DNA of 40,254 nucleotides from a virus: IMG/VR virus record IMGVR_UViG_3300029309_000074, positions 1-40,254 of that record; one strand, given 5' to 3'. The position numbers and the translations under genes were made by a program. The first letter of the stretch is position 1. Each line of letters starts with the position of its first letter. The notes under the pieces were generated by a model. The model was given only the letters and a program-made list of their open reading frames with translations. It made no database searches and was not told the origin of the DNA. This document shows positions 1-40,254 of the stretch, in pieces.

Positions 1-2
1 AT

Positions 3-542
3 CATCTGGCTACTGGCGGGTCAGGTTATATGGACCCCACACCCATCGAGGCTGAGTGGTTGTTTTGGATCGACTCTGACATCCAGTTTACGATGGATCA
101 GATCAAGCACCTTCACGGTATCAAAGATAGACATAAATTCGTTACGGGTTGGTATCAAAGCAACTTCACCGATGCAGCTATGGTGGGCTTGTGGGACAAA
201 AAACACTTCCGCAAACACCTGCACATGCCGTTTACTTCAGCTAAGTTTTTGAAGGAAAAAGCAGAAGAGTCCGACAAGCTGTTGCGTGTTGACTGGTGCG
301 GATTCGGTTTCACCAGAGTCCACCGATCTATCTATGAGAACATGAAATACCCGTATTACCCTCTAAATCATGTGAGTGTAAAGGGGTGCGTAGATCCCAA
401 TAACAAAGAAAAGATTTTTGATGTCGAAGATCTTTCTTTCGAGGACGTTAGTTTCTGCAATAATGCTTATAAAGCAACGGGTATTAAGCCTTTAGTAGTA
501 CCTAAACTTCGTGTTGGACATCTTAAATCTTTTATTATTTAA
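3..542 (+). CDS. Glycosyltransferase-like protein (GT-A fold), 5' end cut by window edge
   Basis: The frame is open from base 3, so the true start may lie upstream; the first ATG is at 30. Motifs seen are a hydrophobic strand ending in WIDSD (the DxD-type metal/nucleotide-sugar motif of GT-A glycosyltransferases), a later FEDVSFC (the acidic position where the catalytic base sits in family 2 enzymes) and a C-terminal VGHLK. Together these match the core of family 2-like glycosyltransferases. It lies before virion genes, so it could glycosylate a virion protein, DNA or a host surface polymer; the substrate cannot be told from sequence. No signal peptide or membrane segment is seen in the visible part. 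Confidence 0.65.
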   Translation, partial: HLATGGSGYMDPTPIEAEWLFWIDSDIQFTMDQIKHLHGIKDRHKFVTGWYQSNFTDAAMVGLWDKKHFRKHLHMPFTSAKFLKEKAEESDKLLRVDWCGFGFTRVHRSIYENMKYPYYPLNHVSVKGCVDPNNKEKIFDVEDLSFEDVSFCNNAYKATGIKPLVVPKLRVGHLKSFII

Positions 543-547
543 ATATA

Positions 548-575
548 TTGAAAAATAATACTTACCCTTTAGATT
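548..575 (+). promoter_or_regulatory. Sigma70-like promoter, possibly leaderless
   Basis: TTGAAA (548-553), a 16-bp spacer and TAGATT (570-575). The -10 ends 6 nt before the ATG at 582, so transcription would begin at about the start codon. No Shine-Dalgarno sequence precedes that ATG. Only 4 of 6 consensus bases are present in the -10, so this is tentative. Confidence 0.3.
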
Positions 576-581
576 TTAAAA

Positions 582-776
582 ATGACCAAAGATGATAAAA
601 CAATATTATGTAGTGCGGCAGAAAGAGCAGCCATTCGTCAAGTTATAGACCTTGCTCTCAAGAACCCCTTTTCAGGGGGTCTAAATATATCAAAGATTGC
701 AAATTATCTTGCCGATAAGTTTGCAGATCCTGCTCCACCAGAAGAAGATTCTGAAGTTGAAGAAGTAGAAGAATAA
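582..776 (+). CDS. Small acidic hypothetical protein
   Basis: 64 aa, not recognised. The N-terminal half is predicted helical (SAAERAAIRQVIDLALK); the tail is strongly acidic, ending in EEDSEVEEVEE. The stop codon shares one base with the next start (TAATG at 774-778), indicating translational coupling to the 419-residue virion-type gene. It could be a chaperone or scaffold for its neighbours, but nothing in the sequence shows this. A short ACCCC/GGGGT hairpin lies inside the gene (664-680). Confidence 0.65.
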   Translation: MTKDDKTILCSAAERAAIRQVIDLALKNPFSGGLNISKIANYLADKFADPAPPEEDSEVEEVEE

Positions 777-2035
777 TGCCCGTTCAAGGTAATCAACCCA
801 GCCCTCAGAGGCAAACAGTTCTAACATTCGTATCTCCGAATGTTCAAGATCTTCTGTTCTTTGAAACTGTTGATGCGCAGAGGGTTGGGAAAACACCTCC
901 GACATATGGGACAGCTCACCCCGACACTGCTAATTTTCCTAATCATATATTAGCATATGTAAAACAAGCTGACCCTAATGGACAATTTTATTACTATTAT
1001 TATGCCAATACAAGAGCGTCTCAAGACGAGTATAATTTTGAATATTCCCAATCTAGTTTAGGCCAAACAAAGTTTGATACAGTCGTAAGGACTTACGTTA
1101 CCCTTCGTTCTGAATTTACAGAAGATGATTCTAGTTTGACTGCTGGGTCTGAAATGCCGACCGCACCTTCAGCAGCTAATTTTTCTGGTAAGGGCTATGC
1201 TCTTATGAGCAGGGTTCAAAAAAGATTAAGCGACCGTGAATTGGATGGAGTCTTTGTTGTTGAGCAAAGGACTTACTTTGTAAGAGAAGATATAGAGACT
1301 CTTAAGTGGGATGATTTATCTCATAGAAATTTAAAAAGCACTTTAAGTTATTACTACACTGGAGAGACTCCCAGCGGTGCCGGGGCTACAATAGATGCTC
1401 TTGTTGTTGATTCAGACAATTCTTGGTGGCAAACAGAGGTTGTTACTAATTCTGGCATAAGCGTTGCTTCCTATAGAGAAGGCAGACAAATATCTTCAGA
1501 CTGGTTTGAAGTCATAAAGAAAGAAGTCATTGCAGGAACTGCGGACGGTTCCAACATATTGGTTGATACATATATGACCTCTATGGATCATTCTTTCCCT
1601 CCTGTTTTAGAGTCTATCCAAATAAATGCTTGGGAGAGGCATGACGGCCAACTTCTAGTGTTTCCTGAATACAACATGAATCCTGAAGCTTATCGGGGTC
1701 CTTGCCGTGTTGAAGTAAAAGTAAGATGGTCTGCTAATAAATTTGATAGCAGCAATGGAGGAGAGCCTGCTGCAAAAGCTATGATTCCTCAATCATTTCA
1801 ATTTTCGACTCCTTACTTTAGAATAAACGTACCTCCGTGTCTAATGAACGGGGGAGAACTTACAGCGACAACAGGTAATGTTGATCCAGTTTATAAATAC
1901 GCTATTTACCGCAAAAAAATCCCTGTCACTACTCCTCCATCAAGGCCGGAGTCTCTTGTTGTGAGAGATAAGCAAGAACCTGCACGGGGTGGTTTTGTTC
2001 GGCAAACTTGGACTGTCTTTGCACCGTCATTTTAG
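776..2035 (+). CDS. Probable virion structural protein (419 aa)
   Basis: 419 aa with no recognised domain. It has no signal peptide or membrane segment. It is rich in Thr, Ser, Tyr, Pro and Asn, with an unusual run of five Tyr near residue 73, and looks beta-rich throughout, as tail or fibre components often are. It sits in the rightward block before lysis genes, coupled to the 64-aa gene upstream and followed after a few bases by another large probable virion gene. The role as a tail, adhesin or fibre protein is inferred from position and composition only. Confidence 0.6.
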   Translation: MPVQGNQPSPQRQTVLTFVSPNVQDLLFFETVDAQRVGKTPPTYGTAHPDTANFPNHILAYVKQADPNGQFYYYYYANTRASQDEYNFEYSQSSLGQTKFDTVVRTYVTLRSEFTEDDSSLTAGSEMPTAPSAANFSGKGYALMSRVQKRLSDRELDGVFVVEQRTYFVREDIETLKWDDLSHRNLKSTLSYYYTGETPSGAGATIDALVVDSDNSWWQTEVVTNSGISVASYREGRQISSDWFEVIKKEVIAGTADGSNILVDTYMTSMDHSFPPVLESIQINAWERHDGQLLVFPEYNMNPEAYRGPCRVEVKVRWSANKFDSSNGGEPAAKAMIPQSFQFSTPYFRINVPPCLMNGGELTATTGNVDPVYKYAIYRKKIPVTTPPSRPESLVVRDKQEPARGGFVRQTWTVFAPSF

Positions 2036-2040
2036 TAGGG

Positions 2041-3582
2041 ATGGCTAAAGAAAGATTTTTTAAAAGACTACGAAATCTACTTTCAGAGGGTGTTGAGGAG
2101 CCTTCTGGCGAAGAGGTTGAATCAATGGATACATCTATTGAGGATGTAGAACTTTCTGAGTTACCTCAATTTTCATACACCCCTAGCACATCGGATGCTG
2201 AACCAAATGTTGATTCTAAGTATTATCAAGCAGGTCAGTTGCATGATGCCAGCGGGGAAGTATTTGAGCATCAAGATGTAAGATACCGCCAAGAACATGA
2301 ACCTTTTCGGCATGAACCTACAGGGGATAGAAGAGTCTGTGTTACTCAGGCTCACTTATATGAGATTCATCCTGCGAAAGCACAAGCTGTAAAAATACAT
2401 GACCTCTCTCCTTTAATAATTAGTGTTACAGATAACTGTGTTGTCTATTCTAAATTTGAAACTGATGAACAGGGCCAGATCATTCAGCAGCAGGGAGCCG
2501 GTGGTAATGACATAGGAACATATACTCTAGGCAAAGAAGATGGAGAAGATGTTCCTAATTCTACTCACTTTGAATTGCCATCAGAAGATGCCGCAGGAAC
2601 TCAAGGTGTATATTATATACCTTTATTTTGGATAAAGGATGGTGAGTTGTGGAGAGATCATTGGAGTGATTTGGAGGATGATAGCCGTGAGGTTCAATTA
2701 TTCGGAGGTCTTAGAGGGCATAGAGGTCCCTTTTGGTGGTTCTGTGGCTACAATAAATTAAATAACATTGGTGGGGGTAGAAATGTTTACAAAAATTATT
2801 TTGGAACTCCTTTCGATCAAAAGAATCTTAGGACGTTAAATGAAAGAGCGCAGTCAGGATTAAGTTCCCCATTCTCTAATACGGCTCAGATAAAAGTAAG
2901 GTATAAAGATGCTGATCTTACTGATGGGGATGGAGCTGATAGTCCTAATGGCACCCCCGCAGAGAGAGGTGCTGCGGATGAAATTTTAGTTCACGGTAAT
3001 GCTTTTAATAAATATTGGAAAATCGGGGACAAAGGAGTAGCCATCGTAGAAGATGGACTTGTTAGTTGTTTGTCTGACTTGTCCTGTAAAGATCTAACAA
3101 CAAGAGAGCTTTCTGTTGCGAGTGTCCTTACTTCTTCTGGAACAATTTCTGTAGCGGCATGTCCAACTAGCTCAAATAATCAAAGTGGAGTTTGGCATGG
3201 AGGAGCTACTGCTAACTTATGGTCGGGGGGGACATCCTCTGCGGGGGGTGGTCTTACTGCATTTAAAGTTCAAAAATGCGGAAGCACGTCATCTACAGAT
3301 TGTGTCTGGGTTTTAGGTATTGATGCCTCTGGCGATTATTCATCTTCAGCTCCTACTTTTCCTTCTTTTATTACTGGAGCATCTAGTGTTGTTGGGATTA
3401 CCGGCGCTGCGCAAACTTCAGTTATAAAAAGTTTAAGTTGTGTTAATGTTCTTTCTGCTTCTGGAGGAACTGTTGATGTATACCAAGCGCACTCTTCAGC
3501 TAGAAAATTCTTGGAGTCTCCAGATTCAGCAGATGCTACAACTAAAGTAGTTGAGTGTCCTTCAAGTAATTTGTGCCCTTAA
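2041..3582 (+). CDS. Probable virion/tail protein (513 aa)
   Basis: ATG at 2041 is preferred; longer readings back to 2008 would overlap the upstream gene. The N-terminal 60 residues are charged and low in complexity (many Glu, Asp, Ser). The middle is mixed and Trp/Gly-containing, and the C-terminal third (about residue 340 onward) is Ser/Thr/Gly/Ala-rich with regularly spaced Cys, resembling the beta-structured, sometimes disulfide-bearing tips of tail or fibre proteins. No catalytic motif was recognised. It lies 5 bp after the previous gene's stop, so the two are probably co-transcribed and part of the same structure. Function is inferred from context. Confidence 0.55.
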   Translation: MAKERFFKRLRNLLSEGVEEPSGEEVESMDTSIEDVELSELPQFSYTPSTSDAEPNVDSKYYQAGQLHDASGEVFEHQDVRYRQEHEPFRHEPTGDRRVCVTQAHLYEIHPAKAQAVKIHDLSPLIISVTDNCVVYSKFETDEQGQIIQQQGAGGNDIGTYTLGKEDGEDVPNSTHFELPSEDAAGTQGVYYIPLFWIKDGELWRDHWSDLEDDSREVQLFGGLRGHRGPFWWFCGYNKLNNIGGGRNVYKNYFGTPFDQKNLRTLNERAQSGLSSPFSNTAQIKVRYKDADLTDGDGADSPNGTPAERGAADEILVHGNAFNKYWKIGDKGVAIVEDGLVSCLSDLSCKDLTTRELSVASVLTSSGTISVAACPTSSNNQSGVWHGGATANLWSGGTSSAGGGLTAFKVQKCGSTSSTDCVWVLGIDASGDYSSSAPTFPSFITGASSVVGITGAAQTSVIKSLSCVNVLSASGGTVDVYQAHSSARKFLESPDSADATTKVVECPSSNLCP

Positions 3583-3637
3583 TTTTGAGTTCTTACCATA
3601 CCTTGACGTAAAGGGTATTATTGGTTAAGGTTAGCTT

Positions 3638-4600
3638 ATGGCTACCCTTACCGTAGCAGGGGTCGAAGAAGCCCTGTCAAAGTTTAAAAGTGTAGGTTCT
3701 TCTTTTATTCAAGAATTGAATCTGGTTCTTCCTCGCCTGTATGCAATGGGCATGTGGCGTGATTTATTGTTTGAGACAGTCATTTCTTCTACTGACGGAA
3801 ACTTTACGTTGCCAGATGATGGAGAATCTATCATTTCAGCTATGATTGATAATGATCCAGTTTCTTCAAAAACAAGATTCCATGATTATCGATTGACTGG
3901 TCGAAATAGCGATGGAACCACATTGTTTTCTTATGGGATTGTTGATGATGGTTTTGCTCCATCAATAAACGAGTTAGACCCTTCAAAGTCTTACCATATA
4001 AAAGTAGAGCCTATTAAGCCACAAACGTCTATCCCAAGGACAAGTAGTAATTTTCTTACTATTACTGGTTTAAGTGCAGATTCTACTCCAGTCATGCAGA
4101 CTTACACACCGAGCTTTGACACTGCTGCACCCTCAACATCGTCTAGTATTAATTTTACAACTATAACAGAGATAAGAAACGGAGATTCTTCTTTGCCTGC
4201 TCCTGTTTTAGTATCCGCTGTAAATAATTCTGATGCTACTGACACACTAGAATTAGCCTTTGTTCAAGAAGCCAACAAAGTTTCTAATTATCGTCGATAC
4301 AGAATTGGCAACGATGTTGCGAATACGACTAAGAAAACTATGCGTCTTTTGATAAAGAGGCGGTTTGTTCCTCTCATAAACTCTTCTGACATTGTTAGAC
4401 CTAGTAACTTGAACGCAATAAAGCATGGTTTGCTGGGTAATGTCGCGGAAGAAAATGCAGACCTTGAGAGGGCAAATTATCATTGGGGAGTTTGTAGAAG
4501 ACTCCTCGATGAAGAACTAGATGCTTATAGAGGAGAAGCTAAACCTGTTTTGAGATTTGATCCATCGGGATCAGGATCACGAGTACCTAATATATTATAA
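3638..4600 (+). CDS. Probable head-tail adaptor or tail protein (320 aa)
   Basis: The N-terminal 50 residues are helical (VEEALSKFKSVGSSFIQELNLVLPRLYAMG) and the C-terminal 60 residues carry a second conserved-looking helical block (NLNAIKHGLLGNVAEENADLERA... RRLLDEELDAYRG). Between them is a Thr/Ser-rich beta-type region of about 200 residues. A helical gripping module around a beta insertion is typical of neck and tail-tube adaptor proteins of short-tailed phages; I infer such a role but recognise no named family. AAGG about 7 nt before the ATG may act as a weak ribosome-binding site. The next gene, the holin-like one, starts 2 nt downstream. Confidence 0.5.
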   Translation: MATLTVAGVEEALSKFKSVGSSFIQELNLVLPRLYAMGMWRDLLFETVISSTDGNFTLPDDGESIISAMIDNDPVSSKTRFHDYRLTGRNSDGTTLFSYGIVDDGFAPSINELDPSKSYHIKVEPIKPQTSIPRTSSNFLTITGLSADSTPVMQTYTPSFDTAAPSTSSSINFTTITEIRNGDSSLPAPVLVSAVNNSDATDTLELAFVQEANKVSNYRRYRIGNDVANTTKKTMRLLIKRRFVPLINSSDIVRPSNLNAIKHGLLGNVAEENADLERANYHWGVCRRLLDEELDAYRGEAKPVLRFDPSGSGSRVPNIL

Positions 4601-4602
4601 TT

Positions 4603-4791
4603 ATGAATGAATTAATCCAAAGTGTTATTGATAATCGTGGTGAGATAATTGCCATTCTCACATCGGTAGTTGCTCTTGCTTCTGCTGTGTGCGCACTAAC
4701 CCCAACTCCAAAGGATGATGGGGTAGTAAAAGTTGCATACAAAGTAGTAGAGTGGCTTGCTTTAAATGTAGGCAAGGCCAAGCAAAAGTAA
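4603..4791 (+). CDS. Holin-like small membrane protein
   Basis: 62 aa. A single membrane segment lies at about residues 13-32 (IIAILTSVVALASAVCALT), followed by TPTPKDD and an amphipathic tail ending in WLALNVGKAKQK. This arrangement recurs in small phage membrane proteins annotated as holins, which collect in the inner membrane and form holes releasing the endolysin. It starts the lysis cassette: spanin-like genes follow directly and the amidase lies 0.5 kb downstream. TATATT at 4591-4596 ends 6 nt before the ATG, but no -35 box is evident. Confidence 0.65.
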   Translation: MNELIQSVIDNRGEIIAILTSVVALASAVCALTPTPKDDGVVKVAYKVVEWLALNVGKAKQK

Positions 4792-4793
4792 AA

Positions 4794-5009
4794 GTGGGTC
4801 TTGTTAGACTATTAAGTAATGCCTTAGAAGCATTTGTTGCTTTTATGGAATTTAAACAACGAATTTATATAGATGAGCTGGAAGATAAAATTGATGACCT
4901 TGCTAGGGATGGGAGTCCTGCTGCCAAGTTGCGGATCGATAGACTCGGCAAAAGACTCAAGCGTGAACGAATCCGCTTTATACGATCCTCCAACGATCCA
5001 TCTTCTTGA
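4794..5009 (+). CDS. Candidate i-spanin-like coiled-coil protein (Rz-like)
   Basis: The frame opens 2 nt after the holin-like gene with GTG at 4794 (71 aa); a shorter ATG start at 4845 is possible. The N-terminal 17 residues are amphipathic rather than clearly transmembrane (GLVRLLSNALEAFVAF). The rest is a charged helix (IYIDELEDKIDDLARDG, then KLRIDRLGKRLKRERIRF) that should form a coiled coil. A second reading frame inside it encodes an outer-membrane lipoprotein, the arrangement of Rz with nested Rz1. This, and its place between holin and endolysin, is the reason for the call. The weak membrane anchor is the main argument against a true inner-membrane spanin. Confidence 0.5.
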   Translation: MGLVRLLSNALEAFVAFMEFKQRIYIDELEDKIDDLARDGSPAAKLRIDRLGKRLKRERIRFIRSSNDPSS

Positions 5010-5115
5010 TGGAGTTCCATATAAATTTAAGGAAGGAAATCTTTTAGGTAGGGGTCAGAGATACCACTCTAATTACTCTTATTTGAGAGCAGTAACAATA
5101 GGAGATGGTAAATGA
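4873..5115 (+). CDS. Rz1-like o-spanin lipoprotein, overlapping the Rz-like gene
   Basis: 80 aa in the +1 frame relative to the Rz-like gene, which it overlaps for 137 nt and extends beyond. It has a basic start (MSWKIK), a short hydrophobic stretch (LMTLLGMGVLL) and a lipobox LPSC with Cys20, the signature of a lipoprotein signal peptide cut by signal peptidase II. The mature part has about 60 residues and is not proline-rich, unlike lambda Rz1. An o-spanin joins its inner-membrane partner across the periplasm to fuse the membranes in the last lysis step. The stop overlaps the next gene's ATG (ATGA at 5112). Confidence 0.65.
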   Translation: MSWKIKLMTLLGMGVLLPSCGSIDSAKDSSVNESALYDPPTIHLLDGVPYKFKEGNLLGRGQRYHSNYSYLRAVTIGDGK

Positions 5116-5285
5116 ATTCATCTAAAGTTTTAGATACATTACTCGGAGTTGCAATGCCCACAATAGGGGTAGCGACTTCTTTGCAAGAGCAGCTTGAGTA
5201 TTGGTTAAGGATTACTTCTTTATTTTTAGGGATAGCGGTAGCAGCAGTTTCGCTCTACCGCTTAATTTTTAAACACCGAAAATGA
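5112..5285 (+). CDS. Small membrane protein of the lysis cassette
   Basis: 57 aa, starting at ATG 5112 inside the end of the lipoprotein gene and ending at TGA 5283-5285 over the ATG of the endolysin (5282). A mildly hydrophobic N-terminal stretch (VLDTLLGVAMPTIGVA) is followed by LQEQLEYWLRI, a clear membrane segment at about residues 33-52 (SLFLGIAVAAVSLYRLIF) and the basic end KHRK. Overlaps on both sides and its place among lysis genes suggest a second holin, antiholin or pinholin-type protein; which one cannot be told. Confidence 0.6.
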   Translation: MNSSKVLDTLLGVAMPTIGVATSLQEQLEYWLRITSLFLGIAVAAVSLYRLIFKHRK

Positions 5286-5830
5286 TAGGTATAGCTATAG
5301 GACATTCTCGTAAAGGGGACTCAGGGGCATGGCATGTGGGGAGTCCTAGTCAAAGCGAGTGGGCATTTAATTCTGAGCTAGTGCCTTTAATACTACCCAA
5401 ACTAAAAGTGCCGTATGAAGTTTACGACGATTACAAAGCTTCTAGTTATGTTGGGGCCATGAGTTATGTCTCAAGGTGCATGCGACAAGATAAAATACAG
5501 GCTTGTATAGAATTGCATTTTAATTTTGCAAGTCCTCAAGCAACTGGGCATGAGTGGTTATACTGGGAAACAAGCAAGGGTGGAAAGAGACTGGCTACTT
5601 CTTTGCGTGTGGAAATGGAAAAAGCATATCCAGAACTAAGATCTCGTGGTTCAAAGCCTCGTGGTAAAGGACAACGGGGTGCTGGTTTTTTAAGAGCTAC
5701 TCCTTGTTACGCATGTATCGCAGAACCTTTTATGGGTTCTTCTGCTAAGGATTTGTCTATAATTCAATCTGACTTAAATAAATTAGCTACGGTTTATGCG
5801 AATGGAATAAATGGTTTTTTTGATACATGA
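5282..5830 (+). CDS. Endolysin, N-acetylmuramoyl-L-alanine amidase (Amidase_3-like)
   Basis: 182 aa. It matches the Amidase_3 pattern: an N-terminal strand MIGIAIGHS with His8, a Glu around residue 26-32 (QSEWAFNSEL), a strand IELHFNF with His79, and AEPF with Glu148 as the probable catalytic acid. In this family two His and one Glu bind zinc and the enzyme cuts the amide bond between MurNAc and L-alanine. There is no signal peptide and no separate wall-binding domain, so release through a holin is expected, in line with the holin-like genes upstream. The stop overlaps the next ATG (ATGA at 5827). Confidence 0.85.
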   Translation: MIGIAIGHSRKGDSGAWHVGSPSQSEWAFNSELVPLILPKLKVPYEVYDDYKASSYVGAMSYVSRCMRQDKIQACIELHFNFASPQATGHEWLYWETSKGGKRLATSLRVEMEKAYPELRSRGSKPRGKGQRGAGFLRATPCYACIAEPFMGSSAKDLSIIQSDLNKLATVYANGINGFFDT

Positions 5831-6126
5831 ACATCCCCAAAAGCATAACTCTCGCTGGCATTCGGGTCCGAGTCCAGTTTCGAGATCTAGGGGATGATGA
5901 TTGTTATGGGCTATATTCTCACCGCAAAAAAGTAATTACATTAGATAGAAGTCTTAAAAATAAAGATCTCTATGAAACATTAAGACATGAAATGATACAT
6001 GCAGCTTTCGCAATATCTGGATTAGGTTATTGTGAGCGCTATGAAGAAGAAGCAATTGTTCGTTGTATGGATGAAATATTTTTCCCCGCGTGGGAGCGAG
6101 TATTAAGAAGGCTTGAATCGGGATGA
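5827..6126 (+). CDS. Small zincin-like metalloprotein (HExxH)
   Basis: 99 aa. HEMIH at residues 54-58 is the zinc-metallopeptidase helix and YEEEA near residues 72-76 offers a third acidic ligand, as in SprT/ImmA-like small zincins. The preceding strands (KKVITLDRSLK) fit the family: a short beta sheet before the HExxH helix. No signal peptide is present, so it should act in the cytoplasm. It overlaps the endolysin upstream and the nuclease-like gene downstream by 4 nt each. The substrate is unknown; virion protein processing and removal of a host regulator are both possible. Confidence 0.65.
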   Translation: MNIPKSITLAGIRVRVQFRDLGDDDCYGLYSHRKKVITLDRSLKNKDLYETLRHEMIHAAFAISGLGYCERYEEEAIVRCMDEIFFPAWERVLRRLESG

Positions 6127-6653
6127 GCAAAGAACTGCCTCCGCAGTTCAAAAGGGCCAAAGGGATGCTGGTGTTCACCCCAAACAGCGACAACATAAAA
6201 GAGGCTTTTGAACGAAGTGAGAAGTTAGGAATATTACCTAATTCATTTACAAGGGGGGTAGGTCGAATGACAGGGTTCTTGGGGGAGGTTGCTTTTGAAA
6301 TTTTATATCCAAACGCTAAATACGTGGGAGCCAAAGTGTTTACTCACGATTATGAGATAGGCAGTAGGACAATTGATGTAAAAAGCAAGACCTGCTCAGG
6401 GAAACCTCTTCCTCACTATACCGCTTCTGTTAATTGTGCAGAAGGTTATAAGCTATCTGCAAGGGCTTACTTCTTCGTTCGTATACGAAGAGACTTAACC
6501 AAGTGTTGGTTAGTTGGTTGGGCTACTGCTAATAAAATACAAAAGCATGGAGACTATTGTAAAAAAGGAGAGGCTGATGACTCTGGATTTACTTATAAGG
6601 TAGACGGGTATCACTTACCTATTTCATCACTACGGAGGGCGAACTCTCTGTAA
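6123..6653 (+). CDS. PD-(D/E)XK-like nuclease fold protein
   Basis: 176 aa. Its core has GFLGEVAFE (helix with Glu55), then HDYEIG with Asp76, then RTIDVKSK where Asp85 and Lys87 form the D-x-K pair; this order (E, D, D-x-K) is that of PD-(D/E)XK endonucleases. A later strand (YFFVRIRRD) and helix complete the likely fold. It is the last gene of the rightward block and runs head-on into the primase-helicase gene, overlapping it by 35 nt. Host DNA breakdown, recombination or DNA trimming are possible roles. Confidence 0.55.
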   Translation: MSKELPPQFKRAKGMLVFTPNSDNIKEAFERSEKLGILPNSFTRGVGRMTGFLGEVAFEILYPNAKYVGAKVFTHDYEIGSRTIDVKSKTCSGKPLPHYTASVNCAEGYKLSARAYFFVRIRRDLTKCWLVGWATANKIQKHGDYCKKGEADDSGFTYKVDGYHLPISSLRRANSL

Positions 6654-8799
6654 TATCGTCGTAGTCGATATCGAAAGGTGGGGTAACATTTATAATCCAA
6701 ACTTTACCACTTCCCTTCCCTACAGATTTTATTGGCCTAATATCTAAATTAGTCCTCCCAGCATCTTCAAGGTGAGATAGTCCGTTTCTGACGAATTCTA
6801 ATTTATTAGATGCTCCAAGTGCTCGCCCGTTGTTGTAAGTATGTATAGCTACTTGAAATTCTGTGATCGTCCCGCGCCACTCTTCCATTTGATCATTTTG
6901 TTCTCTGCAAGCTTTCGCAAAGAAATCTACTAGCTCTGCGACTTGAGATCTACTGGAGTTGTCATATGCAGCATACGCAATACTTTTGTCTATGAAGCTT
7001 TTAACGCCAAATCTATCGTCATCAATCACTTCTTCAGGAGGTTTCCAATCTAGCAACCACTTAAGGAAATAAGGCATTTCAATTTCTATAGTCTCTTCTA
7101 GAGCATGTTTCTTGGGGAACATAAAAGGTTTAGCACACACTTTGTATGCCATGATTTTATCTTTGTTACTTGAGTCTAAAGTTGGAATAACACTCATAGA
7201 GTTTGCATCATCATTAAGACTTACAATAATCCTACCTGCCCATGGTAGCGTCACGGCATCCGCATACTTTGCCATAAACTGTATTTTTGGATTAGCCACT
7301 CCTCTTTTAATAAGTTCTGTGGCTTTCCTTTGATCTTGAAAAGAAGCTGCACTAACAGTGTCATCGATTACCCAAGCCGCAGCACGACCCAAATCTTTAT
7401 TAAATTTAGTGCCCCCAGATAAGTAATCACTTGCGTCTGCGTAACCACCAACGGAAGCTGCTATTATCTTATTAGACAGTAATGTTTTGCCACGTTTAGC
7501 TGGGCCTACAAGAATACATGCTTGTCCTTGATCCTCCTGATTCAATAAAAAAGCGCGATAGAACCTTTGAAACCAAGCAAAGAAATAGTATTTGGTTCTA
7601 ATACGAGTAGAGTCCACAAAAAATTGATCAAAGAATCTCTCAAGAAAAGGCCACTTTTCAAAGTCTCCAGTCTCTGCCGGAGTAATCGGAGCAACGGTAG
7701 CTGAGTTCAGTATTTGCATTCCGTTAAAGGAAACCACTCTTTGGTCTCTTCTGAATACTACAGGGGCAATTTCGTCTATTCTGTTTTGATTACTAATTAC
7801 GATAATAGCATTTTCAACCTCAGATATGTTCTCTCCTTTCTTAGCTCTATTCTTAAAACCCCTTTGTCGTAGTTCGAGAATAACTTGATCCCTTGGGATA
7901 GGCTTGGCTGTGCCATTTAAAAGCTTAAAGAACTGTCTTCCATTAAACCAATATTCATCTAACAGATCCCCCATTTTCTGCTGCTCAAAGTCTTTGACAA
8001 AAGCAGACCCAAAAATATCTCTCCAAGACATCCAACCTTTGTCACGATCTGAGTAAACAATCATGCCATCTTCAAATACTTGGCAACCTTCTCTATCAAT
8101 CCCGTCATCTATCCAAAACAAAGGACCCCTAGACCCAACTTCAAATTCTCCTATCCACCTATTCGGAAATCTATTTTCCACTTCTGACGCAATCCTATCT
8201 ATAGGTATAGATGTATCTTTAGATTGAGGAGGGTTAGCTTTCGCAGCCTTAAATAAAGCAGTTTGAACTAAAGCATTAGGAACTTTACCACCAAGATTAA
8301 CCCAATCCTCCCCTGCTTCAAAATACTGAGACGGATTTTCTGACTTAACATCATAGCCTGCAAAAACTCTATGGAACTCAATTGCTCTTTTAAGTTCCTT
8401 CATAAATGGTTTGTAGAGAGAGTGCTCAATCGACAGGCACTCCTCAAACTCGTAGCACAATCTAATGTATCCGCTATTAGTCCTAGCTCTCCAGCTAGGC
8501 ATACACTTAGATGATTTAGCCGCTATGATATCATCAACATTTGCCCAGTCCACTGGAGCATCATAATCAGCAGCTACTCCATATACTTTTGCTACTTTGT
8601 TTTCTCCTTCTATTCTACAAAGAGGACTAAATCCTTCGGCCAAGGAAAAAAAACAATGATCTGTAGATTTTTTTCCGCACCATTCCCGATACTCTGCTTT
8701 TGAAGCAAATTGAGGTTTAGGTTGCAGCAAGACTTGCGACATATCATCGCAAGCGATACACGCTTTTTCCCGCAAGTTTTTAATGTATTTGTATTTCAT
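6619..8799 (-). CDS. Bifunctional AEP-type primase and SF3-type helicase
   Basis: 726 aa. N-terminal module: YGVAADYDAP (about residues 73-82) carries the D-x-D-like metal motif of archaeo-eukaryotic primases, followed by RTNSGYIRLCYEF and AGYDVKSENPSQYFEAGEDW, which fit the later AEP motifs. C-terminal module: Walker A GPAKRGKT (about 431-438), Walker B AWVIDDT (about 475) and a sensor strand IIVSLNDD (about 525), as in D5/SF3-type phage replicative helicases. It should unwind DNA and lay primers for the family A polymerase encoded directly upstream; the two genes overlap by 4 nt (ATGA at 8796-8799). The gene ends inside the convergent nuclease-like gene. Confidence 0.85.
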   Translation of the reverse strand: MKYKYIKNLREKACIACDDMSQVLLQPKPQFASKAEYREWCGKKSTDHCFFSLAEGFSPLCRIEGENKVAKVYGVAADYDAPVDWANVDDIIAAKSSKCMPSWRARTNSGYIRLCYEFEECLSIEHSLYKPFMKELKRAIEFHRVFAGYDVKSENPSQYFEAGEDWVNLGGKVPNALVQTALFKAAKANPPQSKDTSIPIDRIASEVENRFPNRWIGEFEVGSRGPLFWIDDGIDREGCQVFEDGMIVYSDRDKGWMSWRDIFGSAFVKDFEQQKMGDLLDEYWFNGRQFFKLLNGTAKPIPRDQVILELRQRGFKNRAKKGENISEVENAIIVISNQNRIDEIAPVVFRRDQRVVSFNGMQILNSATVAPITPAETGDFEKWPFLERFFDQFFVDSTRIRTKYYFFAWFQRFYRAFLLNQEDQGQACILVGPAKRGKTLLSNKIIAASVGGYADASDYLSGGTKFNKDLGRAAAWVIDDTVSAASFQDQRKATELIKRGVANPKIQFMAKYADAVTLPWAGRIIVSLNDDANSMSVIPTLDSSNKDKIMAYKVCAKPFMFPKKHALEETIEIEMPYFLKWLLDWKPPEEVIDDDRFGVKSFIDKSIAYAAYDNSSRSQVAELVDFFAKACREQNDQMEEWRGTITEFQVAIHTYNNGRALGASNKLEFVRNGLSHLEDAGRTNLDIRPIKSVGKGSGKVWIINVTPPFDIDYDDITESSPSVVMK

Positions 8800-10586
8800 T
8801 TTTCGTATTTATTAAGAATTGCTCCTTCTGCACTAACAGGAATATCTGGTATCCATTCTGGTGGTGTAGACATAATTCCGATTATTTCATTTAGGGAATC
8901 TTGAGCTTTTTCTGTGTCCGTTTCCACAACCATTTCATCGTGAACGTGCATAATTATTTTATGACCAGCTTGGGATACTCTCAACATCATGTCCGTAAAT
9001 ATGTCTCTAGCTAAAGCTTGAGACGCATTCTCTGAAATCAAACCACCCCACAGACGAATGGTCATTTCTTTTCCGTGCCTTGGAACAGAACAAGTATACG
9101 AGCTAAACCCTGTTTGATCTTCCCAGTTTTTAATTTTCCCATAGTTAAGATTTCTCCCACTAGGAAGATCTACAATAAAATCAGTATCTATTTTTTTGTT
9201 AGCTTCGTGCGCTTTAGCTATTAAGTGATTATATTTAGACCAGAGTTTAGTGACGCTAGGCATAGATGTTCGATATCTTTGAACATTCTTTTTCGCTTCT
9301 TTTTCACCGATCCCAGAAATCTGAGCAAACCTTTTGTAACCTGCCCCATAGCCACAACCTAAAACCATTGTTTTGACCATGTGCCTAAGTTCAGAGTTTT
9401 GCTTTTTAAGAACGCCCATACTAGAAGGACCATTGCCCCATAACTTAAATCTAATAGCGAAAGCCTCATATATGTCTTCCTCCTTTTTAATCATCTCTAG
9501 CATCTCATTATCTTTAGCGAGCCAGCAAAGTGTGCGCACTTCGATTTGAGACAGGTCCACAACAACAAGACTTTTGCCCTTATTTGGAGAGATTAAGTGT
9601 CTTAGGTTGACCCCAAACATTTCGCCTCTTGGCAAGTTCTGAAGGTTTAAGTTACCACCTCCTCCTGAAAATCTTCCAGTGTGTGCTCCAAAATACATCA
9701 TGCCGCCATAATATCTTCTGTCCGGCATGGTTGCTAAAGAGAAGCTCTCTAACTTTTTCTTAATAGAATTTATCCTCCTCCAGTTTTTAACAGCTCTGAT
9801 CCAGGAAAATTTTCCTTCGTTATCTTCGATCCATTTTTGAGAATCTGGATCGTTCTCGGCGAGACTGACGGGCGGTGTTAAACCAACTTTTTTACATTCC
9901 TCGTCAAAGGCAGCTCGACTTAAAAGTGGTTTTTCACCATTCCAAGGAATTTGCTCTTCTGCATTAAAGAGTGCTAAAGCTATGATTTCCTTCTGCTTAT
10001 CGAGAAGCTCGATATCAATTGGAATTCCTCCCTGAACAATTTTTCTATTTAAGGCGCTTATTGTTCTTTCAGATTCAGGCCACTTATCTTGAAGTGATTC
10101 CCACAGCCTGAGACATAAAACACTATCCTTGAGAGCATATTCACTTACCTCCTCCTTAAATTCTTCACTCATATCTTCCCACCTTTTCCCTGACATATTG
10201 TCCCTAGTAGATTTATCGACGGTCAAATCAAATAATTTAGCTGTCGATCCTTTTAATGATCTAGGGAGCTTGCAATAAGCTGCAAGGTCAGCCGTACAGT
10301 GCCATGCTTCAGGCTGACATTCAGGCCACCAGTTACAGGATACACCATACAAGTAGAGAGTTTCATCAAATGAAGCATTGTGAGAAAGAACTATTGCTCC
10401 ATTAAGTTTACCCCAATCAAAGTCCTTTGGGTGTCCTACAAATTCGGTTTCTTCATTGCCTACTACAGACACCATGTAGGCATCAAAAGATGGGTGGCTG
10501 AAGTATCCTAATGGACCGAGGTTCTTAATCGAACACTCTTTGTCATAATAGGTCTCAAAGTCTACGGCGAATATTTTTTCTGTCAT
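8796..10586 (-). CDS. polA: Family A DNA polymerase with 3'-5' exonuclease domain
   Basis: 596 aa. Proofreading domain: DFET (9-12, Exo I), HNASFD (69-74, Exo II), Y150-xxx-D154 (Exo III). Polymerase domain: TGRFSGG (303-309), motif A VVDLSQIE with Asp344, O-helix R401-xxx-K405-xxx-L409-G-xx-Y413-G, and motif C HDE (549-551). There is no 5'-3' exonuclease domain, as usual for phage PolA. Aligning the O-helix with E. coli Pol I puts Leu409 at position 762, the marine-virus Leu762 type. It replicates the phage genome with the primase-helicase encoded next. A strong hairpin covers its ribosome-binding region; see the separate entry. Confidence 0.93.
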   Translation of the reverse strand: MTEKIFAVDFETYYDKECSIKNLGPLGYFSHPSFDAYMVSVVGNEETEFVGHPKDFDWGKLNGAIVLSHNASFDETLYLYGVSCNWWPECQPEAWHCTADLAAYCKLPRSLKGSTAKLFDLTVDKSTRDNMSGKRWEDMSEEFKEEVSEYALKDSVLCLRLWESLQDKWPESERTISALNRKIVQGGIPIDIELLDKQKEIIALALFNAEEQIPWNGEKPLLSRAAFDEECKKVGLTPPVSLAENDPDSQKWIEDNEGKFSWIRAVKNWRRINSIKKKLESFSLATMPDRRYYGGMMYFGAHTGRFSGGGGNLNLQNLPRGEMFGVNLRHLISPNKGKSLVVVDLSQIEVRTLCWLAKDNEMLEMIKKEEDIYEAFAIRFKLWGNGPSSMGVLKKQNSELRHMVKTMVLGCGYGAGYKRFAQISGIGEKEAKKNVQRYRTSMPSVTKLWSKYNHLIAKAHEANKKIDTDFIVDLPSGRNLNYGKIKNWEDQTGFSSYTCSVPRHGKEMTIRLWGGLISENASQALARDIFTDMMLRVSQAGHKIIMHVHDEMVVETDTEKAQDSLNEIIGIMSTPPEWIPDIPVSAEGAILNKYEK

Positions 10587-10594
10587 ATTAAAAT

Positions 10595-10642
10595 ACCCCC
10601 CTCGCCCTCGATATGAATGACTCTATTGAGGACAAGGGGGGT
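10595..10642 (-). promoter_or_regulatory. RNA hairpin over the DNA polymerase ribosome-binding site
   Basis: In leftward RNA the arm at 10642-10625 (ACCCCCCTTGTCCTCAAT) can pair with the arm at 10612-10595 (ATCGAGGGCGAGGGGGGT) around a 12-nt loop. I count 15 Watson-Crick pairs, two G-U pairs and one A-C mismatch over 18 positions. The 3' arm holds GAGGGGGG, the only Shine-Dalgarno-like sequence, and the stem ends 8 nt before the polymerase ATG (10586). The two transitions are wobble pairs only in leftward RNA, which argues for function in that strand. The expected effect is masking of translation start, as in the autoregulated T4 gene 43 operator. No U-run follows, so a terminator is unlikely. 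Confidence 0.6.
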
Positions 10643-10725
10643 GACATGGGCTTTTATGCGATTACCCAAAGGTGATGAAATTAACCAGCTACAAAGCAAA
10701 GCCGCCGCATTACCTAAGTTTTATT

Positions 10726-10911
10726 TTAGTTATCTTCCAACTTAATTTCTTCCTGTTTCGGGAGAGATTTTAATATGTTTTGATAACCGTCTAAAAGTAC
10801 GTTGTTTGCTTCAACGGCTTTCATAGACTCAGCAACTAGCTCTTCTAGTTTCACTAAAGTTGCTTTTGTAGCAGCTATTTCTTTTTCGTATACTTCTCTC
10901 TCCGATATCAT
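10726..10911 (-). CDS. Small coiled-coil protein
   Basis: 61 aa, almost wholly helical and heptad-like (EIAATKATLVKLEELVAESMKAVEANNVLLDGYQNILKSL), with an acidic tail EEIKLEDN. Its ATG overlaps the stop of the gene upstream (ATGA at 10908-10911), so translation is probably coupled to the candidate ssDNA-binding protein. It has no known motif. It lies between that gene and the hairpin ahead of the polymerase, so it may be a partner or accessory factor of the replication complex; this is inference. Confidence 0.6.
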   Translation of the reverse strand: MISEREVYEKEIAATKATLVKLEELVAESMKAVEANNVLLDGYQNILKSLPKQEEIKLEDN

Positions 10912-11597
10912 TTCAAAAGAATCCCTTCTTTAAGATATTTCAAAACGGATTTGCTTGGGGCAAAAAATTCATCTTTGCCGTCTTTGCCTTTACGTTTTGC
11001 CTTCGATATCATCGCTGTGTGGTAAGTGACACCCCCAGTGATTTCGTGAGTGCTTAATGACCACACGTAGTCGTGCAGACTTCCTTGAGGATTAAACTTT
11101 TGATACGTGTAAAGCGTCTTAAAAACATTTTTGTAAGCAAGCTTCTGAACCCGTATTTTGAATATGCCATAGTGATCATCCCCGATGCGCATCTGAAAAT
11201 CAGTTGGGTCAACACTTTCTGGATGTTTGATTAGCATCGTAATGTTTGCAGCTTCCTGCACTTTATGCTGGGAGCTTTTTTTAAGCTCGTGCATTTCTTC
11301 TTTAGTGTAGACCTTATTCTCTGAGCCAGTGGGGTTGTTTCGATTGAATGGTGTTTCCTCAAACCAAAATTTTTCACACTGTAGAGGAATAACTTCAAGA
11401 GGAGTATTTGGTGCGGCTAGTAAACACCTTTTATCAATTGTAATTGATCCGAATTCTGGGTCTTCGCCGTCAATTGAGTATGTTGAAGACGATTGAAAGA
11501 TTTGAATCCAAGGTATATTTAGATCGTCTTGATCGGCTGCATCGTTAAAAAATATTAACTTATATTCTGGTTTCTTTGTTGCTAGTTCTGATGACAT
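10908..11597 (-). CDS. Hypothetical replication protein, candidate ssDNA-binding protein
   Basis: 229 aa with no motif I can assign with confidence. It is soluble and rich in aromatic and basic residues in its second half (KIRVQKLAYKNVFKTLYTYQKF), compatible with an OB-like or other ssDNA-binding surface, but it lacks the acidic C-terminal tail of typical SSB or T7 gp2.5. It lies between the Cas4-like nuclease and the polymerase, where phages often keep their ssDNA-binding protein, and is the first gene after a promoter-like site. Abundant ssDNA-binding or recombination-mediator roles are therefore plausible; structure prediction would decide. Confidence 0.5.
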   Translation of the reverse strand: MSSELATKKPEYKLIFFNDAADQDDLNIPWIQIFQSSSTYSIDGEDPEFGSITIDKRCLLAAPNTPLEVIPLQCEKFWFEETPFNRNNPTGSENKVYTKEEMHELKKSSQHKVQEAANITMLIKHPESVDPTDFQMRIGDDHYGIFKIRVQKLAYKNVFKTLYTYQKFNPQGSLHDYVWSLSTHEITGGVTYHTAMISKAKRKGKDGKDEFFAPSKSVLKYLKEGILLK

Positions 11598-11618
11598 ATT
11601 AGTTTAGTTACGTTTTAT

Positions 11619-11647
11619 TTATTATTACTTATTACTTCTCAAGACAA
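11619..11647 (-). promoter_or_regulatory. Leftward sigma70-like promoter for the replication genes
   Basis: Read leftward: TTGTCT (11647-11642), a 17-bp spacer, TAATAA (11624-11619). The predicted start at about 11611 lies some 14 nt before the ATG at 11597. The -35 overlaps the end of the upstream Cas4-like gene. The spacer contains the near-repeat AGTAATAAGTAATA. It would add transcription of the ssDNA-binding candidate, the coiled-coil gene, polymerase and primase. Confidence 0.35.
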
Positions 11648-12763
11648 GGTGTGCCTTGGGGAAGATCTTTCAATCACTCCTGCTTCTTGACAGGACTCAA
11701 GAAAGTTTTCAGCCTGTGCTTTTTTTGCACCTTTTTCTGCCTGATCGCCAACTACTTTGGCGACTTTTGCAACAGGGATACTTACTTGTGATAAAATCTG
11801 CTCTGCGTTTAGTCCATATTCTTTAGCTATAGCAAAAAAGGTAGATTGATCTACAACTTTTCTTGCGCCGTTAGATGCTTTTAATTCCAAGTTCGGAAAT
11901 TCCATACCTTCTTGGGCTAGTTTCACTGCTCTTTTTTTAAATCGTTCCGCCCAATTTGTAACAATCTTACTTATTGCCCATAGCTGCTCTATTATTTGAG
12001 GATCATCAACCTCTTCTAAATCAACATCTGGCAATTGTGGGTTTATCTTTTTAGCAACCTCTACGACTAATCCTCCAAGTGCAGGGCAAACATCTTCAAA
12101 TTTACAGAACCTACAATTGATAGTTGGAGTTAAGTCCTCTGGTAAAGGGTGCCCATCCTCCCACAATGGACGAACTTTTTCTGCTTTTAGAATTACCTTT
12201 GACAGCTCATCTACCAGATCATCAAGCTGATCTCTTTTAAAAGAGTGCTCAAGAATTTCATTCCGTTGGGGTATAAAAAATACAAATGTTATTTGTTTGA
12301 GGTTTGGGAACTTTTGAAAGCACCCAATTGTGTATGCTTTTGATTGCCAGTTTTGATCTGGTGTATCAATTTTTGAGATGCCCGTTTTATAATCAATCAA
12401 GACAGCTTCATCTCCGTAAACATTTAAAAAATCACAAGTGCCAAAAGTCGATGTCCCGTTTAAGTCTATGTCCAAAAGTATCTCAGAATAACTATCTGTG
12501 AGAGTTGAAGGATCAAATGATTCTAAGTAGTTATTTTGATCGGAGCAAATTTCCTCATAGATTTGTAATTCTTTTTCCGACTGAAGATTTGAAGGGTCTC
12601 TAATCTCAATAGCTTCATGAATTCTTGTGCCCATTTCCGCAGCGGCGTTTGTGCCTTCCCTGCCTTTGTATCCAGAGCACCCAGCTACATATTTCAAGGA
12701 ACTGGGAGAAAACTCAGCATGCCCTCTGTCTGAGTGTGCCTGTTGATTCATGGCGCACAACAT
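11639..12763 (-). CDS. Cas4/RecB-like PD-(D/E)XK nuclease (DUF2800-like)
   Basis: 374 aa. Motifs in order: FSPSSLKYVAGCSGY (N-terminal motif with Cys29), GTRIHEAIE with His49, GTCDFL with Asp111, VLIDYKTG with Asp124 and Lys126 (the D-x-K pair), QNWQSKAY (RecB motif with Gln/Tyr), and a cluster CRFCKFEDVC near residues 218-227. This order is that of RecB-family/Cas4-like nucleases, matching DUF2800. The Cys cluster may hold an Fe-S cluster or zinc. A C-terminal extension is helical. The likely role is resection of DNA ends for recombination-dependent replication, beside a RuvC-like resolvase. ATG 12763 or 12751 could be the start. Confidence 0.75.
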   Translation of the reverse strand: MLCAMNQQAHSDRGHAEFSPSSLKYVAGCSGYKGREGTNAAAEMGTRIHEAIEIRDPSNLQSEKELQIYEEICSDQNNYLESFDPSTLTDSYSEILLDIDLNGTSTFGTCDFLNVYGDEAVLIDYKTGISKIDTPDQNWQSKAYTIGCFQKFPNLKQITFVFFIPQRNEILEHSFKRDQLDDLVDELSKVILKAEKVRPLWEDGHPLPEDLTPTINCRFCKFEDVCPALGGLVVEVAKKINPQLPDVDLEEVDDPQIIEQLWAISKIVTNWAERFKKRAVKLAQEGMEFPNLELKASNGARKVVDQSTFFAIAKEYGLNAEQILSQVSIPVAKVAKVVGDQAEKGAKKAQAENFLESCQEAGVIERSSPRHTLS

Positions 12764-12783
12764 GAACTACCGGCATTCAGAGG

Positions 12784-13281
12784 TCAACCTGTTTCTTCAA
12801 ATTTTTTTGACCTCAGTAGGTAAGTCGCTATTAAAAAAGCGTCAACAATCCCGTCATGGGGTGTCCTACACCTTTTGTTTTTTAGCCAACTTTCTTGCGG
12901 AGCTAGTCTCTCTGCTACATTCAAAGCAGCTATTTTAGTCATACCTTTTCCAGTATACCCAATCATTTCTTTCTGCCACTTATGCACCGATATGCGGCAC
13001 ACATCATACTCGTTAGACTCAGCTAAACCGACGAGCTTACCAAAGCTTAGAGCCATTGATCGTATAGCTTGGGAACTTTTTGCGTGAGCTAGTGGTTCTT
13101 CGATGGCTAAAGTAAATGGAGTGTTCAGGTCTAACACCCACCGTTTCACTTTTAATATATCTATTTCTTTTTTCTTAGAAACCTGCTTTGTAGGCATAGC
13201 AGTCTTAGCAATTACCCCTCCATCAAATTTTGATATGGCGCAGATTCCCCCGTTCAATCCGTTATCAATTCCTATAATCAA
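12784..13281 (-). CDS. RuvC-like Holliday junction resolvase, non-ATG start
   Basis: 165 aa. RNase H-fold resolvase motifs: IIGIDNG (Asp6), LAIEEP (Glu61/62) and PHDGIVDAFLIA (Asp143, Asp147), the four-acid site of RuvC and the pox/phage A22-like resolvases. It should cut branched DNA left by replication and recombination before packaging. The reading starts at TTG (13281) or an ATT one codon upstream; a TAA lies just before, and the next ATG (residue 29) would remove the first catalytic Asp, so a non-ATG start is almost forced. The start overlaps the stop of the upstream gene, so coupling may supply initiation. Confidence 0.8.
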   Translation of the reverse strand: MIIGIDNGLNGGICAISKFDGGVIAKTAMPTKQVSKKKEIDILKVKRWVLDLNTPFTLAIEEPLAHAKSSQAIRSMALSFGKLVGLAESNEYDVCRISVHKWQKEMIGYTGKGMTKIAALNVAERLAPQESWLKNKRCRTPHDGIVDAFLIATYLLRSKKFEETG

Positions 13282-13511
13282 AATAAATTAAGAGTAATAA
13301 TTAAACCATTGCCTTCAGCGGGACTGTAAACAAACACATTTTTCTTTAGTCCTTGAAGAAAAGCAACTTCTCTTGCGTTGCTCGGAATAACTCTATAAAA
13401 AGCCCCATCCAGTTCTTTTACTTTAAATGTAAAATCATTTTTTGTGGCTTTATCTTCCCGAATAAGAACCTTCGGATTATGAACAAGCTCTTTGCTTTTG
13501 AATAGAGTCAT
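13278..13511 (-). CDS. Small hypothetical protein
   Basis: 77 aa from ATG 13511, which shares one base with the upstream stop (TAATG). It is basic in the first 25 residues (KSKELVHNPKVLIREDKATK) and beta-rich after that (FTFKVKELDGAFYRVI... NVFVYSPAEGNGLIITLNLF). No family was recognised. It is coupled on both sides, to the 115-aa gene upstream and the RuvC-like resolvase downstream, so it probably belongs to the recombination set. Confidence 0.55.
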   Translation of the reverse strand: MTLFKSKELVHNPKVLIREDKATKNDFTFKVKELDGAFYRVIPSNAREVAFLQGLKKNVFVYSPAEGNGLIITLNLF

Positions 13512-13858
13512 TAGTTTTCCACGATACTTGTATCTAAGAAGCATGGAGAAGAAGGTCCTAAGTCAGATTCCATAATCTGACTAAGAGCAAACCTTGCATC
13601 TTTCTTAGATAACCCGTGCTCCTTTTGTAAAATTGAAATTGCAATAGAACTGCTATAGCAAGCAACAGGAGGTCCTTTTGCTTTTTCTACAATTCCTAGA
13701 AGAGCTTCCTCTAGCTGATTAAAGAAAACTATTTCTGCATAACAATCAGAGTTCTCTACATTTCCATCGACAATAGAAAAATAATTATGACTTCTTTTAG
13801 CATATGGATCTTCGTGTTCGTTGTAATCCCACGAAAAATTATCAAAGTTATTGATCAT
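13511..13858 (-). CDS. Hypothetical protein (115 aa)
   Basis: 115 aa, acidic, not recognised. The N-terminal 40 residues are Asn/Asp-rich, followed by helices (FNQLEEALLGIVEKAKG, ISILQKEHGLSKKDARFALSQIMES). The second part, with GLSKKDARFALSQIM, resembles a short helix-turn-helix without a clear match. It overlaps the small-terminase-like gene by 11 nt upstream and the 77-aa gene by 1 nt downstream, so all three are probably one message. Confidence 0.55.
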   Translation of the reverse strand: MINNFDNFSWDYNEHEDPYAKRSHNYFSIVDGNVENSDCYAEIVFFNQLEEALLGIVEKAKGPPVACYSSSIAISILQKEHGLSKKDARFALSQIMESDLGPSSPCFLDTSIVEN

Positions 13859-14381
13859 TGTTATTAATATCTATGATGGGTTCTTTACCTAAATCAGCCT
13901 TTCGATTGTTAAGTATCGATATATCAATGTGCATTTTACTCGAAGGCCCTCCCCCTGTTTTTGAATTAAGTCCTAAACTTCTCCGTATAATTTGATCTAA
14001 TTCTGAAAGTTCACGTACATTTTTAGGGCCGCGAATATTTTTCATACTATCTCTGGCTAGTTTAATACCCGCTGCCGCGATGTAATGCTGATACTGTTCA
14101 GCAGGACTATTCTGACTTTCTGAAATTTCATTGATTGTTTTTTCCTCTTCGATTCTTGCATCATGCTTTGCTAACATTACTGACTCATCAGTCATGTTTT
14201 CATAGTCCTCTTCATTTAAAGGCTGCGTATTTTTGCGTAAAGAAACATTATGTTTTTTAAACCAGCGCCTTACTGTTCCTGCGTGTACTCCTAATTCTTT
14301 TGCAATAGAGGAAGTTTTCCAATTAGCATGATACATTTCAATAGCACGTAGTTGAATTTCTTCTTTGGAATTGATAGGCAT
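13848..14381 (-). CDS. Terminase small subunit-like DNA-binding protein
   Basis: 177 aa from ATG 14381 (MPINSKEEIQ). A helix-turn-helix lies at residues 10-45: RAIEMYHANWKTSSIAKELGVHAGTVRRWFKKH with the turn at KELGVHAGT, as in transposase/small-terminase N-termini. A long helical region follows (AEQYQHYIAAAGIKLARDSM, LSELDQIIRRSLGL), suited to ring formation. Small terminases recognise the packaging site and load the large subunit. Its start codon is only 28 bp from that of the large terminase on the other strand, unlike the usual co-directional pair; this close pairing is my main support. A transcription regulator is the alternative. Confidence 0.65.
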   Translation of the reverse strand: MPINSKEEIQLRAIEMYHANWKTSSIAKELGVHAGTVRRWFKKHNVSLRKNTQPLNEEDYENMTDESVMLAKHDARIEEEKTINEISESQNSPAEQYQHYIAAAGIKLARDSMKNIRGPKNVRELSELDQIIRRSLGLNSKTGGGPSSKMHIDISILNNRKADLGKEPIIDINNNDQ

Positions 14382-14409
14382 AAATTTACGATTACGGTTT
14401 AACAAAAAT

Positions 14410-16197
14410 ATGACTTTAAACGAAGCAAGGAGCAAGCAGTTACTAGAACCAAGAATAGACTCAAAATCTAAGAAGATGGACGTGGGTGGTTTTAAAATAC
14501 CACCTACGAGTCTTCTTACAGCTTTGTTATTTGGTTTTGCTAATCACGAAGATGTGGTTGTTCGTGAATATTACTTCTGGCGTTTGTGTGATGAGCTGTG
14601 GAACAGAGAAGATTTACCTGAAAAATTAATGGTAAAACATCCATGGGCAAAACTCATGGTCCGTGCAGCTCTAGAAAATAAGTATTTAGCTATTGGGGGG
14701 AGTGCTTCTTCTGGGAAAAGTCACACGATGGCTGCGTGGGGTATCATTAACTGGCTTTGCAAACCACAAGATACTCTTGTTTTAATGACTTCTACTACGC
14801 TACGCGAAGCGCGAAAACGAATCTGGGGGAGTGTCATGTCTCTTTTATCCGTAATAGATGACGCTCCTATTAAGATTAGGGATTCAATTGGTAATGCAGC
14901 CTATATTAATGAAAAGGATATTCTAATTGAGAGAGCAGGACTTTCGTTAATTTCTGCTGAAAAAAGTAAAACCAAAGAGGCAGTTGGTAAGTTTATTGGT
15001 ATAAAACAAAAGCGGGTGATTCTTATCGGGGATGAGCTTTCCGAGCTTTCTGAAGCTATATTACAAGCTGGTTTAACAAACTTATCTAAAAACCCTGAAT
15101 TTCAGTTGATAGGTATGTCTAATCCAAATAGCAGATTTGATGCTTTTGGAGTTTGGTCTACTCCAAAAAATGGGTGGGATAGTATAGATACAAATATTGA
15201 TGATGAGTGGGACACAAAATGGAATGGCAAGTATTTACGTTTAGATGGTGAAAAGTCCCCAAATATTTTAGCAGGAGAAACAATATATCCATGGCTTCCT
15301 ACTGAAGAAAAACTAGCCGAAGACAAAGCTTTACTTGGTGTTGAGAGCAGAGGGTATATGAGGATGGTAAGAGCCGTCTTCTTTGATAGTGACGAAACAA
15401 CAGGGATATATAGCGAAAATGAGTTGTCCTCTAGTGGTTCATTAAACAATGTAGACTGGAGTGGTCACCCTACAAATATCTGTGGGATTGACCCTGCATT
15501 TACTAATGGTGGAGACAGAACAATTTTGTACACAGCTAAGTGTGGCTATGATACTGGTGGTCAGTATGTTATAGAATTTGGAGAAGCAATACATTTAAAC
15601 GATGACGCAACAAATAAAGCTGTTCCTAGAACATATCAAATTGTTAAGCAGATAAAAGATAAGTGTCAGCGTCTAAAAATATTGCCTGAAAATGTAGCGG
15701 TTGATGCTACTGGAGCCGGACAACCGTTTTGTGATGTGCTGGCAGGAGAGTGGTCTAATAGATTTTTGAGAGTTGGCTTTGGGGGGAAAGCTAGTGACAA
15801 AAGAGTAAGTGCCAATAGTAAGATGATTGGCTCAGAGCTATATGTTAATCGTGTATCAGAACTTTGGTTTGTAGGAAAAGAGCTAATGAGAACTCGTCAA
15901 GTCTTTGGAATTACATCTGATTTAGCTCAAGAAATAACAGGGAGAAATTATGATATGGTGAAAGGATCTACTCTACGGATGAAAATAGAAAGTAAGCCAG
16001 AATTCAAATCAAGGTTTGGTAGAAGCCCAGATTTGGCGGATGCTGCTTTTTTAGCTTTAGATTGCGCCCGTCAAAGACTTGGTTTGGTCGCGGTAGATCC
16101 CCCTGAAGATTCTACAACACAAAATCCTAGAAGAAGAGTCACAATAAACACGCTTTCAAAAGCTTTACAAAACTCAGAGACAACCCTCATGGATTGA
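14410..16197 (+). CDS. terL: Terminase large subunit (ATPase and nuclease)
   Basis: 595 aa from ATG 14410; an in-frame start at 14365 would overlap the divergent gene. ATPase domain: Walker A GGSASSGKSH (about 96-105), Walker B VILIGDELSE (about 203-212). RNase H-like nuclease domain: GIDPAFTNGGDRT (Asp about 361), VAVDATGAG (Asp about 432), and PDLADAAFLA near 540 with the third acid. This is the full set of a headful/cos-type packaging motor. It powers DNA into the prohead and cuts concatemers. The next genes are probable ejection proteins, while the portal lies some 24 kb away. Confidence 0.93.
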   Translation: MTLNEARSKQLLEPRIDSKSKKMDVGGFKIPPTSLLTALLFGFANHEDVVVREYYFWRLCDELWNREDLPEKLMVKHPWAKLMVRAALENKYLAIGGSASSGKSHTMAAWGIINWLCKPQDTLVLMTSTTLREARKRIWGSVMSLLSVIDDAPIKIRDSIGNAAYINEKDILIERAGLSLISAEKSKTKEAVGKFIGIKQKRVILIGDELSELSEAILQAGLTNLSKNPEFQLIGMSNPNSRFDAFGVWSTPKNGWDSIDTNIDDEWDTKWNGKYLRLDGEKSPNILAGETIYPWLPTEEKLAEDKALLGVESRGYMRMVRAVFFDSDETTGIYSENELSSSGSLNNVDWSGHPTNICGIDPAFTNGGDRTILYTAKCGYDTGGQYVIEFGEAIHLNDDATNKAVPRTYQIVKQIKDKCQRLKILPENVAVDATGAGQPFCDVLAGEWSNRFLRVGFGGKASDKRVSANSKMIGSELYVNRVSELWFVGKELMRTRQVFGITSDLAQEITGRNYDMVKGSTLRMKIESKPEFKSRFGRSPDLADAAFLALDCARQRLGLVAVDPPEDSTTQNPRRRVTINTLSKALQNSETTLMD

Positions 16198-16222
16198 CTT
16201 TTTGAGTGTAAACTATTATATT
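16194..16222 (+). promoter_or_regulatory. Strong sigma70-like promoter, probably leaderless
   Basis: TTGACT (16194-16199), a 17-bp spacer and TATATT (16217-16222). The -10 ends 7 nt before ATG 16230, so the message would start at or next to the start codon, and no Shine-Dalgarno sequence is present. The -35 overlaps the terL stop. It would drive the probable ejection-protein genes and the Lys-rich genes after them. Confidence 0.55.
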
Positions 16223-16229
16223 TTAGTTT

Positions 16230-16883
16230 ATGCCTACACATACTGGGGATAGTGATCCCATTACACAAGATTATCTCAATGCTGGCATTGAAGATGAACC
16301 AATTGGGCGAGGTACTGTAAATCGAGAAACGCAGGACGAGAAGATTAAGTTCCGTACGGAGCAACAAACATCTAAGTTTGCAAATCTCCTAGATAGAAAA
16401 AATTTGCGGAGACAGATTTCTGAAGCTTTTGAAATAAAAAATAAAAAAGAAAGACGGAAAAAACTTAGGGAATTAAGTGATGTAGGTATCAATGAACTTG
16501 GGATTGCTGAAGATAAATTAGAGAGAGTCTTAAACAAGGAGCAGAAATCTATTGATGATGCACTAGAGGAGAAAAAAAGAAGGGACGATTTTTTTGAGAG
16601 GAACAAAAGAAGTAGGTCTTTAAATCAAAAAAGAACTTTGTATAGCCCTAACAGACAGCTTCGTCTTGCAAAAAGATTGCGCAAGCAAGGGTTTATGCAA
16701 GCAGCCGAAGATGCTGCCCGTGCTTTTGCAAGGTCTCCTGAAGCGATGGCCCCTGCTATATCAACACCTAGTATGAGGGCACAAATGGATCAGGACAATC
16801 AGAGGCTAGTAGAGATTGAACAAGAGAATATGACTCTTAGGAATCTTATTATGAATAATAGAGGTAACAATTTTCCTATATAA
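16230..16883 (+). CDS. Probable internal/ejection protein, coiled coil (217 aa)
   Basis: 217 aa, very high in charged residues. The first 35 residues are acidic and flexible; residues about 45-130 are basic-acidic helix (KERRKKLRELSDVGINELGIAEDKLERVLN...), followed by an Arg-rich part (RQLRLAKRLRKQGFMQAAEDAARAF) and a C-terminal coiled-coil strand (MDQDNQRLVEIEQENMTLRNLI). No family was recognised. Size and order (217, 345, then 3575 aa after terL) resemble the internal core trio of short-tailed phages. No membrane segment is seen. Confidence 0.5.
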   Translation: MPTHTGDSDPITQDYLNAGIEDEPIGRGTVNRETQDEKIKFRTEQQTSKFANLLDRKNLRRQISEAFEIKNKKERRKKLRELSDVGINELGIAEDKLERVLNKEQKSIDDALEEKKRRDDFFERNKRSRSLNQKRTLYSPNRQLRLAKRLRKQGFMQAAEDAARAFARSPEAMAPAISTPSMRAQMDQDNQRLVEIEQENMTLRNLIMNNRGNNFPI

Positions 16884-16901
16884 TTTATCTGTATTTTTAT
16901 T

Positions 16902-17939
16902 ATGGCTGAACCTGATTTAAATTTTAACCGAGATATTGCGTCATTACGCAATGATTACGGGTTTGGAGAGTTGACCTCCACGGAGTCAAATTTTTTAAGA
17001 GCTAAATCTAATGCTGCACTTCAACCTGCTCTATCTGAAAATTTAGCTTTGCGAGCTAGTCTTTCTAAACAAAGACAAGCCGACTTTGCATTTAAAGAAG
17101 GCATGTTCGAACTAAAAAGACGCAGACGAGATATTAAAAAGAAGGAGGACTTGAATAGAGAAGCAAAGAACGAAATTCCTAATATTAGTAATATCTTAAC
17201 TAAAGCCGAATTAGATGATGAAAAAGCATCAACGACTCTTGCTACTTTAAATAAACTTAAATTAGAAAACTCTGAGTTGTATGCTAGTAACGACATCTAT
17301 CGCACGTCTATGGACGCTGCTCTAGGGTTCTTATCTGTAAGAGCTACTGAACAAAATAAAAAGGAAACAGAAAAGAAGATCAAAAAAGAGAGGAAGAAGG
17401 CAAAGAAAGAAGCAAAGATAAAAGAAGAAACAGACATTTCTTCTATGGTAAACTTAGCTGTAAATAATTTGCCCCCTGAGCAGGCTATTGAATTTTTAAA
17501 AGCTAATTTTGAAGCAGAAGGTTCTTTAGGTGGCAAACGAGTAGTACCGAAAGAAGCAGCTCAACTTAGATTACTAGAAGTAACCAAAGGTCTAGAAGAG
17601 GACAAGAAAACAACTAGCCGTAATATCGCAAGGCAAAAAGCTAGTGAAGAAATAGAAGATCAAAAAATTAATCTAATTGAGGCTCTTATCGATAGAATAC
17701 CGGAAGAGCTTAAAAAATTAGATGAAGAAAGAGGTTCTGATTTTGCGCAGAGTCTTAAAGAATACGAAGAAATTTTCCCAGAGCTAAAAGGGTTTGTCTC
17801 TGGGGGAAATGATCAATTAAGATCAGGAGCGTTAGGTGCAAGACTAGAAAACATACGAGCATCACTATTAGCTAATAAAATAAAATTGTTGGAGGAGAAG
17901 GCAAAAGGCCGTGGCGCGGGGGGTTTATTACCGGATTAA
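16902..17939 (+). CDS. Probable internal/ejection protein, coiled coil (345 aa)
   Basis: 345 aa, predominantly helical. Long coiled-coil segments are at about 60-110 and 135-180, the latter extremely Lys/Glu-rich (KKETEKKIKKERKKAKKEAKIKEE). The C-terminal half alternates helices (NLPPEQAIEFLKANFEAEG, LIEALIDRIPEELKKL). It ends in a flexible Gly/Arg tail. No enzymatic motif was seen. TATAAT at 16879-16884 and a T-rich stretch precede the ATG; there is no Shine-Dalgarno sequence. Its place directly before the giant polyvalent protein suggests a helical partner packaged with it. Confidence 0.5.
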   Translation: MAEPDLNFNRDIASLRNDYGFGELTSTESNFLRAKSNAALQPALSENLALRASLSKQRQADFAFKEGMFELKRRRRDIKKKEDLNREAKNEIPNISNILTKAELDDEKASTTLATLNKLKLENSELYASNDIYRTSMDAALGFLSVRATEQNKKETEKKIKKERKKAKKEAKIKEETDISSMVNLAVNNLPPEQAIEFLKANFEAEGSLGGKRVVPKEAAQLRLLEVTKGLEEDKKTTSRNIARQKASEEIEDQKINLIEALIDRIPEELKKLDEERGSDFAQSLKEYEEIFPELKGFVSGGNDQLRSGALGARLENIRASLLANKIKLLEEKAKGRGAGGLLPD

Positions 17940-17964
17940 AAATAAAAATTAAATAGCTTCTGCT

Positions 17965-20900
17965 ATGTCAGATACAAGCGACCGAAAGTTAAGTTTTGAA
18001 GAGACACCATTCTCTGAATGGGCGTCTAAAAACGTGTATGAAGATCCTGTTGAAGAAGCTTCTCGCTATATCGAAGATTTGCGCGGGGAATATTTAAATG
18101 CAGGTCTTCTTACAGAGGAGGTAGAAACAGATCTACGAAACAATCTTTCTAGGAGTCTAGCTTCTAGAGGTTTGCTTACGGAAGAAAATTTAAAAGAGGT
18201 ATCTCTTAAAATAGACAGTTACTCGCGGCCATCTTTATTAGAAGATGCTACCTTTGTAAAAGATAATGTCAGCGAAGCTATGGAGTTTACTCCAGAAGAA
18301 GAAGAAAAGTTAGCTACTTTTATTACGGCTGGGGGAGTTGAAAATGTTGAGAACCCTGAAGATCTAATTGAGATACAAGAAATTGTTCGAAGCAAAAAAG
18401 AAAAACATCTTGTTGATCTTTATGACAGAGGCGAACTCATCGCAGGCTCTTATTACGATAAAGAAGGCAATAGACAATTTCTAGGAGGCAAAGTTCCAGA
18501 GGGAAAAACAGAGCTAGATGTTATTAGAGAGAATGCGGATTTTGGTGTTCTCCCTACGGACTTTGCCGCATTGAAAATTCTTCGCCGAGAAGATCCTCTT
18601 CGGGGAAATCTCATGCAATATGAGATTAAAAAAAGGTTAGAAGCAGAAGAACAAGTTAAAGTTTTTCTAGACTCGAAAGATACACTCCAAGATACAACAA
18701 TTATTGCTCAGTTCGAAGCTTTGGCTAGAGACCTCGGAAGTAGTAGTTCTTGGGAGTGGGATGACAAAGCGTATGATGCTACTGGGGATTGGCTTGGCGA
18801 TATCGGAATGGGCATCAAAAAGGCGTGGAATTTTGTTTCTTTTGATAAAGAAGAATTCAACGAGGTAGAATCTAAAATTGCGTATGAAGAAATGCGCGAA
18901 GATTTTCAAGAGCGTGTTGCCGAGACTAAACAAAATTTAGTAGGTACTCTTACAAAGAGAACAAATCTTGATCCAGAAATCGTGGAAGATGTTGTAGAAG
19001 ATATTACGACACGGTTAGCATTCAACGGGTCACCAGATCTAGGAATTGATCCGGTATTTAAGTTTACTGATAAAACAGAGGATTTAGGAAACAATGTTAT
19101 CCGCACTAACTACAGCGGAGTTTTAGTTCAGTCTGATTTAAATTTTAAGCCGCAGCTATTTAATCGAGCTTTAAAGCAAGCTGGTTTGTCTGATGAGGAA
19201 ATAAGAATTCAAGAGCAAATCAGACAGTTAAACAACGCTAGTACTTGGGAGCAGACAGATGAGTTTTTATCCAATAATGAAGAGTATGCTGAAAAATGGA
19301 CAGAAGCAGTTATTGATGGGAAAAGAAGGGGTCTTAGTAACAATCAAATTACAGAGAAGTTTGTCGCAGATGAAGATCCTGACGTAAAGTTTTCGGGTCT
19401 TGTTATTAGTGCAAAACATAGTTTCACCACACTTCTTTACGGTGTTGGTGCTGTATTTGGTACTGAGTGGGGGCAGCAAGGACTTCTAGCTAATGCTGAA
19501 GAGCAAGCTAACAACAGACAGTTAGCTAATGTATTTGGCATTGAAATGGGAGTGTTCCAAGACTTGGGTGAACAAGTTACTCCGTTACTTACCGATGCTC
19601 TTGTAACTGGGGTAGGTGCTCTAGCAGCCCCATACACTGCTGGAGGATCGGCAGTAGGTGTTGGGTTATATTTTTCAGCTAAAACTTCAGCTACTGTTGC
19701 TGCAAGGGCTGCTGTAAAAAGTATGTTTTCTTCAACACTTAAACAGGTTTCCCGTAAAACCGTAGGTAAAAAGGTTGAAACAGAATCTCTCAGAGCCGCA
19801 GCAAAAAGAATTGCAGCAACAGAACTAGGTTCTGATCTATCAGGGCGTCAAATTCTACAGGCGTATAAACTTTACAACAACACAGCAGTAAAAAGTTTAG
19901 GGATTAAATCTGCGATATTTGTTCCAGCAGCAACTAGATCGGGGGCTTACACTTATGGAAGTATTTATTCTACGGTAGAAAGTGACCTAAAGAAAAAGTA
20001 TCTCAACGAAGATGGTCAGTGGGCTGAAGGATGGTCTGAAGAGCGAGTTAGACAAGAAGCTCATTCGCTGGCTTTCAGAGGAGGTTTGACTGCGGGGGTA
20101 GTAACGGGAGCTATTACCACTGCTATGGGTAGTATTGGGGGAGGAAAATTTGGAGGTCTTGAGAATGCTTATTTGAAAGGCGTTAGTATGCAGCAGATGA
20201 AAAACCTCACCAATAAAATTGCTGGTGTTTCCTCTGACGCTGCATTTAAAAAGTTGTTCTCTAAATCTATCCGTAAAGTTTTTGTAGAGAAAGGACTAGC
20301 AGGAGCTGGGAATATTATAAGAGGAGCTGCGGGTGAAGGTTTTGAAGAAGGTCTTGATGAGTTTGTAAATGGTATTATCGAGGATTCGTGGACGAACAAA
20401 TCAAGGTCATTCAGATCTCGCGTCGAAGCGGCTGCTCATGGAGCTTTGTTAGGCGCACTATTAGGTGGCGCTTCCCCCGCTCTTGGAGCGTTATCCAGAA
20501 ATGTTGGACCGGAAAAATTAAGAAGTTTATTTACGAATAAAGAAGCTCTTCTGGAACTAGAAGAAAAAGTAACCGCAGATTTCAAAGGGAGACTTAGTCC
20601 AGAACAACTAACTCGTTTTGAGAAGTTGCAAGAAGTAGCTCCATTAACAGCGGAGGAAGAGGCAAAACAGCGGAAGAAATTTGTAGAACAAGATCAAGCA
20701 AGAGAAGAAGACAGCGAAGATACACCAGCCGAAGAACAATCTCGGATGGACTCGCGGATTGATTCAGAAGCTCCTGTGGAATCTGAAGAAATATCAGAAG
20801 AAGAAGCTGAACGAGAAGCTGAACAGCTTAATTTTAATTTTGCTCAAAGAGTTCAAGAAGGGCAGGTAGATAGAGAAACTGAAACTGTAGAGCAAACTAA

Positions 20901-23900
20901 TCGCAAACGAAGAAAGATTGATCCTGAAGTAGCTAGGAGTGAACCAACATCCGCAGTTCTTGATGGAGAAGAATCTGCTGTTGATGCTCAAGTAGCCGTT
21001 AGTAATCCCTCGGTCGCAATAAATACAACACTAACTGCAAAACAAAAATATGATCGTGTCCTAGCTGAAATAGAAGCAAAAGAAAAACTATACCAAGAAG
21101 CTAAAAAAGAATTAAAAGAACGAGGAGTTGAAGGGACGAAAGCTGATAAGATTTTAAAGAAACAAGCGGAAAAAGATTTGCTCAAAGCGGAAACTAGCGG
21201 AGCTATTTACAATCCTGAACGAGTTAGTTTTCTTAGAAAAGAAGCTAAGAGAGTATATCAGAAGGAAAAAAGAGAAGAGTCACGCCCGTCTGCTATACCA
21301 ATTAAAGAGACAGATATTAAATCTATAGAAGATTTAGTAGACTCTGGATATCCAGTTTCATTTATCAGCGAACATCTAGAACAGCTAGGAATAGCTCTCG
21401 AATCAGATGATCCAAACTATCTTCGAGCTGTTGCGGCAGAGTTGAGGAAAAGAATACGCGACAAGTATCCTGTAATAAAAAGAAAACTACCGGATGGTGG
21501 GGCCAAGTTACCTAACACATTAGCAAGATCGGGCACAGTAATGCTTGATGCAGATGGAGATGGAATATTCAATAATGATCCAGAAGGAATGTTGACGTTG
21601 TTGCAGAACAACATAGCGATTCCAGTAACCAGAGAGCAGTTCGAAAGTCCTACAAGGAACCCAGCTTTTGAATTTAAAGAAGAAGAAGATGGTTCTCTTT
21701 TTGTAGTAGATGTGATGGTCCCCGTAAAAGGCGGGTTGATTAGTGCAAGGACTGCTTTTGACAGAGTGGGTGTGTTTAAATCAGATTATTCATTCTTTAA
21801 ACAATTAACGCGCCAACTCAAAAATCTCATTGAGAACGTAAAGCTCCCTGATGAGAATAAAAAATTCTCAGATCCGTTTGCAGAAAATCCTAATGCTAAA
21901 ATATCTCTGCAAGATCTTTTAGCTAAGGTAAAAGACCTAAACCGGATGAAGAGCATCATGGCAGGTCGCGGTCTAAATCACGACTTTCTTGTTTCTGCTG
22001 CCGCTGCACTGAGCTTACGTTTGCAGGCAGATATTTATGCTTTTGCGGAGCAACTACAAAATCCAGAAACAAAAGTTTCTGCTCCTCTCCCATCTATTGC
22101 AACAAACATAAATGATGTAGCTGCATTCTTTAATAAACAAAAGGATGAGAGAGTAAGTAAAACTAGAAGAGACTTTGCTAGTCTCATGGACCCAAATACT
22201 AAGGTCCATGAGAGACCTGATTTCTCTGCTGAAGAAGCTGTAGATAATTCAGATACATATACTCCCCCTGCGGCAGATCCTCTACCTGCCATGAGTGAAT
22301 CTGCTTTGCTTAGTTTTTTAAATTCTAAGTTTGATGACGCAGAGGTCATTTTAGATGAAGACTCAGATTTATCTGACGAGTTGAAGATGATGCTCAATGA
22401 GCAGATGTTTGGAGGAAAGCAGACAACAAACGATTATAGCTCTCTTAAGTTATTCGAAACACTGATGACTTTCTTAGCTAGTGGTCAAGGAGCATCTAAT
22501 GAGCCTGCTTTTGAATTACAAAAAAGACTAAAGCTAAGTTCGGATCAGCCAAATTCTTTCCCATTGGGAGCAGAATTATTTAACTTGATCACTATACTAG
22601 GTGTTGCTTCACCTTCAATTACAGAAAACATTTCTAAAAACTCTGAATTACAATCTTATGTTAGAGGTCAACTAGAGATAGCTTTAGATAAAAATGATTC
22701 TACAAAAGAGATTACTACTCAGCATGTAAAAACATTCTACAAACAGATTCGAGAAGCCAGCGCTCCTCTTCTGCAAAGATCTTTAGGAACTGCAAAAAAG
22801 ATAAAAACAACAAGGCGCAAAAACGAAACTGCTCTAGAAGAACTTGGATTGGTCGATGGAGATCCTGAGTCAGTTATAGCTGCTCTTGAGGAGATAGCTA
22901 AAAAAGGACCTAGACAGTTAAGACCTATTGCGAAAGCACTTCTAAAAGACAAAGAATTTATACGTTCCGTAGAGTTTTCTATAGACAACAGCGTTGCTCC
23001 TCATGCGGGGGTATTCTTTAAGACAAAGTCTGGGAGGAGAGTTGTCAGTATTAATTTAAATAGAGGTAATGATAGAGGATTATCGGATGTTCTCATCCAC
23101 GAGTATATCCATGCTTTCACAGCAGAATTGATAGCGACTCCTGAGTCATTCAGAACTGATGCACAAAACAAGGCAGTAAGATCTCTAGAAAAACTTAGGA
23201 AGATCGCGAATAAGAAAGCTCACGAAAAGGGAGTAGCTCTCTATATTTATGGAACTAAAGACATTGATGAATTTTTAGCTCATATACTTACATCCCCTAA
23301 GTTCCAACAATTTGTAAAAAGAATACAGCCTACGGATAAATCAAAACAAAACGCATTGGTCACTGCATTCAAGAACATCGCAGTGTTGGTGGGAATGCGC
23401 AAAGCAGAGTTTATTCAAGATGCTTTGGAACTTACCATGCGAGCTGGAGTACCAGAGCCTGATACAAAAGCTGGGTTTATGGCTAGGGTTTCCGATCACA
23501 TGGTTCGAAACCAAATCGATCTGGAAACACTGGCTCAAGATATGGGCCTCAGTCAACAGGATGCAGAGGCGGCTGCGCTCGAAGCAGAAGCTTCTGTTTA
23601 TACAAAGTGGGCAAAACAATATGTATCTGCTGAAGTAAATGTAGTCATAGATACTAACTCCAGAGTAGTTGCTAAGATAGAGGACTCTACCGGCAGCTTA
23701 ATATTCAACCCAATTAGAGCTGCGTTAAAGTTACGATCTATGGTGTCTAACCAAGAAATAGATCCTAAAAAACGAACTCATATTTTAGGTTTAGTTTTAA
23801 ATGAAGAGCAAGGACACTTTGCCGCTAACAAAGTAGTAACTGATGAGCAGCTTACGGATGTTATTAACAAGATGTCCGAAGCAGACTTCGAAACTGAAAT

Positions 23901-26900
23901 TGAAGAATATTACCCACTAGATCAGCAAGAAGCGGCTCTTGATAGACTGAGAAGTTCTAATCCAAAAGTAGCGGCTGCTGAAAAATACCGTATGGCTAAT
24001 GAGTCTATGGTGAGATTTGCTCAGTTAGCAATGCGGGGGGCTACTACTAATCAGCAAATTGCTTTCTTATCTACTAATCCAGATCTGGTCTCTACGTTCA
24101 TTAACTACCTCAAAGCTTTTCTACATAAGATAGCCTATCATAGAAATGTAGATGATGTATCTCCTGAAATGAAGGAGGCAGTTAATAATATTGTTAGAGA
24201 ATTGAGGGCGCTAGAATCGGGTTATCGACCTTCTCCTAGTGCTGTTCATTACAATGGCCGTAATGGGGATGATATTATCACAGCACTAGTCCAGCAAGGT
24301 TTGGACACTAACCGAATGGTTGGTAATGGCGCTGTGGAAAAAGAAACTTTTGTTGAATTTCCTGACGATCCAGAAAGCGGATTCTTCAAAGGATATGCTC
24401 ATGGTTCAGAGAACTCTAATTTAACTTCGGTTGAGCAGAGTGATAACAATCGTAACTACGGTTTGGGAGTCGGTGTCTACTTTACTAAGTCTACACAAGC
24501 TAAAGGTGGTGCCGTAAAGGGGGCTAAATATGATGTTCCTACAGACAGCACTACAAGTAGAGAGGCTACCCCTAAAAATGTTTATAGGGCTGACATCCAG
24601 TTACAAAATCCTTTAGTTGTAGATAGTTTATCTGAGGGCAACAAGAACAGAGAGCTGAACAAAATGTTCTTGGAAGGTATTGCGGATAGATACGGTTTGA
24701 CTCCGCAGGAATTCATTGAGTTTAAACAAGCAATGGACGGACCTGATGGTTCGTTTGCAGATCAAAACTTTATTAAGTTACCCAATGAATTGGTTGTCGC
24801 ACTAGGACGTTTAGATGAGGACGCCTCTTATTTTGGGAAGATAACTCAATTGCTAGAGATAGTTAAAAAATACGATAAGTCTACCCAAGGAGAGAAAGTT
24901 ACAGGGGCAGCTCCTACGGATGCTATGCTTCGCTTGTTCACAGACATAACAGGACACGATGGAGTATATTCCCGAAAAGAACAGGTGTTAGCTGTCTGGG
25001 ATAAAAACGCTGTGGCATTGAAGTCCCGTACATTCAGAGGGAACGCACCTGCATCGATCACAACAGAGACATTTGAGGATGCAGACAGCGCAGAGGATGT
25101 AGAACTAGATTTAGAATCTCAATTTGGAGCGGACTCCAGCATACCTGAAGATCTACCGCAGTCATCTTTGTTAGATCAAGATCGGAGCTTAGGCAACTGG
25201 CTTGAGTTACTTGATGTTCCTCTATCAGATTTTGCTAAGGCTGATGAGAAAGGATTCTTTAGAAAGATAAGACCCCTTATATTTAGAAATCAAAGTATCG
25301 ATTATGATATTCCTATAGGAAACTCTTTGCCCAAAAAGATCTACAAAGCTGGCATAAAAATATTTAGGAGAAGAGCAGATAAAAGGTTAGTTCAATTTTA
25401 CGATACCAATAAAGCATTCGTAAGAGAGACAAAGAATGATTTGAATAAGTTTCAAGCTAGGCATGACAGTATCTTGAAACGAGAAAACAAAAGATTATCG
25501 GAGGAGTTAGGAGTTCCTACAACGATACCACCAGAACTCATATCAGAAGCTTCTGGATCGACCATGGGCACTCAATTGACAGAGGCGCAACAAGATATTG
25601 TCCAAGGAGAATATTTGAATGCAGTAAATGAAGCTAAGAATTTACCAAGAATAGAAAAAGATAGAGCAATAAACATTGCTGAAATAAACAAGAACAAGAG
25701 GGTTGAGCAATTTAGAGAATCAAACAGGGAGCAACAGATTCGCCGGAGAGACGAAGCTTTAACAGCATTACTTAGAAGATCTCCTGAGATGTATAGTCTC
25801 GTTGTCGAAATGCGGGATCTTCAAGACAGGTTGTCTAAGAAAGCAATGGAAGTATTCGGTCCTACTATGGATCCTTCAGACTTAAGATTAGCCTTTGATT
25901 TTAATGGGGGCATCTACATGACTAGAAGATATAGGATGTTCGAGGATAACAACTTCGCATCCAAGGTTATGGAAGACCCTGAATATGCAGATGTCAGAGA
26001 TAGATCTGTAGAATTTTTTGCCCGTAAAATTGCATTCTCAAAACTGGAAGAGGTAAAGAAAAATGAAGGTGGAAAGCCTTTGTCTACGGAAGAAGCTAGA
26101 CAAAAGATAGAGGAACAACTTACCAACAAAGACTCAGCGCATCATTCAGAAGGAAGAAAGATGATGTCGGATTTTGTCCATGGGTATAGGAGAGGACAAG
26201 TAAGGGCGCAGCTCTCCATGCGACAGGGCGCAGGGAATCAAGCTATTGTTGTTAGCCCAGCGGCTTACAAAAATAGTCCTGTGCTAAAACAAATAATGGA
26301 GCACATCAATGATAAGCAGAACATACCAAAACCTCTTAGAGAATTACTAGGAGAGTATGGGACTGAAGCAGGCATAGAGAATATAAAAATGTCTATTGCT
26401 CACACGGCTAGTGCTCTGTCTAACCAAGCGTTCTTCAACAAAATGATAGACCTTGGAACTAGGGGCGATAATCCGTGGTTAGTAAGTGAGGAAGAGTATA
26501 ACAGGAACCCTGATAAATATGACGGTTGGGTTCAGGTAGCTGCTAATGAAAAAGGAAAAGACTCAGAGGGAGGAGATGGTTCTTTCCAGCCATTAGAGGG
26601 TATGTATGCCCCGCTAGAAGTTAATCGTAACTTAGTAGATCTATTTACGAATAGCGGAGATAATCCTGAAGCTAGGCATGAAGCACAAAACGAGAGGACT
26701 TTATTTGTTCGTGCTCTTGGAGAGATGGGACAAGTAGGAGTTGGCCTGTCTCTGGCTTATAAAACTTTAGGTGGAGTAGGTTTCTATTTCCGTAATATGT
26801 TTGGTAACGGAGGTTACATAGGTCCTATGCAGGGTTACTACGGAGGTTTGAAGTTGCTAGGTAAAGAACTTTTAGGAATGGGTGAGGCTGCTGTTACTTT

Positions 26901-28692
26901 TTCAACAGAAGGAGAAAAAGCAAGTCAGTCCCGTATGGTTGAGGCAGCTAAAGGAAATCTTGCCGACTTAGATTTTGAACTCACGGCTCTAAAAAGCATG
27001 AATGTTTTTGGGGACGAACTAGAGACTAGAGTAATTCAAGATCTTCTTACGGAAAAAGTTTCTATCAGAGACCTCAACGCAAAACTAGAAGAGGCAGGAA
27101 CTGTAGCTGAACAACTACTTAAACTAATTGAAAAAGGACAAGACAAAGCAAAAGCTTCTGATCAAATCCTCTTACAACTCGCTGGTCTTGGTATAGAGAA
27201 ATCATTACTAGCAGGTGCTACTGTAAAGGAAACGCATGATATATTGCTAGGTTTTGGTGGTAGGTTAGCCTCTGCTGCTGATGGATTTTTCAAAATTGGG
27301 CTATATAATTTTGAGCTAGGCTTCTTAGAAGAAGCTGCCAGAGATGAGATTAGAAGAGGTATTCGAAACGGCAAATACTCCAGCAGGCTTGTTAAAGAAG
27401 GCAACCGGCTAGTCCCCTCAAGCTCCATGAAACAGGAAGCAGCGGAGATTGTAAAAGATACTGCGCAATCTTACAGCCGCGCCCTGCCAGTCATTAAAGA
27501 ACTACAGTCAGGTCAAACAATTTTCAAAGGTTTAGGAACAGTAGCAGGACCTTACATAAGATTCGCTGCGGATGTTCCTAGAATGTTCTTAGGAGGATTA
27601 GCTAGGATTCAACAAGAAAGAAGTTCTGATAATCCTGTCATAAGAAGAAGAGGTGCCAAAAGAGCGAGAGGTTATTTATATACAAACGCTTTTGCATATG
27701 GTGTGTCAAAAGGATCATCCATGTTGTTGTTCGGATTAGATGATGAAGATGAGGACACAGCGCTTCGTGCAATGCAGCCTTCGTGGATGAAGAAGTCCAG
27801 CTTTGGTATATTTAAAATAGCTAACCAATACTTTACCATAGATTTCACATACCTTAATCCATTTGCTATCATCCAAGATCCTTTTATTCGAGCATCAGAA
27901 ACACTATTGCGAGGTGGTTCTGTGTTAGATATATTCGGAGATTTAGTAATAGGACGTGAAGGAGACTCAAGAGATTTCACCGGACTGGCAGCACCCTATG
28001 CGTCTGAACAGATATTGTTCCAAGCATTTGTCAGATTCGTCTTCAATAAAGATAGGTATGGCAACAAAGTATCTTTTGAATCATCCGGTGTAGCCGGACT
28101 AGGAAAAAGGTTTTCTAATCTTTTCAGAGATGCGTTCCGGCCAAGGCTTGTGGGAGCCATGTATGATTCGGCCAAAGCATTTTTCGGGGAAGAAAAATCA
28201 GGAAGACCCTTTGAATCTCCAGTAGGTCATTTGGTAAAAGAAGCTTTGCCTATAAAACCATACCCAATTGATATTGATAAAGGTTTCCAGAATTACATGG
28301 TGGGCCACATGCTTCGGTATAATGAGAACAACAGAAAATTTAAAACAGAGATCACGCAAAAGAAAATTCTTTCAGCAGCGCAAGTTCGTAGAATCTACGA
28401 TCAGTTTGCGAAAGAGCGCATTTCATTGAACAATGAATTAAAACAAAACTTAAGAGGTTTTGAAAAACTTGGTCTGTCAAAGGACAGAATAAAGCAAATT
28501 GCTTCAAGCAGAAATGTCAGTGCGCAAAGACTACAAGATCTCAGGTTAGGTTTTATGAATAGACCTATACCAACAGTTCCAACTGAAGATGCCTTAGATG
28601 CCCTCGGTAAAAATGGAAAGATAAGAAAACAAATTCTCAAAGAGAAGTATGAGTCTGATTACCCAGATCTTAAAATTAAAATAGAAAGATAA
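17965..28692 (+). CDS. Giant polyvalent virion protein (zincin, degenerate zincin, ADP-ribosyltransferase-like, conserved C-terminal region)
   Basis: 3575 aa, a quarter of the window, uninterrupted. Regions in order: mixed helical part (1-540); Gly/Ala-rich hydrophobic stretches near 545-575, 705-730 and 820-840, possibly membrane-active; a charged low-complexity linker (about 895-1012); a Ca-site-like DADGDG at about 1194; zincin HEYIH at 1712-1716 with DEFLAH near 1768-1773; a second, decayed zincin (NEEQGH, 1946-1951); an ADP-ribosyltransferase-like domain with AHGS (2145-2148), GVYFT (2170-2174) and KEQVLAVWD (Glu2339); then long helices and a segment FYFRNMFGNGGY near 2940, typical of phage polyvalent proteins. 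Known relatives enter the host with the DNA and protect it or modify host targets. Confidence 0.75.
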   Translation: MSDTSDRKLSFEETPFSEWASKNVYEDPVEEASRYIEDLRGEYLNAGLLTEEVETDLRNNLSRSLASRGLLTEENLKEVSLKIDSYSRPSLLEDATFVKDNVSEAMEFTPEEEEKLATFITAGGVENVENPEDLIEIQEIVRSKKEKHLVDLYDRGELIAGSYYDKEGNRQFLGGKVPEGKTELDVIRENADFGVLPTDFAALKILRREDPLRGNLMQYEIKKRLEAEEQVKVFLDSKDTLQDTTIIAQFEALARDLGSSSSWEWDDKAYDATGDWLGDIGMGIKKAWNFVSFDKEEFNEVESKIAYEEMREDFQERVAETKQNLVGTLTKRTNLDPEIVEDVVEDITTRLAFNGSPDLGIDPVFKFTDKTEDLGNNVIRTNYSGVLVQSDLNFKPQLFNRALKQAGLSDEEIRIQEQIRQLNNASTWEQTDEFLSNNEEYAEKWTEAVIDGKRRGLSNNQITEKFVADEDPDVKFSGLVISAKHSFTTLLYGVGAVFGTEWGQQGLLANAEEQANNRQLANVFGIEMGVFQDLGEQVTPLLTDALVTGVGALAAPYTAGGSAVGVGLYFSAKTSATVAARAAVKSMFSSTLKQVSRKTVGKKVETESLRAAAKRIAATELGSDLSGRQILQAYKLYNNTAVKSLGIKSAIFVPAATRSGAYTYGSIYSTVESDLKKKYLNEDGQWAEGWSEERVRQEAHSLAFRGGLTAGVVTGAITTAMGSIGGGKFGGLENAYLKGVSMQQMKNLTNKIAGVSSDAAFKKLFSKSIRKVFVEKGLAGAGNIIRGAAGEGFEEGLDEFVNGIIEDSWTNKSRSFRSRVEAAAHGALLGALLGGASPALGALSRNVGPEKLRSLFTNKEALLELEEKVTADFKGRLSPEQLTRFEKLQEVAPLTAEEEAKQRKKFVEQDQAREEDSEDTPAEEQSRMDSRIDSEAPVESEEISEEEAEREAEQLNFNFAQRVQEGQVDRETETVEQTNRKRRKIDPEVARSEPTSAVLDGEESAVDAQVAVSNPSVAINTTLTAKQKYDRVLAEIEAKEKLYQEAKKELKERGVEGTKADKILKKQAEKDLLKAETSGAIYNPERVSFLRKEAKRVYQKEKREESRPSAIPIKETDIKSIEDLVDSGYPVSFISEHLEQLGIALESDDPNYLRAVAAELRKRIRDKYPVIKRKLPDGGAKLPNTLARSGTVMLDADGDGIFNNDPEGMLTLLQNNIAIPVTREQFESPTRNPAFEFKEEEDGSLFVVDVMVPVKGGLISARTAFDRVGVFKSDYSFFKQLTRQLKNLIENVKLPDENKKFSDPFAENPNAKISLQDLLAKVKDLNRMKSIMAGRGLNHDFLVSAAAALSLRLQADIYAFAEQLQNPETKVSAPLPSIATNINDVAAFFNKQKDERVSKTRRDFASLMDPNTKVHERPDFSAEEAVDNSDTYTPPAADPLPAMSESALLSFLNSKFDDAEVILDEDSDLSDELKMMLNEQMFGGKQTTNDYSSLKLFETLMTFLASGQGASNEPAFELQKRLKLSSDQPNSFPLGAELFNLITILGVASPSITENISKNSELQSYVRGQLEIALDKNDSTKEITTQHVKTFYKQIREASAPLLQRSLGTAKKIKTTRRKNETALEELGLVDGDPESVIAALEEIAKKGPRQLRPIAKALLKDKEFIRSVEFSIDNSVAPHAGVFFKTKSGRRVVSINLNRGNDRGLSDVLIHEYIHAFTAELIATPESFRTDAQNKAVRSLEKLRKIANKKAHEKGVALYIYGTKDIDEFLAHILTSPKFQQFVKRIQPTDKSKQNALVTAFKNIAVLVGMRKAEFIQDALELTMRAGVPEPDTKAGFMARVSDHMVRNQIDLETLAQDMGLSQQDAEAAALEAEASVYTKWAKQYVSAEVNVVIDTNSRVVAKIEDSTGSLIFNPIRAALKLRSMVSNQEIDPKKRTHILGLVLNEEQGHFAANKVVTDEQLTDVINKMSEADFETEIEEYYPLDQQEAALDRLRSSNPKVAAAEKYRMANESMVRFAQLAMRGATTNQQIAFLSTNPDLVSTFINYLKAFLHKIAYHRNVDDVSPEMKEAVNNIVRELRALESGYRPSPSAVHYNGRNGDDIITALVQQGLDTNRMVGNGAVEKETFVEFPDDPESGFFKGYAHGSENSNLTSVEQSDNNRNYGLGVGVYFTKSTQAKGGAVKGAKYDVPTDSTTSREATPKNVYRADIQLQNPLVVDSLSEGNKNRELNKMFLEGIADRYGLTPQEFIEFKQAMDGPDGSFADQNFIKLPNELVVALGRLDEDASYFGKITQLLEIVKKYDKSTQGEKVTGAAPTDAMLRLFTDITGHDGVYSRKEQVLAVWDKNAVALKSRTFRGNAPASITTETFEDADSAEDVELDLESQFGADSSIPEDLPQSSLLDQDRSLGNWLELLDVPLSDFAKADEKGFFRKIRPLIFRNQSIDYDIPIGNSLPKKIYKAGIKIFRRRADKRLVQFYDTNKAFVRETKNDLNKFQARHDSILKRENKRLSEELGVPTTIPPELISEASGSTMGTQLTEAQQDIVQGEYLNAVNEAKNLPRIEKDRAINIAEINKNKRVEQFRESNREQQIRRRDEALTALLRRSPEMYSLVVEMRDLQDRLSKKAMEVFGPTMDPSDLRLAFDFNGGIYMTRRYRMFEDNNFASKVMEDPEYADVRDRSVEFFARKIAFSKLEEVKKNEGGKPLSTEEARQKIEEQLTNKDSAHHSEGRKMMSDFVHGYRRGQVRAQLSMRQGAGNQAIVVSPAAYKNSPVLKQIMEHINDKQNIPKPLRELLGEYGTEAGIENIKMSIAHTASALSNQAFFNKMIDLGTRGDNPWLVSEEEYNRNPDKYDGWVQVAANEKGKDSEGGDGSFQPLEGMYAPLEVNRNLVDLFTNSGDNPEARHEAQNERTLFVRALGEMGQVGVGLSLAYKTLGGVGFYFRNMFGNGGYIGPMQGYYGGLKLLGKELLGMGEAAVTFSTEGEKASQSRMVEAAKGNLADLDFELTALKSMNVFGDELETRVIQDLLTEKVSIRDLNAKLEEAGTVAEQLLKLIEKGQDKAKASDQILLQLAGLGIEKSLLAGATVKETHDILLGFGGRLASAADGFFKIGLYNFELGFLEEAARDEIRRGIRNGKYSSRLVKEGNRLVPSSSMKQEAAEIVKDTAQSYSRALPVIKELQSGQTIFKGLGTVAGPYIRFAADVPRMFLGGLARIQQERSSDNPVIRRRGAKRARGYLYTNAFAYGVSKGSSMLLFGLDDEDEDTALRAMQPSWMKKSSFGIFKIANQYFTIDFTYLNPFAIIQDPFIRASETLLRGGSVLDIFGDLVIGREGDSRDFTGLAAPYASEQILFQAFVRFVFNKDRYGNKVSFESSGVAGLGKRFSNLFRDAFRPRLVGAMYDSAKAFFGEEKSGRPFESPVGHLVKEALPIKPYPIDIDKGFQNYMVGHMLRYNENNRKFKTEITQKKILSAAQVRRIYDQFAKERISLNNELKQNLRGFEKLGLSKDRIKQIASSRNVSAQRLQDLRLGFMNRPIPTVPTEDALDALGKNGKIRKQILKEKYESDYPDLKIKIER

Positions 28693-28693
28693 A

Positions 28694-28963
28694 ATGAAAG
28701 GTGTACCACACTACAAAAAAGACGGCACCATCCACAAAGGTGGTAGTCACAAGATGCCCAACGGCGAACTCCACACAGGGAAAACACATAGTTCAAGCAG
28801 TGAAAAACTTTTTCACTTCGATGAGCTAAGTCCTGCGGCTAAAAAAGTAGCTAAGAAAACTACTACCAAAAAGAAAGTTGCTAAGAAGAAAGCCTCTGAA
28901 AAGAGCAAAGCATCTTTTATGGAGATGGTGGAAATGAGAATGAAAAAAGATAAAGATAAGTAG
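28694..28963 (+). CDS. Small Lys-rich basic protein
   Basis: 89 aa. The N-terminal half has paired His/Gly/Lys motifs (YKKDGTIHKGGSHKMPNGELHTGKTH), in a pattern I have seen in small proteins of aquatic phages. The C-terminal half is histone-H1-like (AKKVAKKTTTKKKVAKKKASEKSK). The gene begins 1 nt after the stop of the giant protein. Such charge suggests binding to DNA or to the acidic surface of packaged genome or capsid. No enzymatic motif is present. Confidence 0.6.
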   Translation: MKGVPHYKKDGTIHKGGSHKMPNGELHTGKTHSSSSEKLFHFDELSPAAKKVAKKTTTKKKVAKKKASEKSKASFMEMVEMRMKKDKDK

Positions 28964-28979
28964 AAAGGAGAAACTGACT

Positions 28980-29105
28980 ATGCCAAATTACATGAAGAAA
29001 GATAAAGGCAGTAAGGCTGTCGTTATGAAAGTGATGATGAAGAAGATGAAAAAAGGAAAAAAGAAAAAAGAGAAATCTTCTAAAGACCAAACCACTTCTT
29101 ACTAA
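28980..29105 (+). CDS. Very small basic peptide with strong ribosome-binding site
   Basis: 41 aa from ATG 28980 to TAA 29103-29105: MPNYMKKDKGSKAVVMKVMM, then a Lys/Met-rich helix (KKMKKGKKKKEKS) and a short polar tail. AAAGGAGA about 9 nt upstream is the clearest Shine-Dalgarno sequence in the window, which supports a real gene despite its size. It follows the 89-aa basic protein by 16 nt and probably shares its role in binding nucleic acid or condensing DNA. Confidence 0.6.
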   Translation: MPNYMKKDKGSKAVVMKVMMKKMKKGKKKKEKSSKDQTTSY

Positions 29106-29125
29106 TTAAAAGTAAAGTCATAGAT

Positions 29126-29284
29126 ATGAGAGCATACATGCCTTGGATGAGGCGTGTATGCCCATATCTTTTGATATTCCATCAACTAGATGAACTAGCT
29201 GTGGCTAGTACAAAGCCTAGTAAAAAGGAGATCGAGGAATTAAAAACGTCCATAGCCAAAACAGTTACAGTATTTGCTCCTTAA
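29126..29284 (+). CDS. Doubtful 52-aa reading frame
   Basis: MRAYMPWMRRVCPYLLIFHQ followed by a polar helix (KPSKKEIEELKTSIAKTVTVF). It continues the rightward block and overlaps the convergent DUF1599-like gene by 20 nt. Against it: no Shine-Dalgarno sequence, and its first 36 bases form a perfect hairpin that looks like a transcription stop. I list it with low confidence. Confidence 0.25.
   Translation: MRAYMPWMRRVCPYLLIFHQLDELAVASTKPSKKEIEELKTSIAKTVTVFAP
29132..29161 (+). terminator. Hairpin at the end of the rightward late block
   Basis: Arms GCATACATGCC (29132-29142) and GGCGTGTATGC (29151-29161) around an 8-nt loop give 11 pairs in rightward RNA, one of them G-U; in the other strand that pair is an A-C mismatch. 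It lies 27 nt after the last convincing rightward gene and before convergent genes. No clear U-run follows directly, so it is not a textbook intrinsic terminator. Confidence 0.4.
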
Positions 29285-29681
29285 TAGTTTGCTCATCCTC
29301 GTTTGAGCTTTTTGTTGACGCCCTAATTAAAGCACTTGTTTTTTGCTGAAGAGTAGGGCTTTTCTTTTTGCGCTCCTCTTGAAGAAGAGCTTTAGAAAGA
29401 ATAGCATAGTTTACTATGTCCTCGCAGGCATCAGCTACGGTCTCATCAGGCACAGATAGTTGACCATCATTCACAAAACTATTTATACGCTGAACTTTAT
29501 CAAGCATACGCATCAAGATTCCCTTTACAGGGTGAACCCCAATCATAGATGAACATCGGAAGTTTGCGAACACATCTTCGGATTTCTCCCCTCCTGTGTA
29601 ATCATTGTTCTTTGCTTCCATGATCTTCCTACACTTAGCGGAAGTCTCTTGGTGTAATGTTAGAAGGTCGGGCAAGTTCAT
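29265..29681 (-). CDS. DUF1599/Nmad1-like protein (MazG-like all-alpha nucleotide hydrolase fold)
   Basis: 138 aa. Typical blocks: MEAKNNDYTGGE, DVFANFR, GILMRMLDKVQRI, DETVADACEDIVNYAILSKAL. Glu and Asp spacing across the last helices (E..D...ED..NY) is that of the DUF1599 family, which belongs with MazG-like NTP pyrophosphohydrolases and has been called nucleotide-modification-associated domain 1. A role in trimming or sensing nucleotide pools is likely. The C-terminal 40 residues are a charged tail. An 18-bp palindrome lies 30 bp upstream of its start and may control it. Confidence 0.75.
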   Translation of the reverse strand: MNLPDLLTLHQETSAKCRKIMEAKNNDYTGGEKSEDVFANFRCSSMIGVHPVKGILMRMLDKVQRINSFVNDGQLSVPDETVADACEDIVNYAILSKALLQEERKKKSPTLQQKTSALIRASTKSSNEDEQTIKEQIL

Positions 29682-29711
29682 AGTCCTGTATTGTCTGTCA
29701 TATAAATTAAA

Positions 29712-29729
29712 AGTATCCCTAGAGATACT
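29712..29729. promoter_or_regulatory. 18-bp palindromic operator-like site
   Basis: AGTATCCCTAGAGATACT is self-complementary except for one symmetric pair (positions 7 and 12). It lies 30 bp upstream of the leftward gene at 29681 and 37 bp past the end of the next gene upstream. There is no loop, so a dimeric DNA-binding protein is more likely than an RNA hairpin. Confidence 0.45.
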
Positions 29730-29766
29730 AGCAGTATGAACATCATAGAAATCTCTAACTCATTTA

Positions 29767-30054
29767 TCATTCAAATGTTCTATCTGTTACTTGATGAATT
29801 GTTCTTTCCACCCAATTGTAGTTGGGAGACCCACTGAAACCTGTCTCTCCAGTCAAAGCTAGGATGCCCCTGATAAATAGATCAAGATGTTTTTTCTGGT
29901 GAGCACGGATGCAACGAATGCTGGCCGATGGGGCGAAACAAATGATAGACCAGCCAGAAGGATTAGAATCACTATCGTCTTCTACAGCCTTAACATTGAT
30001 GCTGATTCCATTAATCTCCAGTATTTTTGATCTAGTATTCTTTGGCTCTTTCAT
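29767..30054 (-). CDS. Hypothetical protein (95 aa)
   Basis: 95 aa, not recognised. Basic start (MKEPKNTRSKILEI), strands (GISINVKAVEDD, GWSIICFAP), then a His/Lys-rich helix (IRAHQKKHLDLFIRGILAL). Soluble. Its ATG overlaps the stop of the SF2 helicase gene (ATGA at 30051-30054), so it is probably translated with the helicase and may be its partner. Confidence 0.5.
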   Translation of the reverse strand: MKEPKNTRSKILEINGISINVKAVEDDSDSNPSGWSIICFAPSASIRCIRAHQKKHLDLFIRGILALTGETGFSGSPNYNWVERTIHQVTDRTFE

Positions 30055-31442
30055 TCTGTTGTGTAGTAAGAAGAACTAAATTCACATATCTGCGAATGAT
30101 GTATCGCGTCCATGTTTTTCATCTTCCTGTTTATTGCCTGCATTACATATTCCTCGATGGAACCATCAGCCAATAAAACTTTTTGAAGAGCATCAGTCTT
30201 GGCTCCGTTGCGGTGTATCCGACCGAGGACCTGAGAGAACTCCTTAGCGTTAAAGCTAGGAGATATTAAAGACACACGAGGTCTTTCGCCGTGCGTGTCG
30301 TGCAATGAAATACCAGTTCCTCCTGTCGCAGAGTTAAGAACCAAGCAATGAGATTTATCATCTTGAAATTCTTTGATCAGATTATTCCTGACTAACTGCG
30401 GCACCTCTCCGTTTATGTAGTCACACTTCAAAAGAGAACTAAGCTCTTCAATCGAAGCTGTGTAATTCAGGAAGATTGCCACACTGTATCCCTCTTGCAT
30501 CGCTTGGTGCGCTTGATCTCTTATGTCTGGAACCTTAAGTATTTCACACTCCTGTCTGGCTTCTCCAATTCTCGTAATCATAGGCTTGTCATCCCCGTCT
30601 TCCAGCAAGTGATCGGGTATTCTGCCATACTGAATATAATCACTTATGTGACTCTCAGTCATGTCCAGCTTCTCATAAGCTTTTATGATCTTATCATTAC
30701 GAGAAAACTCTATCGGATCCACGATAACTCGATTACCTCGAAACGAATCAGGGAAATCAGAAACAGTAAGACCGTGGGTAGTTACTCCATACATACTCTT
30801 ACGCAATGCGGATAGTGCAAACTCTGGGTCTTTCATTTCAAACCCACCATGGAAACCTGCTGTGCATTTCATCTGCCTCAACCATTTCCAGTAGTTGGGC
30901 CTTCCGTAAATCGTGTTGGTGTTCGAATGCAAGCCAAGCATGTATCCGATAGAGCGCATCTCCATAGGGCTATCGCAGGGAGTACCGGACATACCATGCA
31001 CCAAATAGTTGTTTTGGATTAACGATACAAGAAGGCCAGCATTCAAAGTCCATGGCCCTTTCAGTTGATGTATCTCGTCCACAAGAACCAGCGTGTCTTT
31101 TGGAATGTTCCAACGGAAAGATTTAGAACCCGTCTTGGAAACATAATCTGTCTTCCCTGTCCGTAGTTTTTCAACATTCAAAACAAACAAGGGATTCAAA
31201 CCACACTCCCTTAACTCTCTCTGCCAAGATGGAGTTACTGCTTTAGGGCAGATAACAGCCACATTATTTATTTCTCTCTGCGGAAGATTAAGTGAGTTAT
31301 CAATTAGATCCTTAGCTATCTGCGCTCCAACGACGGTCTTACCTGTGCCCATTTGTGAGGAGTCTAAAGTAGATCTCCCATCACGTAGCACTTCTGTAAA
31401 GAAGTCCAAAGCCTCCTGCTGCGGAGGAAATAAAGTTTTCAT
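30051..31442 (-). CDS. SNF2-like superfamily 2 helicase/translocase
   Basis: 463 aa from ATG 31442 (MKTLFPPQQ); this start overlaps the upstream stop (ATGA), favoured over an ATG at 31469. Motifs in order: LFPPQQEAL (Q-like), SQMGTGKTVV (Walker A), AVICPKAVTPSW (Ia), LVLVDEIHQLK (DExH box), GMSGTPCDSP (III), then LVLNSATGGTGISLHD (V) and FSQVLGRIHRNGAKT (VI). This is the SNF2/DEAD-like core without accessory domains. It should be an ATP-driven dsDNA translocase or helicase for recombination, replication restart or removal of DNA-bound proteins. Confidence 0.85.
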   Translation of the reverse strand: MKTLFPPQQEALDFFTEVLRDGRSTLDSSQMGTGKTVVGAQIAKDLIDNSLNLPQREINNVAVICPKAVTPSWQRELRECGLNPLFVLNVEKLRTGKTDYVSKTGSKSFRWNIPKDTLVLVDEIHQLKGPWTLNAGLLVSLIQNNYLVHGMSGTPCDSPMEMRSIGYMLGLHSNTNTIYGRPNYWKWLRQMKCTAGFHGGFEMKDPEFALSALRKSMYGVTTHGLTVSDFPDSFRGNRVIVDPIEFSRNDKIIKAYEKLDMTESHISDYIQYGRIPDHLLEDGDDKPMITRIGEARQECEILKVPDIRDQAHQAMQEGYSVAIFLNYTASIEELSSLLKCDYINGEVPQLVRNNLIKEFQDDKSHCLVLNSATGGTGISLHDTHGERPRVSLISPSFNAKEFSQVLGRIHRNGAKTDALQKVLLADGSIEEYVMQAINRKMKNMDAIHHSQICEFSSSYYTTE

Positions 31443-31684
31443 CGACCAATTTGAGAGGCTGCATGCCATGTCTCAATCATCAAGAGACTATCCTTGAGCG
31501 TGTTCCTACCGGCAATGAACATCCACCTGCCCTCTTGCTGCTCGTAGATCCCCCAGTTTTCCCCCTCTTCTACTTCTCCAACGGGGTAATCAGGGAGGTT
31601 ACGCCTTACGTCCACAACTCTATACTGATTGCTGCCAGCATCTATTATGTTGTAGTGACCTCGACTTAATCTTTTTGTAATCAT
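31439..31684 (-). CDS. Small hypothetical protein
   Basis: 81 aa, not recognised; beta-rich (GHYNIIDAGSNQYRVVDVRR, ENWGIYEQQEGRWMFIAGRN) with an aromatic-rich middle, then a helix. Such short Trp/Tyr-rich beta proteins are common in phage accessory regions. The ATG sits inside the last unit of a 7-bp repeat array (31682-31716), and the stop overlaps the SF2 helicase start. Copy changes in the array would move its start relative to the upstream stop. Confidence 0.55.
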   Translation of the reverse strand: MITKRLSRGHYNIIDAGSNQYRVVDVRRNLPDYPVGEVEEGENWGIYEQQEGRWMFIAGRNTLKDSLLMIETWHAASQIGR

Positions 31685-31716
31685 CAGGCTTCAGGCTTCA
31701 GGCTTCAGGGTCCAGT
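31682..31716. repeat. Heptamer tandem repeat array 1 (CTTCAGG)
   Basis: Five 7-bp units: CATCAGG, CTTCAGG three times (31689-31709), then GTCCAGT (31710-31716). In the leftward gene direction it reads CCTGAAG. The upstream gene's stop TGA (31693-31691) and the next gene's ATG (31684-31682) are both inside the array. It belongs to one family with the arrays at 34477, 37562 and 37662. Confidence 0.8.
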
Positions 31717-32140
31717 AACCATAAACACACCTAGTGCCATTCCTGCTACAGTCGTGGGTGTCATGTAACACGCCATCAATCACAGCAGCGTAGTGTTTTG
31801 AAAGTCTGACGATTATTCTACCTTCGGGTAACTCATCGGAACTCAAATGTGTGGTGCATCCCTGCCCAACTTTCATTTTTGCTACCCAATGCCAACCCAT
31901 GTCCGTAAGAATCTGATGCATTGTATCCCTCCAGACTCCTGTTCTGGGGTGACTTCTTGTTGGTCTAGCTTTTGTAATCTTCTCAGATTTTGCAGACTCG
32001 ATAATCAAATTATAAATCTCAGTATAATTACTATCCGTGGCAATTGCCAAAGCTCTTGCTCCGCAATCTCCGGTTCTACCTTTGTAGCCTGCCTCACTCC
32101 TACCCCCATCATTGTATTTGTATTTCATTTTGGTATTCAT
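31691..32140 (-). CDS. Papain-like cysteine protease-type protein
   Basis: 149 aa. Candidate catalytic residues are Cys26 in GDCGARALAIAT (start of a helix, as in papain-like and C39-like folds), His116 in SKHYAAVIDG, and an Asp in HDTHD (127 or 130). Order and spacing fit a C-H-D triad. A middle block MGWHWVAKMKVGQGC precedes the His strand. The C-terminal end GTRCVYGYW is followed by residues encoded by a heptamer repeat array. No signal peptide is seen, so it should act in the cytoplasm. The target is unknown: protease, deamidase or transglutaminase-like chemistry are all possible for this fold. Confidence 0.6.
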   Translation of the reverse strand: MNTKMKYKYNDGGRSEAGYKGRTGDCGARALAIATDSNYTEIYNLIIESAKSEKITKARPTRSHPRTGVWRDTMHQILTDMGWHWVAKMKVGQGCTTHLSSDELPEGRIIVRLSKHYAAVIDGVLHDTHDCSRNGTRCVYGYWTLKPEA

Positions 32141-32208
32141 TTTTTGTTGTGCTTATCAAAGCACGATTGGAATCATAGAGTATCCCAAATCTTTTGTCAA
32201 TTATTTTT

Positions 32209-32400
32209 TTATTTAGGTTTTTTAAAGGACTGTTCTTTTTTCATCTCAGACCATGACAAAGGCTTGATACCTTTTTTCTCCAAGTAAATGTCGCAAGCAT
32301 CTCCGACTATTTTAGACAGACCAACAGAGGGATCTTCAAATTGCCTGCTACTGTGTTGCCCTTTGAATCTCTTGTTGTAACCACCTCGTTTGATTCCCAT
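32209..32400 (-). CDS. Small basic hypothetical protein
   Basis: 63 aa, basic at both ends (MGIKRGGYNKRFKGQH... KKEQSFKKPK), with a helical centre (VGLSKIVGDACDIYLEKKGI). Not recognised. AAGGA 8 nt before the ATG is a fair Shine-Dalgarno sequence. It is separated by 68 bp, where I see nothing, from the protease-like gene downstream. Confidence 0.5.
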   Translation of the reverse strand: MGIKRGGYNKRFKGQHSSRQFEDPSVGLSKIVGDACDIYLEKKGIKPLSWSEMKKEQSFKKPK

Positions 32401-32438
32401 AAGTTTAATCCTTATGTAACTGTCACCTCATAGATCCA

Positions 32439-32471
32439 TTACATCAACTGCTCCTATTTGATATGATGTAA
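32439..32471 (+). promoter_or_regulatory. Rightward promoter with inverted repeat over -35 and -10
   Basis: TTACAT (32439-32444), a 17-bp spacer, TATGAT (32462-32467). The sequences TTACATCA (32439-32446) and TGATGTAA (32464-32471) are perfect inverted repeats 17 bp apart, so each arm covers one promoter element. A repressor bound to both arms would block the promoter of the small rightward gene at 32497. Confidence 0.4.
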
Positions 32472-32496
32472 AGGTGTGAAGAAGGCTTCAACATTT

Positions 32497-32655
32497 ATGG
32501 AAACACTCATAGTGGTCGCGATGACTATGATTCTTACAGGTCTAGTTATAGAAGCAGCCTTCAGGGTTTACGATATGTTCGTTGAGATGGACAAACATAC
32601 ACAGCTACAACACTACGAACAGTATTCTCAGGACAAAAAAGCAATGAGAAATTAA
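32497..32655 (+). CDS. Small membrane protein, only rightward gene in the leftward block
   Basis: 52 aa from ATG 32497 to TAA 32653-32655. The N-terminal membrane segment is METLIVVAMTMILTGLVIEA, then a charged helix (YDMFVEMDKHTQLQHYEQYS). It has its own promoter-like site with inverted repeats. Its last 4 nt overlap the end of the convergent gene at 32652. Unlike its neighbours it reads rightward, which suggests separate control; superinfection exclusion is one possible role, not shown by sequence. Confidence 0.5.
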   Translation: METLIVVAMTMILTGLVIEAAFRVYDMFVEMDKHTQLQHYEQYSQDKKAMRN

Positions 32656-32897
32656 ACCCTATCCATCTCAGATTCCCATTTCACATAACTAGGATTAGCT
32701 TCTACACAGTCTGGGCAGGCTCCATATTTCCAACCGAATCTTTCTTTCTGCTCGTCGATTATGTCGGACATTTCTTCCTTAACGGAATCAATATCAATGC
32801 CACTTAGATCGTGTGCAATCTCCACGTCAATATCCTCATGGCACAAGCAACAGGCCACACTCGCCGTGAAACTTAAAGATACAGTGTAATCGCTCAT
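32652..32897 (-). CDS. Small zinc-finger-like protein
   Basis: 81 aa. Two Cys pairs, CCLCHED (about residues 16-22) and ACPDC (about 60-64), could bind one zinc ion; between them is an acidic helix (IDSVKEEMSDIIDEQKERFGW). Not a recognised family. Beta-type N-terminus. The ATG overlaps the stop of the gene upstream by 4 nt (ATGA at 32894-32897). Confidence 0.6.
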   Translation of the reverse strand: MSDYTVSLSFTASVACCLCHEDIDVEIAHDLSGIDIDSVKEEMSDIIDEQKERFGWKYGACPDCVEANPSYVKWESEMDRV

Positions 32898-33229
32898 TCA
32901 GCTTCGACGAATGCAACTTTGTCCACATCAGCCTTTACCTTGCCAACCCATTTATCCAAATCCCGTTGGGACCTTATGTGATTACTTGTGCCAGCCTCAA
33001 TATTATCTGCTCGCTCAAGGAGCCAACGCGATAGTTCGCGAAACTTCAAAATGAGTTCAGCGTCACGAGCTTTGTCTCGATCATGTTCTAATTCTTTTTG
33101 ATGAATATATTCCTGATCTGAATCCATTTCTTCTTGAGCACTTTTAGCTTGTTCATCAAGCCATTCTTCATATTTAGCTCGCTCCTCTCCGGTCATTTCT
33201 GATGATTGGTATCTAGGTGAATCACTCAT
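32894..33229 (-). CDS. Acidic coiled-coil protein
   Basis: 111 aa from ATG 33229 (MSDSPRYQSS); an upstream TTG would overlap the previous gene. It is strongly charged and helical (ERAKYEEWLDEQAKSAQEEMDSDQEYIHQKELEHDRDK), then LILKFRELSRWLLERADNI. No family was recognised. It is in a coupled chain of small leftward genes. Confidence 0.5.
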   Translation of the reverse strand: MSDSPRYQSSEMTGEERAKYEEWLDEQAKSAQEEMDSDQEYIHQKELEHDRDKARDAELILKFRELSRWLLERADNIEAGTSNHIRSQRDLDKWVGKVKADVDKVAFVEAE

Positions 33230-33236
33230 TGTATTT

Positions 33237-33635
33237 TTAGATGTTATTTTTTGGCTCAAAAATCTTGGATTTTTCCCTGTGACTCGAAAGCGCTGAACAT
33301 ATCTCGTCGCTAATGTCTTTTAACTCTTGCGTAATAGAACTAATCGCAGAGTTCATCTTGTGCATATGCTCCGTTCCCTGAAGCAGAAACTTAGAAACAT
33401 CCAGAGCACCCCGTGTTGTATTAAGAGTGCCTATGATTCTACCATGAATATTGCTTAGAGAATCTCGCAATTCCATAGTGTTGATCTGTTCTTTTTGATG
33501 CTCATCAAGGAGTTCTCGCTTTTCTTTATAGTGATGGAGCAAAGCCTTTCTTCTGTCTTCCAAAATGTTTTGGACTAACTTGTCTCGATATTTTTTTTCT
33601 GTTTTCATGTATTTATTTTCGTCAGTGTATTTCAT
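33237..33635 (-). CDS. Basic coiled-coil protein (132 aa)
   Basis: 132 aa, helical almost end to end, with a basic N-terminus (KTEKKYRDKLVQNILEDRRKALLHHYKEKREL) and a later helix (MHKMNSAISSITQELKDISDEICSAL). Starts at ATG 33635 or 33608 (MKTEKK). Not recognised. It ends 7 nt before the next ATG. Confidence 0.5.
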   Translation of the reverse strand: MKYTDENKYMKTEKKYRDKLVQNILEDRRKALLHHYKEKRELLDEHQKEQINTMELRDSLSNIHGRIIGTLNTTRGALDVSKFLLQGTEHMHKMNSAISSITQELKDISDEICSALSSHREKSKIFEPKNNI

Positions 33636-33647
33636 TGATATAACGAG

Positions 33648-33980
33648 TTAAATCTTGTGGTATTCTTTTGTAGGGGCTTTGTCTGACTCGACGACGAACA
33701 AAGCTTGTTCGGCTCCCTTGGCGGTTTCGAGAACCCACAGGCGAGGCCATGAGGATATTTTTTCTTTCCGAGCTAGTTGGCAACTTGAAGGAAGCTTTCT
33801 CAGACGGCAAAGAGCGAAGCTAATCTCTTCAATATCATTATTGTTTCCGCGTCGAATGTGTTTGATAGGCTGCTTCATAACTGTGTCCAGTTGAGAACAC
33901 TGTTGAAGACTCCGAAGGATCTCGTTCACTTCGTTCCATTGGGTAATGTTAAGGTCGGTAATCATGTTATTCATTGTCAT
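33648..33980 (-). CDS. Hypothetical protein (110 aa)
   Basis: 110 aa. N-terminal helix (ITQWNEVNEILRSLQQCSQ), then a basic segment (KQPIKHIRRGNN), and Trp/Leu strands (SSWPRLWVLETAKGAEQALFVVES). The Cys residues are scattered and do not form a metal site that I can see. It overlaps the upstream gene by 14 nt, so the pair is probably coupled. Confidence 0.5.
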   Translation of the reverse strand: MTMNNMITDLNITQWNEVNEILRSLQQCSQLDTVMKQPIKHIRRGNNNDIEEISFALCRLRKLPSSCQLARKEKISSWPRLWVLETAKGAEQALFVVESDKAPTKEYHKI

Positions 33981-34161
33981 TGTTATTTCTTTTTTCGTGG
34001 GCTATCTCTGCGCCATGCGCAAACCCCATCGCGTAATATTTACTGAGGATTAATCTCAATCTTCCTGTTGTCATTCCTCTCCCTGTTATTTGTTCTATTA
34101 TTTCCGATTCGGCTTTGGCCTGCTCAGAAGCGTGGCGGTTTGTAATCTTCTCCAATGTCAT
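33967..34161 (-). CDS. Small hypothetical helical protein
   Basis: 64 aa: helices ASEQAKAESEIIEQITGRG and RLRLILSKYYAMGFAHGAEIAHEK, ending in NNNDNE. Not recognised. It ends within the next gene and follows the AT-hook gene by 12 bp. Confidence 0.45.
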   Translation of the reverse strand: MTLEKITNRHASEQAKAESEIIEQITGRGMTTGRLRLILSKYYAMGFAHGAEIAHEKRNNNDNE

Positions 34162-34173
34162 GCGCGTTGAATA

Positions 34174-34467
34174 TTAGTCAATAATTTTGGTGTTCTTTGC
34201 AAGGAATAACTTATCGTTCTCGCAATGTGTAATCATCGATTGGATCAAAATCGCATTAGTTATTCTTGTGTCTTTTGTCCTAGACAATTTCTCACGAAAC
34301 TCAATAAGCCTCGCCATGGTCAAAGCATCAACGCTTATGTTCTTGTGACTCTTGCCCATGTCTCTTCTTTTTTCTCGTGATTTCTTGGCGTATCTCTTGG
34401 CAGCTTCTAACCGCTCAATGTCGGTATGATACAGTTTAGGTCTACCTCGTTTTTTAGGTGTGATCAT
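34174..34467 (-). CDS. AT-hook/RHH-like DNA-binding protein
   Basis: 97 aa. Residues 5-11 (KKRGRPK) are an AT-hook core (RGRP) that fits the minor groove of AT-rich DNA. A strongly basic helix follows (ERLEAAKRYAKKSREKRRDM), then a segment KNISVDALTMARLIEFREKLSRTKDTRITNAILIQSMI that resembles a ribbon-helix-helix unit (strand then two helices). It is a likely transcription or nucleoid-type regulator of the accessory block. A heptamer repeat array lies 9 bp before its start codon. Confidence 0.6.
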   Translation of the reverse strand: MITPKKRGRPKLYHTDIERLEAAKRYAKKSREKRRDMGKSHKNISVDALTMARLIEFREKLSRTKDTRITNAILIQSMITHCENDKLFLAKNTKIID

Positions 34468-34476
34468 TGGATAGTT

Positions 34477-34511
34477 ATTCAGGTTTCAGGTTTCAGGTTT
34501 CAGGTTTCAGA
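34477..34511. repeat. Heptamer tandem repeat array 2 (TTTCAGG)
   Basis: Five 7-bp units: ATTCAGG, TTTCAGG three times (34484-34504), TTTCAGA (34505-34511). Leftward it reads CCTGAAA. The stop of the upstream gene (tca at 34507-34509) lies at the same place in its unit as in array 1. It separates two leftward genes and lies just ahead of the AT-hook gene. Confidence 0.85.
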
Positions 34512-34719
34512 GAGTCGCGGTATGAACAACTTCACAGCCATCGAACATCGATGGGAACTTGCAAATCTTTTTCCAAGCGCCGTTCAAGGTGTAACTAAAA
34601 GCGCCATCGACCCAACCTCTCTTTTCGGCTGTCCAGTCTCTTGCATCTCCGTAAGTAGTCCCACGGTAATAAAGGCCCTCGCTGTTCATAATATAATAAT
34701 TAGCTGTTTCGAATTTCAT
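34507..34719 (-). CDS. Small hypothetical protein ending in a repeat array
   Basis: 70 aa, aromatic-rich and beta-type (NYYIMNSEGLYYRGTTYGDARDW, GAFSYTLNGAWKKICKFP). It looks like a compact soluble domain but matches no family known to me. Its TGA stop falls in heptamer array 2, so a change in repeat number would not alter the protein but a mutation of the stop would extend it through the array. Confidence 0.5.
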   Translation of the reverse strand: MKFETANYYIMNSEGLYYRGTTYGDARDWTAEKRGWVDGAFSYTLNGAWKKICKFPSMFDGCEVVHTATL

Positions 34720-34731
34720 ATCTACTTTGTT

Positions 34732-34908
34732 CTACGGGTTGAAGGGAAGTCCCATCTTGCGACCAAGGTGGTAACTGATTTCGTCAATCTTGAGTGACAG
34801 TTGTTGCCGTGTGGGTGGTGTGAGAACAGAACCGCTATCGGCCAGCCTCATCTTGTAATTAGCAAGTAGAGCTTTCAGTTCTTCCTTGTTCATATTTTCA
34901 AGTTTCAT
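34732..34908 (-). CDS. Small hypothetical protein (58 aa)
   Basis: 58 aa from ATG 34908 (MKLENMNKEE) to TAG at 34732-34734; a shorter start at 34893 is possible. Helical (KEELKALLANYKMRLAD, RQQLSLKIDEISYHLGRKMGL). Not recognised. It fills the gap between two longer leftward genes with 12 and 25 bp spacing, which supports coding. Confidence 0.5.
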   Translation of the reverse strand: MKLENMNKEELKALLANYKMRLADSGSVLTPPTRQQLSLKIDEISYHLGRKMGLPFNP

Positions 34909-34933
34909 TATCTCGTTTTGTTTTGTTCATTCG

Positions 34934-35290
34934 TCAGACAGACACGGAGTCTCTCACTCTTGCGGTCAGGATCCGATGCTCGTCTGCAATCTTAAGGCAC
35001 TCCTGACTAACGGTCTCCATGTTCTTGTAGTGGACCCGCAGCTTCTCAAGCTTGTCGGCTGCTTTCTTCATGTAAACCTCAGAGGTTCCCATCTTAAAGG
35101 CGCTTGCCTCCCGGCCTGCCTTCTCGGTGTCTATATTGATGCCTTCCAGCGTCCACTTGGCTGCCTGCTTCTCGATAGCGTGGTCGCTAGTGAGCTGATC
35201 CATCTTCTTCTCTAGGTAGGCGATCCACTCGTGGATGTCTCCAGTGATGCTGTCTCCTGTATTGTCGAATGTTGTTTTTGCCTTGGTCAT
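34934..35290 (-). CDS. Coiled-coil hypothetical protein (118 aa)
   Basis: 118 aa, helical with heptad-like segments (IHEWIAYLEKKMDQLTSDHAIEKQAA, EVYMKKAADKLEKLRVHYKNM). It begins the GC-richer part of the accessory block; third-position G and C are common here compared with the replication genes. Not recognised. Confidence 0.5.
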   Translation of the reverse strand: MTKAKTTFDNTGDSITGDIHEWIAYLEKKMDQLTSDHAIEKQAAKWTLEGINIDTEKAGREASAFKMGTSEVYMKKAADKLEKLRVHYKNMETVSQECLKIADEHRILTARVRDSVSV

Positions 35291-35332
35291 TTTATAATTA
35301 TTTATTGGTTAGTAATTTTTGGTCGTTGACCA

Positions 35333-35719
35333 TTACGCAGTAAGTGGTGCGTATTTCAGAATCAGGTTGGAAGCTTGGAAGAGTGCTCTCGCCTGAACAT
35401 CTAGCCATGTCTCGTGAAGGCTTGGTTGAAGACTCCCCCCACGTTTTTTCCACAAAAAGGATGCGTTACACAGAGCAGCAGCAATATCGGCATCATAGAT
35501 CTTTGCGTTTCCCCCGTAGGAATACTCTTTCCAATTCGACGCACCATTCAGCAGACCCTTCTCGTCTAGCTGCTCTGGCTCGTACTCTTCTAGCATCTCA
35601 AGAGCGTACGCTTGCACTCCTTTCTGCCATGCACCACGAGGCTTCTCTAGCCTTTGCAACAATTCTGCTGTTCTCTGTGCGTGGTTTAACTTCGGCTCTG
35701 TAATTGTATTAGTTTTCAT
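35333..35719 (-). CDS. Hypothetical protein (128 aa)
   Basis: 128 aa, mostly helical (QRTAELLQRLEKPRGAW, GVQAYALEMLEEYEPE, DADIAAALCNASFLWKK, LDVQARALFQASNLILKYA). No family was recognised. Preceded by 60 bp of AT-rich sequence with no visible feature; no Shine-Dalgarno sequence. Confidence 0.5.
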   Translation of the reverse strand: MKTNTITEPKLNHAQRTAELLQRLEKPRGAWQKGVQAYALEMLEEYEPEQLDEKGLLNGASNWKEYSYGGNAKIYDADIAAALCNASFLWKKRGGSLQPSLHETWLDVQARALFQASNLILKYAPLTA

Positions 35720-35779
35720 TTTTTTATTGTGGATTAGATTTATTATTTTGCAATTTATTTTTCAATTATTTTTTTTGGG

Positions 35780-36106
35780 TTAGGGGAGCCAATTAGGCAG
35801 GAAACGGTTCCATGCCTCAGGCATCCCCCATTCGTTGTGCCTGTTCCAACGCAGTCCGACAGTCTCCGCAGCCTTGACTGTGATGTAGAGCCTTTCCTCG
35901 CCCTCCTCGAATCCCTGCTCCTTGGTGACCAGAGCTAGGTCAGTCAGGGTGTCGATTGCCTCCTGTGTGGTGAGGGCGTGCCTGCTTGGCTCGATGTCTC
36001 TCTGCCATATCTTCTTGCATCCGACAGTGCCCGATCCCCTGATTACCATCCTGAAGAGCTTTGCAGCGTCCTCGCTCAGGCTCTGTATTGTTTCTTTCGT
36101 GTTCAT
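35780..36106 (-). CDS. Hypothetical protein, paralogue A of a tandem pair
   Basis: 108 aa from ATG 36106; longer non-ATG readings run into the neighbouring gene. Residues 1-31 (MNTKETIQSL, then KLF, then VGC) match the start of the next gene upstream. Later parts look winged-helix-like: a helix pair (TQEAIDTLTDLALVTKEQG) then RLYITVKAAETVGL. The leader before both genes ends in AGAACGATG. It may bind DNA or another protein. GC-rich codon use. Confidence 0.55.
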   Translation of the reverse strand: MNTKETIQSLSEDAAKLFRMVIRGSGTVGCKKIWQRDIEPSRHALTTQEAIDTLTDLALVTKEQGFEEGEERLYITVKAAETVGLRWNRHNEWGMPEAWNRFLPNWLP

Positions 36107-36126
36107 CGTTCTTGATTGGTTAGATG

Positions 36127-36420
36127 TTACACCTCGGATTCGAGCCATGCTCTCCACTTCTCGCCCTCGGTCAGGCTTACCCAGTAGAGAGGGCCTTCGA
36201 TTCCGAGCATTCCGGCGTCGTGCTGATCTTCTGAATCGACCAGACCCTTCTTGACTAGTGAGCCAAGAACTCCGGCGCTTGAGTGGTCTTCTTCCATTCC
36301 TGCCATGTGTAGGAGGTCGTGATACCAACCGCAGCCGGGGTCGTCGTTTCCGGCGACTACTGCGTAGAAGAGCTTGCGCTCCTTGTCAGTGAGATTCTTG
36401 ATTGTGTCTTTCGTGCTCAT
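36127..36420 (-). CDS. Hypothetical protein, paralogue B of a tandem pair
   Basis: 97 aa. The start MSTKDTIKNLTDKERKLF with a later PGC aligns with MNTKETIQSL...KLF...VGC of the downstream gene, and both end with a strand LY-(I/W)-(T/V) followed by an acidic helix. The central part differs (HDLLHMAGMEEDHSSAGVLGSLVKKGLVD) and is also winged-helix-like. A tandem duplication followed by divergence is the simplest explanation. Confidence 0.55.
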   Translation of the reverse strand: MSTKDTIKNLTDKERKLFYAVVAGNDDPGCGWYHDLLHMAGMEEDHSSAGVLGSLVKKGLVDSEDQHDAGMLGIEGPLYWVSLTEGEKWRAWLESEV

Positions 36421-36446
36421 CGTTCTCTTCTGCTTTGTAATTGTTT

Positions 36447-36740
36447 TTACCTGCTAGTAGCTCTCCAGTCTTCCATTCTCCGCTTAGCCTTCTCCTGCTC
36501 CAGCTCTGCGTCGAAGAGTTCCTCGTGAGTCTTAGTGATTTCCTTGAGAAGCTTGAGAGCGTTAACGTCTAGAGCCTCCACCATCTCTGCCGCACTTGCT
36601 TGGTGATCCGGTGTGCAGATTGGATTCTTTGTGTAGTGCTCCTGCTCTGCTCGGTCTGCCAGCTCATAGCTAAGCTTTTTAAGTCTCTGCTCGATCCTGT
36701 TTTTCAGGAAACTGATTTTTTCGTCGAAGTTGATTGTCAT
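36447..36740 (-). CDS. Coiled-coil hypothetical protein (97 aa)
   Basis: 97 aa, helical throughout (KISFLKNRIEQRLKKLSYELADRAEQE, LKLLKEITKTHEELFDAELEQEKAKRRMEDW). The segment CTPDHQASAAEM interrupts the two coils. Not recognised; a TAACCAAT motif precedes its ATG. Confidence 0.5.
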   Translation of the reverse strand: MTINFDEKISFLKNRIEQRLKKLSYELADRAEQEHYTKNPICTPDHQASAAEMVEALDVNALKLLKEITKTHEELFDAELEQEKAKRRMEDWRATSR

Positions 36741-36752
36741 TGGTCTGATTGG

Positions 36753-37034
36753 TTATTTGTCAGAATAGTTTGCTTCGTAAAGCTCCACGGTCTTTCTTGC
36801 GATAGCTTCAATCAGTTCACCTCGCTCCTGAAGCTCATCCCTGATCTTGTCAGCTTCCCAGTGATCAATCTCTCCGATTACCTCATCTGCAAGATTGTAA
36901 AGCTGTTGTCGCTCTTGTCCCTCTCGGACTACCAGCCTTCCAGCGGTGGCTAATTCTCTGACAGTGAGTCCTGTCCATGTCTTGTGATCGAGGCAAAGAT
37001 CGACCTGTTCTGATTGCTTCATTTGTGTATTCAT
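36753..37034 (-). CDS. Hypothetical protein (93 aa)
   Basis: 93 aa. The N-terminal part, LDHKTWTGLTVRELATAGRLVVREGQERQQLYNLADEV, is followed by acidic helices. Not recognised. Its stop overlaps the TAACCAAT motif ahead of the next gene. It is the first gene of the GC-richer block; 39 bp separate it from the gene upstream. Confidence 0.5.
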   Translation of the reverse strand: MNTQMKQSEQVDLCLDHKTWTGLTVRELATAGRLVVREGQERQQLYNLADEVIGEIDHWEADKIRDELQERGELIEAIARKTVELYEANYSDK

Positions 37035-37073
37035 TTTTTTGATTTGTTGTGTTTAATGGTTGGGGGACAAGGG

Positions 37074-37421
37074 TTAAACGATCAGGGAAAAAGAGGCAGA
37101 ATCACCTTTGAACGTCGTAAAAATGTGAGAGGCGTCATTAGCTCCTGCCACGTACCATTTCCCTTTTCTTTGGAAGACTTGAAATCCTAGCCCATAGTGA
37201 GCGCTGACTTCATTCATCCGCTTCTTAGTGGTAGCGCTCCACCAGCCGCCAGTGTTCAATTCAACATTGACCCGATAGAGCCTTGAATCAGACAAGGTGG
37301 TATTTATCTCCTTTGTGAATTTTGCAATGTCCGTATCGTGATACCTTACAATGATTTTCTCATCTTCGGATCTCACGGAAGTTGCAGCCTTTGTTTTGAA
37401 TGGATTTGTCATCGTTTCCAT
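37074..37421 (-). CDS. Hypothetical protein (115 aa)
   Basis: ATG 37421 (METMTNPFK) is chosen; ATG 37511 would add 30 residues of odd composition and 37412 would remove three. Beta-rich: IIVRYHDTDIAKF, RLYRVNVELNTGGWWSATTKKRM, FQVFQRKGKWYVAG. The middle, with GGWWSATTKKRMNEVSAHYG, is distinctive but not known to me. It is the most upstream gene of the leftward accessory block, so its promoter should lie in 37422-37560. Confidence 0.5.
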   Translation of the reverse strand: METMTNPFKTKAATSVRSEDEKIIVRYHDTDIAKFTKEINTTLSDSRLYRVNVELNTGGWWSATTKKRMNEVSAHYGLGFQVFQRKGKWYVAGANDASHIFTTFKGDSASFSLIV

Positions 37422-37535
37422 GCAAGAAGCATGGCACAGATTTATTGAGTGTGCAACATTTATTTGAGAAAAAAGAAAATAATTGACGTGGTGCATTTGC
37501 ACTTTTTGCATTCTGAAATTGCACGTTTTCTTGTT

Positions 37536-37551
37536 TGTTCCACATGGAACA
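37536..37551. promoter_or_regulatory. parS-like palindrome
   Basis: TGTTCCACATGGAACA has perfect 7-bp arms (TGTTCCA/TGGAACA) around CA. It differs by one central base from GTTCCACGTGGAAC, the form of the bacterial parS site used by ParB in some proteobacteria, and by three of 16 from the consensus TGTTTCACGTGAAACA. No ParB gene is visible in the window. It may instead be an operator for a phage regulator. Confidence 0.45.
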
Positions 37552-37561
37552 TTTCACATTT

Positions 37562-37596
37562 TACAGGCTACAGGGTGCAAGGTTCGAGGGTCCAGT
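37562..37596. repeat. Heptamer tandem repeat array 3 (degenerate)
   Basis: Five 7-bp units in register: TACAGGC, TACAGGG, TGCAAGG, TTCGAGG, GTCCAGT. The last unit is identical to the last unit of array 1 (31710-31716) and both are preceded by AGG. It is the same repeat family, older or more diverged. Confidence 0.65.
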
Positions 37597-37661
37597 GATT
37601 TCCTCGCAACTGCGCAAATTTACGTGCAGCTTGTTACATGTCGCCTGCTGAATGCTGCCGG

Positions 37662-37710
37662 TTGCAGGTTGCCTGCGACAGGTTGCAGGTTGCAGGGGGC
37701 AGGGGTGCGG
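37662..37710. repeat. Heptamer tandem repeat array 4 (TTGCAGG)
   Basis: Seven 7-bp units: TTGCAGG, TTGCCTG, CGACAGG, TTGCAGG, TTGCAGG, GGGCAGG, GGTGCGG. The period holds across the array although single units vary. It lies in non-coding sequence between divergent genes. Confidence 0.7.
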
Positions 37711-37765
37711 GGAGCTAGGTGGCGTGCGGGTGCCGGTGCCACGCCACGGGTGGGGGGTCAGTTTT

Positions 37766-37794
37766 TTGTGTAGCAGTGTACAGTGTAGTATATA
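37766..37794 (+). promoter_or_regulatory. Rightward sigma70-like promoter
   Basis: TTGTGT (37766-37771), a 17-bp spacer, TATATA (37789-37794), ahead of the basic-protein genes. A TTGACT (37810-37815) lies just downstream without a good -10. Confidence 0.35.
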
Positions 37795-37847
37795 TGCGTA
37801 GGAAAAAACTTGACTAAATTTACAGAAGACCTGAAATGTTCCTAAGC

Positions 37848-38087
37848 ATGAGTGATAAACAGGATTATTACGCTCGGAACAAACAAGCTCGCAAAGAGTA
37901 TCAGCGTAAATATTACAGTCTGAACAAAGAAAGTATACAGAGGAAGAAAAGACTGGAAGAACTCCACGATCCAGAAAAGTTTGAAGCGAGACGTGCTTAC
38001 AACAAAGCCTATTACGAAAAGAACAAAGAAGAGATTCTCAAAAAGAGGGCAGAGGCGTATGCTAAGAGCAAAAAGCTCAAAGAATAA
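37848..38087 (+). CDS. Small basic helical protein with YY-x-x-NK repeats
   Basis: 79 aa from ATG 37848 (ATG 37836 is also in frame). Repeated units DYYARNKQARKEYQRKYYSLNKE and AYNKAYYEKNKEEILKKRAEAY give a basic helix with regular Tyr-Tyr and Asn-Lys pairs. This repeat type occurs in many small phage and bacterial proteins of unknown role, probably nucleic-acid binding. A twin operator lies about 30 bp beyond its stop. Confidence 0.6.
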   Translation: MSDKQDYYARNKQARKEYQRKYYSLNKESIQRKKRLEELHDPEKFEARRAYNKAYYEKNKEEILKKRAEAYAKSKKLKE

Positions 38088-38115
38088 TTTAAAAGTTTCT
38101 CTGATATTTATATCA

Positions 38116-38136
38116 CTTGTTGTAATTTACAATAAG
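38116..38136. promoter_or_regulatory. 21-bp operator-like palindrome, copy 1
   Basis: Arms CTTGTTGTAA (38116-38125) and TTACAATAAG (38127-38136) around one T, self-complementary except for one pair. It shares the core TTGTAA-W-TTACAATA and the outer C...G with the site at 38954. A one-base centre cannot form an RNA loop, so it should be a protein-binding site. TACAAT inside it could be a -10. Confidence 0.55.
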
Positions 38137-38192
38137 GTATATCCTCTACTAGAAAACTTTAGAATTAGAAATATGTTCAAAATATCGCTGCA

Positions 38193-38220
38193 TTGACTAA
38201 CCATTTCAGAATGGTAAATT
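38193..38220 (+). promoter_or_regulatory. Sigma70-like promoter with operator in its spacer
   Basis: TTGACT (38193-38198), a 16-bp spacer, TAAATT (38215-38220), 7 nt before ATG 38228. Inside the spacer ACCATT (38200-38205) and AATGGT (38210-38215) are perfect inverted repeats 4 bp apart, well placed for a repressor. A leaderless message is expected. Confidence 0.4.
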
Positions 38221-38227
38221 AAATGCC

Positions 38228-38530
38228 ATGTCCACCAGCTCAAAAGAACGATACAGAAATCGACTTTTAAAAGCTGGAGTGTCTGGTTTCAACAAACCAA
38301 AGAGAACGCCCAAACATCCTAAAAAAAGCCACATAGTAGTGGCTAAAGTAGGGAACGTAGTAAAAACTATACGCTTCGGTCAACAAGGAGCCAAGACCGC
38401 TGGCAAGCCAAAAGCTGGAGAGTCTGCGAAGATGAAGCGTAAAAGAAAGTCTTTCAAGGCTAGACACAGAAGAAACATTTTAAAAGGTAAGTTATCTGCT
38501 GCGTATTGGGCTGATCGCGTTAAATGGTGA
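38228..38530 (+). CDS. Basic conserved phage protein ending in SAAYWADRVKW
   Basis: 100 aa, very basic. Blocks: KRTPKHPKKSHIVVAKVG, VKTIRFGQQGAKTAGKPKAG, and FKARHRRNILKGKLSAAYWADRVKW. The last two blocks recur in small basic proteins of aquatic phages and large algal viruses; function is not known. The fold is probably compact and nucleic-acid- or virion-associated. The stop overlaps the next gene's start. Confidence 0.7.
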   Translation: MSTSSKERYRNRLLKAGVSGFNKPKRTPKHPKKSHIVVAKVGNVVKTIRFGQQGAKTAGKPKAGESAKMKRKRKSFKARHRRNILKGKLSAAYWADRVKW

Positions 38531-38940
38531 TGAGCACAAAAAAGAAAAAGTCAGGCACCTCTACCAAGTCTAACCCTAAATTATGGGCACAGGCTAAAGC
38601 GGAAGCGAAAAGAAGAATGGGTGGAAAGCATTCTGCCCGAGCCATGCAGTTGGCTGTAAAGATTTACAAGAAACGAGGGGGTAGATACAAAGGCAAAAAG
38701 TCTTCTTCCAACAAACTAAAGAAATGGTCTAAACAAGACTGGGGCACAAGTTCAGGTAAAAAGTCTTCGGAAACAGGAGAAAGGTATCTGCCTAGAGCTG
38801 CGAGGAAGCTTCTAACTAAATCTCAGAGAGCTGCGGGGAACAGAGCGAAAAGAAAAGCTACCCGCGCTGGTAAACAAAGGGCTAAGTATACCCCTGCTGA
38901 AAGAAGGGCTTTTATTAGAGCTACGAGAAGAAAGTCTTAA
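38530..38940 (+). CDS. DUF5872-like basic protein
   Basis: 136 aa from ATG 38530 (TGATG with the upstream stop); ATG 38524 would add two residues. Blocks: NPKLWAQAKAEAKRRMGGKHSARAMQLAVKIYKKRGGRYKG, NKLKKWSKQDWGTSSGKKS, GERYLPRAARKLL, RAKRKATRAGKQ. These fit the DUF5872 family found in phages and giant algal viruses. It is extremely rich in Lys and Arg. A role in genome condensation or packaging is plausible; no enzymatic motif is present. Confidence 0.7.
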   Translation: MSTKKKKSGTSTKSNPKLWAQAKAEAKRRMGGKHSARAMQLAVKIYKKRGGRYKGKKSSSNKLKKWSKQDWGTSSGKKSSETGERYLPRAARKLLTKSQRAAGNRAKRKATRAGKQRAKYTPAERRAFIRATRRKS

Positions 38941-38953
38941 ATAATCCATATAA

Positions 38954-38974
38954 CGTATTGTAAATTACAATACG
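38954..38974. promoter_or_regulatory. 21-bp operator palindrome, copy 2
   Basis: Perfect arms CGTATTGTAA (38954-38963) and TTACAATACG (38965-38974) around one A. It lies 17 bp before ATG 38991 and contains TACAAT as a possible -10. It pairs with the near-identical site at 38116, so one protein may control both this gene and the one at 38228. Confidence 0.6.
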
Positions 38975-38990
38975 GGAGCTAAAGTTTCAT

Positions 38991-39470
38991 ATGGACTTAT
39001 TTGATATCCCATCTGGTTTTAGGGTGATACCAAGAGCAGACTCTAGATATGTAGTGTCTGACAACGGGCATGTTTTCAATATGAAGACTGGAAGAATGCT
39101 TAAACAGCACTGGAATGGTTACAGCACCTACACCATAATCAAAGATCCTGTTGGTAAACAATTTAGGTTCAACCATTTAAAGATGTTGTTGAAGCCCTAT
39201 GTAGAATTAACGAAAGAATGGGTTATGAATAAGGATGGAGCAAAGATTATCCCAAACTTTCCTGACTACGCTATTTCTCATTACGGGGCAGTGTATAGAA
39301 TAAATCCACCAAAAAGAGGGCCACAGGCTGGTAAAGTATTTATGGTGAGTGAATTCACAAAGAAGGGTTTTCCATATGTCAGGCTACAGGGCACAAAAAA
39401 CCCCAGACAAGTTCGCTTAGACAAGCTAGTTGAACAAGTCTGGGGGTCTGGTAGCACCTACCAGTATTAG
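38991..39470 (+). CDS. Protein with two NUMOD4-like modules, no nuclease domain
   Basis: 159 aa. Two similar halves: residues about 8-70 (FRVIPRADSRYVVSDNGHVFN... GYSTYTIIKD... FNHLKML) and about 88-152 (PNFPDYAISHYGAVYRI... GFPYVRLQG... RLDKLVEQVWG). Each follows the NUMOD4 pattern: aromatic-Y-x-(V/I)-S-x-x-G-x-V, then G-Y/F strand, then a closing helix. NUMOD4 usually sits before an HNH endonuclease and helps DNA recognition; here no HNH residues are present. It could be a DNA-binding regulator or the remnant of a homing enzyme. Confidence 0.6.
   Translation: MDLFDIPSGFRVIPRADSRYVVSDNGHVFNMKTGRMLKQHWNGYSTYTIIKDPVGKQFRFNHLKMLLKPYVELTKEWVMNKDGAKIIPNFPDYAISHYGAVYRINPPKRGPQAGKVFMVSEFTKKGFPYVRLQGTKNPRQVRLDKLVEQVWGSGSTYQY
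39448..39464. terminator. Short perfect hairpin at a convergent gene junction
   Basis: CTGGTAG (39448-39454), loop CAC, CTACCAG (39458-39464), at the end of the NUMOD4-like gene and 3 bp from the stop of the convergent lipoprotein gene (39467). It could pause or stop transcription from both sides. No U-run follows in either direction, so it is only a candidate. Confidence 0.3.
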
Positions 39471-39676
39471 TCCTCAGTCTTTGGCTCAGGACGTGGGATG
39501 ACATCAAGTCCGAGACAGACTTTTGGAGGCATCGGTCTGACTTCGACATTTGCTTGGATATTTGTTGCCGGATTCGTGAATGGAATAGGCAAGCTCCCCG
39601 ACAAGTCGGTAGAGCTACATGACACACCAAACAGGATGCAGGATGCCGCTGCAATAGTTATGATTACACGTTTCAT
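39467..39676 (-). CDS. Small lipoprotein
   Basis: 69 aa. Signal peptide MKRVIITIAAASCILFGVSC with basic start, hydrophobic core and Cys20 as the likely lipidation site. The mature part is proline-rich (SLPIPFTNPATNI, RPMPPKVCLGLDVIPRPEP) as in many Rz1-type o-spanins. It is single and convergent with the NUMOD4-like gene, 34 kb from the lysis cassette. A second o-spanin, an exclusion lipoprotein, or a receptor-blocking lipoprotein are possible. TTGACA occurs upstream (leftward) without a good -10. Confidence 0.65.
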   Translation of the reverse strand: MKRVIITIAAASCILFGVSCSSTDLSGSLPIPFTNPATNIQANVEVRPMPPKVCLGLDVIPRPEPKTED

Positions 39677-39724
39677 AAGAGGTAAAGGTTAAGTGTCGAT
39701 TTGTCAGTGTCAACTTCTAAACCA

Positions 39725-39753
39725 TTGACTATATTCATATTGACAAGTAATGT
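39725..39753 (+). promoter_or_regulatory. Promoter ahead of the portal gene
   Basis: TTGACT (39725-39730), a 17-bp spacer, TAATGT (39748-39753), 9 nt before ATG 39763. It shares TTGACT with the sites at 16194 and 38193. No Shine-Dalgarno sequence is present, so an almost leaderless portal message is likely. Confidence 0.45.
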
Positions 39754-39762
39754 TATTTGATA

Positions 39763-40254
39763 ATGAGCAGTGAATACCCTTTGGGCATTGATGGGTTAGA
39801 ACTTCAATCTCTTGATGAGACGGGTAAACCTGTAGAAACACGTCTTAAAGATGTTAAAAGCGCCATATCTATTTTTAAAACGCTTTTTAGAGCGGATGAG
39901 AAGTCAGCAACTAACCGTGCGCGTGTGGACGCGATGTTCGACGGCGCGGCCCCTTATAATCAGGGAAGTCTCGCGACGAGCGGACAACCACTAAAAACTA
40001 ATCTAAACTTTGGGGAAGCTCAGAGACTACTAGATATTTCTTTATCTGCATATGTAGATTTGTATTCCAGCCTTGAGACCTTAGTAGAGGTATCGGGGAC
40101 TATGGGTGAAAAGAGTCAAGTTGCTCCCCAAGAAGAGATAGTAGCTGACGAGTTGACGCACTTAATGCGTTCTTGGCCTGAATTCCACAGTGCTTATTTG
40201 CGTTTATGCACAACCTTTATTAAGCATGGAGTAAGCATCGCGTATTTTGATACG
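39763..40254 (+). CDS. Portal protein, 3' end cut by window edge
   Basis: First 164 residues; the frame is open at the window end. After a variable N-terminus come NRARVDAMFDGAAPYN, NLNFGEAQRLLDISLSAYVDLYSS and later FHSAYLRLCTTFIKHGVSIAYFD. This helical pattern (an entry segment with small substrate-like loop, then a helix with LNFGEA) is that of N-terminal portal domains in podovirus-like phages. The portal ring is the DNA channel on which terminase docks. Scaffold and capsid genes are expected to follow beyond the window. Confidence 0.6.
   Translation, partial: MSSEYPLGIDGLELQSLDETGKPVETRLKDVKSAISIFKTLFRADEKSATNRARVDAMFDGAAPYNQGSLATSGQPLKTNLNFGEAQRLLDISLSAYVDLYSSLETLVEVSGTMGEKSQVAPQEEIVADELTHLMRSWPEFHSAYLRLCTTFIKHGVSIAYFDT

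Follow-up and report, generated by a model that had tools for sequence, protein, structure and literature searches.

What lies in the gap before the DNA polymerase gene of an uncultured phage, and what it does there, is the question raised by a DNA stretch of 40,254 nucleotides from IMG/VR record IMGVR_UViG_3300029309_000074 (the window). An earlier note, made from the sequence alone, had drawn attention to a hairpin just upstream of this gene (polA) and proposed that it masks the translation start of the polymerase. Two RNA modules were found in the 140-nt gap upstream of polA, a pseudoknotted motif followed by the hairpin, and they fold side by side (Table 1). The assignment of the polymerase to family A in the earlier note was borne out by profile matches. 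The 229-aa protein encoded further upstream had no match in Pfam or PHROG.

Table 1. Position of the polymerase gene, its neighbours and the RNA elements in the window
Feature	Position	Strand	Remarks
Family A DNA polymerase (polA), 596 aa	8796..10586	(-)	PF00476 1.8e-31, phrog_17 1e-81
U-rich tail AUUUUAAU between hairpin and start codon	10587..10594	(-)	T content of tail 0.56 vs 0.26 in control, polA relatives
GC-rich hairpin before polA	10595..10642	(-)	5′ arm 10628-10642, 3′ arm 10595-10609
Double-pseudoknotted RNA motif, whole	10643..10715	(-)	Covariance-model match 79 bits (R2), 72 bits with E 6e-18 (R3; E-values rough, short calibration); alignments A1, A2, A4
Helix A, 5′ strand AGGU	10712..10715	(-)	Pairs with 10670-10673
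Helix A, 3′ strand ACCU	10670..10673	(-)	Pairs with 10712-10715
Pseudoknot helix B, 5′ strand UGCGG	10705..10709	(-)	Pairs with 10657-10661 in loop of hairpin D
Pseudoknot helix B, 3′ strand UCGCA	10657..10661	(-)	Within loop of hairpin D
Variable hairpin C	10686..10704	(-)	Closed by conserved CGG:CUG with invariant G-U pair
Hairpin D (UGGG/CCCA)	10647..10668	(-)	Loop UAA-YCRCA-UAAAAG holds 3′ strand of B
Small ORF, 61 aa	10726..10911	(-)	Stop codon 10 nt before motif; counterparts upstream of motif in polA relatives
229-aa protein upstream of small ORF	10908..11597	(-)	Same place conserved in polA relatives
DUF5906/primase-like protein	6619-8799	(-)	Replication neighbour
DUF2800 exonuclease-like protein	11639-12763	(-)	Replication neighbour
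RuvC-like resolvase	12784-13281	(-)	Replication neighbour
Single open frame, 3575 aa	17965-28692	(+)	About a quarter of the window

The hairpin before polA

The hairpin was found exactly as the earlier note had described it, with an 18-position stem (15 Watson–Crick pairs, two G-U and one A-C) whose end lies 8 nt upstream of the polA ATG (10586). In the minus-strand RNA 10642-10587 its arms, ACCCCCCUUGUCCUC (10642-10628) and GAGGGCGAGGGGGGU (10609-10595), form 15 continuous pairs, 13 Watson–Crick and two U-G, beyond which an A-C position and two A-U pairs complete the 18 positions. The minimum free energy of the hairpin is -32.2 kcal/mol (z = -7.1), none of 200 shuffled sequences folded as well, and the 15-bp stem exceeded every stem found in 300 shuffles of the interval between the motif and the ATG (largest 11). 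In IMG/VR, 23 contigs were recovered with the polymerase as query, most at 57-71% identity. The stem was present at 34 polA loci, at distances of 8-21 nt from the stem end to the ATG, and L151 and L152 also carry it once their start codon is reassigned; its arms differ in sequence between the loci, which shows that it is not a product of chance. Comparison of the intergenic regions of relatives, as the earlier note had suggested, gave a divided answer: most keep the stem with different arms despite many sequence changes, but in L129 and L238 polA begins 7 nt past the motif and there is no hairpin at either locus. Among the wobbles in 30 hairpin arms, 37 of 41 were U(5′)-G(3′), a combination that reads A-C in the opposite strand, and since the stems had been selected as pairable this count is to be read as supportive only. 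To this extent the earlier note is supported: the hairpin belongs to the RNA level and is conserved before polA. In L018, a polA relative that lacks the motif, an ordinary terminator hairpin with UUUUC lies some 20 nt upstream of polA, and in L019 and L020, also without the motif, a different long hairpin (GCTCTAGTGGTCTTGG...CCAAGGCTGCTAGAGC) is located upstream of polA.

Blocking of translation initiation on polA by the hairpin, with the polymerase perhaps serving as autogenous repressor, would have a precedent in phages T4 and RB69, where gp43 represses its own translation through a hairpin operator with a conserved UAAC loop recognised by the polymerase (PMC3014915), and the 15-bp stem lies close enough to the ATG in most polA relatives to fit such a role. 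The GAGGGGGG sequence is, as had been noted, literally the only ribosome-binding-like sequence at this site, but this carries little weight, as no Shine–Dalgarno usage that could be masked was seen in the phage: such sites precede 3 of 30 genes in the window, while 12% is expected from shuffles. In the polA relatives their frequency was 4% versus 9% in shuffles, and it was at chance in almost all motif-bearing groups, a mixed high-GC set being slightly above it (25% versus 17%). In the absence of Shine–Dalgarno usage and of a defined site, the overlap with a ribosome-binding site that characterizes gp43-type control is not found here. The arms of the polA hairpin vary freely, and its loops differ in length and sequence with no conserved loop sequence, unlike in the gp43 operator. 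Further evidence against start masking comes from the loci that have polA and no hairpin, from the terminator-like tail, and from the comparable hairpins at sites where polA does not follow. On these grounds the masking proposed in the earlier note is poorly supported, and a block of the polA start is considered improbable as the main role of the hairpin. A 15-bp stem 8 nt from the AUG could, on the other hand, sterically impede initiation, so that some translational effect could exist.

The features of the hairpin are closer to those of an intrinsic terminator, in which a stable GC-rich stem is directly followed by a U-rich tract, as the 15-bp stem is here by AUUUUAAU. In a hand-listed set of 30 polA loci, the 8 nt after the stem contained 56% T, compared to 26% at the equivalent position upstream of other genes, and at least four T were present in this 8-nt tail at 23 of the 30 loci, compared to 18% in the control. 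The U-tracts are poor in several polA relatives (e.g., L012, L013, and L016). The window hairpin was not flagged by a simple terminator scan, which allowed loops of 3-8 nt and required five T in 8 nt, and this is explained by its loop length and by the tail rule of the scan. At 89 of 179 sites, versus 36 in shuffles, the motif was followed by a hairpin with six or more base pairs, and a hairpin with at least five T in the next 8 nt was found just downstream of the motif at 30 of these sites, versus 1.0 in shuffles. GC-rich hairpins with T-runs also follow the motif at sites where a gene other than polA comes next (e.g., L109, L116, and L175). Together with L018, L129, and L238, these hairpins elsewhere indicate that the hairpin is separable both from the motif and from polA, and that it resembles a transcript-end module. 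Hence, the U-rich tail and the occurrence of similar hairpins at other sites suggest that the hairpin is probably, in the first place, a terminator or transcript-end hairpin. In two loci, L114 (11273-11351, minus strand) and L117 (1596-1673, plus strand), the whole motif lies inside an outer helix of 10-12 bp with a T run after it, so that there a terminator stem is built around the motif. Such an outer helix (P0) was considered as a general feature of the motif and rejected, as it is present in subgroups only.

The double-pseudoknotted RNA motif

Upstream of the hairpin, the polA relatives share a stretch of much stronger conservation, GGUAAUGCGGCGGC..GCUGGUUA..CAUCACC..GGGUAAUCGCAUAAAAGCCC, which means that the conserved information before polA is this upstream RNA, not a masked ribosome-binding site. 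The motif, which measures about 73 nt in the window and 64-94 nt across the family, consists of helix A, hairpins C and D, and helix B, in which the 5′ part of the motif pairs with the D loop to give a double pseudoknot. About 30 core positions are near-invariant, and the unpaired positions that never change include, in the D loop, UAA and UAAAA and, after helix C, GU. The structure was evaluated in 106 sequences aligned with a model built on helices A, C, and D, from which B was left out; the pairing counts of A, C, and D therefore lean towards the structure, while those of B are free of this bias. In this alignment 96.1% of pair cells were canonical, compared to 73.3% after shuffling, and the covariation score was 0.640, compared to 0.173 ± 0.008 in shuffled alignments (0 of 500 as high) and to at most 0.126 in slid versions. 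Helix A was paired in 96.5% of cells, with three of its four pairs changing on both sides, and hairpin D in 98.1%, with changes on both sides in four of five pairs. The G-U pair of hairpin C was present in 106 of 106 sequences, and its outer variable pairs covary.

The least biased evidence comes from helix B, which was 99.8% paired in the same sequences, with three pairs changed on both sides. In a set of 191 unique sequences, in which three B positions were free on both sides, the two strands were fully complementary in 189, in 15 complementary combinations; the outer two pairs had been fixed by the search pattern and do not count as evidence in this set. The strands are replaced in concert, as in UGCAG:CUGCA, UGUAG:CUACA, UGAUG:CAUCA, and UGACC:GGUCA, besides UGCGG:CCGCA and UGUGG:CCACA. 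This covariation demonstrates the structure of the family, and the family of structured RNAs is almost certainly real. A coding explanation, in which a frame of the motif reads GNRIKA, was rejected, because motif lengths (64-94 nt) are spread over all three phases and the changes follow base pairing. A function at the DNA level is disfavoured by the sense orientation of the motif and by its G-U pairs.

Distribution and genomic context

A pattern scan for the conserved stretch returned 80 stretches in viral contigs, and a second scan, in which the pseudoknot strand was left free and one position was forced to differ, added 18 new loci, all of them strong covariance-model matches. Two looser pattern scans gave at least 120 and at least 119 stretches. 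Altogether hundreds of IMG/VR contigs carry the motif, and as these contigs are related and partly redundant, the counts are not independent events. Searches of Rfam 15, including its ribozyme families, gave no match for the window or for six further loci, with E relaxed to as much as 10 and 1; the hits at gathering thresholds and at E up to 10 were only chance miRNA-type matches to the hairpin. A blastn search of the motif and an L206 flank against named phages found nothing real, and the motif was absent from all six isolate flavobacterial phages examined. Among about 1,000 bacterial genomes it was found only in one phage-like contig of an Altibacter MAG, which accounts for 1 of 300 Flavobacteriaceae and, as the same genome, 1 of 395 Bacteroidota, with 0 of 299 Bacillota; these counts were obtained with strict filters, and a positive control was recovered from the Bacteroidota sets alone. 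Five of the six matches of a first pattern scan of bacterial contigs were chance matches, and the Altibacter contig alone was real. No description of the motif was found in the open-access literature, and no link to the candidates of PMC10085705 (permuted hammerheads and others). The motif belongs to an RNA family with a double pseudoknot that is widespread in uncultured phages and had not been catalogued before. The frequency of Shine–Dalgarno-like sites at or near chance in the phages that carry it points to hosts without Shine–Dalgarno initiation, such as Bacteroidota.

The motif typically follows the end of a gene on the same strand. The upstream neighbour was codirectional at 119 of 150 sites and antisense at 9, and a codirectional stop was located within 120 nt at 152 of 180 sites, the commonest distance being 6-7 nt before the motif. 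Downstream, a codirectional ORF starts within 200 nt at 127 of 175 sites, with none at the remaining 48. Protein clusters next to the motif number 46 upstream and 52 downstream, of which polA is the commonest downstream (37 of 127 sites). The neighbours that could be named mostly serve DNA metabolism, including Sak4, a gp2.5-like ssDNA-binding protein, annealing proteins, and exonuclease VIII; HNH/endonuclease VII, dCMP deaminase, RusA, RNA ligase, and ParB-like proteins are further named ones besides polA, and QueD and, by sequence, rIIA-like and terminase genes also occur. This composition suggests that the context is not wholly random, while some neighbours are spurious, because genes were called by simple ORF rules. 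A sense tRNA was found 8-35 nt from the motif at five sites, too few for tRNA linkage to be the rule.

Other arrangements recur in subsets of loci. In L027, L030, L039, L044, and L054, which were checked, the motif is preceded at 7-19 nt by the end of an HNH endonuclease gene, and the same arrangement is seen in L128, L163, and others; in these HNH loci several hundred nucleotides after the motif are apparently non-coding, conserved, and partly G-rich (ACTACAAACAAATACCCTCG...). A short conserved inverted repeat, TTCCGACAAGGAA, lies between the stop codon and the motif in L002, L004, L007, L009, L012, and other polA loci, and is absent from the window phage.

Whole viral records contained one or two copies of the motif, even at lengths of 109-211 kb, and the window motif is the only copy in its 48-kb record according to the R3 covariance model. 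A second copy is usually in tandem, as in L112 (418-491 and 507-580), L121 (3688-3801 and 3814-3885), L300 (5543-5627 and 5629-5704), L088 (22-94 and 122-196), L081, and L215. The B-helix sequences often differ between such close copies, which suggests that the pairs are old duplications. The only tested record with distant copies was G303 (174,551 b), where they lie about 22 kb apart (15268-15346 and 37990-38068).

Possible roles of the RNA and its relation to known RNAs

The variety of neighbouring genes and the single locus in most genomes suggest that the RNA may well act in its own right. The account that we tentatively prefer starts from an operon transcript, whose 3′ end would yield the motif as a stand-alone structured RNA; the hairpin, as an intrinsic-type terminator, would close the transcript unit that carries it, and polA would be expressed by read-through past the hairpin. 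The RNA itself might bind protein or RNA, and might be processed like the phage tRNAs that sometimes adjoin it. Judged from sequence comparison, this account as a whole comes somewhat short of an even chance, and so does the stand-alone or trans-acting role of the RNA, taken separately.

Cis control would also fit the many sites at which the motif lies 4-35 nt before a codirectional start codon. In such a leader the motif would be a sensor, either a riboswitch or an operator for a replication protein, and the hairpin the expression platform for the next gene, here polA. The combination of the motif with a terminator-like hairpin resembles an attenuator, the largest downstream cluster is polA, and the DNA-metabolism neighbours are in line with regulation of this kind, for which the autoregulation of T4 gp32 through an RNA pseudoknot offers a precedent (PMC3014915). 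Against this, no conserved alternative pairing between the motif and the hairpin arms was found, and antiterminator pairing was rejected, as the arms paired with their own motif no better than did swapped arms. The consistent downstream gene set of a metabolite riboswitch is not seen either, given 52 downstream clusters and 48 of 175 sites without a codirectional ORF within 200 nt, nor is a platform mutually exclusive with the aptamer, because motif and hairpin fold together. Some copies lie within tRNA clusters, and copies per genome are few. On balance a cis-regulatory leader is considered rather unlikely, somewhat less probable than the stand-alone RNA.

A stand-alone RNA could also be catalytic. 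The motif could be a compact nested-pseudoknot ribozyme that cuts near its own 5′ end and so parts the upstream message or tRNA from the rest, which its small size, its near-invariant core, and the invariant G-U pair would suit. The closest counterparts are theta ribozymes, HDV-like RNAs of gut phages located next to tRNAs (PMC10879173). Like these, the motif is a compact, double-pseudoknotted, intergenic phage RNA in sense orientation, confined to phages and at some sites beside tRNAs, and its strands A, B, and C, supported by covariation, come in the order of P1, P2, and P3 of HDV-like ribozymes. This might correspond to a nested pseudoknot of the P1-P2-P3-P3′-P1′-P2′ type, but helix A has only 4 bp, the additional helix D straddles and encloses the 3′ strand of B, and the linker from C to A is 12-14 nt long. 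In contrast to theta ribozymes, the motif has no HDV-type J4/2, with no nucleotide matching the catalytic C in its place, and it is mostly not linked to tRNAs; no ribozyme family of Rfam matches it. Hence, self-cleavage is unlikely, to a greater degree than a cis-regulatory leader, and an explanation outside these three is improbable.

To our knowledge, few structured RNA classes specific to phages have been described. We consider it an even chance that the motif represents a new small structured class, carried in one or two copies by many uncultured phages of non-Shine–Dalgarno hosts, which would function independently, either as a ribozyme that cleaves itself or as an RNA acting in trans on the host or on defence, rather than as a regulator of polA. 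Its function may be of a known kind after all. The family combines strong covariation and hundreds of members with a well-defined double pseudoknot, its compact core makes it open to direct testing, and if it is a ribozyme, riboswitch, or trans-acting RNA, the motif would establish its class as the first member.

Among other known systems, the hairpin after the motif shares the GC-rich stem and U-rich tail with intrinsic (Rho-independent) terminators, and differs from them in three respects: part of the polA group has a weak tail, the loops often exceed 8 nt, and a start codon lies 8-21 nt away. Another cis-acting phage-encoded RNA is put of HK022, which can precede terminators (PMC9378689). 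It is also comparable in size to the motif. The put RNA is part of early transcripts, its target is RNA polymerase, and its fold and sequence presumably differ from those of the motif. The operators of T4 and RB69 gene 43 and the T4 gene 32 pseudoknot are likewise structured RNAs just upstream of a phage replication gene; they are mRNA-specific, translational, and overlap the ribosome-binding site (PMC3014915), while here the polymerase is of family A, Shine–Dalgarno sites are not used, and the RNA belongs to a family found beside many other genes.
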